DNA of 64,000 nucleotides, from positions 1,488,001 to 1,552,000 of the forward strand of contig KN832875.1 in the NCBI GenBank assembly GCA_000827325.1, written 5' to 3'. A program made the position numbers and the translations under genes. Positions 1-64,000 of this stretch are shown here, piece after piece (within the stretch, counting starts at the first letter, position 1; each line of letters starts with the position of its first letter). The notes under the pieces were generated by a model. It was not told the DNA's origin, ran no database searches, and was given only the letters and a program-made list of their open reading frames with translations. The stretch is from Oidiodendron maius Zn. Lineage: Eukaryota > Ascomycota > Leotiomycetes > Myxotrichaceae.

Positions 1-337
1 GAAGCAAAACCGGCCGGGCCACAGTAGGTAGAAAGGAAAAAAGGAGAAAATGAAATGGCAAGTTTCCGGCAAGATATATATCTCCAACCAGCTAAGGCTG
101 GAGCAGCAAATCCGTAGCCATCAATCCGCCGAACACCCCCAAGCCAGCGCTGAACCATCCTGCAATGCTTTTATGAGACCGTTGTATAACCAGTTGCAGA
201 GACCGGTGATAATTTTCGAAAAAGGGCCGGGTATCGATGTCTATGCAAAACCGAAGATGAAATCCCACTCGTCTGCTTCGTGCAAGCATGAGTCGGTGCT
301 TTACTATGGTACAGAGGAAGGAAACTACTCTCAGAGA

Positions 338-1566
338 TCAGATGCCCTGGTGGGCTCCGGAGGATGACTCGACGACGTTGTCGGATAGATTTATCAAGAG
401 CTGGGCGAGACAGCGCTTGGTAGCGGCGTCATCACGAAGGACAGACGAGAAAGTAGCGTCGCGAAGTGGCTCAGGGAGGCATTGTCGCAAAGCCTCACGA
501 GCGCGAGCATTGTCACTGAGTCTATATCGTCTATCAGTAAAGGAGCTTGCCTCATCAAGTGGCCGCCTTACCTAAGAAAGCAGCGTACAACGTGTTTCAA
601 CAGCCGCGCCGTCTGCTGTTCAACGAGTTGCGAAACCATATTGCTGAGCACTGTACCAACTGCGTAGAAACGCTCGTATGTAGCGCAAATGTAATTCAAT
701 CCATGATCATCCAAGAGGATCTTCTGGACGATGAAGATAGCGACAGTCTTGCTAAGTTCCGAACCCGTCTCCATAATTCGAAGACAGAGGGGAATAATCT
801 CCGTTGTGAGGAGGAAGTTGATGACATCCGACGAATCATTCTTCACGAGGGCTCCGATAACGCCAAGGGAAGTAAGTCGTAGGTATTCGAATGGGCGCGA
901 CTTCGACGTGGTGTTGAGAAACGGATAGAGGAAGAGGGGAATGTGCGCTGCGGTCGTCAGATATCCTCTTCACCGCAGTTGGCTTACATACCATTCAAGA
1001 ATAGAGCCCGAGTCTCATTATGCGACGCGACACATTGCAGCAGGGCTAGTGCATTGCACACTCTGTTTGAAGCCGCAGCGGTGAGCTGTGATGGATTGAG
1101 CAGCGTGTAGACTGAGATAATCTCCTGTAGAAGCGAAGTCATAACACCTATGGTAGGTCAGCGTCTATTCTTATAGGGCTGGAAGTTTAGATATACCAAA
1201 TGAGTGCCACAAAATTAGAGCAAGTTCCGGGACCTGTTCGCGCTTCTTGCTCAGTTCCAGCAGCGCTGCTTCTCGGGTGTCTTCATTTAGCAGGTCTGCG
1301 ATAAAAGCCAGAGTGCGCCTGTTCTCCTCTGTGACATTGTTTTCCATCATGCTTGTATCTTGCCCGTGAGCGGCGCTCAGTGAGGGAACTGTGGAATTGT
1401 GGGTGGCAGCAATCCGGTTATAGTGCTGCTGTTGGGCCACAGAAGCCGCTGCGGCTGCGGCGGCTTGCTGAGCGTGCTGGTGATGGGTCTGCTGGTGCAT
1501 CCATGATGGCTCGCCCTGTGGATTATACTGATGTTGATGTGAAAACACGTGCGATCCCTGAAGCAT
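338..1566 (-). CDS. caf40: CCR4-NOT subunit Caf40/Rcd1 (CNOT9 family)
   Basis: Armadillo-repeat subunit of the CCR4-NOT deadenylase complex, which acts in mRNA turnover and translational repression. Four exons fit: 1566-1197, 1147-992, 947-572 and 521-338. All three introns are 44-50 nt with GT-AG ends, and the join gives 361 residues in one frame. Residues 1-75 are Q/H/A-rich low complexity, the usual fungal extension. The Rcd1 core follows, with hallmark runs [52 protein letters not shown] and [14 protein letters not shown], ending at [11 protein letters not shown] plus a short tail. The length matches fungal Caf40. Sequence and family agree closely, so the assignment is firm. Only the start codon choice within the low-complexity N-terminus is uncertain. 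Confidence 0.95.
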
Positions 1567-2235
1567 GGTGCTGGATTCGGAGGGGGCGAGTGGCCCGAGT
1601 GGTGAAGGAGGTGAGGTGCAAACAAAGGTTGAGAGAAGGCGTGATCAGACTTCGCGCCAAGCGTCCCTATCCTGGCCCTGACTGCTGGGTTGTGTTGCGA
1701 ACAGGGAATGGGCCTGCTCTATGGCTGGCAGTTATCGAGGACGATGGAGGTACTTCGTCGTGCGTAGTGTTGAGGATGAGGAGATATCGCGGAAGATACT
1801 TGTACAGCTACAATTGAGGCGTGGGGATGTCAACTGTCCGCATGCACGGACCACAGTCACGTGTAGCTTTCGGCGGCCACCTATAAAGTGTCGGACATGG
1901 CTAAACCACCATGAATTGCCAGGAAAGACAACGTGGGATGTACGGATATATCAGAGGACAAATACAAGACTTAGGTTGATGGAGGCTGAGTTATTACGAG
2001 TCTAGGTACGAGGACGATTTGTTCCAGATTAGTATTCTTTTTTCACTACCTGCCATATCCTGCAAACTTAAACACTGCCTCGCATCCGGGCATAGAAAAT
2101 TATCCAAATCGTTCTTCTGAATCTGGTTGACACTTCAATACGAGTGTAGATAACAGCGTGTTTCCAATATTACAATCTTTCTCTATGTAGCTGGCCTTTG
2201 CTCCTGTGAAATAGGGTCTAATTCTAATTCTCACC
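1567..2235. other. Intergenic, upstream of caf40
   Basis: No gene or RNA was recognised here. It should contain the caf40 promoter and the 3' flank of the broken permease gene. Confidence 0.5.
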
Positions 2236-3075
2236 CTCTATAAGGTACTGAAGGCGCCAAAAATAGCCTTCCGTTGGACAGAAAGCTGGGCTGCTTGCCG
2301 TCTCTCCCTCTGCGCATATCCACCATAAACAAAGAAGGCGACCACTCCAACTGCCGTGCTCGATAATATGGCTGAGTATCCTGAATGATAGAGAGGAGCA
2401 TCCCAATTTAGGAACGCAAAGGTTGCAATGATGCCTCCAGCATCCAAGGCTCAGCCGATACATCGCTGCATGCAGCCCTGGAGATTCATCAAATACCACC
2501 AAGCGATACTGGCGCCAGCACAAAATACCCCCATTGAAACTAGGCAGACGCCTATATGCTCAACTGAGTAATGTTCCCTTCACCTGTCCTCAGGATAGCA
2601 GGTCCAGTGATGAGAATTGCACATTCCAGGATAGCGAAGTTGAACATGATTGGAATATAGGCAGGACCACACAAAGCCCGAAACCGGCGGCAAAAGGAGG
2701 CACCGAGTGTAATTGGGTCTGTACAACGGAGTACCCGAGAGATTGAACAATTGTAGGAGTTGAATAAAAGAATTCTATAATTTGAAATAGCGTGTGTCGA
2801 CTCACATATCTTTCACCACTTGCTGTAAACTGGGATGAGAATAGCTGGGAAGAGTGGTTAGCACAGTACGGCCACCGACAAGGCAACGGGCTTACAGAAG
2901 CATATGACGGCTGCCAGAATGTTTCTCACATCTTTGAAGAACAAAACATCCCTTGGTGTTATAGATATTGTATGTGATTCACCTGCCTTCGTCTTGGTGA
3001 AAAAGAAGTCCTTCTCCTTTTCTGTTAACCATGTCGCATCGTCTGGAAAGTCAGTGAGAAACAAAAAAGACCTAA
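2236..3075 (-). pseudogene. Allantoate permease (Dal5)-like MFS transporter, C-terminal half, broken
   Basis: The minus strand keeps the second half of an anion:cation symporter-type MFS protein. In order it shows the cytoplasmic loop FLTDFPDDATWLTEKEK, then TIVQSLGYSVVQTQLHSVPPF (the TM7-8 region), then AGGIIATFAFLNWDAPLYH and a final YGGYAQRERR segment. The pieces lie in different frames. An in-frame TGA sits where the frame reads CIG*ALDAGG, the position of the conserved TM10-11 loop. The N-terminal six helices are absent: the adjacent sequence upstream belongs to the plus-strand rhodopsin-like remnant. So this is a truncated, frameshifted relic and not a working transporter. The substrate class is inferred from family resemblance only. 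Confidence 0.7.
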
Positions 3076-3230
3076 CCCAAGTTAGAGTGGTCAAATGCGT
3101 TATTGATTGCTCAGTGAAGAAAGTAACACTAGTGCTATTTTCGGTATTGTCTTTCCGGCCTCCTACATTTCGCACATGCAATGATCACCCTCCAAAGGCA
3201 GTTTCGAACCTTCGCATCTATGTTCTTATA

Positions 3231-4537
3231 ATGGTTGTCGTTGCTCGAATAACCTCACTGCAACTTGGCCGTAACTATTATTTCGCGAATCCTGCATCAC
3301 TAACATATCAGAGCAACACTGCTATTGGAATTAGTGTCGGGCTGACCACCACTCTATTTTCTTTGAAAACATATGTGAGAATCTGGATCAAGCGAACATT
3401 GGCTCTCGAAGAATGTAAGTGAAGTAGTATATATTGCTCGATCCAGCGCTAACTGGTATCTCAGGGCTTTCTTTTATTGCTTGGGTTAAGATTTAGACTC
3501 TGCCACTTGTTCAATCTCTCTGCACTTACGCTGGCTGTAACATAGAAAGGTACTATATCGTACTGCGGAATTATGGGTGCCACCATGGCACGCAATTGAT
3601 GGAGGCACATCTGGGACATCACCATCCCACAAGCTCATGAAACAGCATAGATTAGTATTCCAAGGTGTAGTAGCCTGTCCATACTAATGATTTGGAAAGC
3701 GGTTCAACGTTGCCTCAATCGAGTACGGCGTCATGATCTGTATGACGAAACTTGCAATATTGACTCCATACCGAAGTTTCCTCTCCCAGGCGCTTCAGTC
3801 CGTTTGATATTATCATTATGGTGCTGATAATTATAATAATCCTCTTTTACGGGAGTATCAGCTTGGTGAAAATATTTGAGTGCAATCCAAGTGCGAAAAT
3901 ATTCAACAGGTTGGTCAAATGGACTTGCGTTGATATATTCATGCTTGTTGAACATGAGTGGATATTTCAATACAATTATCAAATTCTTAATCCTCTTTCT
4001 TCCAGGTAGAGCAGTCTGAGACTTGAATATGTCGAGGCAAAAGAAATTAATCGTCGTGCTGGTGTTTACATCTTGCCTATGGGTGCGTTCAAGTTTTGAT
4101 GTCTAGAGTATCAAGCGCCAACGAACTGGCCATAGAGCACTCCGATATTTAGCTTGATAGGATTTATTGTCCGCATTAGTGACAGTTGTAATCCGGACAC
4201 ATCATGGAACCAACCAGAGATCTTGTTGTGGGGTTGAGTTATGCTAATTCAACCCCTGTTACAAGAGCATTGTTAGAATGACGCTTGAACCAGAACTGCA
4301 GAGCTTATGGCGGGTAATCTCTGTCTCTCCTTTCCCGAGCTTGGAGCTCTATTACGAATAAGGCAGCGGAAAGCTGGTCCTAGTGCAAGCATTTTAAACC
4401 GTGACTATAAGAGATCGCGTATTCGAAAGCAGGCAAGTCACGACATGGCAAAGGGCAATTTTCCGAGTGCGGATAATAGGTCGTATCTAGAACTTGATGA
4501 TCATCCAGAGTTGAGGGACGGTGTGTGTGATACATGA
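3231..4537 (+). pseudogene. Fungal rhodopsin-like integral membrane protein (Pth11-like fold), decayed
   Basis: A near full-length relic of the large fungal seven-helix 'rhodopsin domain' family of unknown function. Recognisable pieces in order: NTAIGISVGLTTTLFSLKTYVRIW with LALEE (helix 1), a plausible intron from 3417 leading to WLSFIAW, HIWDITIP, SIEYGVMICMTKLAIL, ILFYGSISLVKIFECNPSAK and TCVDIF, SRQKKLIVVLVF, SDSCNPDTSWNQPEILLWG, and a C-terminal tail FPELGALLRIRQRK ending in RSYLELDDH. It carries several in-frame stops (ARN*WRHIWD, HETA*ISI, RAV*DLNM, LLWG*) and at least two frameshifts. Several stops are single C-to-T or G-to-A changes away from the expected Gln or Trp codon. The DNA around it is AT-rich. 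Family assignment is by remembered motif pattern. Confidence 0.7.
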
Positions 4538-5544
4538 GGTCAAAATTGACTCACATGAAGTTGCGACGAGTCGCGCAGGTGAGCCACGAGTTGTGTAGGA
4601 GAGCCATGAGGCGAGTGCATCTACCTAGAATCAGTATACCTTCAGGTTGTCACACACAAATTCCTCTAGCTTCGAAGGGCAGCAATACGTACCTGGTTTA
4701 GAGCGCCATCCTAAAGGTTGGCAGAGCAATCTCTTCATTTACTCAAGACTCGGCATTTTCCTGTGCTGTGGCACCGCTTTTCAATAACGTAGGTGCTGGT
4801 AACACCCTATGAAGAAACCAAGCCAATAATGTCACACCTAGATGTCCAGGACAGATCTTGTTGGGAATTCTCTAAGCCGCGACGGACGCTACACAGGGAA
4901 GCACTGAATCTTAAGGTAGCTGTTTTAGTTTCAGCTATGCACGAACGACTCAGCTATATCCAACGAATTAAGCACTGCATGAATCCATGCCCCAGCTTTG
5001 CCTGCACTCGGATCTCAAAGCCATGCACTGTGAGGGTTCCAGTAAAGCGTATTAGAGGCTGAAATGATGGTTCCTGAAGAAATGTAGCTCTGCCTCCGTG
5101 TCGACAGGAACATTTATATAAGTAGGAACAAACGTAGACTTATCAATAGAACAGACAAAGCGGCATTCACGCCTTCCATTAATCAGCACCATAATACTTC
5201 GCCTTCAATCCCAATATCAACCATACTCAAGATCGCGCTAGTTGATATGGGATGTCAAAACCCTCGCCAACCTAAAGGCAACAAGTTGGTACTTCATAAC
5301 GCAACTATACAAGAAACAATAACATATTAGCTGCAGTGGATACATCATCTAACATATTTCTAACAGGCAGGAACAGCGGCGAGAACGGAGAACGTGTTTC
5401 TGGCAACATGGCAGTGAGAAAGAACTGTTCTCCAGGTAGATCAATGTTATCAAAGGCATGCAATGCATGCTTGTGAATCGAGACGAGTCGCTAACAGGCA
5501 CAGGGCCAAGAAATATTCATCCCCTTCTCAGTGATATGTATGAA
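4538..5544. other. Intergenic, AT-rich, no gene recognised
   Basis: Short open frames occur, including one at 4793-5062, but none has recognisable protein motifs or splice logic. Nothing else was seen. Confidence 0.4.
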
Positions 5545-6990
5545 CTTCAATGTGACGCTCGGTTTATCTCTGCCAACAAGCGCAATTGAAGCTCTCAACA
5601 CCCACTTCGGCGTACATCACATATTCCCTTATCGGCAGCGGTGTTCATGATAGGTTATTTTCGGACCCATCATCCTCGGACTCATGAGCGAAACATTTGG
5701 TCGTCGCCCGACTTTCTTGTCATCGTTCACGATTTATACTGCCTTCGCGTTTGGTTGTGCTCTAGTTCAGAGCTGTCCTGTCTTCTTATTCTCCCGATTC
5801 CTCACAGGATGCGGTGCAACTGCTCCCCAGATGGTCACCGGTAAGACCGTCCTAGAATTGAATCCATCTCGGCACCTCAAATGCGATCTGGTATTGACTG
5901 GTCAACTGTAAGGGCTTTTTCGCCGACCTATATACTGACCTTGCACCCGGTGGCCGGGCAGTCACGTTACTAGGACTGATATCAAATGTTGGACAACTTC
6001 ATGGACCCTTAATATCAGGCTGCACATCGACAAGTAACTGGAGGTGGCAATTCTGGGCTGCCTTGATCATGGTCAGAGTAAATTGGCCACTGCTTCTCAT
6101 AATGCCAGGTAACATTGATGTAGATCTTCAACGAGAAGTGTTAATGGTGGTACTTTAAAAAATTTCTCTCCTGTCATCTCTGCTCGGCATGCGGTTGAAG
6201 TTAACAACGGTTCCGATGTCGTTGAAGTCGTTGTCACAAGCCAGGAACAAGCGAAGGCGTGGAGACTGAAACTGCTGAAACTTTGGATCTTGACTCATCC
6301 GATTCGTATACTCGCCGAGCCGTTAGTCTTCTTGACAGATCTTATCTTGTGTTACCAATACTTCTTCTTCTTCTGTATTTTGAATAATACCCAATCATCT
6401 TCAAAGGTAGGTTCTCAAATCGTAGGTTGCTTCTGATGGCTTTCTGATAGATGCAATCAGGCACATGTGGCATGACAGATTCCCAAGCAGCTCTAATGTT
6501 CATTCCAAGTATGCACAGCGTGGGACTCATGCTTTAGTAAACTAGCTGACAGCTCTGGCCAGTTGCTATTGGAGCACTCCTTGCAATTCTGGTATTTCCT
6601 TGGTGGGGTCGGTATCTCGAGAAGGCTAAGCAAGCCAGAGCGTTATGGTCAGTGAGTGAAGAATATCGTCGCTTGCCGTTGGCCTGCATTGGCGGCCCGC
6701 TCTTCGCCATATCTGAGTTCTGGCTGGTTCGCGCCTTTCGTAAACAGCATGACATGGCGGGATCATCCATATCCCGGCTAACTTCTCAACTTAGGGTTGG
6801 GCCGCTCGGTCCTCAGTCCACTGGAGTGTTCCCGCACTCTCGGGGATCTACCTCGGTGTTGTCATCGACCTGACGTTCCTGTCGTTGAGTAACTACCTCA
6901 CGGAGGCATACGATATCTACTCGGCCTCTACATTGGTGTCCCAATCCCTTCCGCCAGCAGCTCCAACACGTCTGAGTAGAAAAGGCGGCC
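5545..6990 (+). pseudogene. Drug:H+ antiporter-like MFS multidrug transporter, decayed
   Basis: The plus strand keeps, in order, most of a 12-helix MFS exporter of the fungal polyamine/multidrug type: LPTSAIEALNTHFGV, VFMIGY, GPIILGLMSETFGRRPTF, FLFSRFLTGCGATAPQMVTG, then a good intron (5839-5913) into GFFADLYTDLAPGGRAVTLLG, GPLISGCTSTSNWRWQFWAAL, ILTHPIRILAEPLVF, WWGRYLEKAKQARALWSVSEEYRRLP and HWSVPALSGIYLG with LSNYLTEAYDIYSAS. The signature motif A-like GRRP and motif C-like glycines survive. The frame breaks repeatedly: between VFMIGY and GPII, after the LIMPG helix, around the missing helix following YQYFF, and before HWSVPAL. The last helices are missing. It would have pumped small toxic molecules at the plasma membrane; now it is very probably non-functional. 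Confidence 0.75.
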
Positions 6991-7285
6991 CATCAGGTGG
7001 ATATTTAACGAATTATGAGATACGTAGTCGCATCTCTGAGTATCTTTGCATGATATCTGGGTTGGAACTGGGCAAGGAGTAAAGTGAAATTGTTGAAATG
7101 GGTCATGGATATACGATGTAGTTAACATGGCATCACCTGACCTCGGTTATATTGCTCCAAATGCCTTGTTACCCCTGAATTCTACCAGAATGGCAAGTTC
7201 TCCATTACAGAAATCTTATTCTACCACTGATTCATCCGAGAAAACCAATGCCAAAAAGCGTAGTTTGTTTCTTTCTGATCTATTG

Positions 7286-8284
7286 TCATGGACTCCACTC
7301 CAAACTCACCGCATCATCCGGCTGTCTCCAGACAAACCCTTCCGGCATTTCCACCGCGCGACTCCTCAGCCAATCCTGCAACCTCTCCCAGTCCAGACAT
7401 TTATGCATTGTATTTGAATTTGGCGTCGGATTTTTATGATCACGTACCCAGTTGTAAGGCATGATGCCCGTGTCGAAGTGGCACATCACACCCTGCCGAA
7501 TATAATCAACACAATGCTCATAATGCTGCTCGTACAGCTCCGGCAAGTCAGTGATCTTCTGTCGTACGTCTGAGAATGAGTCGCGATGGTGGTCTTGCCA
7601 TATGAAATGGAGGCAGTGCAATTGATGAGTGCCGACTGTTGCTGCCATGTATCCTCCCCCAACACTGGGAGGGAATTGAACGGCGGTGAGATTTTGTCCC
7701 GCCTGAAGGATGTCTTCTGCAGTTACGGCGATCATGCCGTCTGAGTTAGCAGCAGTTAGTAGTAAGTCCAGCGCTATAATCAGATGTCAGGAACTGACAT
7801 TTCATGGCCGATTGCCATGCTTCCTCGACTTCGGGTGTTGGTGGTCCTTTAAAGGGGCTTCGATACCAAAGAGAACCTTTGAAGCGGGTTTCCACCCAAG
7901 GGGCATGGATGACTGCTTCATCAGCGGGAGCTGCAACAAGTTAGTATAAATATTATTGTAAACTGCTTCTCTTTACTTACAGTAGTAATGATACAATTTC
8001 CAACATCGGGCCGATGAGGGCTCTGCGATTTGGAAAACCAAGGCAAGCGTCAAAATAAGAAAACATATAGTATGTAATACCCAGTGAACGGCCATGCTCC
8101 TACCAACTCGACCGTATCTTGTAGAGACATTCTCTCTGAGATCAAGTTCTTCTGTTGAAGCTTGAGAAGCATCATACTGTGCCAACAAGGCGTCGTCTGA
8201 CTTTGAAGGCATATCGACAAATAGTTGTAAATGGGGATGAAATTCCGGGATGTAGAAGTTTCTCATATTAAAATATTGCATCAT
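7286..8284 (-). CDS. UstYa-family (DUF3328) membrane protein
   Basis: Three exons fit: 8284-7981, 7930-7799 and 7740-7286, with introns of 50 and 58 nt. The join gives 296 residues with no break. Layout: a cytosolic N-terminus containing MPSKSDDALLAQYD, one membrane helix (about residues 65-90, HWVLHTICFLILTLALVF), a luminal FKGSLWYRSPFKGPPTPE segment, and the diagnostic pair of HxxHC motifs, HQLHC and HYEHC, separated by about 35 residues. UstYa proteins act in cyclisation and oxidation of RiPP-type cyclic peptides (ustiloxin, phomopsin, asperipin, cyclochlorotine) and in related pathways; the twin HxxHC motifs are needed for activity. It is the only apparently intact gene in the decayed 2-9 kb block and faces a small secreted repeat peptide about 0.8 kb away. 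Translation could also start at the downstream MPSK Met. Confidence 0.88.
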
Positions 8285-9058
8285 TCATTTGCCCCTAAAT
8301 TATTAATGAACAAGAAGCGGTCAGTGAAGACAGGCTGCAGGAGGTTGAATGTTAAAAGCCAAGGAACCACGACAGAGTCTCATCCAACAATTTGTGTCTG
8401 CGTGATCTCTGTGCTGGCTGTCGAGATCTCTAGCTTGTGATCACGAGAATCTCTCAGTTTCTCATGTAGCTATCCAGTGGGGCATCCGACGTATGACAAG
8501 AGTAAGACGCTCTCGAAATTCCAAGATTTGTCACAGTAGGCTGTATCCATGAGCACCCTGTGCATTCTGTAGCTAAATACGAGTAAAACTGCCTTGCTGT
8601 TGATTTTGAATGACGGCCTGCAACCGAATGCAAATACTACTTTCTGTACAACAATTCAGCACCAGTGAAGTGCCCCAAAGTGACACCATGCTACGTAAAT
8701 CATACCACCATCTTTGTAGTCAGCGAATAGTTCAGATGGAGATAAATCCATTGTACCCCGGATATTCCGCGCCCGAACTCAAATGCCGACCATAAGAGCA
8801 GCTGAGCCGTCCTGAGGAGTACTTGAAGATACCTAAGACCAAGCGCACTAGCACAAGAAGTAAATTATCTGTAACAAGGAAATATCTTGAGTAATGGTTG
8901 CACCACTTGTGAATGGCAATGAGGAGTGAAAGATTGTATCGTCAGTCAAGCAAATAAATATAATGGCCCTGAAGTATCGTCTTATAAATTGCGCAGTAAC
9001 CCATCCAATACCTCACCTATCATCAAGTTATAGTATACAAGAGACATCAACAGGCAAC
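8285..9058. promoter_or_regulatory. Divergent intergenic region between UstYa gene and repeat peptide gene
   Basis: A 774 bp AT-rich region from which the two genes are transcribed outward, so it should hold both promoters. A TATA-like run (aaataaatataatgg) lies about 105 bp upstream of the peptide ATG. No specific regulator site was recognised. Confidence 0.45.
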
Positions 9059-9321
9059 ATGAGGTTTTCTCTCTTCGTCCTTGCATGCATCGCGACTCTT
9101 GCCGCAGGCGCTCCCATCGCAAGACTTGCCAGTAAGTAATCCTCTCTCTACAACGACTCACAATTACCCCACCAGAGATTAACAACTCGAACTTAGATTT
9201 CGAGGTTGACCCTCTTCTGCACATCCGAAACATCGCCGGCTCCTCCTATGCCACTAAGCATTCGAACTTCGAGGCTGATCGCCTCTTCTATCCTGATAAC
9301 AACGAAGGCTCTTCCAAGTGA
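9059..9321 (+). CDS. Small secreted peptide with internal repeats; candidate RiPP-like precursor
   Basis: Two exons (9059-9131 and 9176-9321), with a 44 nt GTAAGT...CAG intron, encode 72 residues. Residues 1-18 form a clear signal peptide (MRFSLFVLACIATLAAG, then APIARLA). The rest holds two imperfect repeats, SNLDFEVDPLLH...GSSYATK and HSNFEADRLFYPDNNEGSSK, each containing FE-V/A-D and ending G-S-S-x-K. A third related unit follows the stop codon. Signal peptide plus tandem short repeats is the layout of dikaritin precursors, which are cut by Kex2-type proteases and cyclised by UstYa-type proteins; a UstYa gene lies next door. Against this, no KR or RR Kex2 site is present and only two repeats are in frame. 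It could instead be an unrelated small secreted protein. Expression is unknown. Confidence 0.5.
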
Positions 9322-9375
9322 GCGAATTTTGAGGCCAGCCCGATACTCGATATGGCAACGAGGGTATCTCTTCGC
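9322..9375 (+). repeat. Out-of-frame third copy of the peptide repeat, beyond the stop
   Basis: Directly after the TGA the DNA reads A-NFEASPIL in the same frame, and after a one-base shift YGNEGISS. Together these mirror NFEADRLF...DNNEGSS of the preceding repeat. The unit aligns base by base with a few mismatches and small indels. It looks like an old repeat copy cut off by the stop and a frameshift. Confidence 0.5.
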
Positions 9376-10039
9376 ACGCTACTTGAGCTTTGTCGTTGTA
9401 TCTCTCCTGCCATGCCTCGGAGTTGGGAACGGACAGAGAAAGAAAGGCACTTGTTGCTGTAACTTGCCCATGGTAGTGGGTAGATGTAGCAGGTAGCAGA
9501 ATCGAATCGCGTCAAATCAAGCAGTATTCTGATCGAAATGTTTGCTTGGGTTAAGTGTATATTCTACCTGCACTATCTCGACTCAATTTTCTCCGTCTCG
9601 TATGATCAGTTTCCAGTCCAATTTTTTATCAGGAACCTTTGAAAAGGTTGCATAAACGAATGCGTGCCTTCTTTCCACTTGGGAGTAATTCACTCAAACA
9701 TAATTTGTCATGCCATGGCCACAACTCAAATCACGCTGAAGATCAATTATACCATGATCTCGAAATTTTGGAAAGAGATGAGAGGTGAGGCTCCCATTAT
9801 GTGCAATTAGTAGCTATTTGGCTTGCTTGCTCAGCTCGTTACGACTATCTTCTCGCATCCTCCACATACATCCAGCTCCATGAGCTCAAACCCTGAACGC
9901 AGAATATGTTACGTGCTCCAATGCTCGCTCCCAGAGAACAAAAGGAAATTCGTTCCGCCCATCAGGCTCTTCACTACTTTCCTTCCTGCGCTTTCAAATG
10001 CTTTCTACTCGTGACAATTATCAAATAAGATTCGGAGAA
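9376..10039. other. Intergenic, no gene recognised
   Basis: 3' flank of the peptide gene and of the kinase gene, which converge here. Short frames have no recognisable motif. Confidence 0.5.
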
Positions 10040-13000
10040 TTAGAGTTTGAGCTCTCTCAAAATCTGATCAGCCATATTTTTATACTGCCAGGTCCCACCC
10101 GCCAGTCTCTTAAACTGAATGCCGTGAAGAGAAAGGAGGGGAACTTTGACAATTAAAATCTCAAATTCGAGGATCATGCTCCCGCCCAACTCGCTCTGGA
10201 CATGCGTGCTAGTCTCCCCGACCGCGCGTCCCGAAGGGCCGTGAGCTTCACGTCCTATGCTCTCCTCTGAAGCCTCAGAGTCGGTGTAGGCCGTGTCAGT
10301 GCGACCGCGGCGAGAGGGTCTAGGTAGCTGAGGTGATTTTTCGGCGTCACGGAAATCGTCACGCTCTCGGTCTCCTCCGCCCATAAAGCTACCCAAGCTT
10401 ATCTTACGACGATGGCCAGGCGTCTGGTTGCCATGGCTGCTGGGAGGCGGATCGACAACTTTCTTGAGGTCGATGCTTGGAGTGTGTCGACAGCTGAATC
10501 CACCCCGGATTTCTGTATATTCAACACGTAACTGCTTCATGACCCTGATTATATCCGTTCGAATTACATGGACTGGTTTTGTCGACGTGGTGGAGACGCT
10601 GAAGAGGCCTTTGAGGAATACCGGCTTCACATTCTCGGCGCTCTCGATACGGTCCGTCGACATGCCACTAGCGTCGCCTAGTTCACCATCTGTCTCCTCG
10701 GGGACATTTGCCTCTCTCTGCTCCTCTCGTCGTGCTCGTCTTGCTTGGATACTCTCCCTCCGCGCATGGCCAAGCGATTTGGCTCTCATGGTCGCAGCTG
10801 CCCTAGGATTAAGGTGGGATTCATCGCGTGCTGATTTTTCATTCGCCGTCGAATTATCAGATCCACTGGTGGCAGGCGGTGCAGGTTCTTTGTAAGTCAC
10901 ACGAGGAGGACCATCCGCGGCCGTTCTCCGACTCTCCCGTCTTCGAAACTCGGCCGAGTTAACACTCGTCGATCTTCCAAGGCCATTGGCACTTCGCGCG
11001 TTATCGGCAGTTCCCGGTGGCGTTAAGAGGTCGTGCTCTCGGGGATGATTTCCTGCAGACCATCCAGTCGGAGGAGCATCTTCGGTTGCGCGATCCCGCG
11101 TTCGCCGTCCACTGAAGCTTTTCCTCAGAGGACCTTGCTCATTGGCGGCTTGCACATTTACCACTGGGGGATGAGATCTATCAGGAGGCGGTTCTTTGCG
11201 TCGCCTGGTACTGAACCGTCGCAGAATTCCGGCAGCCGTGCTCTCCTTGCGAGGCGGCTCTTGGGGTGGTTCGATGATTGCGGGAGATGTCGGGCCACTC
11301 GGTCCCGAGACTCGTAGGTTCTTGACACCTTCCACCACTTCGTCTTCTCCGTGGGTTCGGGCCCGCGGTCTCGATCGTCCTCCTGTTGCATTCTCACCCG
11401 GCATCTCGTAGGTCGCGGCGTTCGTATGTGCCGGTTTCGGCACAACGATCTCGGCCATCTGAGGTGGCGCTGCTTCGACTATCCGAGTCGTGCTTGATGT
11501 CACCGGGTTCGCTGCGCGTCGGTCACGGTCCTGCTTCTCCCTGACAAGGTAATATACCGAAATTAGAGGATGAAAGGCATTAGTAGGATCATTGCCGAGG
11601 GCCAAAGCCTCTGAGCTTGGGGCCGTGAGGGTGTCCCTGCTATTCGTAGAGCTCCGCCGCTTGTAAAAGTCGAAATTGAATGCCCTCTTCTTCTCTTGAT
11701 CCTTGGGCGTGGTCTGGGACTCCTTCTCATGGAGAGCCATTCGCACGGCCCGCTGATAAGCCTGCGACTCGATCACCTCAGTCAACTGAGATTCGATGAC
11801 GCTGGGAGGTCCAAAATCGAAGCCAGTCATGGCCTGGATAACCACAGGATCCAGAGGAAGTTGAAGGGGTTCACGATGTGGCAGATAATTCTCTGGCGGC
11901 GTCCCAAAGCCCTTGGTCATCCAAGGGTGGTGCATTATCTCCTGCAGACTGGCACGCTGCTTCGGGTCTGTGACAAGCATCCGCGAGATGAGATTCTTAC
12001 ACTCTACAAGCAAATCAGTATAGCCATGAGGGAGGGAGAAGTGCAGAGCAACGCACCAGGCGATAGCCAGTTGGGGTAGTCCACAATGCCTTTCTTAATT
12101 TTTGCATGCAAGGCGGGCATGCTCTGGTCGTCAAACGGAACCTTTCCACAGACCAGAACATAGAGCACAATGCCAAAGCTCCATACATCCACCTCGGGGC
12201 CGGTATAAGCCTTGGCCTGCAGGAGCTCCGGCGCAGCGAAGTATAGACTTCCGCAGAAAGTCTTGAGATGGCTCTGAGGAGCAAAGAGATTGCTGAGGCC
12301 GAAATCGATGATCTTGATATCTCCTGTCTTGCTAATCAAGATGTTTTCGATCTTGAGGTCTCGATGGACAATGCTATTGCGATGGCAGTAGTCGAGCGAG
12401 CTCGCTATCTGTCTGCTGAACTTCCTCGCCTGCTTCTCCTTTAACCGGCCATGCGAGATGATATAGTCAAGCATCTGACCGCCATTGACGTACTCAAAGA
12501 GCATGTACCAATGGTACGTCGTTCGCACGACGTCTCGCATCCCGCATATGTATGGATGGTCGAGAAGGGTGACGATGGCGGCCTCTCGCGCGGTGCGGAC
12601 CTCCTTGGAGTGATCAGCCCGCTCTCGGTCAGCTCGGCTCTGGTTGTGACCTTCGTCCGTCGAGCCTCGCGGCACGATCTTTACTGCAACCTATCCCCCA
12701 GTCAGCGCCGAAGACTAGACGCGCCATGGTTCAACCAGATACGTACCTGTTCTCCACCCTCCGCTCTCCGCGCCAACTTGACCTTGCCCATGCTGCCCGC
12801 TCCGATTGTTTTGCCCAGGACCCAGTTGCCTGTCTGCGCGGGTATCGTCGTTCTTGACTTGCTTGAGGACTTGTGTTTCGACTCGATGGCTGTGACCACG
12901 GGGGCAGGGCCCCCACTGTTGGCAGCATGCGAGGGCATATTTTCGGTATAGCGACTGCTCGATCGCTGGTGACCGGGGGCGCTTCTTCCTGACTCGGCGC

Positions 13001-13280
13001 GAGACGGGGCAGAGGGGTCTCTGCTTGGACTCCGCCCGGATGCGTCCGTCACATTCGACGTCTCGTAGCTGGCGGGTGGTGCGGCCTCGTCTCCAGCCCG
13101 GTGGCGCGACGACGAAGAGCGGTGATGATTCGGGTTTGCCGGTGCTGGATTGCTTGTGGGAGCAGCCGGAGCCGGCCTCGTTCTGGACGACTGCGATCTG
13201 CTTGGGGTCGATTGGGACGGAGCCCGTCTGGAGCTGCTCCGATCTATGGTACTGGGAGATACGGAGGTTGTCGTGGCCAT
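10040..13280 (-). CDS. kin1: Kin1/Kin2-type (MARK/PAR-1 related) Ser/Thr protein kinase
   Basis: Three exons (13280-12747, 12690-12057, 12003-10040) join in frame to 1043 residues. The first 150 residues are Ser/Pro/Arg-rich and disordered. The kinase domain starts near 157 with [15 protein letters not shown]; the first intron falls just before VAVKIVPR, which carries the ATP-binding Lys. The catalytic HRDLKIEN lies near 286, DFGLSN near 308, and an APE-equivalent AAPELL follows. After the kinase come [22 protein letters not shown] and about 550 disordered residues. The C-terminus is a KA1 domain ([26 protein letters not shown]) of the lipid-binding kind. Kin1 kinases act at the cell cortex on polarity, exocytosis and septation, and in yeast on ER-stress mRNA processing. 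All catalytic residues are present. The assignment is secure at family level. Confidence 0.93.
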
Positions 13281-14374
13281 GCTCGCCAGACCAGGCCGTG
13301 ATAGAAATCAGCCGAGCTGTGAGGAGCGGCGTGCCCCTTCGCGGCGTGGGAACCGTGGCAGGGAGGCTGGCCGCGTCACTCTCCGAAGGGCGGGTTGGGG
13401 CAGAGAGGCGGCGTGCTGGTTCCTCTGCAGACGGTGGTGGTCGTGCGAGGCCGTGAGAGACGGTGTGACTTAAGGTGAGGGAGGTGAGGTGAAGTTAGGT
13501 GAGGGCTGTTCGACTGTTGTTGTCCGGGGGCCGCGCAAGGGAGGACGGCGGAAGGGGTGAAGCGCAGGGATTGGGCCGACTGGCAGGCTACGCCGACAAC
13601 AGCGTCCACAGTCGCGCACACAGGATGGAGAGGGGTGGCGTGCAAAGGGGCATCGATGGAGGCGAGCTATGGCGGGAGGGCCGATTGAGCGGGAGAAGGA
13701 GCAGAATCGCAGCTGTGGGAGGTCGAGGTTTGCAAGAGGGACGGCGGGTGGTGGTGGCCGAAGCGAGACAGCTTTCGGGCCTGTGTGTTGCTGCCAGTCC
13801 GCCCGCCTTTGACCACGGGGTACCTGCAGCGACTTGCTGGCCGACACGCGTGCCGGCCAGATACGGGTACTACGAGGTAGCTGGGCTGGTGGCGGTCCAC
13901 CGAGATGTGATTTCTGATATGTGCAGCGACTATTGGTCCTTGTGCTGGGCGGGCGCCCTCATCTGGAGATATACCAGTGGGGATAGGGGTTGCTGCTCCG
14001 ACCACCTGCCCGGCACGCGAGTACCGACACCCTTCTGGAAGCGTCGAGGGGCGCGCGATGCAATGTGAAGCTCCCCCACGAAGGGATCTACAGCTCCCGT
14101 GGTCTGCCACGGTGGGATGGGGACCTCGGTGTGCCTGAGCGTCCTCGAATCCCTACAGAGCGCGATTTCCATCACGCTGCAGGTGATGTTGGCCGCGGTC
14201 GAAGGAGCGATCTCGCGTGGGTGACGGATCGCTGGCCCGCGCTTACCCGCCAATGGCAGCGCCGCCACGACGGGCCCAAACTCTCCTCTCCAACGAGGCT
14301 GAGAGAAAGCTTCTTCCAGGCAGGGCTGTACTCAGTCGTACCGCTTCCCATCCTCTCTCGCCCATGTCTTCAGC
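13281..14374. promoter_or_regulatory. Divergent promoter region between kin1 and the G-patch gene
   Basis: About 1.1 kb of GC-rich sequence between two genes transcribed outward. It holds long chance open frames on both strands with no protein motifs. No defined element was recognised. Confidence 0.5.
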
Positions 14375-16517
14375 ATGTCAGGCAAGCGGTCGCGCGCAGC
14401 CTACGAGGCCGAGCTCCAGGCCCAACAGTCGCCTTTCGTCGTGTTCGGGACCGCTCTCCCTCCCCAGGATCCCGACGTTCGTGATGACGGCTCATACATC
14501 CCAGTGTGGAAGCAGGAGGTGCGGGACGAGAGGGGTTTGAAACGTCTCCATGGCGCCTTCACAGGCGGTTGGAGTGCTGGGTAGGCTTCCTAAAGACAGT
14601 GTGCATGGCCGTGAGCTAATTGTGCTTCCTAGATACTTCAATACGGTCGGTTCGAAAGAGGGCTGGACGCCCTCGACCTTCGTATCCTCCCGCTCGAATC
14701 GAAAGAAGGATGCTCCCGGAGCAACCCAGCAGCGGCCGGAGGATTTCATGGACGTGGAAGATATTGCCGATGCGGAAGAAGCACAACGGGTGCAGACAGC
14801 GGCCGGGTTCGCTGGCCTTGGATCTACCCAAGATTCCATTCAGCGCGGCGGCTTCATGGACGTATTTCGAATAGAGGGAGAGACGATGGGGGCCAAATTA
14901 CTGAAAAAGATGGGCTGGAAAGAAGGCCAGGGGGTGGGGCCCAAGGTACGGCGAAAAGCACGCCTGGATGGTGTGGAACGCCCAGATGATGCCTCTACGA
15001 TGCATCTGTTTGCACCAGAGAATACGAAGATGATTAGTTTCGCCAAGAAGCATGATCATAGAGGTCTTGGGTGCGGTGGAGAGGCGAAACTCTCCCATAC
15101 TGAGCTAGGGTCGGACGAGGTCAAGTCAGAAAATGAAGACGACGATCGGCCAGCTCTGTTTGCCCCGGCCAAAGCCAATAAGAAGAAGCCCAAATCTGGA
15201 GGGATAGGAATTGGTATTTTGAATGATACTGGCTCAGATGATGAAGATCCTTACGAATTGGGGCCTCGAATATCATACAATAAAGTCATAGGAGGAGACA
15301 AAAAGAAGAAGAAGGCCGGCGGTGGAGTGATGAACCCGCTCCTGAAGTCAACACCAGTCTTCATCTCGAAGAAGACTGCCCTAGCAAAGGCCAGTCTACG
15401 AAGATGCCATGACGGACGACTGCCGATTAACGGCTTTATACTGAGCAGCACAGATGAATTCTCCACCGTCATCCAAATATCGACGAAATACATACCACCC
15501 AAAATCCCTGAAAACTGGACGTCGTCAAAAACACCAAGATCTGGCTCCCAGCATGCAGCCTATCTCTCCACGGCAGAAGCGGCAAAGGTATCCAAGCTAG
15601 ACCCCAAATCTCGAGCCGCCATCCTTGGTGAAGCATCTCTTCCAGGAAAATCCGTCTTTGACTTCCTCTCTTCTGCTGCTCGTGACCGTCTCGCCTCTGC
15701 GTCGGGAAAGACCAATCTCCCTGTTGCTCTTAATGAGATACCTAATGGATACGCCATGACAGATGAAGAGCGTAAACGGGAGCTCCTGGGCCAAATCCCC
15801 AAAGTCGAGAAGTACATTGCGGATGCTGCACTGAGCAGGGGGGCGAGCGGCTTCATGCCATATGGCGATGACCTGCCTAAACGAAGCCGCTACCGAGCGT
15901 ATCTGGAATTCCAGTCCGGAATCTCTCCCAACCCACCTGAATTTGGCTCGGGGATGAGTAAAGATGATTGGTTGAAGGAATTGCGCGAATTCGCCAGCTG
16001 CGCGCAGATCTTCAAGCCCATGTCTGGAATGATGGCAACGCGATTCACGTCCTCTACTGCGCCGAAACTCACATCAGATACTCCAGACTCGAAAGACCTG
16101 CTAAGCAAGCCGACACCGAAGCCTGAAGATCCCGCGGAGCAGGCCGCCAAAGTAAGCATGTACGGTCCTCTAACGAGGAGCACGAGCTCCTGGTATCCAA
16201 CCAGATTGCTTTGTAAGAGATTTAACATTAAGCCACCCGCTCATGTGCAGCCAGGCAGTACAGAGCACGATAACGAGGCCCCTCGAAATATGGCAGAAGA
16301 GCTAGTTTCCAAGAGTGCAATGAATGCGATGATGATGCAGTCTGGAGGAGGGGAGCTCTGGAAGGACAGCGTAAATTCAGAGGAACGCCCTGTGATTCCC
16401 GAAGTTAAGAAGGAAGAGGTGGTGGTAGATGCTGACAAAAATGAAGCACTCGAGGGCCAGAAGGCTGGAGAGGCCGTGTTCAAAGCTATTTTTGGGGATG
16501 ACAGCGACGATGATTAG
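14375..16517 (+). CDS. G-patch domain protein, GPATCH1 family
   Basis: Two exons, 14375-14580 and 14633-16517, joined across a 52 nt intron, give 696 residues. Residues 1-110 form the DUF1604-type N-terminal region ([21 protein letters not shown], then [22 protein letters not shown]), the mark of the GPATCH1 group. A G-patch follows near residue 150 ([23 protein letters not shown]). The remainder is mixed, with [40 protein letters not shown] and RFTSSTAP matching conserved blocks, and ends in an acidic tail DDSDDD. GPATCH1 proteins associate with the spliceosome, G-patches commonly activating DEAH helicases. Starting translation inside the second exon would delete the conserved N-terminus, so the upstream ATG is preferred. 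Confidence 0.9.
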
Positions 16518-16834
16518 ATTGATAGGAGATAATAGATAATCTGAGGGCACAGACAAAATCAATGTAAGACTCCTTGAGCAGCTTGCACATAAAAGGCCAC
16601 CCTGGTTATAAATACTTCAAATGTTGTTAGTGTAAATTACAATGAAAATTATCACGAATATCTCCTGGCCCATTTTGCCTGAGGAGTGCCGTGGATGATC
16701 CAGATGTGTCGCGCGGTCAAAAGGGGCCCTGTATTTTGATCTAACCGTTTCCAGGCACATCATGCCTGGAATTGAACCCTCGCGAACCTGAACATCAGAT
16801 AACAGACATAACAAGACAACCCCTTTCCCAATAA

Positions 16835-18450
16835 TTGAGGTCGCCAGACGCATATCACTCACAAAACAGACCCCGACACTCAGCCATCACGTTGTCAGAT
16901 ACGCAAGAGGCCATCGGCGGTCCGTCCGTCGAGCTGGACATTGACGACAGCGTCGGCCACGCAACGAAGCTGGAACAGGAACTTCTGTCTCGAGAGCAGT
17001 CACCCCCTCCGCAGTACCCTTCGTCCGAGGCCTCGGGATCGAGCGCTCCAAATCCTCGACCTCCACCGTTCTCGTCACTCTACAGGTCGACCGCCGAGGC
17101 AGTTGAGGCATACAAGACAGCGGTCACAGAGGCTGGCGCATCCGCATCCGTCCCAGCGTACGCACCTGTCGCAAGTGAAGCGCTCCCATTTCCTGCGCCC
17201 ACTCCAGACGTAGTTGCAGAGACCAAGGCTGCTCTACCGAAAGACACAAAGGGAGAATCCTCCAAGGAGGACGACGAGAGTGAACCACCTCCCGCATATT
17301 CAGAAGGCTCAAGCCCGCTCGAGTCCTTCACGTACGTGATGGCGGCCGCTGGAGGAGCTGCGAGTATTATTACTCAGGTGCAGCAGGGTGGTCCACCACC
17401 AATCAATACTCTTGGAGGTATGTGTGATGCAAGCACGCCGAAGAGCCAGGCTGATGGGATTCTAGATGTCGGTGTAGATGAGAACATTACCATGGACCTC
17501 CGGTACGATACGCTGGTGGTGTAAGGAGATTCAAGTGCTAATGTGATCTTGACAGGGGAACGAGGTTTACACTCTCCCGCGATGAGCTCCTAACCCTCCC
17601 TGAATTCGTCCTCCTCTCACTCTTCCCCAACGGCCTGCTCCCAGACGGGCACCTCAACGCATATCACGAAGGCGACGCCTTCCAGGTTGATGTTCGTGAT
17701 GTCCAATATACTCGCAAGATCTTAGAAAATATAAATTGTTACATAGCTGACGTATCCATCAGTACGACCCCGTGTCGCTCCAGTACATGCTCGAGTTCTT
17801 CCGCAACGTTGCGCAAACGATACCCTCGGGCCCGAACTCACCCTCCAGCAGCGGCGAGGCGGACGCGGTGCCTATCGAGCCCATCTCCGGCTCGGCGAAG
17901 GAGATGCTGCAGGACAGGGCGGGGATCATCGTGTTGAGGGAGGACCTGGACTTCTATGTGATTCCACCATATGCGGGCATCGAACAGCCGGAGATGATCG
18001 AGGTGAAGAGGGCGGCGGGAAGAGCGCTGTTAAAGCAGGACGGCATCTTCTCAGGGCTGAGGCGGAGCGACGAGCCGGGGACGACAGAGCAACATCTGAT
18101 TGAAATGTTGACAGCTGGGTAAGCTTCCCGATCAGTTCAATTGGCAGCTCTAATATACAGGCAGAGGATTCAACCGCAACGACAACTGGGGCCACCGGGC
18201 TAATGAACCCAACAAGGCCGTTATCTGCAGCTTAGCCTTGGCACGCCTGCGCACTGACATCCGCGGCAACGAGATGGGCAACAACGCGGTCGGCATGGCG
18301 CAGAAGCTGCTGCTCTTCTGGCGTAAGCCCGCGCGCCGATGCTGGTGGGAGGGTGTCGAGCTCGAAGGCGTGGACGGTGTCGAGGGCAAGCTCAAGGTGT
18401 GGATCCGAAGAGTGTGGACGCTGGAGATGAGCGTCATCGGGCTGCGTTGA
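16835..18450 (+). CDS. Whi2-like BTB/POZ domain protein (start unresolved)
   Basis: Four exons join in frame: up to 17502, 17556-17691, 17763-18118 and 18165-18450, giving about 480 residues. The N-terminal 215 are Pro/Ser/Ala-rich and disordered. A BTB fold follows (NITMDLRGTRFTLSRDELL, LPEFVLLSLFPNGLLPDG, YDPVSLQYMLEFFRNVAQTIP), then EDLDFYVIPP and a C-terminal block GFNRNDNWGHRANEPNKAVI with LARLRTDIRGNEMGNNAVGMAQKLLLFWRKPARRCWWEG, typical of fungal Whi2 homologues. Yeast Whi2 restrains TORC1 under low amino acids and is needed for stress responses. Intron 2 has an unusual GTTCGT donor. The frame opens right after a TAA at 16832 with no ATG before 17338, so a short upstream exon or a sequence error must supply the start. 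Confidence 0.8.
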
Positions 18451-19455
18451 CGCAAGCATATCTGCAACTATATCACCTTTCTTTTGTTGTCTTCCTGTCT
18501 TGTGTAGAACATATTCCCAAGCCTATCCAAATCTCAGGAGTCAAGCGTTTATTGATGGATTTTAATTTGATGCTGTCCCTTGTTTTGCGCACCTTACGTG
18601 CAAGATTATACCTACCTTACAGCCGTTCATGCGGCATTTCAGCACCACGCCCGCGCGTGTAAAGGAGTGCTCCAGATGCTCTTTCATCTTTTGGGGATGG
18701 GTGGAAACCGGTTCGTGGGGGTTTATGTTGTATATGCCGAGAATCTCGGGGTGACATAGAAATCAATCAATATCTTACCCAGAACGTTGTTTGTGCCTGT
18801 TTGCCATGGTATTAATCTACTTGTGGTAGGTGGTGACATTTTGCCTTGTTTGGGTATATCACGTTGAGATTAATGCTATTAGAAAGGATGTGGAAATGCA
18901 TTAGTTGCACTATCACATTGCCCTCTTACATACGCCCCAAATTCAATGACCGCTTCAATTTAACATCTAATTATATCTCCTAAACAGAGCTTCAAATATG
19001 TCCTCATCCCTCCCCTCCAACATGCAAAGCAGCCAATGCATATTATACCCCTTATCCCTGTCGTGCTAGAGTACCAAAGGCATCGTAGATAAGATCACTA
19101 TTGCGTCCCGCTCCATAGGTAATTAAGCTTAAGCGAAGAACTCCCGTGAATCCCTATCTGCGATCTGCGATCTGGTGTGCTGTCGTATATTCTCGGATTC
19201 GTGCAATCTAGAATGCAGCGTATGACGATTCGAAATAGGAAGGGGTTCGTCTCGGAACTTTGTTAAGTCCGGCCGGCAACATTTCCACCCCGCATAAACC
19301 TGATACGTGCTTGAACCACGATCGAGAAAAATGTAGATAGCAAAGCTGTTCCTAGTCCTACGTCGAACCTAACAAGGTAGATAGAAAGCCACTCATCTCT
19401 CCATCTCCGTCCATCTGATTGAATTGCTCATTCTTCACAGCTGCCCAATCTTACA
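18451..19455. other. Intergenic, no gene recognised
   Basis: About 1 kb of AT-leaning sequence, holding the 3' flank of the Whi2-like gene and the promoter of the hydrolase gene. No repeat or RNA was seen. Confidence 0.5.
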
Positions 19456-20614
19456 ATGTCATGTCCCGACTGCTTCACGGGCCACGTTCACGCTGGCACC
19501 CCCGCCGGATCCGAGATCACGCTCGCGGGGCTACCGACATATGTCTCCCGGCCGCAGAACGCGGGAGAGCCTAAGGGCGTGGTAGTGTTCATCCCGGACA
19601 TCTTCGGGTGGGCGTTTGCGAATAACCGATTGCTGTGTGATGCGTATGCCGAAAAGGGAGGGTTTGTGGTGTATTTGCCTGATTTGATGGGTGGTGAGTC
19701 AAGAGTTATCTTCTGCTCTAGGCCATGAAGTTTGAATTTTATTCGCCTGGTTTATAGATATGGGTTTGTTTATATAGGTGATTATTGTTATGGCTATATT
19801 GCAGTTCAGATGGAAGAGAGGGAACGAAAGGGACTGGACTGAATTGAGTTTGGCTAATGAACTTCTGTATGAGAATAGGTCGAGCTCCACCATTTGAGCT
19901 TTCAGCTCTGATCGACAAGATAAGGAATCCGGCGAGTTGGACAATCACACTACTCTGGAAACCAATCTGGGTGTTTCAGGTACTGGACTGTCTCTATTAT
20001 CTCACCTACCTCTTCACTTACCTATCTGCTCCCTTTAAAAGAGCAATGCCGTTCAGGGGCATTCTGGTCGCACAGAACACAGCTAACCCTTCAAATAGGC
20101 CGCCTCGCTCCTCATCCCCTTCTTCGCCACCAATAGGCAGTCTGTCGTCCTCAGCCGCATCATCAATATTATCACTGCCATTCGCGCATCCCCGGACAAC
20201 TCCGCCCTCAAGGTCGGCACCGCCGGGTTTTGCTGGGGCGGAAAATACGTCTTCCTTCTCGCGCACGACAAACCTTCATCACGTATCTCCGTCAACGGGT
20301 CGCTGCAGCCGCTGATCGACTGTGCGTTCGCGGCGCATCCGTCGATGCTCAGCGTGCCCGCGGACGTAGAAAACGTCCGACAGCCGATGAGCGTAGCGGT
20401 GGGAGATACAGACATGGCGATAAGCACAGAGGGGATTCGAACTATGGAGACGTTACTGAAGAAGAAGGGCGAGGATCATGAGGTCGTCATTTTAGACGGT
20501 GCGAAGCATGGGTTCGCGGTGCGGCTGGACCCGAAAGACGAGCTGCAGAACAAGTACGCGGACGTGGCGGAGAAGCAGGCCATTGCATGGTTCACGAAGT
20601 GGTTGGCTAAGTGA
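19456..20614 (+). CDS. Dienelactone hydrolase-family protein
   Basis: Exons 19456-19693, 19879-19979 and 20099-20614 give 284 residues of alpha/beta-hydrolase fold. The two introns are long for this window (185 and 119 nt); the second has a good branch site (ctaaccct). N-terminal CPDCFTGHVHAG and PKGVVVFIPDIFGW are typical of fungal DLH proteins. The catalytic triad is visible: nucleophile Cys in GTAGFCWGG (near residue 156), Asp in VGDTDMA (near 215) and His in AKHGFAVR (near 249). Members hydrolyse enol lactones or other esters; many fungal copies have no known substrate. Probably cytosolic, with no signal peptide. The family is secure, the substrate unknown. Confidence 0.88.
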
Positions 20615-22229
20615 GAGGGTGGAGGATAAGGTGGGGTGTGGAGGTATGCTGATGTGGAGGATGAGCTGTGCGTTCTGGCTTGGGTAAGGCCTTTGGTGGG
20701 TTAGAACGACGCTATTGAACCATACAATGCAATTGATAGGACTTGCCTTAAGTCTGAAAACCGTAAAGGCTTAAAGATAGGCGATTAACATGCAAAGAGG
20801 TAGGCAGCAGCGGGTTGCCGGACATATATAATATCACGTGATCAATATAATAAGAATCACGTGAGGATAGCATTCCCGATCGGGTCTCGCTACCCCTGAA
20901 GAGCATCACTCTCGCCGGGCCAGGTAAGGAAAAGATGCTCCGTCCATCTCTGGGGTTGCGTGGTTCGCCCAAACCGTGTCCCTATTTCTGCACCCTCACC
21001 AGAGGACCAGAAGGGTTACCTAAGCTCACCCCACGCCGAGACTGCATGTGCATGCCGGCACCCCGAGGGCGAGGGCCAACCGGGGGCGGCAAAGCAGAAA
21101 CGACGAAAGGACGAATACGGATACGTGGTATGTTGCACCCAGCCCAGAACACACGCCGAGTAGATGAGTCACACTTGTAATTCTGATACTGCTCGTGCAG
21201 CGAGCTATGCGCGTCCAACGTCGTATTGGAATTAAGAGAGATTGGATGGGAAGTAATGGAGATAGGACTACCTCCGTGCCTGGTGATCACGGAAGGGCGG
21301 GAGAAAGGGGAGGTGTCTTCGGGCCGGAAAGCCTCAGGCACGGAGTCGGAGTCGGAATGTCCAGACACCTAAATGTCCAGTACAGGGCGGATGACGACCG
21401 TGAAAGTGGGCACACGGCTGGGAGGTTCCAGGCTCTTTTACCACGGGAGGGTTGAGTGTAGGCTGGAGTTGCCCTGCTCAGGCTCGTTGGTTGGTGGATG
21501 GTCTTGCCGCAGGCCTTTCTCATAGGTCAATGGTACGAGGGCCATGCCTGGGCGCGGAGGACGAGCGGACGATACCACGGACGGTTGCTTGCCTAAGGGA
21601 TGAATGGCCAGTTGCGGTACTTGCCATCCCTACCGAGAGACGGCGTATATGAAAGTAGCTGGGAGTTAAGATGAGATTCATTCTGCCCGCCGTGGCGCAG
21701 TGCGTGCGGCATTCCGCCCCGTGTGGGATGGGATAGGAGGGGGGATGGGGCTGGGGAGGACAGATGATCCGGCGGGAGCAGCTGGAGGAGAAGATGAAGG
21801 GCAGACCGGCCGTGCAATTGGCAGAGCACGGGAGGCGATACACTCTGGATTATATGGATGTGGGATGTTGGCGGCCGTGTTTCTGGTGATGTCGGTGTTG
21901 GAGGGCTTCCCGTTTGGGCAGCGTAAGCGTGTCTGCTTATTCACCCCGCTAGAGCGAATTTCGCGGCGGAACAAAAATGGAGTTCAAGTGTGAGTCACCG
22001 GCCAGACACCGGGGACTGGACCGCAGCGTGGCCGGCCATTGGTGGCCGCTGCCTGATCTAGCGGCCTCAGGCTTGGAGTTAGCTAAGCGAGCCCCAACAC
22101 CGCCCGCCCTATTAATTCCTCGTCGTTCCCGTCTTCAGGCATCTTTTTTCCTTTCTCTTTTCCTCTCTACCCCCCCCAACTTATACTTCATCCACACAAC
22201 ATATAATCCCCCAAGAGCTCGCGCACACC
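20615..22229 (+). promoter_or_regulatory. cpcA upstream region with GCN4-type and E-box sites
   Basis: About 1.6 kb before the first uORF. It contains two perfect TGAGTCA sites (21165-21171 and 21991-21997), the sequence bound by Gcn4/CpcA, consistent with autoregulation. Two CACGTG E-boxes lie 23 bp apart (20835-20840 and 20858-20863). A pyrimidine-rich stretch near 22140-22200 looks like a transcription start region. The regulatory roles are inferred from site sequence alone. Confidence 0.5.
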
Positions 22230-22238
22230 ATGTTCTAA
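22230..22238 (+). promoter_or_regulatory. cpcA uORF1 (Met-Phe-stop)
   Basis: ATG TTC TAA in the leader, the first ATG after the pyrimidine-rich region. A minimal uORF of this kind permits ribosomes to resume scanning, as in the GCN4 leader. Role inferred by analogy with the known cpcA and GCN4 leaders. Confidence 0.65.
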
Positions 22239-22451
22239 TCACCCTCCAACCGGCGCTCTCGACTCAGTCATCATTCCTTTCCTTCCACGCAACAACCACC
22301 CTCTCCCCTCCACCCCCTTCGACTCAGACTTTCCCTTCCCGGAAATTCTGACTTCTCGCTCCGCAGCCCCGCGCTCAAGCAACAGTCTCCCCCCAACCGC
22401 CAACATATCTTCGCAAGAGTTCCCACTCTTCACCACGGATTCTCCACCACC

Positions 22452-22601
22452 ATGGCTTCCCTCCAGTTCATCCAGCCTGCCGGCTCCCTCACCACAATCA
22501 CTCCCGCTCCCAAGTCAGCCCGCCCAGCCCGATCACTCGCAGCTTCCCCATCAGGACTTCGTTCTGTTCGATCGGTCTCCCAGCGCTCGCAGTGCCCCTA
22601 A
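22452..22601 (+). promoter_or_regulatory. cpcA uORF2 (49 codons)
   Basis: ATG in the good context caccATGG opens a 49-codon frame (MASLQFIQPAG...SQRSQCP, stop at 22599). It ends about 300 nt before the main ATG, with no other ATG between. A short uORF1 plus a longer uORF2 is the described layout of aspergillus cpcA leaders, where uORF2 blocks CpcA translation unless eIF2alpha is phosphorylated. Confidence 0.65.
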
Positions 22602-22902
22602 TCTGTCTAGCACCCAAGCCTTAATCGGCCAAAATCGTCGTCACTCTTCTCATCTTTCGTCGCAGCCTGTCCACCCTGCACTGCAAAACCAAAGAGTCGC
22701 CGCGATTATACAAGCTACTGGACACTCGATTTCTACTTCGGCCCTGACCAACCGGTTCCACCACCCTTCGCAGGTACAGCAGCAGCAGTTCTACGCTTCT
22801 TCTGCGCCTTCGTCTTCCACCGCTCTGCAACAACAGCGTCAGACCCGCCCGCAGGTCCCCCTGTTCTCGCAGTCGACGGGAAACATTCCGCAAACTCCCA
22901 CC

Positions 22903-23712
22903 ATGGCTCTGCAAGGTATGCATCATAATTTTCATGCACATTCACACCCTTCCGCCGTCGCCCGTGACTCACAGCCCCGCGCAGACATGGATCTCTTCGA
23001 TGATTTCACCGCCTTCGAGGGTGGAGCTGCGACCCAGAACACCTTCCACTCGGCATATTCCTCTCCTGCCGTGCCAACTCTCTATGATACCAAGGTGAAC
23101 ATTTCTTCGTCCAGCTCCACCAACATGGGCACCGTGTCTCCGCAGGATCTGCTTGTCCGCGATCCTTTCGCTTCTGCTCCCAACTCAACTGCCTTGACCA
23201 ACTTGACTTCCCCGTCGACCTACAATGAGTCCCCTGAGTATAATGACGGATTCGACGCCTCACCGTTCGTCGGGAATGGCGACATGGATCACTCGCTAGC
23301 TGGTGATCCATGGTACCCGCTCTTCCCTCCTGAGGATCAGTTCGAAGTCCCGAAAATCGAAGATAGCTCGCCCCTTCTCCCCGAGGAGGAACTCGAGGTC
23401 TCGGAGGCTCTGCGCACATCGGCCAGCGGAACGCGACGTCGGTCGGGTACCAACTCATCCCCACCATCAGGCTCGCGTGCGTCCCTGTCGGGCGTGTCCT
23501 CGCGGAAACGAGACAAGCCCCTGCCACCTATCATCGTCGAGGACCCGAATGACACGGTCGCGATGAAGCGGGCGCGCAACACTCTGGCAGCTCGCAAGTC
23601 TCGTCAACGCAAGATGCAGAGGTTCGAGGAGTTGGAGGACCAGATCGCTAAGCTGGAGGCTGAGCGCGATCACTGGAAAGAGATCGCACTGCGGCGCTCC
23701 GGCGGCCAGTGA
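22903..23712 (+). CDS. cpcA: Cross-pathway control bZIP activator CpcA (GCN4 homologue)
   Basis: Transcription activator of amino acid biosynthesis genes under starvation. The main ATG at 22903 starts a 13 nt exon, followed by a 69 nt GTATGC...GCAG intron (22916-22984) and the body exon, giving 246 residues (270 if the intron is kept, since it has no stop and keeps frame). MDLFDDFTAFEGG, VSPQDLLV and SAPNSTALTNLTSPSTYNESPE are the CpcA activation-region blocks. RRRDK-like KRDKPLPPI and EDPNDTVAMKRARNTLAARKSRQRKMQR form the basic region, followed by a short leucine zipper (FEELEDQIAKLEAERDHW) ending the protein. The frame is also open far upstream without an ATG. Control by two uORFs and by TGAGTCA sites is suggested by the leader. 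Identification is firm. Confidence 0.93.
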   Translation: MALQGMHHNFHAHSHPSAVARDSQPRADMDLFDDFTAFEGGAATQNTFHSAYSSPAVPTLYDTKVNISSSSSTNMGTVSPQDLLVRDPFASAPNSTALTNLTSPSTYNESPEYNDGFDASPFVGNGDMDHSLAGDPWYPLFPPEDQFEVPKIEDSSPLLPEEELEVSEALRTSASGTRRRSGTNSSPPSGSRASLSGVSSRKRDKPLPPIIVEDPNDTVAMKRARNTLAARKSRQRKMQRFEELEDQIAKLEAERDHWKEIALRRSGGQ

Positions 23713-25539
23713 ATGGCGGAATTGTGGCATACCGGGTCATAGTCGCCGGCAACTCATGGACTGGGGGGAGAGAAATTTCTCGGGTCTCTCCGCCCTTGGA
23801 GGTCGTAGTAGCAGCTGTGCAGGGGCACGGTCAGGACGCTGCGATCGGGGATCTTTGTCAACGCTCATCTGTACCGGATTGGATATCTCTACTTGCTTTT
23901 GCGGCAGCATGGTGTGTCAGTTTTTTCTCTTGCCGGGCCGGTCTCGCATCGCGCCCGCGTGCACCTTGCAATTTTGAAGGCCGTACACGTTGATTTTCAT
24001 ATTTCTTTGGCCAAATTTTGGAGCCGCCTGTGTTCCATAGCTCGTTAGTTTGCCTTGGTGTCTCCCCTCTGTTGCAGGGATGGTGACCCAGGCTTGTGTT
24101 CGTTGATGAATAAAAACCGCTGATTATGACTTGGATAACTGTGCTTGATCTACTTCTCATGAATGTGATATAAGCAATAACCCACACTTTGCCGCCTGAA
24201 TGAAATTCGGTTCGACCATCCAGTCTACCGCGACATCCTTGCACCTTTGTGATCTCGTCTCCGATGGTCTCTCCCGTTGTCCATGAAGGCGAATGTAACC
24301 AACGCACTCCCGCCCCGTCTCTTCAGCTCCGACTATCTACCTGTATGCTACCTGGGCAATCTAACACTTGAGAAGTGACCAGTCCTCCAAGCCCGCTGCC
24401 ACTGGTCTCTACTAAATGCACGAAATAATGCACGCAAGCCGAAGCTGGACTGCTCCAGAGCACCCGAGGCCCGGTCTTTGGCGTGGTGGCTTGCGGCAGT
24501 GGCTGAATTTATACTTTTACGTATGGTAACACCAGTCCGTGCTGTGCCCCTCCAAGGACAGCGTACCAAAAGCCAGGTAAAGTTGCGATGCGGCGTTGTC
24601 TCACTATACGGAGATTCGGGATCAGGGGATTTCTCTCTTGGGTTTGGGGGTACTGTACGTATGTGTTGTCCGTGTTCTACATTCGTGATACCGTTACCTA
24701 CATTCCTAGCACTGTATCTCTAGCTCCTTCGTATTCTCCGTGCGCTCCTTCCCGTTCTCGTGTCCGGCCGTGAGAAAAAGATACGGGACGATGAATGGGG
24801 CGGCTCTTTTGTATGCCAAGTCGTGTCAGTCCCGACCCAAAAAAAAAACGTAAACGAGCAGCGTCGTTGGTTTCTTGCTCCCAAGGAAAGCGTATGACGT
24901 GGGCGGAGATCAACAACAGGCTCGTATTTGAGCTCCAGCCAGCTGGGTGATTCGCGGCCATGGGGACTTCTCATTTGCCGAGACATCCTGGAGCTGGCAG
25001 GCGGAGCAGAGGAGCTTTTTTCCAAACAGCTCACTGCCTTACGCAGGTATGGAGCGAGGGGGACGAAAGACCCTGATTTGCCTGGGTTTCTGGTGTGTTC
25101 TTTTTGCGGGAAGATGCGGACGGTGGGCAGTTGTACAAGTATAAAGAGGAAGGGAAGCTGCAGGTTCAGAGGATGACTTGCCCTTACATCACTCTACCTT
25201 GTGATCTTCATTGCTCTTCATTATTTATCCTACAGCAACCCAGCGCAAATTGCTCTCCTCAGCTTACCTACCTAAGCTCTACCCTGTCGGTGTGTCTCTG
25301 AGGATATAAGATCTGCGTGTCTCCTCTGTCTCTCGCTCATCTGCTCATCACTCACCTCGATCACTCGCTCCTAAGATTGCTCATCACCTCCTCAACCACC
25401 TCAGGAGAGACATCAACACTAGCCCCTCCTCAAAACAAAGAAAATTGCATCAACAACGCCTTATTCTCCCTCAAAAGTCAAAAACAACCTAAACCTCACC
25501 CGCCAAGTTAACCCAAACTCAAAACCCAAGCCACCCACA
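23713..25539. other. Intergenic, 3' region of cpcA and promoter of the secreted protein gene
   Basis: About 1.8 kb with no recognisable coding exon. A pyrimidine-rich, CAA-rich leader precedes the next ATG (about 25,200-25,539). Confidence 0.5.
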
Positions 25540-26016
25540 ATGAAAACCACATCCACCATCCTCTCTCTCCTCGCCCTACTCCCATCCGCCCTTTCCACTC
25601 CAGTCCCACGTACCTACCCCGCCCAATCTCCTTTCCCGAACTATTCCATCACCAACTACACCACCGGCTGCTCGCCTGCGGGGTGCGTGTACTCCTTCTC
25701 CGTCTCGTACGTGTCCCCGGCCTGCACATCACAGATCTGCGAGCCGTCCTTCTCGACGCAGTGCAACGGGACCGACATCCAGGGATCGCTGATGGAGTGT
25801 GACGATGCGCTCATTTCGAGCAATGAAGTGCCTGGCTGGTCGAACGTTACTCTCCAAGTGAGGCATGAGTGGGACCAGGATGTCACGACCGGGAATGGCG
25901 GCGTGGATGGAAGGTTTTGGGCGCTGGCGAATACGACTGTGGTTAATGGTGTCGGTGTTGGTGGGGACGCGGCGAATTTCGAGGCGGGAGTTGTACAAAT
26001 TGGAGGCACTGCATGA
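25540..26016 (+). CDS. Small secreted cysteine-containing protein, unknown function
   Basis: Single exon, 158 residues. Residues 1-19 are a classic signal peptide (MKTTSTILSLLALLPSALS) and VPR precedes the mature part. Six cysteines lie between residues 45 and 90 (in TGCSPAGCVYSF, SPACTSQICEP, TQCNG and MECDD), enough for three disulphides. Asn-X-Ser/Thr sites (YSITNYT, CNGT, WSNVT, ANTT) suggest N-glycosylation. The C-terminal half is Gly/Val-rich. No catalytic motif was recognised. It looks like the widespread class of fungal small secreted proteins; any role at the cell wall or toward other organisms is unknown. Confidence 0.8.
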   Translation: MKTTSTILSLLALLPSALSTPVPRTYPAQSPFPNYSITNYTTGCSPAGCVYSFSVSYVSPACTSQICEPSFSTQCNGTDIQGSLMECDDALISSNEVPGWSNVTLQVRHEWDQDVTTGNGGVDGRFWALANTTVVNGVGVGGDAANFEAGVVQIGGTA

Positions 26017-27387
26017 AGGAATGGAAATTTGAGAAGAGGACAATTGGTGATTGGTGACTGGTGTTTGAAGGAGGGAAAAGGACAAGGAGATCGGGTGAGG
26101 AAATAGGAGAAGGCAAAGGGGAAATGAATGGGAGTTCCGAGGGGGGTAATATGTTGAGTTATGAGCTTCGAGTACACGGCTGGCGCATAGGGAGGGCATG
26201 GCATGGCATTGCGTGCGTGGCGTTGGCGTCTTCTTCCGCTCCCTTAGGACCCTACAGCACATGAGTAGTAATGAATAAAAGCCTGTAATGATTTCCCTAC
26301 CGAGCTCTCTATATACTCTTCGACTATGAGGAAATTATACCTGGGATGTATGTATGCGAGATCCATTCGGTCCCGGTCACCCCCACATTGGGAACACAGT
26401 TTGCAAAGACATCTCCAGCTGTCAAGAGATAAATTCTTGAACGATGATGTACAGAAGTAAAGAAAATTGCAGTTCTTGGACACTACATGTTAAATCTATA
26501 GACTTCTACAATAAGAAATTACATAGTTCGCATCTGGGAATATGTCTTAATCTCAAACTCTAGCAGGAATACATTTACAAGCGAATATTTCCGACATCCC
26601 AACCCCCCTTCACGACATTCTCCACAACTCCATCAATAACTATTGTACAGGCAAATTATAATCCCAAGCATATATGCCCAGGAGATGAGAAGGGACCACC
26701 CTGCCCGCTTTAGCGTACTCCACAGAACCCTTGGCCTGGTAAGGTAGCAGCAGGAGTCGCGGACCATCCGGGCGGGTCTGCTGCTGCATGCATCCGTTTT
26801 CTCAATATTTATTCCGTTTCCACTATTGCTTCTTAAAGTTAGGAAATCTCTCCCGCATATTATAACAATAGAGCCAAAAAGACATCCTTTGGGTTGAATT
26901 TCTGACTAGGGGTCGTGGACGTTGAGCGAGGCGTGGTTACAGTAGTGGGAATCGCTGGATGAGATGCGCTCCTCCTACTGCACAGTGCGTATGGACTGCA
27001 TATCTGTGGCTTGGGAAAGGAGCCAAGTGGGAAAAAGGTGGCAGGTTAAGCAGAAGAATGGCCTGCTCCCATCTCAGTATGTTGATTTCAACTACTTTGA
27101 GCTGATATTTAATTACTGAGGTCACGAGGGAAGCGGATATACGACTCAATAGTGCGAGATGCTAGCGGTAGCCGGAGGGTTGATTTTCATCGCAGGGTAT
27201 TTTGATTTTCAGGGGTTCTGTAGCACGTCCACATGATTATCAACATAGGTATTTTGACCCTCATACCAGGGTTTATCATACTTAATGTGGAACTTCGGAT
27301 GACCAGAACGAAGGTCGCTATGGTCTCTCCGACAGCCATGCCAGATCTCTGACCATCAAGGTACGATACTTCATCATAACCCATCCT
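26017..27387. other. Convergent intergenic region, no gene recognised
   Basis: 1.4 kb between the convergent secreted protein gene and gcn20. AT-leaning, with only short frames lacking motifs. Confidence 0.5.
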
Positions 27388-29752
27388 CTAATGCGCCTGC
27401 ACGACCCCACTTGCATCGGCTTGGGCCATGATCCGCTTCTTATACGCCTGAACGTCGCCGGGGAACTTCTCCACCGTCCCATTATCACAGACCCATAAGC
27501 TCGTGCATACCGACTGCAACATGGTCACATCGTGTGAAACCATCAGCACGCCGCCCTGGAACTGCTGAAGCGCCGTACTAAGTGCGTCCATGGCCTCGAT
27601 GTCCAAGTGGTTCGACGGCTCGTCCAGCACTAGGATGTGGGGGTTCGTCAGCGACAGGCACGCGAACGCCACGCGCGACTTCTGACCTCCAGATAGCAGT
27701 GCCATCTTCTGCAGGCCTGTCATCCCCGTGATGCCGAATGCCCCAAGGTGTCGCCGGTACTCTTCATCCGGCTTACCGGGGAAGTTCTTGGCCATGAAGC
27801 CTACAGCGCTAGCATTGAGGTCCAGAGCGTCGACATGATGCTGCGCAAAGAATCCGATACGTAGTCGAGGGTTCTGCGAGATCAAGCCTGATGTGGAAGT
27901 GAGTTTTCCGATGAGTAGCTTCAGCACTGTAGTTTTACCAGCACCATTAGGCCCCACGATGCCAATTCTCGAATCGAGCTGCACATCGAGATCTACGTTG
28001 CGCAGGAGAATCTTGTCTTTGGTGTACCCGAAAGTAACGCCAGACATCTGAACAATAGGTGGAGACAGCTTCTCGACCTCGGGGAACTTGAACTGCACTG
28101 TGTACTCGCTCTCCGGGGGCTCCAGGACGGGCATCTTTTCCAATTTCTTGATTCGAGACTGCGCCTCGGATGATTTGGCGGCATTATACCGGAACTTGTC
28201 GATGAACGCTTGCAGATGCGCCCGCTGCGCCATCTGGTTCTCGTACTCTCTCTTTGCCGTCTTCCGGCGTTCTTCTTTAGTAGCATAGAAGGACTCGAAG
28301 TTGGCACCTTTGTAGTAGTCGAGACGCTCTGAGTGTTGGTGGACAATATCTGTTGCAACTTCATTCAAGAATGCTCGGTCGTGGGAGACGACTAAGACGG
28401 TGCTGGGGTAGCCTTGGAGATAATTGGCAAGGAAGGTAATCGACGGGACGTCCAACATGTTTGACGGTTCGTCAAGAAGTAGAAGGTCCGGTTCACAGAA
28501 GAGGGCTCGAGCCAATGCCAGACGCATACGCCAACCTCCAGAGAAAGTTTTTGTCGCAAACTGCTGCCGTTCGGGAGAGAAGCCCAGACCGGCCAGGATG
28601 CTTGCGGCTCGAGATTCGGCCTTGTCAGATTCCATCTCTGCCAGTTTGGCCTGGATGTCTCCGAGAGTGTGGTCGAGTCCCTCCCGGTCCCGATCGAGCT
28701 TCTCGGCATCGACAGAGGTGTCTGCTAAAGAAGATCTTTCAATCTCGATATCTGATAATTGCTTAGATATTTTCTACAATATATTAGCTATGCCGCGGCA
28801 AGACCAGATGGCCCTTATACTCACAATCTGTTCAGCTAACAAGTGTTTTCGCCATACGTCTGCGTCCAGCACTGCTTGTAGAGCTGGGGTGTCATCTCCT
28901 GCAATCTAGGAATTATCAGTCCAATTTAAAGGAAGAAACAAGAGCAGAACATACCTCTTGCTCCACGTGAAGAATGGAAATATGAGTAGGAATCGCAAGA
29001 TCTCTCCGCGATAGAGCTCGTAGCAGAGTAGACTTTCCTATACCGTTCTGTCCAACTAAGCCATACCTTCGACCATATGCCAGGGTCAGACTGGTATCGG
29101 TAAGAATTCTCAAGCCCCCAATGGTCACGTCCACGCCCTCCAGCTTGATGTCCTTGCTCTTCTGCTGGCCCATAGCGCTCGACCCAAGTTGAAGAGGATT
29201 AACTTGCATGAAGAACTCTTCATACGACTTGGCATCATCTATCTGGTTGAGTAGCTTCGATGCTTCGTATTCAACCGTTTTGAAGGTTTTTTTGCTCTGC
29301 TTTGCGGCAATCTTCCGTTCCGCCTTCTCCAGCTTCTTCTTGTCGACCTTGGACTCTAGCTTCCGGACATTTGCTGACTCCAAGTCCACGCCACCGGTGG
29401 AAACACCAAGCGTGGATGACATATTCCGCTGCGCTCCAACCTGGATAGCTTGATCTAATCTTCTTGCCGCCGAAGACATCTGAGTACGCTTCCCGTTTGC
29501 CGCCGAGGCGTTGAATTTCTCTACCCATTTCTCTACCAACTGTCTGATCTTTCCTTCGTTTTCTGATGATGGGTCTCCCGAAGCAGAAACCAGAAGAGCT
29601 GTTATCGACGTCGCTGCTTCTTCGAGCGGGGACTGCCCCACAGCCTCAGACTCCGGGACGTAGGCATTTGACGCATGGGTGAGGTATCCCACAGAGTATT
29701 CAGAAATCACAGGATCTATATTGGGCAAGAATGCCCTTATTTCGGCCTCCAT
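27388..29752 (-). CDS. gcn20: ABC-F ATPase Gcn20
   Basis: Three exons (29752-28955, 28905-28825, 28773-27388) give 754 residues, the expected Gcn20 length. The N-terminal 200 residues (MEAEIRAFLPNIDPVISEYSVGYL) form the Gcn1-binding region special to Gcn20. Two ABC cassettes follow: Walker A GQNGIGKST (near 232), signature FSGGWRMR (near 367) and Walker B LLLLDEPSNMLD; then Walker A GPNGAGKTT (near 566), signature LSGGQKSR (near 653) and Walker B ILVLDEPSNHLD. There are no membrane helices, as in all ABC-F proteins. With Gcn1 it works on ribosomes to activate the eIF2alpha kinase Gcn2 during amino acid starvation, upstream of cpcA. It is divergent from benA across 316 bp. Both cassettes look intact. 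Confidence 0.95.
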
Positions 29753-30068
29753 AATGGGAACGGAGTGTTGGTTGCCTATGTACTCTGCAATCCCACTCGA
29801 CGCATATTGAGCATTTCTCGAACTTACCCTACTTATATTTATAGCACGTGATATATCCGTCTATTTTACCGCATAAGGTTAAGTCGATAAAAGTGCACGG
29901 TCTGTGCCTGCATAAACAAAGTTAGGCTAACGCGAAGCGAATGCCTTCACCGCTGCCTCCCACAACTTTCCCAAGTCAACAACCCACTCCTCCTCGTCTT
30001 GCTCTTCTTACCATCTTGCAAACACCCCCAAAACCGTCGTCAAACTCAAGCACTAATACCCTTCCACC
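29753..30068. promoter_or_regulatory. Divergent gcn20-benA promoter
   Basis: 316 bp shared between two start codons. It holds one CACGTG E-box (29845-29850) and a pyrimidine-rich CT stretch leading into benA. The compactness suggests shared control, but this is inference. Confidence 0.6.
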
Positions 30069-31837
30069 ATGCGTGAAATTGTGAGTCCTTCCCAAGCCTT
30101 TCGAGCAGCTCCTCTACCCCTCCTTAAAATCAACGCGTCCTCACCCCTGAATTGACCCCACCACAACTTGAAAGAGGCCACAATGCTAATCATATCTTTT
30201 TACTTGCATAGGTTCATCTCCAGACGGGACAATGTGTAAGTACCAGATATCTTTTGACTCCTTTACTCATATCTGATGCCTCTTAGGGTAACCAAATTGG
30301 TGCAGCCTTCTGGTCTGTTAACCCCACATTGCTCGCACCCCTATCTCAACAAAGCGACAAAACGACATCGATACTGACAATCGCACAGGCAAACCATCTC
30401 TGGCGAGCATGGCCTTGACGGCTCCGGAGTGTGAGTGACCTGCAATGCGCAAGACTCCTCGAGAGTCCTTTTTGTTGATGCTGGCTGCTAACATTATCTA
30501 GCTACAATGGTACCTCTGATCTTCAGCTCGAGCGCATGAACGTCTACTTCAACGAGGTATGAATGATGGCACAATATGTATTACTCCTTCTAATGCATTA
30601 CAGGCCTCCGGCAACAAATATGTCCCTCGTGCCGTCCTCGTTGATTTGGAACCAGGCACCATGGATGCGGTCCGTGCCGGTCCCTTCGGCCAACTTTTCC
30701 GCCCGGACAACTTCGTCTTCGGCCAGTCTGGCGCTGGTAACAACTGGGCCAAGGGTCATTATACCGAAGGTGCTGAGCTTGTCGATCAGGTTCTCGATGT
30801 TGTTCGCCGTGAGGCCGAAGGATGCGATTGCCTCCAAGGCTTCCAGATCACCCACTCCCTCGGTGGTGGAACTGGTGCCGGTATGGGTACGCTTCTGATC
30901 TCCAAGATCCGCGAGGAGTTTCCCGACCGCATGATGGCCACCTTCTCTGTTGTCCCATCTCCGAAGGTCTCCGATACCGTCGTCGAGCCTTATAATGCCA
31001 CACTGTCCGTCCACCAGCTTGTCGAGAATTCTGACGAGACATTCTGCATTGATAACGAAGCTCTATACGATATCTGCATGAGAACCCTCAAGCTGTCTAA
31101 CCCCTCCTATGGAGATCTCAACCACCTCGTCTCTGCCGTTATGTCCGGCGTGACCACCTGTCTCCGTTTCCCTGGCCAGCTAAACTCTGATCTCCGAAAG
31201 CTGGCTGTCAACATGGTGCCTTTCCCTCGTCTCCACTTCTTCATGGTTGGCTTCGCTCCTCTCACTAGCCGTGGTGCCCACTCCTTCCGTGCCGTCACCG
31301 TCCCAGAGTTGACCCAGCAGATGTTCGACCCCAAGAACATGATGGCTGCTTCTGACTTCCGCAATGGCCGCTATCTAACCTGCTCTGCCATCTTGTAAGC
31401 CTCTCTCTATCAACTATTGTTAGCACACACTAATTCAATACAGCCGTGGCAAGGTCTCCATGAAGGAGGTTGAGGACCAGATGCGCAACGTTCAGAACAA
31501 GAACAACTCCTACTTCGTCGAGTGGATTCCCAACAACGTCCAGACCGCTCTCTGCTCCATCCCTCCACGTGGTCTGAAGATGTCGTCCACCTTCGTTGGT
31601 AACTCCACCTCTATCCAGGAGCTCTTCAAGCGTGTCGGCGACCAGTTCACTGCTATGTTCCGTCGCAAGGCTTTCCTGCATTGGTACACTGGTGAGGGTA
31701 TGGACGAGATGGAGTTCACTGAGGCTGAGTCCAACATGAACGACCTGGTTTCTGAGTATCAACAGTACCAAGAAGCCTCCGTCTCCGAGGGCGAGGAGGA
31801 GTACGAGGAAGAGGCCCCGCTGGAGCAGGAGGAATAA
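30069..31837 (+). CDS. benA: Beta-tubulin
   Basis: Seven exons: 30069-30080, 30212-30235, 30287-30312, 30389-30430, 30502-30556, 30604-31394 and 31444-31837. They join to exactly 447 residues. It begins [21 protein letters not shown]; the MREI motif is the tubulin mRNA autoregulation signal. The GTP-binding loop [10 protein letters not shown] is present, and the acidic tail is [17 protein letters not shown]. It pairs with alpha-tubulin in microtubules and is the target of benzimidazoles. The residues commonly changed in resistant strains are wild type here: His6, Ala165, Phe167, Glu198, Phe200 and Leu240. The cluster of small 5' exons is usual for benA and is the stretch used for species typing. 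Confidence 0.98.
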
Positions 31838-33049
31838 AAATGGCTACTGCTCTACGGCTGTGATTGGGCTATCTGGCACCGATCTCACATTGGTGTCAAG
31901 GATGTCGAATCTTCTTGTCCGCACGATTAATAATATCTGCTGGTTTTCTCTTTTACTGTTGATTTTGACAGCGTTGGTGCGATGCCCTTGTGAGGCATTA
32001 TAGCGGGGATGATACCTTCACTGCGTGATTATTAGGACGTGATTGAGTACAAATTCAATAACTTAATAGTCAGAATACTGTTTCGTGCTATAAATCCGTG
32101 CTTCTTACTATACATGTTGGCCGCCGCCTCTTAGCTTGAAAGAAATAATTCCAGGGTATAGTTCTTGATTGGGTTTCAACCGGCTTCATTGATCTATCAC
32201 AGTCCGTCCTTTCACAACCAATTCACACATCATCGGAAGTCATGAACAATCTGGTCATCTTGTTAATTCTCCAGGTATATCAATTGCTTAATCCCAAATG
32301 CAGAGTTAAGTGCAGCGAGGTAAATGCATAGGAAAGCGCTCTTGACTCGGTTCAGGCGGCAAAGATTGATAACGTGGTCAATTAGGGCTCATCGTACACG
32401 ACTTATTCTAGGCCAGGTTTGTATTTAGTGGTGGGTTAATCACCAGCTGTATCTGTGAACATATCATTTGGTTCTGAACATTGACGTAGCCGGTTTAGAA
32501 AGGATATGAAGCAAAGCCTTTATTCTGGTTGCGATTGCAGCTTTTGATATCGTGGAGGTATATATAAAGAAGAGAGAGTGTATATATGAGTATAATAATA
32601 ATACATAATGTGGTTGCAGAATATAGATTTTCTTCGGTGTGAGGTTCGCTGGCATATGAGACAGAAAGTATTCCCATCTGCTTTCCGCTATTGGAGAGGA
32701 TAAAAGGTGGTACTTCAAGGGTTCTACGAAAGTGGCATTACAAGTTGGACATATAGAATGCTACTTCTCGGACATCTGCCTGGAGTTCGAGTAGCTACGC
32801 TTCCATTATTATGGAACTACGAGGTTGTGTACCTTCTAAATGAAGTCTACAGTCTTCCTCTATGGTATAGGCATCTAATACGACAAAAGTCACCCCCCCC
32901 CCCCCGGGCCCCTTATTTCTCGTACACAGGTCCAAGTCCCACTGCAACGTGTTGCTGATGTTTATGGCTGTGGAAACGATCGGGTCCGCTTCAAGAAAGC
33001 ACTCCAGGCCATCCAGCATTAAACCAGTGTCATTGACCCATGATGGATT
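31838..33049. other. Gene-free AT-rich region with a C homopolymer
   Basis: 3' flank of benA. No gene was recognised. A run of about 14 C followed by GGG lies near 32,890-32,907. Confidence 0.5.
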
Positions 33050-33720
33050 GCCCTAATATACAGAAGCATTGTCGGCCGCAACGATGTCCTGGATTATGTA
33101 GCGAAGACTGGAAATCCTGTTAGTAACACCCAGAACGATATGGGAGCTCAAAGAACCCGGCACATTGTAGTTGGCACCGCCGAGGACCAAGACGTCGCCG
33201 TCTCTCCATATAGGTAAGTTGACAGTGGACAGTTTGAAGGAGCTAGAAACACAAAAGACTTCACGATTGACTTCAAGAACGGACAGCTCGTGGAGATGGT
33301 CACAGCAGAAGCTGATCTCACAGACGCCGTATACTATCATGCAACTCAACTCTATCAAATGGCTGCCTCGGCCCGGGGAAAATCGATACTGTAGAGGATA
33401 GGTTCATTGACCTGGAATCCTCATGGCTGCCTTCTCGCATGACACGTTGACCTCGAGGGACGCGTGTTTGACCGGGAGATTCGGGCATTTCGGAACCAGC
33501 TGGTAGCGTTCAACTACGCTAAGATCCTGTACAATACGCTCTTTCTCTCTCTTGAGGGTTTTGGAATCCTTCACGGTGGCAAGCCAAGAAGCCGTCAAGG
33601 GACTGGTCAGGTGCCAGACATGCAAGGGCTCCCACGCCGTCCTGCGACGCAACTCGGAGACGGAGCAGTTGTACATTGCGCGTCCGCCGCTTCATGGATG
33701 AGATCAAGCGGTACTCGCCG
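33050..33720. other. Coding-like debris, unassigned
   Basis: Short protein-like stretches appear on both strands, for example minus-strand DGDVLVLGGANYNVPGSLSS and plus-strand GLVRCQTCKGSHAVLRRN, the latter with a CxxC pair. Neither extends into a full gene with splice sites. It may be a decayed gene. No family is assigned. Confidence 0.3.
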
Positions 33721-34943
33721 GCGGATACGACGGGTAGGTCACATCCTCTCTCTCGTCGTTGTGCGTCTCGTGTAGGCAGTGACAGTATAAAACACGACGT
33801 CGGCTGGGGACCTGGTCACGTCCCTTCGCGCCGGACGTTGCGGATGCACTGTGATGTCGTTGCGTAGTGGCCGAGCTGCAGGATTCATCAGCATGCTGGC
33901 CTTCCGACTCACGAGGTACCGACTCGGCCGAGTTTTCCAGCAGCGAGCAGATGTGAACTCCTGCGGTGGAAGTCAGAAACTTGAACTTTCGGCGATAAGG
34001 GATGGAGTTGTGGTGGAAGAAAACAAATGTGTGTCGCTCTTACTGTGCCTCTGCGGAGTTTAGACGGATATTACTGTGCTGCAGTTGGAAGGGCTTCAGA
34101 ACGGACGCGATAGCAAGAAACCATGATGGGAATCCAGCGCTACGTGAGAAAGAGAAAACAAGCCTCTAGCCTTTGCCCTGGCTCGAGAAAAAGTGGCATA
34201 ATTTCACCTCTTTCAGAAAGCGCGCGTTTTGGTATTCGCAACGCCCCTCCCATCCCATCCCTCGCCATTATCCTTAGCTCCACGGACGACACGACGCACC
34301 AAAGGCGCAGGGCGACAAGAGAATCCATGAGAATCCAGGCGACCATCGCCCATATGCGCCCAGCCCAGTGACGTCGTGATGCCGTTCGAGGCCCTGCCGA
34401 GTCTTGTCATGTCGGTCTTCCATCTATCCTTCTGACCATGGTTGGGGAGGTCTAGGGTGGGAAAGAGGTAAAGGGTTACCTTGGGAGATCTCACACCGTC
34501 GCCAAACTCCGTAGACACGGAGGGCGTTTTATTTAGTGATTACTATCCCACTCCTATTTGCTTCGGTGGGCTAGGGGGCTGGACTTTCCATCAGGTTAAG
34601 GTAAGGCTAATTCAGGGGGGTTCCTTTGTGGCTGCTTCTACAGTACCACGGACAGCAGCGAGTATGCTCGGGAAAGGATCCGGCATCTGCTCTGACTCTC
34701 TACGGAGCATATCCCTCTGCTCTCTTATGCTCATGCTAAATGCTATGCCATGCACACGCAAGTAAGGCGGCCTTGACAAATCCCGACTCCCGCTCCCTGG
34801 GAGGTGGGGAGGTGCAACACACGGGGGCATCGCCGCAGCGGCCGCAGTGCGCACTGGTTACCGGAAGGGATGGGGGTGGATATCGCTGGGTGACCCTCCT
34901 GGAGGCCGGACCAGATTGCGCACAAGCAACGATGGGGGGGGGG
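33721..34943. other. Gene-free region up to the gap
   Basis: No gene, RNA or repeat recognised. It ends in a run of about 10 G directly against the Ns. Confidence 0.45.
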
Positions 34944-35161
34944 NNNNNNNNNNNNNNNNNNNNNNNNNNNNNNNNNNNNNNNNNNNNNNNNNNNNNNNNN
35001 NNNNNNNNNNNNNNNNNNNNNNNNNNNNNNNNNNNNNNNNNNNNNNNNNNNNNNNNNNNNNNNNNNNNNNNNNNNNNNNNNNNNNNNNNNNNNNNNNNNN
35101 NNNNNNNNNNNNNNNNNNNNNNNNNNNNNNNNNNNNNNNNNNNNNNNNNNNNNNNNNNNNN
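34944..35161. other. Assembly gap (218 N)
   Basis: All N. G homopolymers flank both sides, suggesting that sequencing failed in a G-rich tract. Open frames that appear to cross the gap are not real. Confidence 0.99.
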
Positions 35162-38100
35162 GGGGGGGTCAGCGCGAATAGGACAGGATAGAGTTAAAGG
35201 TTGCAGGCGAGCATGCATCCGGTCAGAGCTTCTGTTGAACCTGAGGGCTATAAGGAAATGTGTGTTAGGTCGCATTGCCTCCATGAGGGCATCCCCGTCT
35301 GCCAGAGTGGGACTGGGAAGATGGGAGGCGTGTCGGAGCCCTCGGCCGGCTAGCAGCGTTAAGGCTCTGGCGTTCTCCGTTAGACAGACCAGAGAACATT
35401 GCACCTTCTGGGCAAGTGTGTCTTTGGTGTTTGGGGTGGTAGTGAGCAGATGGCACCCTGGGGAGGTATCATGCTTCCGCCGGCGCAGTGGCTCACGCAG
35501 GAAGGGTCACCTCAGACGGCGCCACACAGACGGACATGCACAGGCACCGGTAGAGCCCAGCAGCCCAGGGCTGAGTGCTGACCAAGCGGTCGGTATTGCA
35601 GGCATGGCGATCAAGGATGCTGACTACACAGTATATTCCCAAAACGGCAGTCGACGAGGGATGGCAGAAGGGCGGATCGACAGGGTGTGGAATCAAACTG
35701 GCGAACATAGCTCGGCGCCATGGTTGCTGGATGGGGGTCAGGATGGGAGGATCCTCCTGGCAGCTCCTGGCAGCTCTGCTCGTGTGGTCAGGATCTGAGG
35801 ATCGCAAATCAGCCCCTGAGTCAGGGTGCTGGTGGTACTACGGGCGCTGAGCGAGCAGGAGGGTATACAGTAGTTTGTAACAAGTAGAGACGCAGGCGGG
35901 CATTGCCACGAAGATTTGGATTTGGGTATTTGTATTTCGTATTTGGATTTGGATTTGGGTATTTGTATTTCGTATTTGGATTTGGTATTTGGCAGCTGGA
36001 TTTAGGTATTTGACGTCTGGCATTTGTCAGTGGCGCGGCAGTCCTACAGATTGCGGATTTGAGTTTCTGTGTTCCCGACTACTCTGCACCCAGCAGCCTG
36101 GAATCGGGAGCCGTTGAATGGCAGGGCTGAACGTCTTGGCGCGACGGTAGACGGTGGATGAAGGTGGACGGTGGATGTAGATGCCTTATCTAATGGCGGC
36201 CTGAGGATCCCACACCTGGTAATAGCGTGGCAATGAATAGCGAAACAGGGGGGGACACGCTTTGACTACGGCTTCCAAACATGACCAAACCGGAAAGCGC
36301 CCATGATCGAACCGAAACGAAACGAATCTGCAGGACGGAGTGCATACATACGAACATGGAACAAGGGCACAGCACAAAACCGGAGCGAGATGAAGAGCTC
36401 ATACCTCTACCGGGGAGTTCTGCTCGCTGCCCTCATCTCGTAGCCGCCCACGCAACGCATAAAACCGCATCGACCAGGTCAATGCGGCCGGCCGGTTGAA
36501 ATTGGGGGTGCCGATCATCTGATACCGTGGAATTACTGTATGGTGGACACGCTGGCCGGCCTCGTGGTTGGCCCGGTCGCGGTCGAATTTGTCTCCGCCA
36601 TCATCTCGTAGCGTCTGGCCAGGCCAGCTGGCTGGGTGATGGGTACCGTACCCCAGTGGGGGAGCACCACGAGGGGGACCATTTTGGGCGTGGGTACGCG
36701 GAAAAGTACTGTAGGTGCGAAGTTACGAAACGGCATCAAATGGGCGAAGCACTACCTCCTGACGAACGGACATACGAACCTGCGTGCAGTAGTCCAGCAT
36801 TGGCAGGATACGCCCAGGTCTTTCCGCCCCGTTCATCAGTCTATCGCAACAGCGGCCCCTCCCCCCTACCCATCAGATGATGATCCCTCAAGGCAAAAAT
36901 CCTTCATCCTGCCAGGTTCCTGGCAGAGGAGAGAGCCATGGGACGCGTGGAGAGCAGCACCGAAACCTCCGTCCTTGCGTAAACTCCCGACTTGGGGAAT
37001 CGGCGAGGAGTTGACGGCCAGCGCATGTTGATGCCGATTGAGGAAAGCAGCACAGGCACAGCCTCCTGGGAATTCCCCAGCTGCCTACCAGAGCCAAGCA
37101 ACAACGGCGACGTGACACGCATTCCTCGCCGCGCTCTGTCGCATACGGTGCGATTGTGCCTCCATCCTGAAGCTTGCTACTGCACCTCGTCCCGCCCGGA
37201 CTAAGAGGAATACAGTACAGTAGTGGAGTGAGTGTGCACAGTAAACCACCTGCCAGGAGAGTTTTCATGCGCCTTTTCGTGCGCTCTCTTCGTGCGCCCC
37301 TTCGTGTGGCCCTCCCCCATGCCAGTCTGCGATGAACCCCTTTGGGGAGCCTTTGGTGACCTCCCTTGGTTCCCTCTCCCCCTGAAAGAGCCAGAGGACC
37401 AGGAGTCCGGCCACCCAATCCGTCGATGGCAAGCGACGTGACGACTGATCGCCGTCCACAGACATACCTTCTCTCACTGGTCTAGATTTCTGCTCGCACA
37501 GTCGCACATCTTCGATGCGCACGTTGATAGCGACGATTGGTATTGGGCGAGGATTGTAACCCGCGATCGACGCCCATCGCGGATCCGCGTCCCGGAAATA
37601 CGGTTGGGAAGTTAGGGGAGATATCGAGAGGGTCAGGAAGGAAAGCCTCTTTCTCCTTTCCCTCCACTCTTTGCAAAATTGAAATGGTGCTGGTCGAATA
37701 ATAACGGCTTCAATCACACACCCTTCACCTATCACACCGCACCATCCTTCCAACAGGAAGAGGACCCAACCCCCGGGGAGAGCCCACCCTCTTGATCCGC
37801 TGCCCCGGAAATGGGGCCACAACGTGGGAAGGTCGCACTAACTGCCATGCTGCGTTGCGTTGGGTTGGCGTCCGGCGGCGCCGTGAGAGAGAGGGTGGAG
37901 GGTGGGAGAGGAGGGAAGAGAGAGCCAGAGCAGGAAATTTGGGGGCGGGATGGAAATTGAATGCGACTCTGGGCTCTGGGCTCTACCCAACGACTCTAAC
38001 CGCCCGGCGAGAGTGACTAGCATGCGACCTCCGGGTCTTAGCTGTGAAATTCGCATTCATTGTGTCTTGGCCTCACTGCCTTCACCGTTTGCCGGGCCGT

Positions 38101-39344
38101 TGCGTTGCTGCTGGTATAGTTACAGTACGTACAGTGCCGGAGAATACGTCACAAGTTGACTTGTCCCTTCACGTAAACCCTTTCAAGTGGGAACGGTGAT
38201 GGCCAGAGCTGAAGCCATCTCCTGCCAACCAACGTCTTTCTCAGCCTTAAAACTGGCGCTTCGAGGGCGATTAGTCCACACATGCACCGTATAACTGGGT
38301 CCAGCGCCCAAGCTTTCCCACCCGGCGTGCCTGAGGTTGCACGACACCAATTGTTGGTTCAACATCTAAATTACCACTTGCGGTGGGCCCTTACGAGCTG
38401 CTGGCTCTGTTGGCAGTTGGATCGTCGTGACAGTCGCAAGTTTGACTCTACGCTGGGTAATTGGCCCCCACCACGCAGCACAGAGGGATGTTGTTACAGA
38501 TAGACCAGACTCTAGACAGCCACTCACAAGGAATACCGCGCCTCGCGCATGGAATCCTTCGCCGCCCCCCGAGACATGAGGAACGGCTGGAGCCTAGAAA
38601 AAGAGAACTTGCTGTTGGGGTTTGCCTGGTGCCGTGTTGCTTGACTTCGCATTCCCAAGACTCCGCCATTTGGCGTGGCTTGGGTTGGGCAGAGTGGCGA
38701 GTGGCAGGTAGCACACGGCATGTTACTACGAAGGTGTACGTTGACTCTCGGCGTCTGGGTCCTTGGCTCCTCCCATCGCCCGGCTGGTGTTTGACTTCGG
38801 ACATGGCGTTCGACAGCGCGGCTGTCGATAGGATATTCCACGCTGCGGGCTTGCGGAGGTGATCTCTTCAACGATCTGGCCCGCGCCCTACAGTTACAGC
38901 ATAGTTATTCACAAGGCACGATTGTACGCAAAGACAAGAGCTATTAATCTTGAGCAGCGGTATGCGAGATTAGAGGCTAGTAGCGTGGGGTATGTACAGC
39001 AGTATGAAAAACCAGCCCAGAATATTTCCAAACCCCCCCTTTTGAAGTAAGTTTCAGCCCGTCACCCAGAGACGGACTCCTGACCCCATGCAAAAAGCCC
39101 TCTACAGAGTACACACCCCCAGAAGAGAGCAGCAATAAAAAAGAATAAAAAAAGAATGAACAAATCATTACACACCAAGCCCCATAGCAAGTATCGAGCG
39201 CTTCGATCTTTCTTGGTCCGTGTCCCTTAAAAGTCCCAATATCATTTTGCCCATTCTATTCCCAGCCCCCGTCGTCATCGGCCCGGCGATGTTTCCACCC
39301 CCTTTTTTCATTTTTGGCGTAACACGCTGTGATGCCGCAGTCCC
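35162..39344. other. Long gene-free region, 3' of the bZIP gene
   Basis: About 4.2 kb. Long GC-rich chance frames exist on both strands but carry no motifs or splice logic. A 33 bp-period repeat lies at 35,912-35,990. No tRNA or other RNA was recognised. Confidence 0.45.
35912..35990. repeat. 33 bp-period tandem repeat
   Basis: Two full copies plus partial flanks of a T/G-rich unit built from gattt, gggtattt and gtatttcgtattt. The gggtatttg word recurs exactly 33 bp apart (35924 and 35957), and degraded words continue to about 36,020. Probably slippage-derived. Confidence 0.8.
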
Positions 39345-40281
39345 TCATATCTGGGTCATAAGTCGTGGCGACGCCGGCATCGAGAGCGGCGTCGTCGGGT
39401 ACTGGTATCCCGACTCTGAGCAGCTCGTCGAGTGGTCGTACGAGTGCGAGAGAGGAGGGGTCTGCAGTGCATTGTTAGGGCCGGCTCGGCCAATTCGGCG
39501 GTGCGCGGGTGGAACCTACATGAGGATTTGAGTCGTTGTAGCCGTGGTGGGAGTGGATGTCGACCGCCGGCAGTCCCTGGTAGGTCATGTTGAACGGCGT
39601 CAGGGTGTCCTCGTACTCGCGCTTGACCGAGTCGTGGAACTGCATCATCGAGGGCAGCGTCACGGGCACGGGGGCGAGGTAGTCTGTGTCGGCACGGGTC
39701 CAGTCGCCCGCTGTTGAGATGGGCCGGTATGGCTGGGCGTATGGCGGGTACATGACGTCTTCGGGAGCCGGATACGTGTGGTATGCAAAGAGGGGCGGCG
39801 TGCGAGAGCCATCGCGCTCAAAGCCGTTGGCGAAGATGCTCTCGTCCTCGTTCTGCATTGGGGGGGTAAACTGGCTGGGCAATAATCTGGGCGAGGGTTG
39901 GGGTTGGCGGGTCTCGGGACTCCGTCTGTACTGCTGGCGGTTCTCGCCCGGGCGGTTCGACTGTGGGATCTCTGCGGGCGTCTGAGGGGGAGAAGCTGAT
40001 GAGGAGCCGGCCCGTCTCTCGAGATCTTCGAGGCGTCTCTTGAGCTTCTTGCCTAGGCGGGGTCAGTTTGGCTAGTTCCTGCAGCAGGCAGGGCAGACGA
40101 TGCACGTACGGTAGTTGCGCTGAGCAATGCGGTTCTGAATCCGCCGCCGCTCCGCGAGGTCGGAGATCTTGGTCCAGTCCTCGTCGGGGTTCGCGGAGCT
40201 GCTGAAGGCGCTGCTGGTGCCGTGGGTGGTGATGTGCCTCGAGGCCGGAGCCGTCGGGTAGGGGTAGTTCTGTCGAGACAT
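39345..40281 (-). CDS. bZIP transcription factor
   Basis: Three exons (40281-40110, 40052-39520, 39461-39345), with introns of 57 and 58 nt, join to 273 residues. The basic region is DLAERRRIQNRIAQRNYRKKLKRRLEDLERR, near residues 41-71. The NxxAQRxxR core marks the fungal AP-1-like class; intron 1 splits the Arg codon of NYR. The zipper is very short. The rest is Pro/Ser/Tyr-rich, with a C-terminal block PPLSHSYDHS...YPTTPLSMPASPRLM. It lies alone in a 15 kb stretch without other recognised genes, a setting common for regulatory genes with large control regions. The individual regulator is not identified. Confidence 0.85.
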
Positions 40282-43200
40282 GGCGCAGGGAGAGGCAAGA
40301 GAGTAGACAGAAGAAGTTCTTTTCACTACAGTTGGGCGAGAGAGCTTGAGGTTGATGGGATAACACAAGGCTGGAAGAGAGGGTTCCTTCGGGGGCCGTG
40401 TAGAGATATATATGGGTTTAATAACGGGCTCGACTTGGAAAGCACACGCCCTCTGGCCTCCCACCCTGGCTTAAGTCCCAGCAGCTGAGAAGCCCCAGAC
40501 CCTTGAGTCCTCGAACCCCAGCCGCAACGACGTGCTCCCCCTGCCACACACTACTACCACCGTACTCCGGACTGAGGATGGATGTACGGCGTACGACAGC
40601 GACGACATCTGCTCGATTTGACGGACCAGGGTGGGGTCCGACTTTCTGCAAGAGCGCTGCAGAGGTCTGCACAGCTTCTTCTGCCGGGGGGGGTCCCCTG
40701 CACGCCCTTGGCACGGTGTAAAGTGATATGCAAGCAGTTCCTTTCTCCGGCGTCTCTGCTCCCTCGCAGGGTCGTGTAGGGCGGAGTTGTGTGGGCCGGG
40801 GGGGTGGGAACCAGGAGCAGAATAGAAATGGCTGTTAATTAGGCCCCTTTTTTCCAGCCAGTCTGTGGCAGCGCAGCGGCTTTCGTAAAGGAGCACCAAC
40901 CACCGCTTGTTCTCGGCGGGGTTGTGGCTGCCGCAGCCACCTTGCCCTACGAGGGCCAGAGAGCGATTGCCTTCCCAGGCCAAGCGCTACACCGCGAGCG
41001 CTACGTCGGCCATCGGAGGGGTGGTAGCCGAGTGGAGTGGAGGGAGAGGCGGACGTTCGCGTCGTCGAGTCGCCGAAGTGGTCGAGTCGTCAAAGTGGTC
41101 GAGTCGTCCAGAGTCGCCCAGAGTCGTTCAGAGTCGTCCAGAGTCGTCCAGAGTCGGGTGGTGGATCTGCTCCCGTCGTACCGTTCTGAGTAGTTGTTGG
41201 TTGCCTTCAGCCGCCGTTGCCCGGAAACATACATACGGTCAGGCCACCAGGCCACCAGGCCGCCACCATCCTTTCGCGCGTCAGGTATCCAGCGCTCTCA
41301 TCCTCTATTGGCAGGATCCATCACCCGGGAGTATGGGCTGTGTAGCCCAAAATGGCTCAGGCGTGAGATCATTCTTCTGGGGCACCACTTCCCGGAAACG
41401 GACCAGTGCTCAGTGCCGGGTCCTCTAGTGTCCGGGAGATACGGGGTACACGCAACGGGTCTTGAGCGTCCAGCGCATTTCCCACTACATGCCGGTTGCT
41501 ATGCGAGCCGACGATGGCCCAAAGGGGCAGATTTCGAGACATTCACAAACTGCCGGGGGGCGCACCACATCTCCCCGGGGCCAGCCCTTTTGCTTTGCCG
41601 TTGCAATACTCGTGCGCGCCCTCGGGCAAGTCGGGGGGGATCAATCATGCCCCGAGTCGGGATCTGATGGACCTCTGGCGGCTCCATGCGTGCGTGCATC
41701 AGCCCAAGATGGGATGAAGATGGAGGGAGCGAGGGTTGGCGGCGTCGTGAGCTGCTGCGAGAGGGCCTCGTGGCCGGCGCCAGAAGTGGCCGGCCTGAGA
41801 CCTGCGTTGGTCCTTCGGCTGTCCAGAATGCGTGGCCCGTCGACCCCGTCGACCCCGTCGTATCTTGCACCACAGAACCGCTTCCTTGGCCTTCCCGCCG
41901 AGCTTCTGTGCAGCATCCCAATTAGATTTCGTCTGCGTGGCTGAAACCCGTCTTCCTCATGATAGGCCCATCATAGGCTGTGTCTGTCGGCCTCAGGCGC
42001 GGCCGTGGTGCAAGGGAGGACGACTCAAGGTGCTTTGTCATATGTTTATTTTTACGAACACATTACCGCTGCATTACCAAGACCTTTTCCGCCCATCACA
42101 CCGCAGGTTCGTGCCCGCAGGGATGCCCCCGAACCCTGCCATGCACGTTTTCCACCAATCCGGGCTCGTGGATGGCGCGGGCGCGGGCGGGCCATGGGTC
42201 TTCACGACGGTGAAGCTCTGCGGCAGCCAAAGGATGACATGAACCTCGCCTTCTGTGCCTAAGATGGGAAGCAGCCCTCGGAGTGGTGTCCTGGAGAAAG
42301 GGCCGATTGCACCGGGCTTAGCACAGCCCTCAGCCCTACCCGGCTATCGCCCAACACCCGACACTGGTAATTTCGTCCCCGGCGAAGCAACTACTTGTTT
42401 CCTCAATGTGGCTAGTGTTCCACGTTTTGGCTCTTCTGACTGAGCAGCATGCATTAGGATGATTAATCTTCGGCTGCCAGATGATAAATATACCAGCGCT
42501 ATAGGCGTCGTGGTCCCGGTAAAGTCGGCTGTGGCAGCGGGTGCCGCTGATCGCGGCCGCCGCATTTGGGGAACCGTTTATGGATCTCCTTCCTTCGTCG
42601 CCACGATAGCAATCTCCTGGCCTCGTTGAGCTTGCACGATGCAGTAATAGGTACATATCGTGGGACCACCTCGCCCCCTGCTCCGCTTGGCTTCGCGTTC
42701 CATGGCCGCCTGAGCTGCCGGGACGCTGCTCGCGGAGACCGCAGCCTTAGGCAAGATCGCACATGCTGTATACCTCAACGGGGAAGAATTTCAAGTCTTG
42801 TTCCCGCAGCCCTTCCATGCAGAGTCGCTATCTCCGGTCGCCGCCAATGGGGCTGCGAAGAATGGTGGTTAATTTAACCGCCGTCATCTCTCGTCATCTG
42901 AATTCTCCCAGCCCCCCCTGACGTCGCAGTATATCCTCTCTCTTGGGAATCTCTCAGCAACGTGGGTCCAGGGGCGTTTAAAGTTCTTACCGCGTTTCTC
43001 TCTCCGCTGCAGTGAAGGCGTCCTCCCCTTAGGCCCAGCAACGGCTCTGAAACGGGTTTGGGCCTCAAATTGCGCCTCCCGGGATTGCTCCCACGAGCCC
43101 TCCAATACCGTACGGCAGTGAATCGGTCCTGCCATCACAATGTGTGCCTCAAAACGCGAACGTGCACACGCATATTTGCAGCATACTCCTGAAAATCCGT

Positions 43201-46200
43201 GAATTTGGCTCCCCCTGACATTAGGTCTCCGCCATGAGAGCTAGTCCCTCACAGGCGCTCGCCAATCCCATCGTACACATCGTGCTATGTGATCGTTATC
43301 TCCGTGGATTTCAGCATCGATCAGCCTGGATCTGGACCATCAGGTGCTATGGCAGCTAGGCAGCATATGAAATCATGAGGCATCGCTCTCTGATTCTGGG
43401 CCATAAGCCGATTGATCGGCGGGATAGCATTTCCTGATGCAGGCCTCTTTGCTTCATGCCACGCCCTGTGTGCGACGAGAAGGGATCGCCATCAGGATCG
43501 CAATTTCTCGTGTGGTAAGGCTGAAAGTTTCAAGTCCCAGCGCTTAGAGCGAACAGAGCGCTCAGATGGGCAGGTGGGATGGGCAAAAAAGGCCGTAAAT
43601 TAATGTCATTAACTCGCATTAATTCCCCCTTTACAGCGGCCGACACAACAGGCCCGGTCACAGCTTCCACGTGTCTGGGGACATGGGTATCCTTGCCGCC
43701 ATGCGTAGACTGCTCACCCATGACCAGACCTGACTCGTATTCCTCTCCAATGGTACCCATCCCTTGCTACACCCGATTCGAGCAAGTGTAGGGTTGTTGC
43801 TTTAACCGCAATAGGGCAATTTAGCTGGCCTTCTTTGGAATCACCGTTAGCAGCGCGGTATTGTATCAAATGTGCCTTGGTACTTTACTGTACGGGGTGC
43901 CGGATTTGAGAATCGGCCCTGCTCTGGCCAGCTCGGTGATGCACGGACGGAACGCCGTGGCAAGTGAACCCATCCCACTCTCCCTGCTCCCCCAGGTAAC
44001 ATGAGGCCCCGTTCTCCGTATCTCCGTGCGCTCGTACGTACAGACGATGATGTCGCAACACCTGGGCTAGCCTTATGACAGCCCAACCTCCGCACAATTG
44101 TTGTGTCAAAGAGTGTCAAGAGTTTGCCTACGCGCTGATGTCTCGCATTAAGGGCTTGGATAGGCAAGCTCCGGTTCCCCTCTAGTGCAGTGTGGTAAAT
44201 AGGGAGGCCATGTGCATGCGGCACAGTTTCCTCGTCTGCAACCTCCAGGCCAGTCCAGATAACACGAGGGCCATCGACGTCATGAGCCTGAAACACGTCG
44301 CTTTCTGGGGCTGTGCTGCGTCAACCGCCTATAAACGTGGTTCTCCGCGGCTATCTGAGCCACTTCAGGCGCTCGGATTCAAGCCTGGGCAGGGCTCGGC
44401 AGCTGTCGAGCTTCCAGGGGCGCTTCCTACGCAAATAGCAGTTCACTGCCTTGGCCGGACGTGTCGTATTCTGCCACTTCGAAACGTGGCTCTGGCTGTC
44501 CACTTCAGCCAGGCCCACCCCCCTCGCACCGCGTGCGATTCGCTCGTTCTCGCTCACAGCTACCTACCCCTTGGCCAGAAGTGGATAGTGCTCGTGCTGC
44601 AGTTGATGGAATTTGTTTTCCAGCTGTTGGCTGGGTGCCAGGCGCTTGAGGTAGCAATGGGCTTTCCCAAGTGGGAACGTGCTGACGGCGATCTGGAGCT
44701 CAGCCCGGAAATCCGCTTCGGAGTAACGGAGTTGATGATGGAATCACCTCTTCCGCATTCGGAGTGGGATTCGACCCTCGACCATCGATCGTATTTCAGC
44801 TCTGCTGACGGAAGCAGCAACTTCACTTCCCTATTACGTATGTTGGTAATCAATATTATTGCCATGGTTCATTCCGTATCGTCTATCAGACTGCCATGGC
44901 CATGAGGATAACTCCCCGCGAAATTAGGGTCAGGTCGAGACATCTCACTACTTCCCCGTCCCTCAACACACTGACTCGCACATCCCCGGGACTTGGTTGC
45001 CCGGCCCCAGTGCTCGGGTCTTTCTGCACGGGACATTTCCTGCACGGGGCTTCTCTGCACGGAACTTTCGACTCGCGGGCGCCAAAATATTTCTCGGGAA
45101 CAAGATTCCGTCGTTCTGTTTAGGTGCTTATGTGAGATCCCCTGTCTCAAGGAACTTGTCCATTTTGTCATGCCGCCCAGCCTAGAAGGCATGATGACAG
45201 TTCTGACTTTAGAGTTGTTTGTCGGGTAATTCTATTGAGTCAGTCTCTTCACGGCGAGGCGTTGCGTAGTGTCTGTGTCAGGAGTCGGAATCTTGGAGTA
45301 AGCGATGATGATGTTGCGGACTTGTGAGGGATGGGAGTAGGCGACGCGCTCGCCCAGGAGACTGATCCCGACGTCGAGAATGCCATCTCTGGTGGCATTG
45401 TATAGGAGGCTTATGAGCGTAGATCCTGCGTTGGCATTGTTGTTGATAAGATTGCTGTTTTCTCTCTGTTTCGGGGGGTTTGATACGTGATATTTGAGTT
45501 ATGGGCGGTGGGGGGGGGGGTGTCCTTTTCCACGTGCTCCTTCCTCTTTATTATGCTGCATATAGCTCTGGTACATTCTGCTGTTGTCTGTAACCAAGTG
45601 ACGCTCTGGCGAATTTCACTCTGGCTATGGGACGATCGAAAATTGTATGGTGCACTATATATCTAGCTTAACCGCTGTGGAGCTTCTAGAAAGTCATGAT
45701 ATATAAACAGACTGTCATGAATGAGGCCGTAGTCATTTCCTTTACTACTGTTATCTGGTTGTCAACGGTATGGTCCCTGTTCTTCCTGTAAGGTCCAGAG
45801 CATGCACACATTGTCATCTCGCCCTTCGAGGTTTGAATTGCACCAAAGGAGCTAGAGAGTGTGTTACGGTGAAAGGGGAGGTGGGTGGCCAGATTTGGGG
45901 GGCGCGTGTTTGTGGTTCGGGACCGTGAAGTGTATATAGGAAGATAAACGATAGAATCTGGATTTGGTCGGTGTAAATTTCTCGCTGGGCAAGACGTTAT
46001 ATGCGGAGAAGAGACCAAAAAGAAGCTCAATATACCTGGGCATGCAATGCCACATATAATAGCGAGTTCCTAGCAATGTATCGGAATGTTTCATTTATTC
46101 TTAAGCTAGTAACCTACAGAATCACCGACGCACACACAGATCGTATATGGTTCGTGATGCCATTACTTCATTTCTAATTTTTTTGGTCTTGAGTTTTCAC

Positions 46201-46775
46201 TGCTTCTATGTTCGTTTCGTATCAGATGTCTCATGTGTGTTGTTCTTCTGCCTTTCCTCCGTTGGCTGTCACATATTCACCTGACCCATATCACTAGGTC
46301 CCCACAGAAGCCAGCAGGAATAACATTTATCTCTCGCTCGTGGACGAGACTTGTATGGTATGCAGCTGCAGAGCCGTACCATCCAGCAAGATCTGAAAAG
46401 CAAAGTACAAGGCAAAGAAAATAAACCGGTTCCACATGCAGACATTACGCATTTTTACTTTTGTCCCCCCAAAAGGTGTCTCACCACACTGAAATGCTTG
46501 CCCAATCCCAGAGCAAATGCAAATGTCATGCCCGATGGAAGGAGCATGCAAAGAGCATACTTCCCATTCTATGCCGTTTGACATGAGAAGAAAGTCCCTA
46601 GACGAAACAGGAGTGTCATAACTCGCGACCACAAAGGAAAAGAGAGTAAAGAATCAGGGAAAACCGTCGCTATGCATCACAAAATAAAGGGGGCCGCCCC
46701 GGCAGGGGACGTTCCACACATGTACAAGAATGACATCCCAGTTACCATGGATGTGTATGTGAGTGCTAGAGGTGT
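40282..46775. other. 6.5 kb gene-free region upstream of the bZIP gene
   Basis: GC-rich for the first 4 kb, more AT-rich after about 45.2 kb. It contains a 10 bp tandem array near 41,101, a caggccac triple near 41,240, a gtcgacccc double near 41,840, a three-fold ctgcacgg motif at 45,024-45,062 and a run of 10 G near 45,511. No exon was recognised. It could include a long promoter, a long leader or non-coding transcripts. Confidence 0.4.
41101..41160. repeat. 10 bp tandem array
   Basis: Six units in perfect 10 bp phase, each starting gagtcg (gagtcgtcca and variants). A looser gtcgagtcgtc pattern extends back to about 41,064. The period is close to one helical turn of DNA. Confidence 0.9.
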
Positions 46776-49700
46776 TTACACCACAGTCATCATATGCATA
46801 TGCTGTTGACCTAGGCTCCTCGACGGAGAGGCATCGATGGAGCTACCGAGGATAGAATTGTTGCCATGGCTTCTTCCGGGGCTCTTTGGAGGGTTGGCCA
46901 CTGGATCGGTGAATACACGAGTAAAGGCGGGGCTAGAGCCGTGCTTAGGGGTCGTGTCGGATATCTGGAAGGAGCCATCGGATTTGCGAATTATATCCGA
47001 GAGCTTGCTTCTCAGGACGCTGGCTCGGTGTACAAGATCTCGTAGACTGGTGGTGTCGAAAGGCATCTTGTTCAACGATTGATGCGTCAATTCGCTCAGG
47101 AGAGGGTCGGAGGTTGAGCGCGTTTGATGCATATTTTGCATGACGGAGCGGGCGTATTCGGACGTGTTCTTTATGCTGGACGGACGAGGAGAGCTCGATG
47201 GCGGGTGGAGGTATTCTCTGTCTGCGGGCGGGCTTAGAGATGGTCCAGTGCCAAAAATCTCGTCATCAGGAACGAAGACAGAGCGTCTGCGAACAGTGTT
47301 ACCGTCGTAAACGAATCCGGTGGGGCGACCATGACGATTCAAGACCTCGAGCGGAGCTTCTGGTCTCTCGATGTCCTCGGCGTCGGGTCCCTGGTCGACA
47401 AGCACTCCATCCACGACCTCAGAGCCGAAGACCACCGAAGTCGGCGATTGCGTAGGTGATAGAGTTGGGGACAGAGTTGGATCTTCCTCGTCTGGAACAG
47501 CGAGAGCGATGATGCCCTCAGCCTCCTTCCACAAAGGCGCTGACGGTCCAACTAGGAGATCTTTCTCTCGTGCAAGTAGCCTTAGTCTCTTCAAGTCCTC
47601 TACGAGCAGGCAGACCTCTCGGATTTGTCCAACGTGGCCAACAACATTCTCTTGGCTGGCTTGAATAGCAGGCGGGACAAGCATGGAGCTGCCTTCGATG
47701 TCAGCGTCGGGGTCAGCAGCACCGTCGTCTTCAAATTCGAAATCTCCATCCCATTCCTCGCTGGCTCCCTTGCCACCCAATCCCCAAGTGCCGAACTTGG
47801 GTGCAAGTTTCGAATTCTCGCGCTGACCCGCAACATCAGGCACTACGGGCACGCTTTGGCTCCTAATATGAAGAGCAGTTGGTCCTCTCCTGCCCATCGT
47901 GCGACCACCTCTACCGTCCGCGGCCTGCTTAGCATGCGCTGTTCGTGGTCGCGGTGAGTTGCCGAGGTGATCTAATTTTTCAGCAGATGAGGGTTCTGAC
48001 CAGTCGAAGAGGTTACTCTTTGGCCGCTCTGCGCTGTGGGGGTTGGTATTCGCTGTACTGGTGTGAGTGACGTCCGCAAGGGCTGCTCGGAGAGATGGGC
48101 TGATCCGCCGTGCGGTCAGTTGGTTTGACGGGGGTGAGAGTTGCTGGAGGTCTGAGTTCTCGTCGTCTCGAGTCCAGTCCTCGTCATCGTCTTCATCGTC
48201 TAAGGAGAGACGACCGAAGTCCTTTGCAGCAAGGGAAAAGCTAGATGATGATGGGAACGCATCCTGATCAGCGACGCGCTTCCTGCCAGGAGTTTCGAGC
48301 TCAGCATCTTTCTCTTGCGACGAATGTGAAGTTTTGACAGGAGTGGAAAGATCCTCATCCTCCTCCACAATCTTACTACCTTCTTGAAATGTTCCAGTAG
48401 CCATTAGCTCGTGAATAGAGAGTCTCTTGCCTTTCGAGCCCGTGGCACTTGGAGGAGACTCGTCAAACATGGAGTCGAGGGGTGTGTTATGAGAGCGCAT
48501 ACTTCCAGTGGCTCCTGACCTGAGAGAATCGAAGACAGTCTCACTTTGGAAATCTACGTCGTCCTCTTCGCCCGAAGCGAAACCTTTCGCATCAATTTCG
48601 GAGCCAACTAGAGTGACAGCTTCTGACATGCGATTGGGTTTTGTATTTAGCGCACCGTAATAGGGAGGCAATGATGGCGACATTGCAACTTGCGAAGAGG
48701 AGGACGTAGACGTCGTGTTTGACTGAGGAGCGTGAGAACTAGGGCTTCGTCGAGGTTGGGAAGAGGACGATGACGAAAGCCCTAAGCGGGCGAGGTCAAT
48801 GTTGAAACTCGACAGACGAGATAGAGGCGGCAATGGGGAGGAGGTGTTTCGACTTCGTGCCTGAAAGCTCAATACGGGGAAAGGATTAGGCAGGGGCGGG
48901 GGTGTCTCGATAGAGGCTTGATTCTGAAAGATAGTAGGATCTGTAATAGAGCGGTGGCCGTGAATAGGAGCGCCAGATGAGATTGTCCTTCGTCCTGGCA
49001 GCGTTGATACTGGTGCAGACGAATAACGCTTCCCACCACTCTTACCATCAGGGCTTCCCTTGCTGGCCCTTAGACTTCCCGACCTTGCTATCCACGAACC
49101 TGGGGAACCGAAGTGCATGGATAGAGACCGTCGGGGTCGTTTTTGAGGCTCTGCTGAATGTGGTGCTGTGGAAGATATGTATATCTCATCAACAGCTTCG
49201 GCTTCATCATCCATAATGTCCTCAATTGGCAGGCTATCTTCCTCATAATACAGAGCAGAACTGGACTTGGACACGGTGATCATTGATGGTTTGACGAGGG
49301 TAGGCTTCACCATCTCATTTGGGAGAACTCTTCTGGACGTCGAGTAGACACCTTGTGAACCTATATCGCCAGGCCTTCCCGACGGCCTCTCCTTCGCAAG
49401 CTTTGTTGGCCGAGATTCAAAGAAGGGTCTCCACATGGTGCGGGATTCTGGCAAGAATTTATTAAAAGGAGTGAAGTGGACTGGCTCCGGAGGGGTCTCG
49501 GGAATTCGATCATCGGAGCCTGTGGATTCCTCCCTGAACCTCTGCTGGAGGGTAATCGACCGTTGGTGACTGGTGGCGGGTCTACGAAGCGTAGGCACCT
49601 GTGACCTAGAACCGCTTCTGGAGATCGATCCATTAGCACCCCGACCAGAAGTACTTCGCTTCACGAGTTTATTTGGCGGCAGCTGTGGTTGACCGTCTGA

Positions 49701-50364
49701 GGGATTCGATAGTATGGGTGCTGCAGAGCCGTGAGACATTTGCACGGAGGGCGAGTCCGGGCCGACACTTGATCTGGGGCTGTTGCTCTGCGACATGGGC
49801 ATTGTTGAGAGCCGCCTTATCCACGATCCTCTGGATGAGACAGAGTCTCTCCTCGGTTCGTCTCCCGTGCTATTCCGAAGCGACGAGAAGTCTCCATTCC
49901 GAACCAGTGAGAGCCGCCTTGCACGGCTACTGTTCAAGGTATCGAATCTTGTATTCGAGCGAGGAGATACCTCGAAAGGGGACAAGGTAGCTGGTGAGGA
50001 GCCCAGTGGAGGAAGGAATTGCCGAACTTCGGAAGTGGTTACGGTCGAGCTCGTGGCTGGCCGTGAAGACGGAGGAGGAAATGTGCCATTGACGTCCACA
50101 AACTCTCCAACCTTCCTCTTCTTCGATGTCGGGCGTGGAGGCGTGGAGGGGTCAGGGCGTGCTAGAGCCAGGCCGGCAGCAGCGACGCCTACGGTGCTCG
50201 ACGCAATCAGCTGCGTAGACGTATCAGCACAAGTTATTTCCCAACAGATGAAGAACGCGTAAAAACCAGGGGATCAAGCCCCCTAGGACGTGGAGGATAT
50301 ATTGGAGCGCGTTGAGCCTTTAAAAAGGGGGAAGAACACTACTCACACTAGGTACGGTCTTCAT
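46776..50364 (-). CDS. Large disordered protein, 1150 residues, function unknown
   Basis: An 18 nt first exon (50364-50347, MKTVPS), a 136 nt GTGAGT...GCAG intron and a 3435 nt second exon (50210-46776) join in phase. The second exon alone has no ATG near its start, so the small exon is needed. PTSKKRKVG (near residue 30) resembles a monopartite nuclear localisation signal. Most of the protein is Ser/Pro/Arg-rich and disordered, with many RxxS-type sites. Two stretches look conserved: FGTWGLGGKGASEEWDGDFEFEDDG (about 810-835) and VPPAIQASQENVVGHVGQIREVCLLVEDLKRLRLLAREKDLL (about 846-890), probably helical. A third helical piece is LRDLVHRASVLRSKLSDIIRKS near the C-terminus. I do not recognise the family; a scaffold or cell-cycle/polarity regulator is only a guess. 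Confidence 0.8.
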
Positions 50365-52856
50365 TATGAGAGAGCCGCGTCCTCTGACGTCCTAGCGCAG
50401 CAGGAGGGGGGGCAGGAAGGGGATGTCGTGACGGAGAGGAAGCTCATGAGATCCGTGTCAAGCAATCCATCCCAGCTGCTCTGTCAGACGGAAGGCGGAC
50501 GAGGAAGGTCGAGTGGAGCACGAGGGGGGTTGTAGTCCAGCAGGGCGAGGCAGAGAGCAGCGGGAAACTGGGTGGATATGCCTGGACGGATGGGACGTGA
50601 ATTCAGAAGGGGAGCTGAGGGCGGAGACGGAGACGGGGCGCTGGTCACGACGTCGACGTGTTGAGGGACAAGAAAAGGAGGATCAGGAGACGGGTGTTGG
50701 AGTGGGCGGCGGAGAGGAGGAGCGGACCGTGGAACGAGGGGACGTTGGAATTGACCCAAATTGAGCCTTTGCACCGCAGCGAGAGGTTGAGAGGGCACGC
50801 AAGGAGGCCGCGAGGAGTGGAGAGAGGAGTGGTGGAAAGTGGTAAGTGGTAACCGCAGGAAGTGGACGACCTTCTCGCCTGCGCACCAGAATCGGGAGTA
50901 GCGCGTGCCTCCCAAAACGCCTGTCTCGACCCGGGCTGGAGGAAGAAATGGATACACGACTGCTACCACGGCGACTGTGCACATATTACATAGCGCATCT
51001 TGACGAAAAGGGGACCCGGCTACAGCTATAGACTGAAGAGAGGACATGCAGAATGAACAGGCATAATCTGCCTCTCCAAGACCACCCAGAAGCAAGGACA
51101 CGCCCTCCCCCCAATCCATTCCGTTCCAACCGCACAGCCAGAGCCCTCCCGCCTGCCTAGGATGGGTGGCTAAGGCCTGTCCTGAGACGACATTGATGAT
51201 GCTACTGCTGATGATTACGCTGGCCTTGCCATTGGCCGGTCCGTCGCGGCTCGGGCGGTATTACTGTGTCCAGGGCTGTTGCCATTGTTGGTGGCCGACC
51301 CAGCTGCTGTACTGTACTTGTCCTGTGCGGTGCAGTGCCCATTCCTTGATCCCATGGCAGGCTCGCCCTGACAGGAAACGGACACGGCCGTGATTCAGAA
51401 CAAGCAAACGTCATGTCTCGACCACCCAATAGCCCTCCGCGGACGCCCGAGTGGAGCAGCAGGTGTGTGGTGGATTTTTGCATGTATGGATCCGCGTGCC
51501 ATTGCCAGCCGGCTCTCCCTATGATCTACATCCAGGCCTGGTCAGTGGGAGGAGCCTAGGCTCGCTTTGGGGCGGTAGTTGAGAGACGCGATTGTCCACA
51601 GAGCTAGGTCCCGTCTCAGTGGCTGTTGACGGCCTGCCGTGATTCAGATGACGCGACGCTGGCAGGAGTCTGCAACTCCCTCACATGTCCAACAGATGCA
51701 CTGCACGATGCTTCGCCTACTCGGTGTCAACCCGCCTCCCTTCCCCCAGTAAGTGCAGTCCGGATGCCGTAAGGCCAGGGAAGTTTCGAAGCATAATCTA
51801 AATCCTTCAGCCAGCCGCCATTGGGTAACGAAAGAGATTGGCGCGCCCAGTGAGATGACCGTGGGCTCGGGTGGATCACAATCATGAGAGCCTTACGGAC
51901 CTAAAGCCCCTCTCGCGTGTTGGTAACGACGTGTTCGGGACACGAAGGGATTGGACAATATGGGCAAACGATGGTTGTACAAGGCCATATCTCCGAGTCG
52001 CGTGTCCAGAGACCAATCATCGCGTCTGGCCTGCAGAGTTCCCCTGACGCATACGAGGTACCAAGCCAAGTACTCTACTCCGCACTGCTTCCGCTGCCAC
52101 CGAAGCGGCCGATGTGTTGTCAATTGATATCAATCCCACTTTCTCTCCTTCAATATTACTCCCACCTAGTCTCAGTCAACACCGTGGAGCTAGACATTGT
52201 TGACAGTTTGGATAAGAGAGAATTCTCCGGCTCCGAGAGCCTACAGCTTAAACGGACTAGCGATGCGACGTAAGACTAGGGAGTGGGAGACATTCTCAGA
52301 CAGCTCGGCCATGTCAAACTTTCTCAAAGATTCTGGCTATCCCCTACAGAGCATGCTCGCATTCCAGTCTCGGTCCTGCCGCATCTGCACCGATGTGTAC
52401 GTAGGATTCGCAGATAACCGGTTTTGGTGCATAGCTGGTACGGAGTGGCTTCTCCATCCCAGTGTGAGCGGTGTCATGGCCCACCAGGCACGGCATAGGG
52501 ATTTACCTTGCAGGTATATGGCAGAATGATCAGACCCACAACCCGCCAATCGCGACAATAGCAGCCATGCACGCGATACTCCTGCTATTCTCAATGCTTT
52601 CCCTTCTTTTGCTCCGAAGGAGAAGAGGAGAGAAGCATGGAGGGAGAAAGAATAACCCTTCACGTCTCGTGCCACAGCTACTTCATGTATTTCGTATATT
52701 CCGAAGCAATATCGTGGCAGGAGAATTTCAGCCCGCCGCATGCGTTTCGTTTCTCCCCCGCCGTCATCATCAAATCCCCGCCAGGCGTAGTGCAGGGCTC
52801 GGCGTCCAATCAACCCCGGCTCTGACCCAGCCAAGGAAAAGGTCTTCTCGACTAAG
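50365..52856. other. Upstream region of the large gene, no other gene recognised
   Basis: About 2.5 kb; GC-rich near the gene, with several chance open frames lacking motifs. Confidence 0.45.
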
Positions 52857-52904
52857 GTTCTGACCCAGGCTCTTACCCAGGTTCTTACCAAGGCTCTTAC
52901 CAAG
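52857..52904. repeat. 12 bp tandem repeat, four units
   Basis: Four consecutive 12-mers of the form g(t/c)tct(g/t)acc(c/a)ag, with units 1 and 3 and units 2 and 4 most alike. The order suggests a duplicated 24-mer. A fifth diverged word lies about 38 bp upstream. Confidence 0.85.
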
Positions 52905-54734
52905 CAGCTGAGCGGGGTCTAAATATATCGACGCGGTCGAGATCTCGAGGCGTACAGATTCTGTAGCCGAGCCACGATTGGGGCCAAAAACGACTTTTGC
53001 ACGTTCTCTACAGCTCTATGCTGCAATCTCCTGCTTCTTCCGTTTGGCCGGAGATATCTTCTTGCGACGAGCCGTCCCAAGGAGACCGAATGGCTCGTGC
53101 CTGGTTCTCAGGAACACCCGGAAACTGCAGGAAGGTTACCCCTATTCTCGCACGTGATATATCCAATCATCGATGGCCTCGCAGTCCTGGCCTACTTAGG
53201 CATTGGACATCCGTGCGTATTATGGCATTGTGATAATATTACATTATTCTGCTATTTTATTTTATTTTACGACATGCACTGTGCTGTATTATTGCATTTT
53301 ATACTCTAGCATGCATCTCAGCCCCGACAAATCCTTAATTTCAGATTTTTTTTTTTCCGCCCCGACCCTCGATCTTCCTCCCCGTGCCACAACATCACAG
53401 GGGCGGGAGATTTCTTCTTTCCTTTTGGTCCCTCTGATTATATCTGTTGTCCTTGGGATTTGCCCGGTTATAGGGCGCACTTTAGTTCTTCTCTGCCGCC
53501 TACGGAAGCGTTATGGATTCCGAAGCCACACCAAAGGGCTGAACAGGCATCAACAGAGCATGCATACCTTGGTTTAAGGATAAATACGGCTATGACAATA
53601 AATTGCCGTCTGCTATAGAGTGGCCTAACTGTACTCACAGTTGCCATTGGCCAATGCCGTTTTCCATTGTGTGAGGTGGGGTTTCATCGCTCAAATCTAT
53701 TGGAGTGAACCAGAGTTGATTCTAAGCCAATCGATTTCACGGCGAAAGCCTGCCCACCACTCCGGGGGGCTCTTTCGATGAAGCCTGTCGCTGGTAAACG
53801 GTGGGAATTACTCTGCAGCTACTATTATTACTGCGGCAGAAAGTTTACGGGTTCTAATATGCCCTTCAGGTGCTAGCTCGCAAATAATTATCATATGAAT
53901 CATGACTCTGGATTTCTAAGATGGAGTTATGCCCTTGCAACAAATGTATATTGGCTCTTTACATGATTAAAGATATTTTGCTGCACTTCTTATGCGATTT
54001 AGTGCTTTTTTTGCGTTTCATTATTCGAGCAGCAAGATTGCCTCACAAACAATGTGGCTTGAATATCATGTGGGTTTAAGTAGGAGAGAGATTTGGCAGC
54101 TAAAAATGAGTACCGCAGAGTAGTCTACCTGGGAAGGACAAGTACCAACCCTGGATAACCCAAGTGAGTGTCCAGGTGTTCCTATACATGGTCATAATAT
54201 TAGGATGTTGACCGGATGGCACGAGCCTGGGTGAGGTACGCCCTGAGGCAAACTGAACCCTCAACAACGGCGCTTCTTCCCCACACTGTGTTTCAAAGAG
54301 TGTCTGTTGGCAACCAATACTCCTGTCTCTGAAAGGTGCTAACCCCAAAATTTGGTTTAGACGAATCTGTCTTTGCGCCTTCATCTCATGGCGATATGAA
54401 CGGCCTCCAAATTTAAATGCGAAATTAAAGATAGTAATATGGCGCTCACCCAAGTGTGCAACGTCCTTGAGCAAACAAAGGCCTGGCTTTCATACGAACA
54501 TTGATACAGTGCCGGTCGTTTGTTGGCAGCCGTGTAGGTTAGACTAGGCTAAAGCGTACATGGTAGGTACTTGACTGGGCACTCTTCATATGTGGAGACA
54601 ACCAGCGTATGATTTATATGTCAGTTGCCAGACAGTGGTAAATGCCCTGCTGGTCACACCGCCTGGCAGCACCTATTTCGCCTCAGATAGCTCTGTCCAC
54701 GAGACGCAAGATGCAAGCCAAGGAGCCTTGGTGC
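52905..54734. other. AT-rich gene-free region
   Basis: No gene recognised. A run of 11 T lies near 53,346. The sequence becomes more AT-rich toward the NLR relic. Confidence 0.45.
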
Positions 54735-56065
54735 CCAGAGATCCAGGGTTCGCATTATAGAAATACAGGACTCCTATAGACAAGAAACTGGATGACCCGT
54801 TACTGCGACGCTCGTCTTCTGCAGCCGATATGTTGACTTCTGTAGAGGCCGAGAATAATGGTCTCGCCCATTTGTCGAAGAAGAAAGCAACGCTGTTCAG
54901 AGTACTTTCTGCAATTTGCAAGCCAATTAGCGTAATTGCGAGTGTCGTAGGAGTTAACATTTTCTTAGCTTTCCCACCCAGTATCACCTGCCTTCGCGCG
55001 ATCTCTCTTCTCATAAGTGCAGTGGACGATGTCTCATTACCTTATCATGCGATAGTTAATCTTCTTAAGCCTTTAAAGGTATGCTCTATTTGATAAGGGA
55101 CCGCGTCCCTTATCAAAGCCTGTAAGGAGTACATCGGTGTCACATGTGGCTCTGCAGAAAATGTGCCCACCATTGAGAGTACACGGAGGGTTCATTTCCG
55201 GGATTACTTGCTTGATAACGATTCTCCTGCTAGCGGAATATATGTGGTATTTGACAATTTGGAGGCTCTGGAAGAGCAGAGGCTCAAATTCTTTGACCAT
55301 CTTTCAAATTTTCAAACTGCTGGAATTGATGGTGAAAGTTATATCGTTCGTATGCCTATCTGCTCCTCCGCAGCGTTTCAACTTATTATTATCATGACAA
55401 TCCTATTGGCTTTGTTCTTCAATAGTGCGTACTACTTGGTATTAAATAATTTTGCTTGGAAGGCCTCATACACCGGACACGGGGCTCTAGATATTTTGGA
55501 AGAACCTCCACTCATAATTTACGTCGACCAATCGAACTATAACATCGAGATTGCAAATTACGCCCAAACAAATCTCAAAAAGTCTAACACTCTTAAGCCT
55601 TTCCTATAAACCTTGCGAGAAGAGATCATCTCGACCCTGGCGAGCAGAGTGCAGGTTATGTTCTTCCGGGTAGATCTGGTGATGCAGAAGCTTTCTAATT
55701 CAAAAGAAAGCAGCATTAGAGGATGCTTGTATCAAGTCCCTGAAGGTCATTACGGACATGTTTGAAGTCACAAAAAGTTCAGACATGTTCGAGAAAGCTT
55801 TAGTATTTTGCCGTAAGACCAGTGTGAGGAACTAAACACAGATTTGGCTTGGGTTGTTTGCGCTATGCGGCCACGTCGCTAGGGCAAGTCGATCAGTTAC
55901 TTAGATTAAAGCCACCCGCGGGTGATCAGATTCCTGAGTTAGAGAGGACATTGGCGGAGACAAAGGCATCTTTCTTCGATCTAATCTAGGATGATGGCTT
56001 CACCGCTGCAGACATTGAAGTAGCTGTGATGTGTTGGGGAGTTTTACTGGTAAGCACAATGGTGA
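54735..56065 (+). pseudogene. Fungal NLR-like STAND gene (Goodbye-NACHT), broken
   Basis: Remains of a fungal NOD-like receptor. At 54,740-55,080 the plus strand reads AL*KYRTPIDKKLDDPLLRRSSSA, SVEAENN, KKKATLFRVLSAICKPI and IFLAFPPS with VDDVSLPYHAIVNLLKPLK, a Goodbye-type N-terminal domain with one in-frame TAG. From 55,190 come IYVVFDNLEALEEQRLKFFDHL (degenerate Walker B region), EEPPLIIYVDQSN with YAQTNLKKSNTL, and, in shifted frames, EEIISTLASRVQ, VDLVMQKLSNSK, QVDQLLRLKPPAGDQIPELE and DGFTAADIE. The Walker A half of NACHT and all C-terminal repeats are missing, and there are several stops and frameshifts. Such proteins act in non-self recognition and programmed cell death. This copy cannot do so. 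Confidence 0.72.
55089..55117. repeat. Perfect 29 bp inverted repeat
   Basis: Two 13 nt arms (tttgataagggac and its exact complement) around a 3 nt centre, cgc. It sits just after the Goodbye segment, at the place where the Walker A half of the NACHT domain is absent. Confidence 0.9.
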
Positions 56066-59000
56066 ATACAGAGATGCCCAAAACTAATTAATTAGATTCA
56101 AACCTCAAACCACCAAAGGGGTATTTTGTCATACATCAGTTGGAAATTTCTTTTGGAATAAAAATGAAAGCCCAAGATCTACTGGCCAGTGCCATCCATC
56201 TATTGGTATTCAGATTGATACATGTCGGATAAAATGTTTTTAAAAAGTGTCTGCAACTCATTTACAACGCAGATGCATCCTTTGAGCGCACCATCATCAG
56301 GCCTTGAGAGATTTTGCTTCAAGATTTTTGCATGAAAAGCACTTGGCAGGAACGAATTGTTGAGGACAGGTACTCGGGAGAGAAGATCTGCCGGACTGGC
56401 AGCCTTGTATTCTCTCTCCGTTATCCAGGCCATGAGGCAAGTGAGATTAGTGACAATGCCTCCACAATGAGCTATTATCGACAAGCTATCAAAACATCAA
56501 AGGATACTCGTGGCAGTATATTAGGATATCTTATAATCATTGACGACGAGAAAGATAGGGACAGTCAAGGAACGATGCGTCTAATATAAAGTATCAATAT
56601 AAATGGTCAAGAGTATACTCACTTCACTCTTTTCTCTTTGAGCAGGTAAGTATATCGATAAGGCAGGTTAGTTCGTCAATTTCCGCAGCCACACAGTCAA
56701 CTGGTGAGTTGGAGTGGCTAGAGAATGCATACGGAAAGGCAATTGCTGTCGTTCGAAAGCAGAAGATGTCGGCCGTAGCATTTTCTCTCGGTGCTGTACT
56801 AGGTAGCCTATAACGCCATGCAGAATGACAAAGAATGAAAGATCTAGACATATGGGACTCAATCATCAGATTATCTACCACAATTATGCAAGGAAGCCTG
56901 GAAATTAAAACACTCAAACTATTGTAAGCAGGTCTTGCAGCATATATCTCCTGTCGTCTGTTCTTGAAGCTGGGAATGACACGGCGAGGGCCAATAGATA
57001 TGTTAAGATGCTCGAGCAAATTTGTGAGCACAGGGGGCGACATCTAGAAAGGGTTGACGGCACTATCACACACAATCAAGCGAATGGATTTCTCGGGAGA
57101 TAGTCTCATATAAGCAGCTAGGCAACCAATACTCGACCATGTTTTTCTCCTATAAATGAAAATTGGATTTTCAGCAAATAGAATACCGCAGTTCTCCCTC
57201 AGTGAGTATAATACACACTCTGCCTTTGCTCGTCATATCCTCTCGGACTAGGAAACGAATTAAACGCAATAGCCGTCTTCAAAGGCCCCATTTAGAGAGT
57301 GCATCTTAGATTTACGATGGGGCATTGTTGGCGATTGATCCCCAGGCAGACTACTTTCATAACATGCCAAATTGCGTGGCAATTCTTTGTCTTGATCGCG
57401 ACAAACAGTCGAATGAGGAGAAATGACTTACTCGGATTACTATACCTGCTGCCGCACAGATTCCCTAGCCTGGAAAGATTCATCTTGGTAATAAAATCGT
57501 CGCATGGGAAGATTTCATCGCTCATATAAGACATGTGTTGGGACTACAGTAAAATATTTTGGCCCGTTTAATGGTAGAGCCAAGTTTTTAAAGCAATATA
57601 ATATATTGAAGCTCTGATCTGTTAGTGGGAAAGCCTTGGTTCTCTTGGAGAATTATCTGCTATCAGACAACACTACACAACAAAATCTTCATATATCTTT
57701 CCGCTGGTACGCTGGTGTCTTCCCGCCACCTCATATGTTTGAGATAGCTCAGTCTCTTTCTGATATGATCTATGTACTTTACTAGCTCTGGGACGGACAG
57801 GGCCTGACGAGTTATACGTGGAAGATTTTACGGCATTTTCAGATCTCTCAGGTCCAGATTTCTTGTATGGCTGATTCGATAGCGGGCTTCTTGTGGAGAG
57901 GTGGACTTGATCTCCCGTAGAGAACTCCAGGGGCGTGCTTCTGATCACAATGTTTTGCCTGGCGATTTGGATATGCGTGAATTGGTCCTCATGAACTTTC
58001 CGTTCCCCACAAATCTATGCAACTTTTTTCGATCCCCTTGAGATTTGGCTTCATAATGATAAAGCGCACCCAGGTCATTGCAGCTCGTCGAGAATGTTAC
58101 CACCTCCCAGAATGTGGAAGAGAGAGATAAAACACCACAAACAGCACCATCACTGTAGCAACTAACCACTAGAAACTACTTTCGACTAATGTGACCATTT
58201 CGGATAGCATGTGCCTCATTGTGGCTCTGTATTGGCTTAGAACATCAATACACGCTCTACTCTTAATGCTTCACTTACCCTTCTGTTGTTGTTTCCTTTC
58301 TGTTACCGTCTCTTGTATATTACCATACTCTCTCCATTCCAATTTTCTTTTCTTTCGTCATTCACTCTATACTTCTACTCACGCATCTTCCAACTTATGT
58401 GTCTCTTCTCTCCATCCTTTTCGAAAATATCTCTCCTGTCCTCTATCCGCGCCACCTGCCTTATGTTGCTAATTCCCCGCTCCGGTTAAGACCCCCGAAC
58501 GTGCCTCAGTCTTTTTCTAGGCATGTTCTTCCGACCATCCATTTTTATACGAGTTGCTCTGCATTCTGAGACCTGCATAGGGTATCATTGATAGTCTCCC
58601 TCACACAACCTTCTCCGCCGTTGCAGAGGGCGGGGTACATTTCTATGCATGACATGACAACGTCCAGATGACCTGCGGGTAGGGTGACAGATCTCGAGTC
58701 ATTTGCATGCCATACGCGGCGTTCGTGCAGATACGAACAAGACATCCAAAGAAGCGGCCACCGGCGAATATTTGCGCTTGAGATGGGAAAATTTTTATCC
58801 ACAGAAATGAACATGGATATACGAGAGAGATATGAGAAAGAAAAAGGTTAGATATAAACGAGAATTGTGCTTCGTATTTCTTTTGGGCAAGGCCCTTGAA
58901 TGTAAGGTCCGAGGCCTAAAATGTTTGTGTGTGGCCAGGGAGGCGAGAAGTGGCAAGGAGCAAGAGGAGAGTAAGGGTGTCACTGGTAGGTAGATGAGGG

Positions 59001-59645
59001 AGTGTATTAAGGGCTTTGTTTGGGGATGAGATAGGTGTCATATGATATTTTATGATCTGAAGCTGGGAGAGCGTTTTAGTCTCCGTGGTTTAGTTTCTAT
59101 AATGTTAAAATCTTAAATATTTATATTTCTCGGAGAGAGTGCTGTACAGGAAATAGCCAAAAACAAGTTCGAAATGGTCACATGGAGAGTTATGAGTTGA
59201 GTGTCGTGGGACATCTTGAGAAAGACAAAACGACATGGAATAGCATAGGCAATCGGCATAATAAGGGAGCATGGGCAACACATTGACCAGATGAGGCAAT
59301 TCCACAGGTCAATTTATGCAATTGGATTATTAGGTGGGTACGTACGTATGAGTACAGATGATATCTAAATCGCAATACACAAAACCACATAAACACAGTA
59401 ATTAGCTCCGCCGTAATGCCCAATTCATGATGCTACCCTGCCTTACGCGTCCCGTGGATTCTTTTCGTCACTCAGAAACAAAGGGTGTATAAGAGCCTCG
59501 AACGTTTGTCTCCCGTTACATGTAAGCAAGCAGAACATGATGTATTTTTTTTTTTGGAATTAGAAACAAGGCTTTCTTAACTAAATTCAGGAGCAACTGT
59601 TTGCTTTATGGTACACACAAGACAAAATCGCCCGTGCGAGGCACT
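56066..59645. other. Coding-like debris then gene-free AT-rich region
   Basis: Between 56.2 and 58.2 kb the minus strand holds protein-like fragments in broken frames, such as PPVLTNLLEHLNISIGPRRV (near 57.0 kb), SIGCLAAYMRLSPEKSIRLI (near 57.1 kb) and CDDFITKMNLSRLGNLCGSRY (near 57.45 kb). They suggest one or more decayed genes; the family is not recognised. From 58.2 to 59.6 kb nothing was seen except a run of 12 T near 59,547. Confidence 0.35.
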
Positions 59646-60867
59646 TTACATGACGAGGGCGCCGAGGCCGAGACCAAGAACGATAACCGCGTAATCCAGA
59701 AGGCCCATGCGGCGCTGGATACCGGCAGCTGCGTTGTTTGACGGAATGGGGCTGCCGGTGCTGCTGGTTTTGCTGGCAGCCCCGGTGCTAGCAACGGTGG
59801 TATTGGCAGCAGCGACGAGGGTGGAGCTAGAGCTGGTGGTCGTGCTCGGCTGAGTAGCGGTGGTAGCCTTGCTAGTAGGGGTCTTCGTGGTGCTGGGGGC
59901 ATTGGTACTTGAGGCGGAAGAGCTGGAGCTAGAGTCGCTGGAGCTGGAGCTGGAGCTAGAGCTGCTGCCACCAGAGCAACCACCAGCGGCCTTGATGCTC
60001 TGGTAGCTGCCCGAGTTGTCACTGTAGGTGTATGTGGTAGCGCATCCGTAGTCTTGGATGGTCACCGACTTGACCAACATGGTGAACGGGGCCTGGGCGA
60101 AGTTGGCAGGTCCACCAGCCCAGGAGCAGGTGCCTTCAGTGGCGGGATTTGAGGCGGCGGCGGCGCTGGCGCATCCGACCCAGTTTCCGAGCTTGACCTT
60201 CATGGGGGTCTGGGGGTAGTTCTGGCCGCCGACGGCGAGGGCGTCACCGTAGTTCAGGGTACGGACGAGGTTGCCGTCGATGTACCACTTGATGGCGGCA
60301 GAGGTCCAGTCGATGGTGTAGGTGTGCCAGGTGCCAATGGGGTCGGCAACGGGGTGGTAGATGGCGCGGTCGTAGCTGGTAGTGTTGCCCTTGCCGAAGA
60401 AGTTGCTCTCGACGGAAGTGTCAGTGCTGCCGAGCCACTCCCAGTCGATTTCGTCCAGGTCGTCAGACTCGAGGATGAACGAGCTCACGATGCCTTGGCC
60501 GGGGGCGGCCTTGGTGGTGACGGTGACCTTGCCGAACATGATGTACTTGGAGGCGCTGATGGTGGGTGCATCAGTGGCCGTATTGATGATAAATTCGGCG
60601 CCGTTCGAGGAGTAGGACATCTTGGTGGCATCGGCGAGAGTCCAGAAGCTGTTGGCGCCCTGGGTGAAGTCGGTGGTCAAGGTGGTGCCAAGAGCTGGGT
60701 CGGACGGGCAAGCTGGAGAGCGAGCGAGCGGTCAGTAAACAATGGAACGAGGCTATTCAGGGCCATGGCAACATACTCTTCTGCATAGGATTGCAGCTGG
60801 TGAAGGTCTGCGCGTTGGCATACTGCACAGCGGACAGCAGCGCGGCGGCGGCGAAGGTGGTACGCAT
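59646..60867 (-). CDS. GPI-anchored Crh-type cell wall transglycosidase (GH16)
   Basis: Links chitin to beta-glucan in the cell wall. Exons 60867-60777 and 60712-59646, with a 64 nt intron, give 385 residues. Residues 1-20 are a signal peptide ([20 protein letters not shown]). [19 protein letters not shown] is the cysteine-bearing N-terminal segment of the family. The catalytic DEIDWEWLG (DExDxE: nucleophile, helper Asp and acid/base) lies near residue 120, followed by [13 protein letters not shown] and [20 protein letters not shown] Ser/Thr-rich stalk covers about 270-350, and the C-terminus (SNNAAAG, a short spacer, then a hydrophobic end) fits GPI attachment. No chitin-binding module is seen, so it resembles the Crh1/Crf1 branch. 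All catalytic residues are intact. Confidence 0.94.
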
Positions 60868-62294
60868 GGTGAAGGAGTCTTGTTTGTTTTGTGGTACAGC
60901 GAGTGACTAGAGGTGACGGAAGGAAGAGGAAGCGGACGCAGAAGAAGACGAGCGGACGAAAGAGGGATTAACGAGAGTGATGAAGCAGACGTGATGCTTG
61001 TAGAAGAAGGAAAGAGATCTTAGCGAAAGAGATCAGAGACGGTTGTCAGGAGAAACGAGTCGGAGATGTAAGAGGATTGGCGGAGGAGCAGCTGAAAAGG
61101 ACGAGCGCGAAGAGAATACGGGGTCCAGGCTGGTCGGGTCACGGGAGTTTATGACTGAGCCGGGTCACTAGCGAAGGCGAGTACCTGGAATTTGTATGAG
61201 AATGCCACCAGAGGAGCGTGTACCTCTCACACCCTCTTCACTGCCCTTACGCAAACTCCAACGTGGCTCGTACAGCCGTCCAGCCACCGGCCATCATCCT
61301 CGCGCTCTCAATGGTGGAATAGGGGGAGGCGCTTCAAACAGCGGTCGTATCAGTTCTAGAGGCCCCCAAGCAGTGGATGCAAAATACGGGGCCGGGCGAC
61401 AGGGACACGAGGCGTTGCAAGAGATACGAGCCACTATTGGGCGCCTCTGGCCTTATTTTTCCAGTCGCGGCGCCCCCGGGCCCAGATTGGCAATTGCGAG
61501 GTCTCACGACGGCCAAAAGATTCCACGCGGCAGCAAAGAGCAAAAATTAATTGGAAAATGGCCGGAAGGGAACGAAGGGGGTGTGCGTGCCTGAGGATTA
61601 AACGCTCATATTACGCGTCAGGATCCGCATCCCCGGGCCCCGTGGAAGATCGAGATCTGCACAGGTATAGAAGCCAAAGCAGTTGATCCCCTCCACCAAA
61701 TGACACTTGCCAAGAGATCTCGTATGGGCCACTAACTCCCTCGCGCGAGGAGAGATACAGTACGATTCTCCATGAATACGCTCCTACTAACATTCCTCCC
61801 AAGCACACACCAGCACACTCGAACGGCGATGCCCAGCCCACTTGCATTGACACACCTCCCTTACCTGCACCCACCGCCCCCTCACACCCGTTCATTTCGC
61901 AAATACGAAGACTCGCGCCTGGGCCACTTCGTATCATTCCAATGTGACCTGTCCCTTTTGGGTCACAGGGAGAGCGTACGTTGCACAGCGCGCATGGCTG
62001 GCCGCCCAGAAGCTACCGTGCCTGGACGGTCCCCTGCCAAGAGCTGCGCGCTCGGCATGACCGCCGGCCATTTACTTCGGGCAGAGCGACGATCGCCGAG
62101 AACAGAAAGAGTACGATGATGGCAATGTGCGATGGCGATGGCACATCAAAATGGACACGATGTATGAGATACGGTCCTGGCGACGGTACGATTCCGTTTA
62201 TCCTCTTGCCTCAGCATCAATTTTGTGGAGTGGCTAGACATGCAACGACGTCGTGCGCAATTTTAATCAACATTCTTGCAGATGACTGGCAATC
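60868..62294. promoter_or_regulatory. Upstream region of the Crh gene
   Basis: 1.4 kb between two tandem minus-strand genes. The first 250 bp before the Crh ATG is purine-rich on the plus strand (CT-rich leader on the coding strand), typical of strongly expressed fungal genes. No other gene recognised. Confidence 0.5.
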
Positions 62295-64000
62295 TCACAA
62301 TTGGAACCCCTTGCCTTCCCAATCGCACAACCACCGAGTCTGCAACCTCCTCCCCGCAAGACCCTTTACCCCAATGCGGATCTCCTCCCCCGGCACCAGA
62401 TCAACGAAATTGTCAGCGAATACCGCGTCCTCGCCCTCCTCGATCGGCACTGAGATAACCACCCCTTTTACTGGGGCGTCGGCGCTGAGCGCCACTACGT
62501 CCCCCGCACTCGAGTTCTCCACCTTGACCCTCACTGCAAGGCTCTGCTTGAAGCGCACGAACTTCAACGGTTCAGGCCAGGACACCCAGCGCGCCAGCTG
62601 CGCGCCCTCTTCGTCGACCAACCTCGCAGCAATGACGGTCTGCCCTGCGTGCGGAATCTCCAGCTTCGCGAGCTCGTTGCTCTGGTTCGGCTTCAGGCGA
62701 ACACTTCTCTTTGTCTCATCCGCCGGCAGCGGGACTTCCTTGCCACTCTCGATATCCCACGCCGACAAGTGCAGCACGGCATCCTGGGCTTCGACCCGCC
62801 CGTTGACGGCCCAGATGCCCAGCGCGGATTTCTGCGCGCGGTAGCCCATCGTGATGTATGGCGGGAGCGAGGTCACCACTCGCTCCATGCCGACGACTAT
62901 CGGAGCCAGCGCGCGCTGGGTGATGTAGAACGACGGCTTGCGGTGCAGGTCCACGTCGACCAGTGCCCAGGACGTGCCGGGCCAGATGTCATTGAGTTGC
63001 CAAACCAGGATGCCCGAGCAGTTCTCTTCGCCTATAAAAGAATAAGTTTTTCTGCTTTGCGTGTTTCGGTCTCTGGTAGCTGAGCTTACCTGGGCCGCGG
63101 AACTCCCTCCGCCAGTGGTTATAAGCGTAACTCATAGCTTCGGCTTGGAGGAACTGTGTGCAGTACACGAAGTCCTTCAGCGGGTTGAGGCGGAACCGGA
63201 AGTTCTCGCCGGCGTATAGGGGGTACCGACGCTCGTGCCCGGGTCCTTTGTCGTGCGCGTCGAACGTGAGAGACTGCCAATGGCGTTCCTTAGGGTCGGT
63301 GACTAGGTGTCGAGTTAGAACAAAATTCATACACTGTTTAGCCTCTCAGGGTATACGTACTGGCCTTGTGCAGAGTGCGCAGGTCAGGGGCAGATTCGAA
63401 CCCGAATTCAGAGACGAAGCGGGAGGTATAGCCTTTGTAGTCTTGGTAAGGCGACATCTTGCCATGCCATACTACAATATATCAGCGCGATTGATAAAAC
63501 ACTAACCATAGGGAAGGGCTAACCATCCCAAATATGCGTGTCTCCTATAGTGAGATCATTCGAGGTCTTGCCTCCATATGGACTGCTTCTCCAGTATGGC
63601 ACGTCTCCAGCGAGTCGCTCGCAGATCTCAGGTTGCACTCGTTCATAGATCTCTCGAGCTGGGAATTGCGTTTTGTCCCAAGGCCCTTTCTGGTCCTCAG
63701 GATCATACTCCCAACCCCATCTTTCAGCGAGCATGTAGTCCTCGTTGTTGCCAGCCCATATCACTAGACCTAGAGACAGGATTAGCAGAGATTGCTAGAG
63801 TTGAGGACCTTATTTGAATTTGAAGAAAACGCCCGAAAGGGTGTAAATCTGGAGAATACTTACTGGCATGATGACCAACTCTTTTAATATGCCCTTCGTC
63901 TTCCTCTTTCACCGCAGCGATGAAGTCAGGAGAAGCTGGATAGTCGCCACAAGCGAACAGGAAGTCCTGCCACACGAGGATGCCCTCTCGGTCACAGATC
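62295..64000 (-). CDS. mndB: Beta-mannosidase (GH2, type B), C-terminal part, runs off the window
   Basis: Removes beta-1,4-linked mannose from the non-reducing end of manno-oligosaccharides. Visible exons in coding order: beyond 64000 to 63864, 63769-63524, 63471-63361, 63302-63090 and 63031-62295; all four introns (52-94 nt) keep phase. The catalytic acid/base Glu lies in WAGNNEDY and the nucleophile Glu in FVSEFGFES, both at exon starts or middles as expected for GH2. Other family blocks are GILVWQDFLFACGDYP, TGD-like IGDTHIWDVWHGK and GILVWQLNDIWPGTSWAL, then C-terminal beta-sandwich domains ending WEGKGFQL. Fungal type B enzymes lack a signal peptide and are thought intracellular; the N-terminus is outside this window, so that cannot be checked. 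No defect seen. Confidence 0.93.

Follow-up and report, generated by a model that had tools for sequence, protein, structure and literature searches.

A probable decayed dikaritin-type locus in Oidiodendron maius, with an intact UstYa gene facing a broken repeat-precursor gene

Organization of the locus

The window analyzed here is the whole 64-kb stretch C6:1488001-1552000 of the Oidiodendron maius Zn genome (45.9 Mb, 58 contigs), and all coordinates below are counted from its first base. Four consecutive 2-kb bins near its left end (2001-10000) have a GC content of 43-47%, with the next bin at 55%. This low-GC stretch is flanked by an Rcd1 gene on the left and a KA1-domain kinase on the right. 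It contains a weak Fung_rhodopsin fragment, pieces resembling an MFS transporter, a single UstYa (DUF3328) gene and a small peptide gene with tandem repeat units. The features are listed below, where P0092 denotes a database relative of the peptide with two types of unit, A and B.

386-1151, minus strand: Rcd1 gene (six-frame Pfam scan)
3800-3943, plus strand: weak Fung_rhodopsin fragment (23.7 bits, under the cut-off of 27)
5663-6950, plus strand: MFS-transporter-like pieces in three frames (25.5 bits, under the cut-off of 33.4)
7286-8212, minus strand: UstYa/DUF3328 gene, intact, 272 aa, best splice model with two introns
8212-7981, 7930-7799 and 7740-7286 (including the stop), minus strand: exons of the UstYa splice model
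7613-7627, minus strand: first HxxHC motif, residues 160-164 of the protein model
7511-7525, minus strand: second HxxHC motif, residues 194-198 of the protein model
8213-9058, no strand: divergent intergenic stretch, 846 bp between the two start codons
9059-9321, plus strand: repeat-precursor gene, probably decayed, with ATG at 9059 and stop at 9319-9321
9059-9131, plus strand: exon 1, hydrophobic and signal-peptide-like, donor at 9132
9132-9196 or 9132-9175, plus strand: intron, in two splice models, followed by exon 2 up to the stop
9199-9261, plus strand: unit 1 (type A), ending K-H where P0092 has KR
9262-9321, plus strand: unit 2 (type B), ending K-stop where P0092 has KR
9322-9383 (about), plus strand: third unit (type A), frame-broken, behind the stop (tblastn of P0092)
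9322-9351 and 9351-9383, plus strand: head of the third unit, in frame, and its tail, in another frame (tblastn of P0092)
About 10043-12627, minus strand: kinase with KA1 domain (Pfam scan)
Right of the kinase: DLH match (Pfam scan)
About 14.5-14.9 kb, also right of the kinase: DUF1604/G-patch gene (Pfam scan)

An earlier note, made from the sequence of the window, had placed a divergent small peptide gene about 0.8 kb from the UstYa gene; the distance is 846 bp, and the 72-residue peptide described there corresponds to one of two splice models. The intervening stretch is presumed to be a shared promoter region, and a sigma-70 promoter and terminator scan of it, a type of scan ill-suited to fungi, returned nothing above shuffled sequence. 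The MFS-like pieces lie just downstream of the UstYa gene, are either degenerate or intron-rich, and possibly represent a former cluster member. They are not classed as a sure pseudogene, given that introns could account for part of the frame changes.

The same note had seen no second UstY gene, tyrosinase or peptidase, and for UstYa, tyrosinase and S41 peptidase this holds across the full 64 kb: only one of the 70 own-genome PF11807 matches falls inside the window, together with none of the nine PF00264 (tyrosinase) and none of the three PF03572 (S41 peptidase) matches. Six-frame Pfam scans of positions 1-19802 (E 0.001) found no methyltransferase family, and beyond 19.8 kb the searches covered UstYa, tyrosinase and S41 peptidase.

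The UstYa protein and its relatives

The 272-aa model is an intact DUF3328 protein (PF11807) with two HxxHC motifs, at residues 160 and 194, as had been claimed. Its main exon scores 111.2 bits (E 1.4e-30) in the genome search and 103.5 bits (2e-29) in the six-frame window scan, both above the curated PF11807 cut-off of 25 bits, and the columns of both motifs are invariant across a 24-row alignment. Hydropathy of the window protein (best hydrophobic 19-mer beginning at residue 45) and the predicted model of the orthologue P0001 (mean pLDDT 75.8; long helix at 28-75, motifs on helices 159-174 and 190-210) together point to the DUF3328 layout, with one predicted N-terminal transmembrane helix and a helical C-terminal domain carrying the motifs. 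Among solved structures, none resembles UstYa by sequence (one match, E 1.3), and none of 71 fold matches to the P0001 model reaches E 0.001. The cyclochlorotine hydroxylase CctR, also a DUF3328 protein, shares the N-terminal transmembrane stretch and the HxxHC(x)nHxxHC arrangement, which in CctR binds two coppers and loses activity when His or Cys is replaced by Ala (PMC12435403). By analogy, the window UstYa is a predicted copper-type oxidase. CctR acts on a non-ribosomal peptide (PMC12435403), whereas the partner of the window UstYa is proposed from the neighboring gene.

UstYa relatives make up 91 of 381 candidates at E 0.001 or better. The phylogenetic tree comprises 88 rows, namely the window protein, 61 database proteins and 26 of the genome's own 40 paralogue models, many of them long-branched and flagged by a program warning. 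The window UstYa sits within a 53-row clade (support 100/99), set apart on a long branch, that includes none of the 26 own paralogues in the tree, the nearest of which (L030) joins weakly (84/47). The genome's paralogues share 21-31% identity with the window UstYa where alignments cover at least 80 residues; in alignments of about 50 residues the identity reaches 39%. Judging by organism names, we take the clade to span Dothideomycetes, Sordariomycetes, Lecanoromycetes, Eurotiomycetes and Leotiomycetes. With two members in Xylaria multiplex (P0011 and P0027), it falls short of being strictly single-copy. The search for relatives with genomic context gave 17 pattern matches in GTDB genomes and 24 in viral contigs, none confirmed by tblastn. 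Relaxed constraint on the window protein gained no support: it differs from P0017 at 18 sites, with 11 changes of its own against five in P0017 (p 0.21).

The peptide gene and its multi-unit relative

The peptide begins with a signal-peptide-like exon in which a hydrophobic 11-mer starts at residue 5. Acceptor 9175 yields the 72 residues of the earlier note; acceptor 9196 yields 65 residues and aligns the NFEVD that then opens unit 1 with the NFEAD of unit 2. P0092 cannot choose between the two, because its translation reads on through the intron-like stretch. The two imperfect tandem units reported earlier are real, beating both residue and DNA shuffles: their score is reached by two of 2000 residue shuffles of the 72-aa model, none of 5000 of the 65-aa model and none of 2000 dinucleotide shuffles of the DNA. 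Tandem Repeats Finder at score 30 does not report the repeat. Two weak points conceded at the outset, the missing dibasic sites and the presence of only two in-frame repeats, apply to both splice models (72 or 65 aa).

A first homology search, limited to proteins 0.55-1.75 times the query length, returned two candidates, neither at E 10 or better, and missed P0092 because of this length gate. When the 40 exon-2 residues before the stop were scored inside longer references, one protein out of two candidates matched. This single protein, P0092 (E 7.8e-23), has 182 aa, is 73% identical over those 40 residues and comes from a metagenome contig of 1585 bp. It contains five units of two alternating types in the order A-B-A-B-A, split by four KR sites, one at each boundary, with 18-21 aa between sites. 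Type A units carry SSYAT before KR and SSYAS at the end of the protein, and type B units PS or SS before KR. Homologues with more repeats and KR sites were what the earlier note had proposed to look for, and P0092 is one.

Searched against the window by tblastn, P0092 aligns with exon 1, both units and the stop, and then with a third unit whose head is still in frame and whose tail has moved to a different one. This frame-broken unit behind the stop was overlooked in the earlier note. Its head and tail each exceed all of 5000 dinucleotide shuffles when compared with P0092; compared with units 1 and 2 instead, the stretch behind the stop does not stand out (326 and 397 of 2000 shuffles). The broken unit matches P0092 at 15/21 positions, and the in-frame units at 16/22 and at 15 and 16 of 19. 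The dead unit is about as like P0092 as the live ones, which weakly suggests, on this one relative, that decay of the precursor is recent. Searches of the genome with the peptide and with P0092 each gave two matches, all at the window locus.

UstYa/precursor pairs elsewhere in the genome

The 70 exon-level PF11807 matches were grouped by hand into 36 loci including the window. Of the other 35, 28 were sampled, fetched as 32 stretches, and seven were left out. A script detected dibasic-split repeat precursors in 11 of the 32 stretches, corresponding to 10 of 28 regions (L027 and L028 overlap), and the addition by eye of those at L033 and L037 brings the count to 12 of 28 (L012, L018, L020, L023, L024, L027/L028, L030, L033, L034, L035, L037 and L038). 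The UstYa gene at L035 was found by Pfam and missed by the analysis's own profile. The twelve precursors have units that differ from one another, and by its sequence the genome is rich in loci of apparent ust-RiPS type. UstYa genes without such a partner are also common here, with no KR-repeat precursor found in 16 of the 28 fetched regions.

As in the window, most of these precursors are divergent from the UstYa gene (7/10 by script; 9/12 with the two found by eye), the exceptions being L020, L035 and L038. If one in four is taken as a rough null, binomial p values are 0.0035 for 7/10 and 0.0004 for 9/12. The pairs therefore share with the window a UstYa gene and a small repeat precursor, mostly head-to-head; they differ in that their precursors have dibasic-split repeats, absent from the window copy, and their UstYa proteins share only about 21-31% identity with that of the window (alignments of at least 80 residues). 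Together with P0092, this recurring layout lends support to the dikaritin-type pairing that the earlier note had suggested.

When P0092 was compared with the 12 other precursors of the genome, only that at L037 stood out (score 43, 3/500 shuffles), a weak result after 12 tests. The L037 precursor (L037:4072-4368) has EADPIFY units faintly like the EADPLFY-type strings of P0092. A likeness by eye between P0092 and the L030 precursor fails (374/500 shuffles). Separately, two regions, L014/L015 (C17) and L016/L017 (C1), contain several UstYa genes each; L014 pairs with L017 and L015 with L016 in the tree (both 100/99), the pattern that duplication of a single cluster would leave, and the script found no KR-repeat precursor in either region.

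Comparison with known systems

By definition, Kex2-processed repeat proteins (KEPs) have three or more repeats, each 8 aa or longer, that lie between Kex2 sites (PMC7329392), counted here as KR, KK, RK and RR. The window peptide is not a KEP, because it has two units in frame, the third lying only behind the stop, and lacks a dibasic pair in either model; P0092, with its four KR, looks like one. Among the 7878 KEPs surveyed, 1758 (22%) lie next to a DUF3328 gene, and two unit types in one precursor are frequent (PMC7329392). KEPs beside DUF3328 genes (ust-RiPS; Umemura 2020) resemble the window in having a small precursor with a signal-like N-terminus, tandem units and an adjoining DUF3328 gene, and resemble P0092 in having KR-split units of two types within one precursor. 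The units may be of a new core type, as the earlier note had proposed: among the 12 other precursors of the genome only that at L037 shows a marginal resemblance, and neither FYPD nor SSYA occurs in the survey's main text (PMC7329392).

The dikaritins ustiloxin, phomopsin and asperipin-2a likewise combine a UstYa-type oxidase carrying two HxxHC motifs with a repeat precursor that has a signal-like N-terminus, and the asperipin-2a cluster also has just one DUF3328 gene (PMC7329392). The window differs from these systems in lacking a tyrosinase and an S41 peptidase, in its broken precursor and in the units themselves. A five-gene definition of dikaritins, as quoted in PMC12048977, comprises a repeated-core precursor with leader, a tyrosinase, a methyltransferase, several DUF3328 genes and a transporter or peptidase. 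Of these, the window holds real repeats in a broken precursor gene and, as transporter or peptidase, only the MFS-like pieces at 5663-6950 and no S41 peptidase; it has a single DUF3328 gene and no tyrosinase, and no methyltransferase family turned up in 1-19802. Under a looser definition, quoted in PMC12048977, the DUF3328 protein is the class-defining enzyme, and the window has such a protein with two HxxHC motifs. No relevant report of decayed dikaritin precursors was found in the open-access library searched.

A probably decayed precursor beside an intact UstYa gene

We consider it likely that the locus is of a decayed ust-RiPS/dikaritin type, in which UstYa stands head-to-head with its own Kex2-processed repeat precursor and the precursor has been broken. 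In the fuller form represented by P0092, the signal peptide would direct the precursor into the secretory pathway. There, in the lumen, its tyrosine-bearing units would be oxidized, and probably crosslinked, by the membrane-anchored copper UstYa, and cleavage by Kex2 behind every KR would release short peptides of two related types, A and B. That UstYa works together with P0092-type precursors is suggested by the neighborhood of the two genes in one genome. The window precursor, being short, with no dibasic cut, a stop after unit 2 and a frame-broken third unit, most likely gives no normal product. The missing cleavage sites should matter, by analogy, because in the nearest studied case, that of ustiloxin B, about 0.35 of 7 mg/L remained once kexB was deleted (PMC4740483). 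The earlier note had spoken of a small or shrinking cluster; the stop, the two lost cleavage places and the broken third unit bear out the shrinking and speak against a working minimal locus. RIP as the cause of decay has no clear signal, with TpA/ApT at 0.66-0.78 in the four bins of 2001-10000 versus 0.47-0.86 across all 32 bins.

Alternatively, the shortened precursor may still work, with UstYa modifying a fused two-unit peptide that is freed after removal of the signal peptide and trimmed of its C-terminal lysine, with no Kex2 cut. The signal-like N-terminus, the open frame running to a stop that falls exactly at a unit's end, and the intact UstYa are as this would require, and a survey of lichens describes UstY clusters with repeat-less candidate precursors, for which a single core is suggested (PMC12048977). 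Against it stand the KR sites at all boundaries of P0092, the broken unit that follows the stop and the requirement of ustiloxin B for Kex2-type cleavage (PMC4740483), and we regard it as unlikely. In a form of this reading that we find improbable, the two-unit precursor works independently of Kex2 and is freed whole, the broken third unit being a trace of a change from multi-core to single-product.

Survival of UstYa next to a broken precursor would also be expected if the enzyme acted on another substrate and the adjoining peptide gene were unrelated or a long-dead leftover, the pathway never having formed or no longer existing. The UstYa clade is deep, common to many ascomycetes and distinct from the genome's other UstYa proteins sampled in the tree, the 16 fetched regions without a KR-repeat precursor fit such a role, and DUF3328 enzymes also modify non-ribosomal peptides (PMC12435403). 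The recurrence of head-to-head UstYa/precursor pairs in the same genome counts against this account, which appears quite improbable. That the stop and frame break are sequencing or assembly errors in an unbroken precursor is highly improbable even though the sequence rests on one assembly, as about 130 bases would have to contain three separate errors, each of another kind (K-H, stop and frame break), next to a UstYa gene that reads cleanly. If the locus is decayed, the intact UstYa reflects either decay that has not yet reached it or retention for another substrate.

Significance

P0092 points to a two-type precursor family, for which no counterpart was found in this genome beyond the window. 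The biology is that of a known kind of pathway in a fading example, and the locus would illustrate one way for a fungal RiPP locus to fade, the precursor being broken with the oxidase still intact. A genome-mining rule that requires three KR-split repeats would overlook such a locus, and one that requires only UstYa would take it for a working one.
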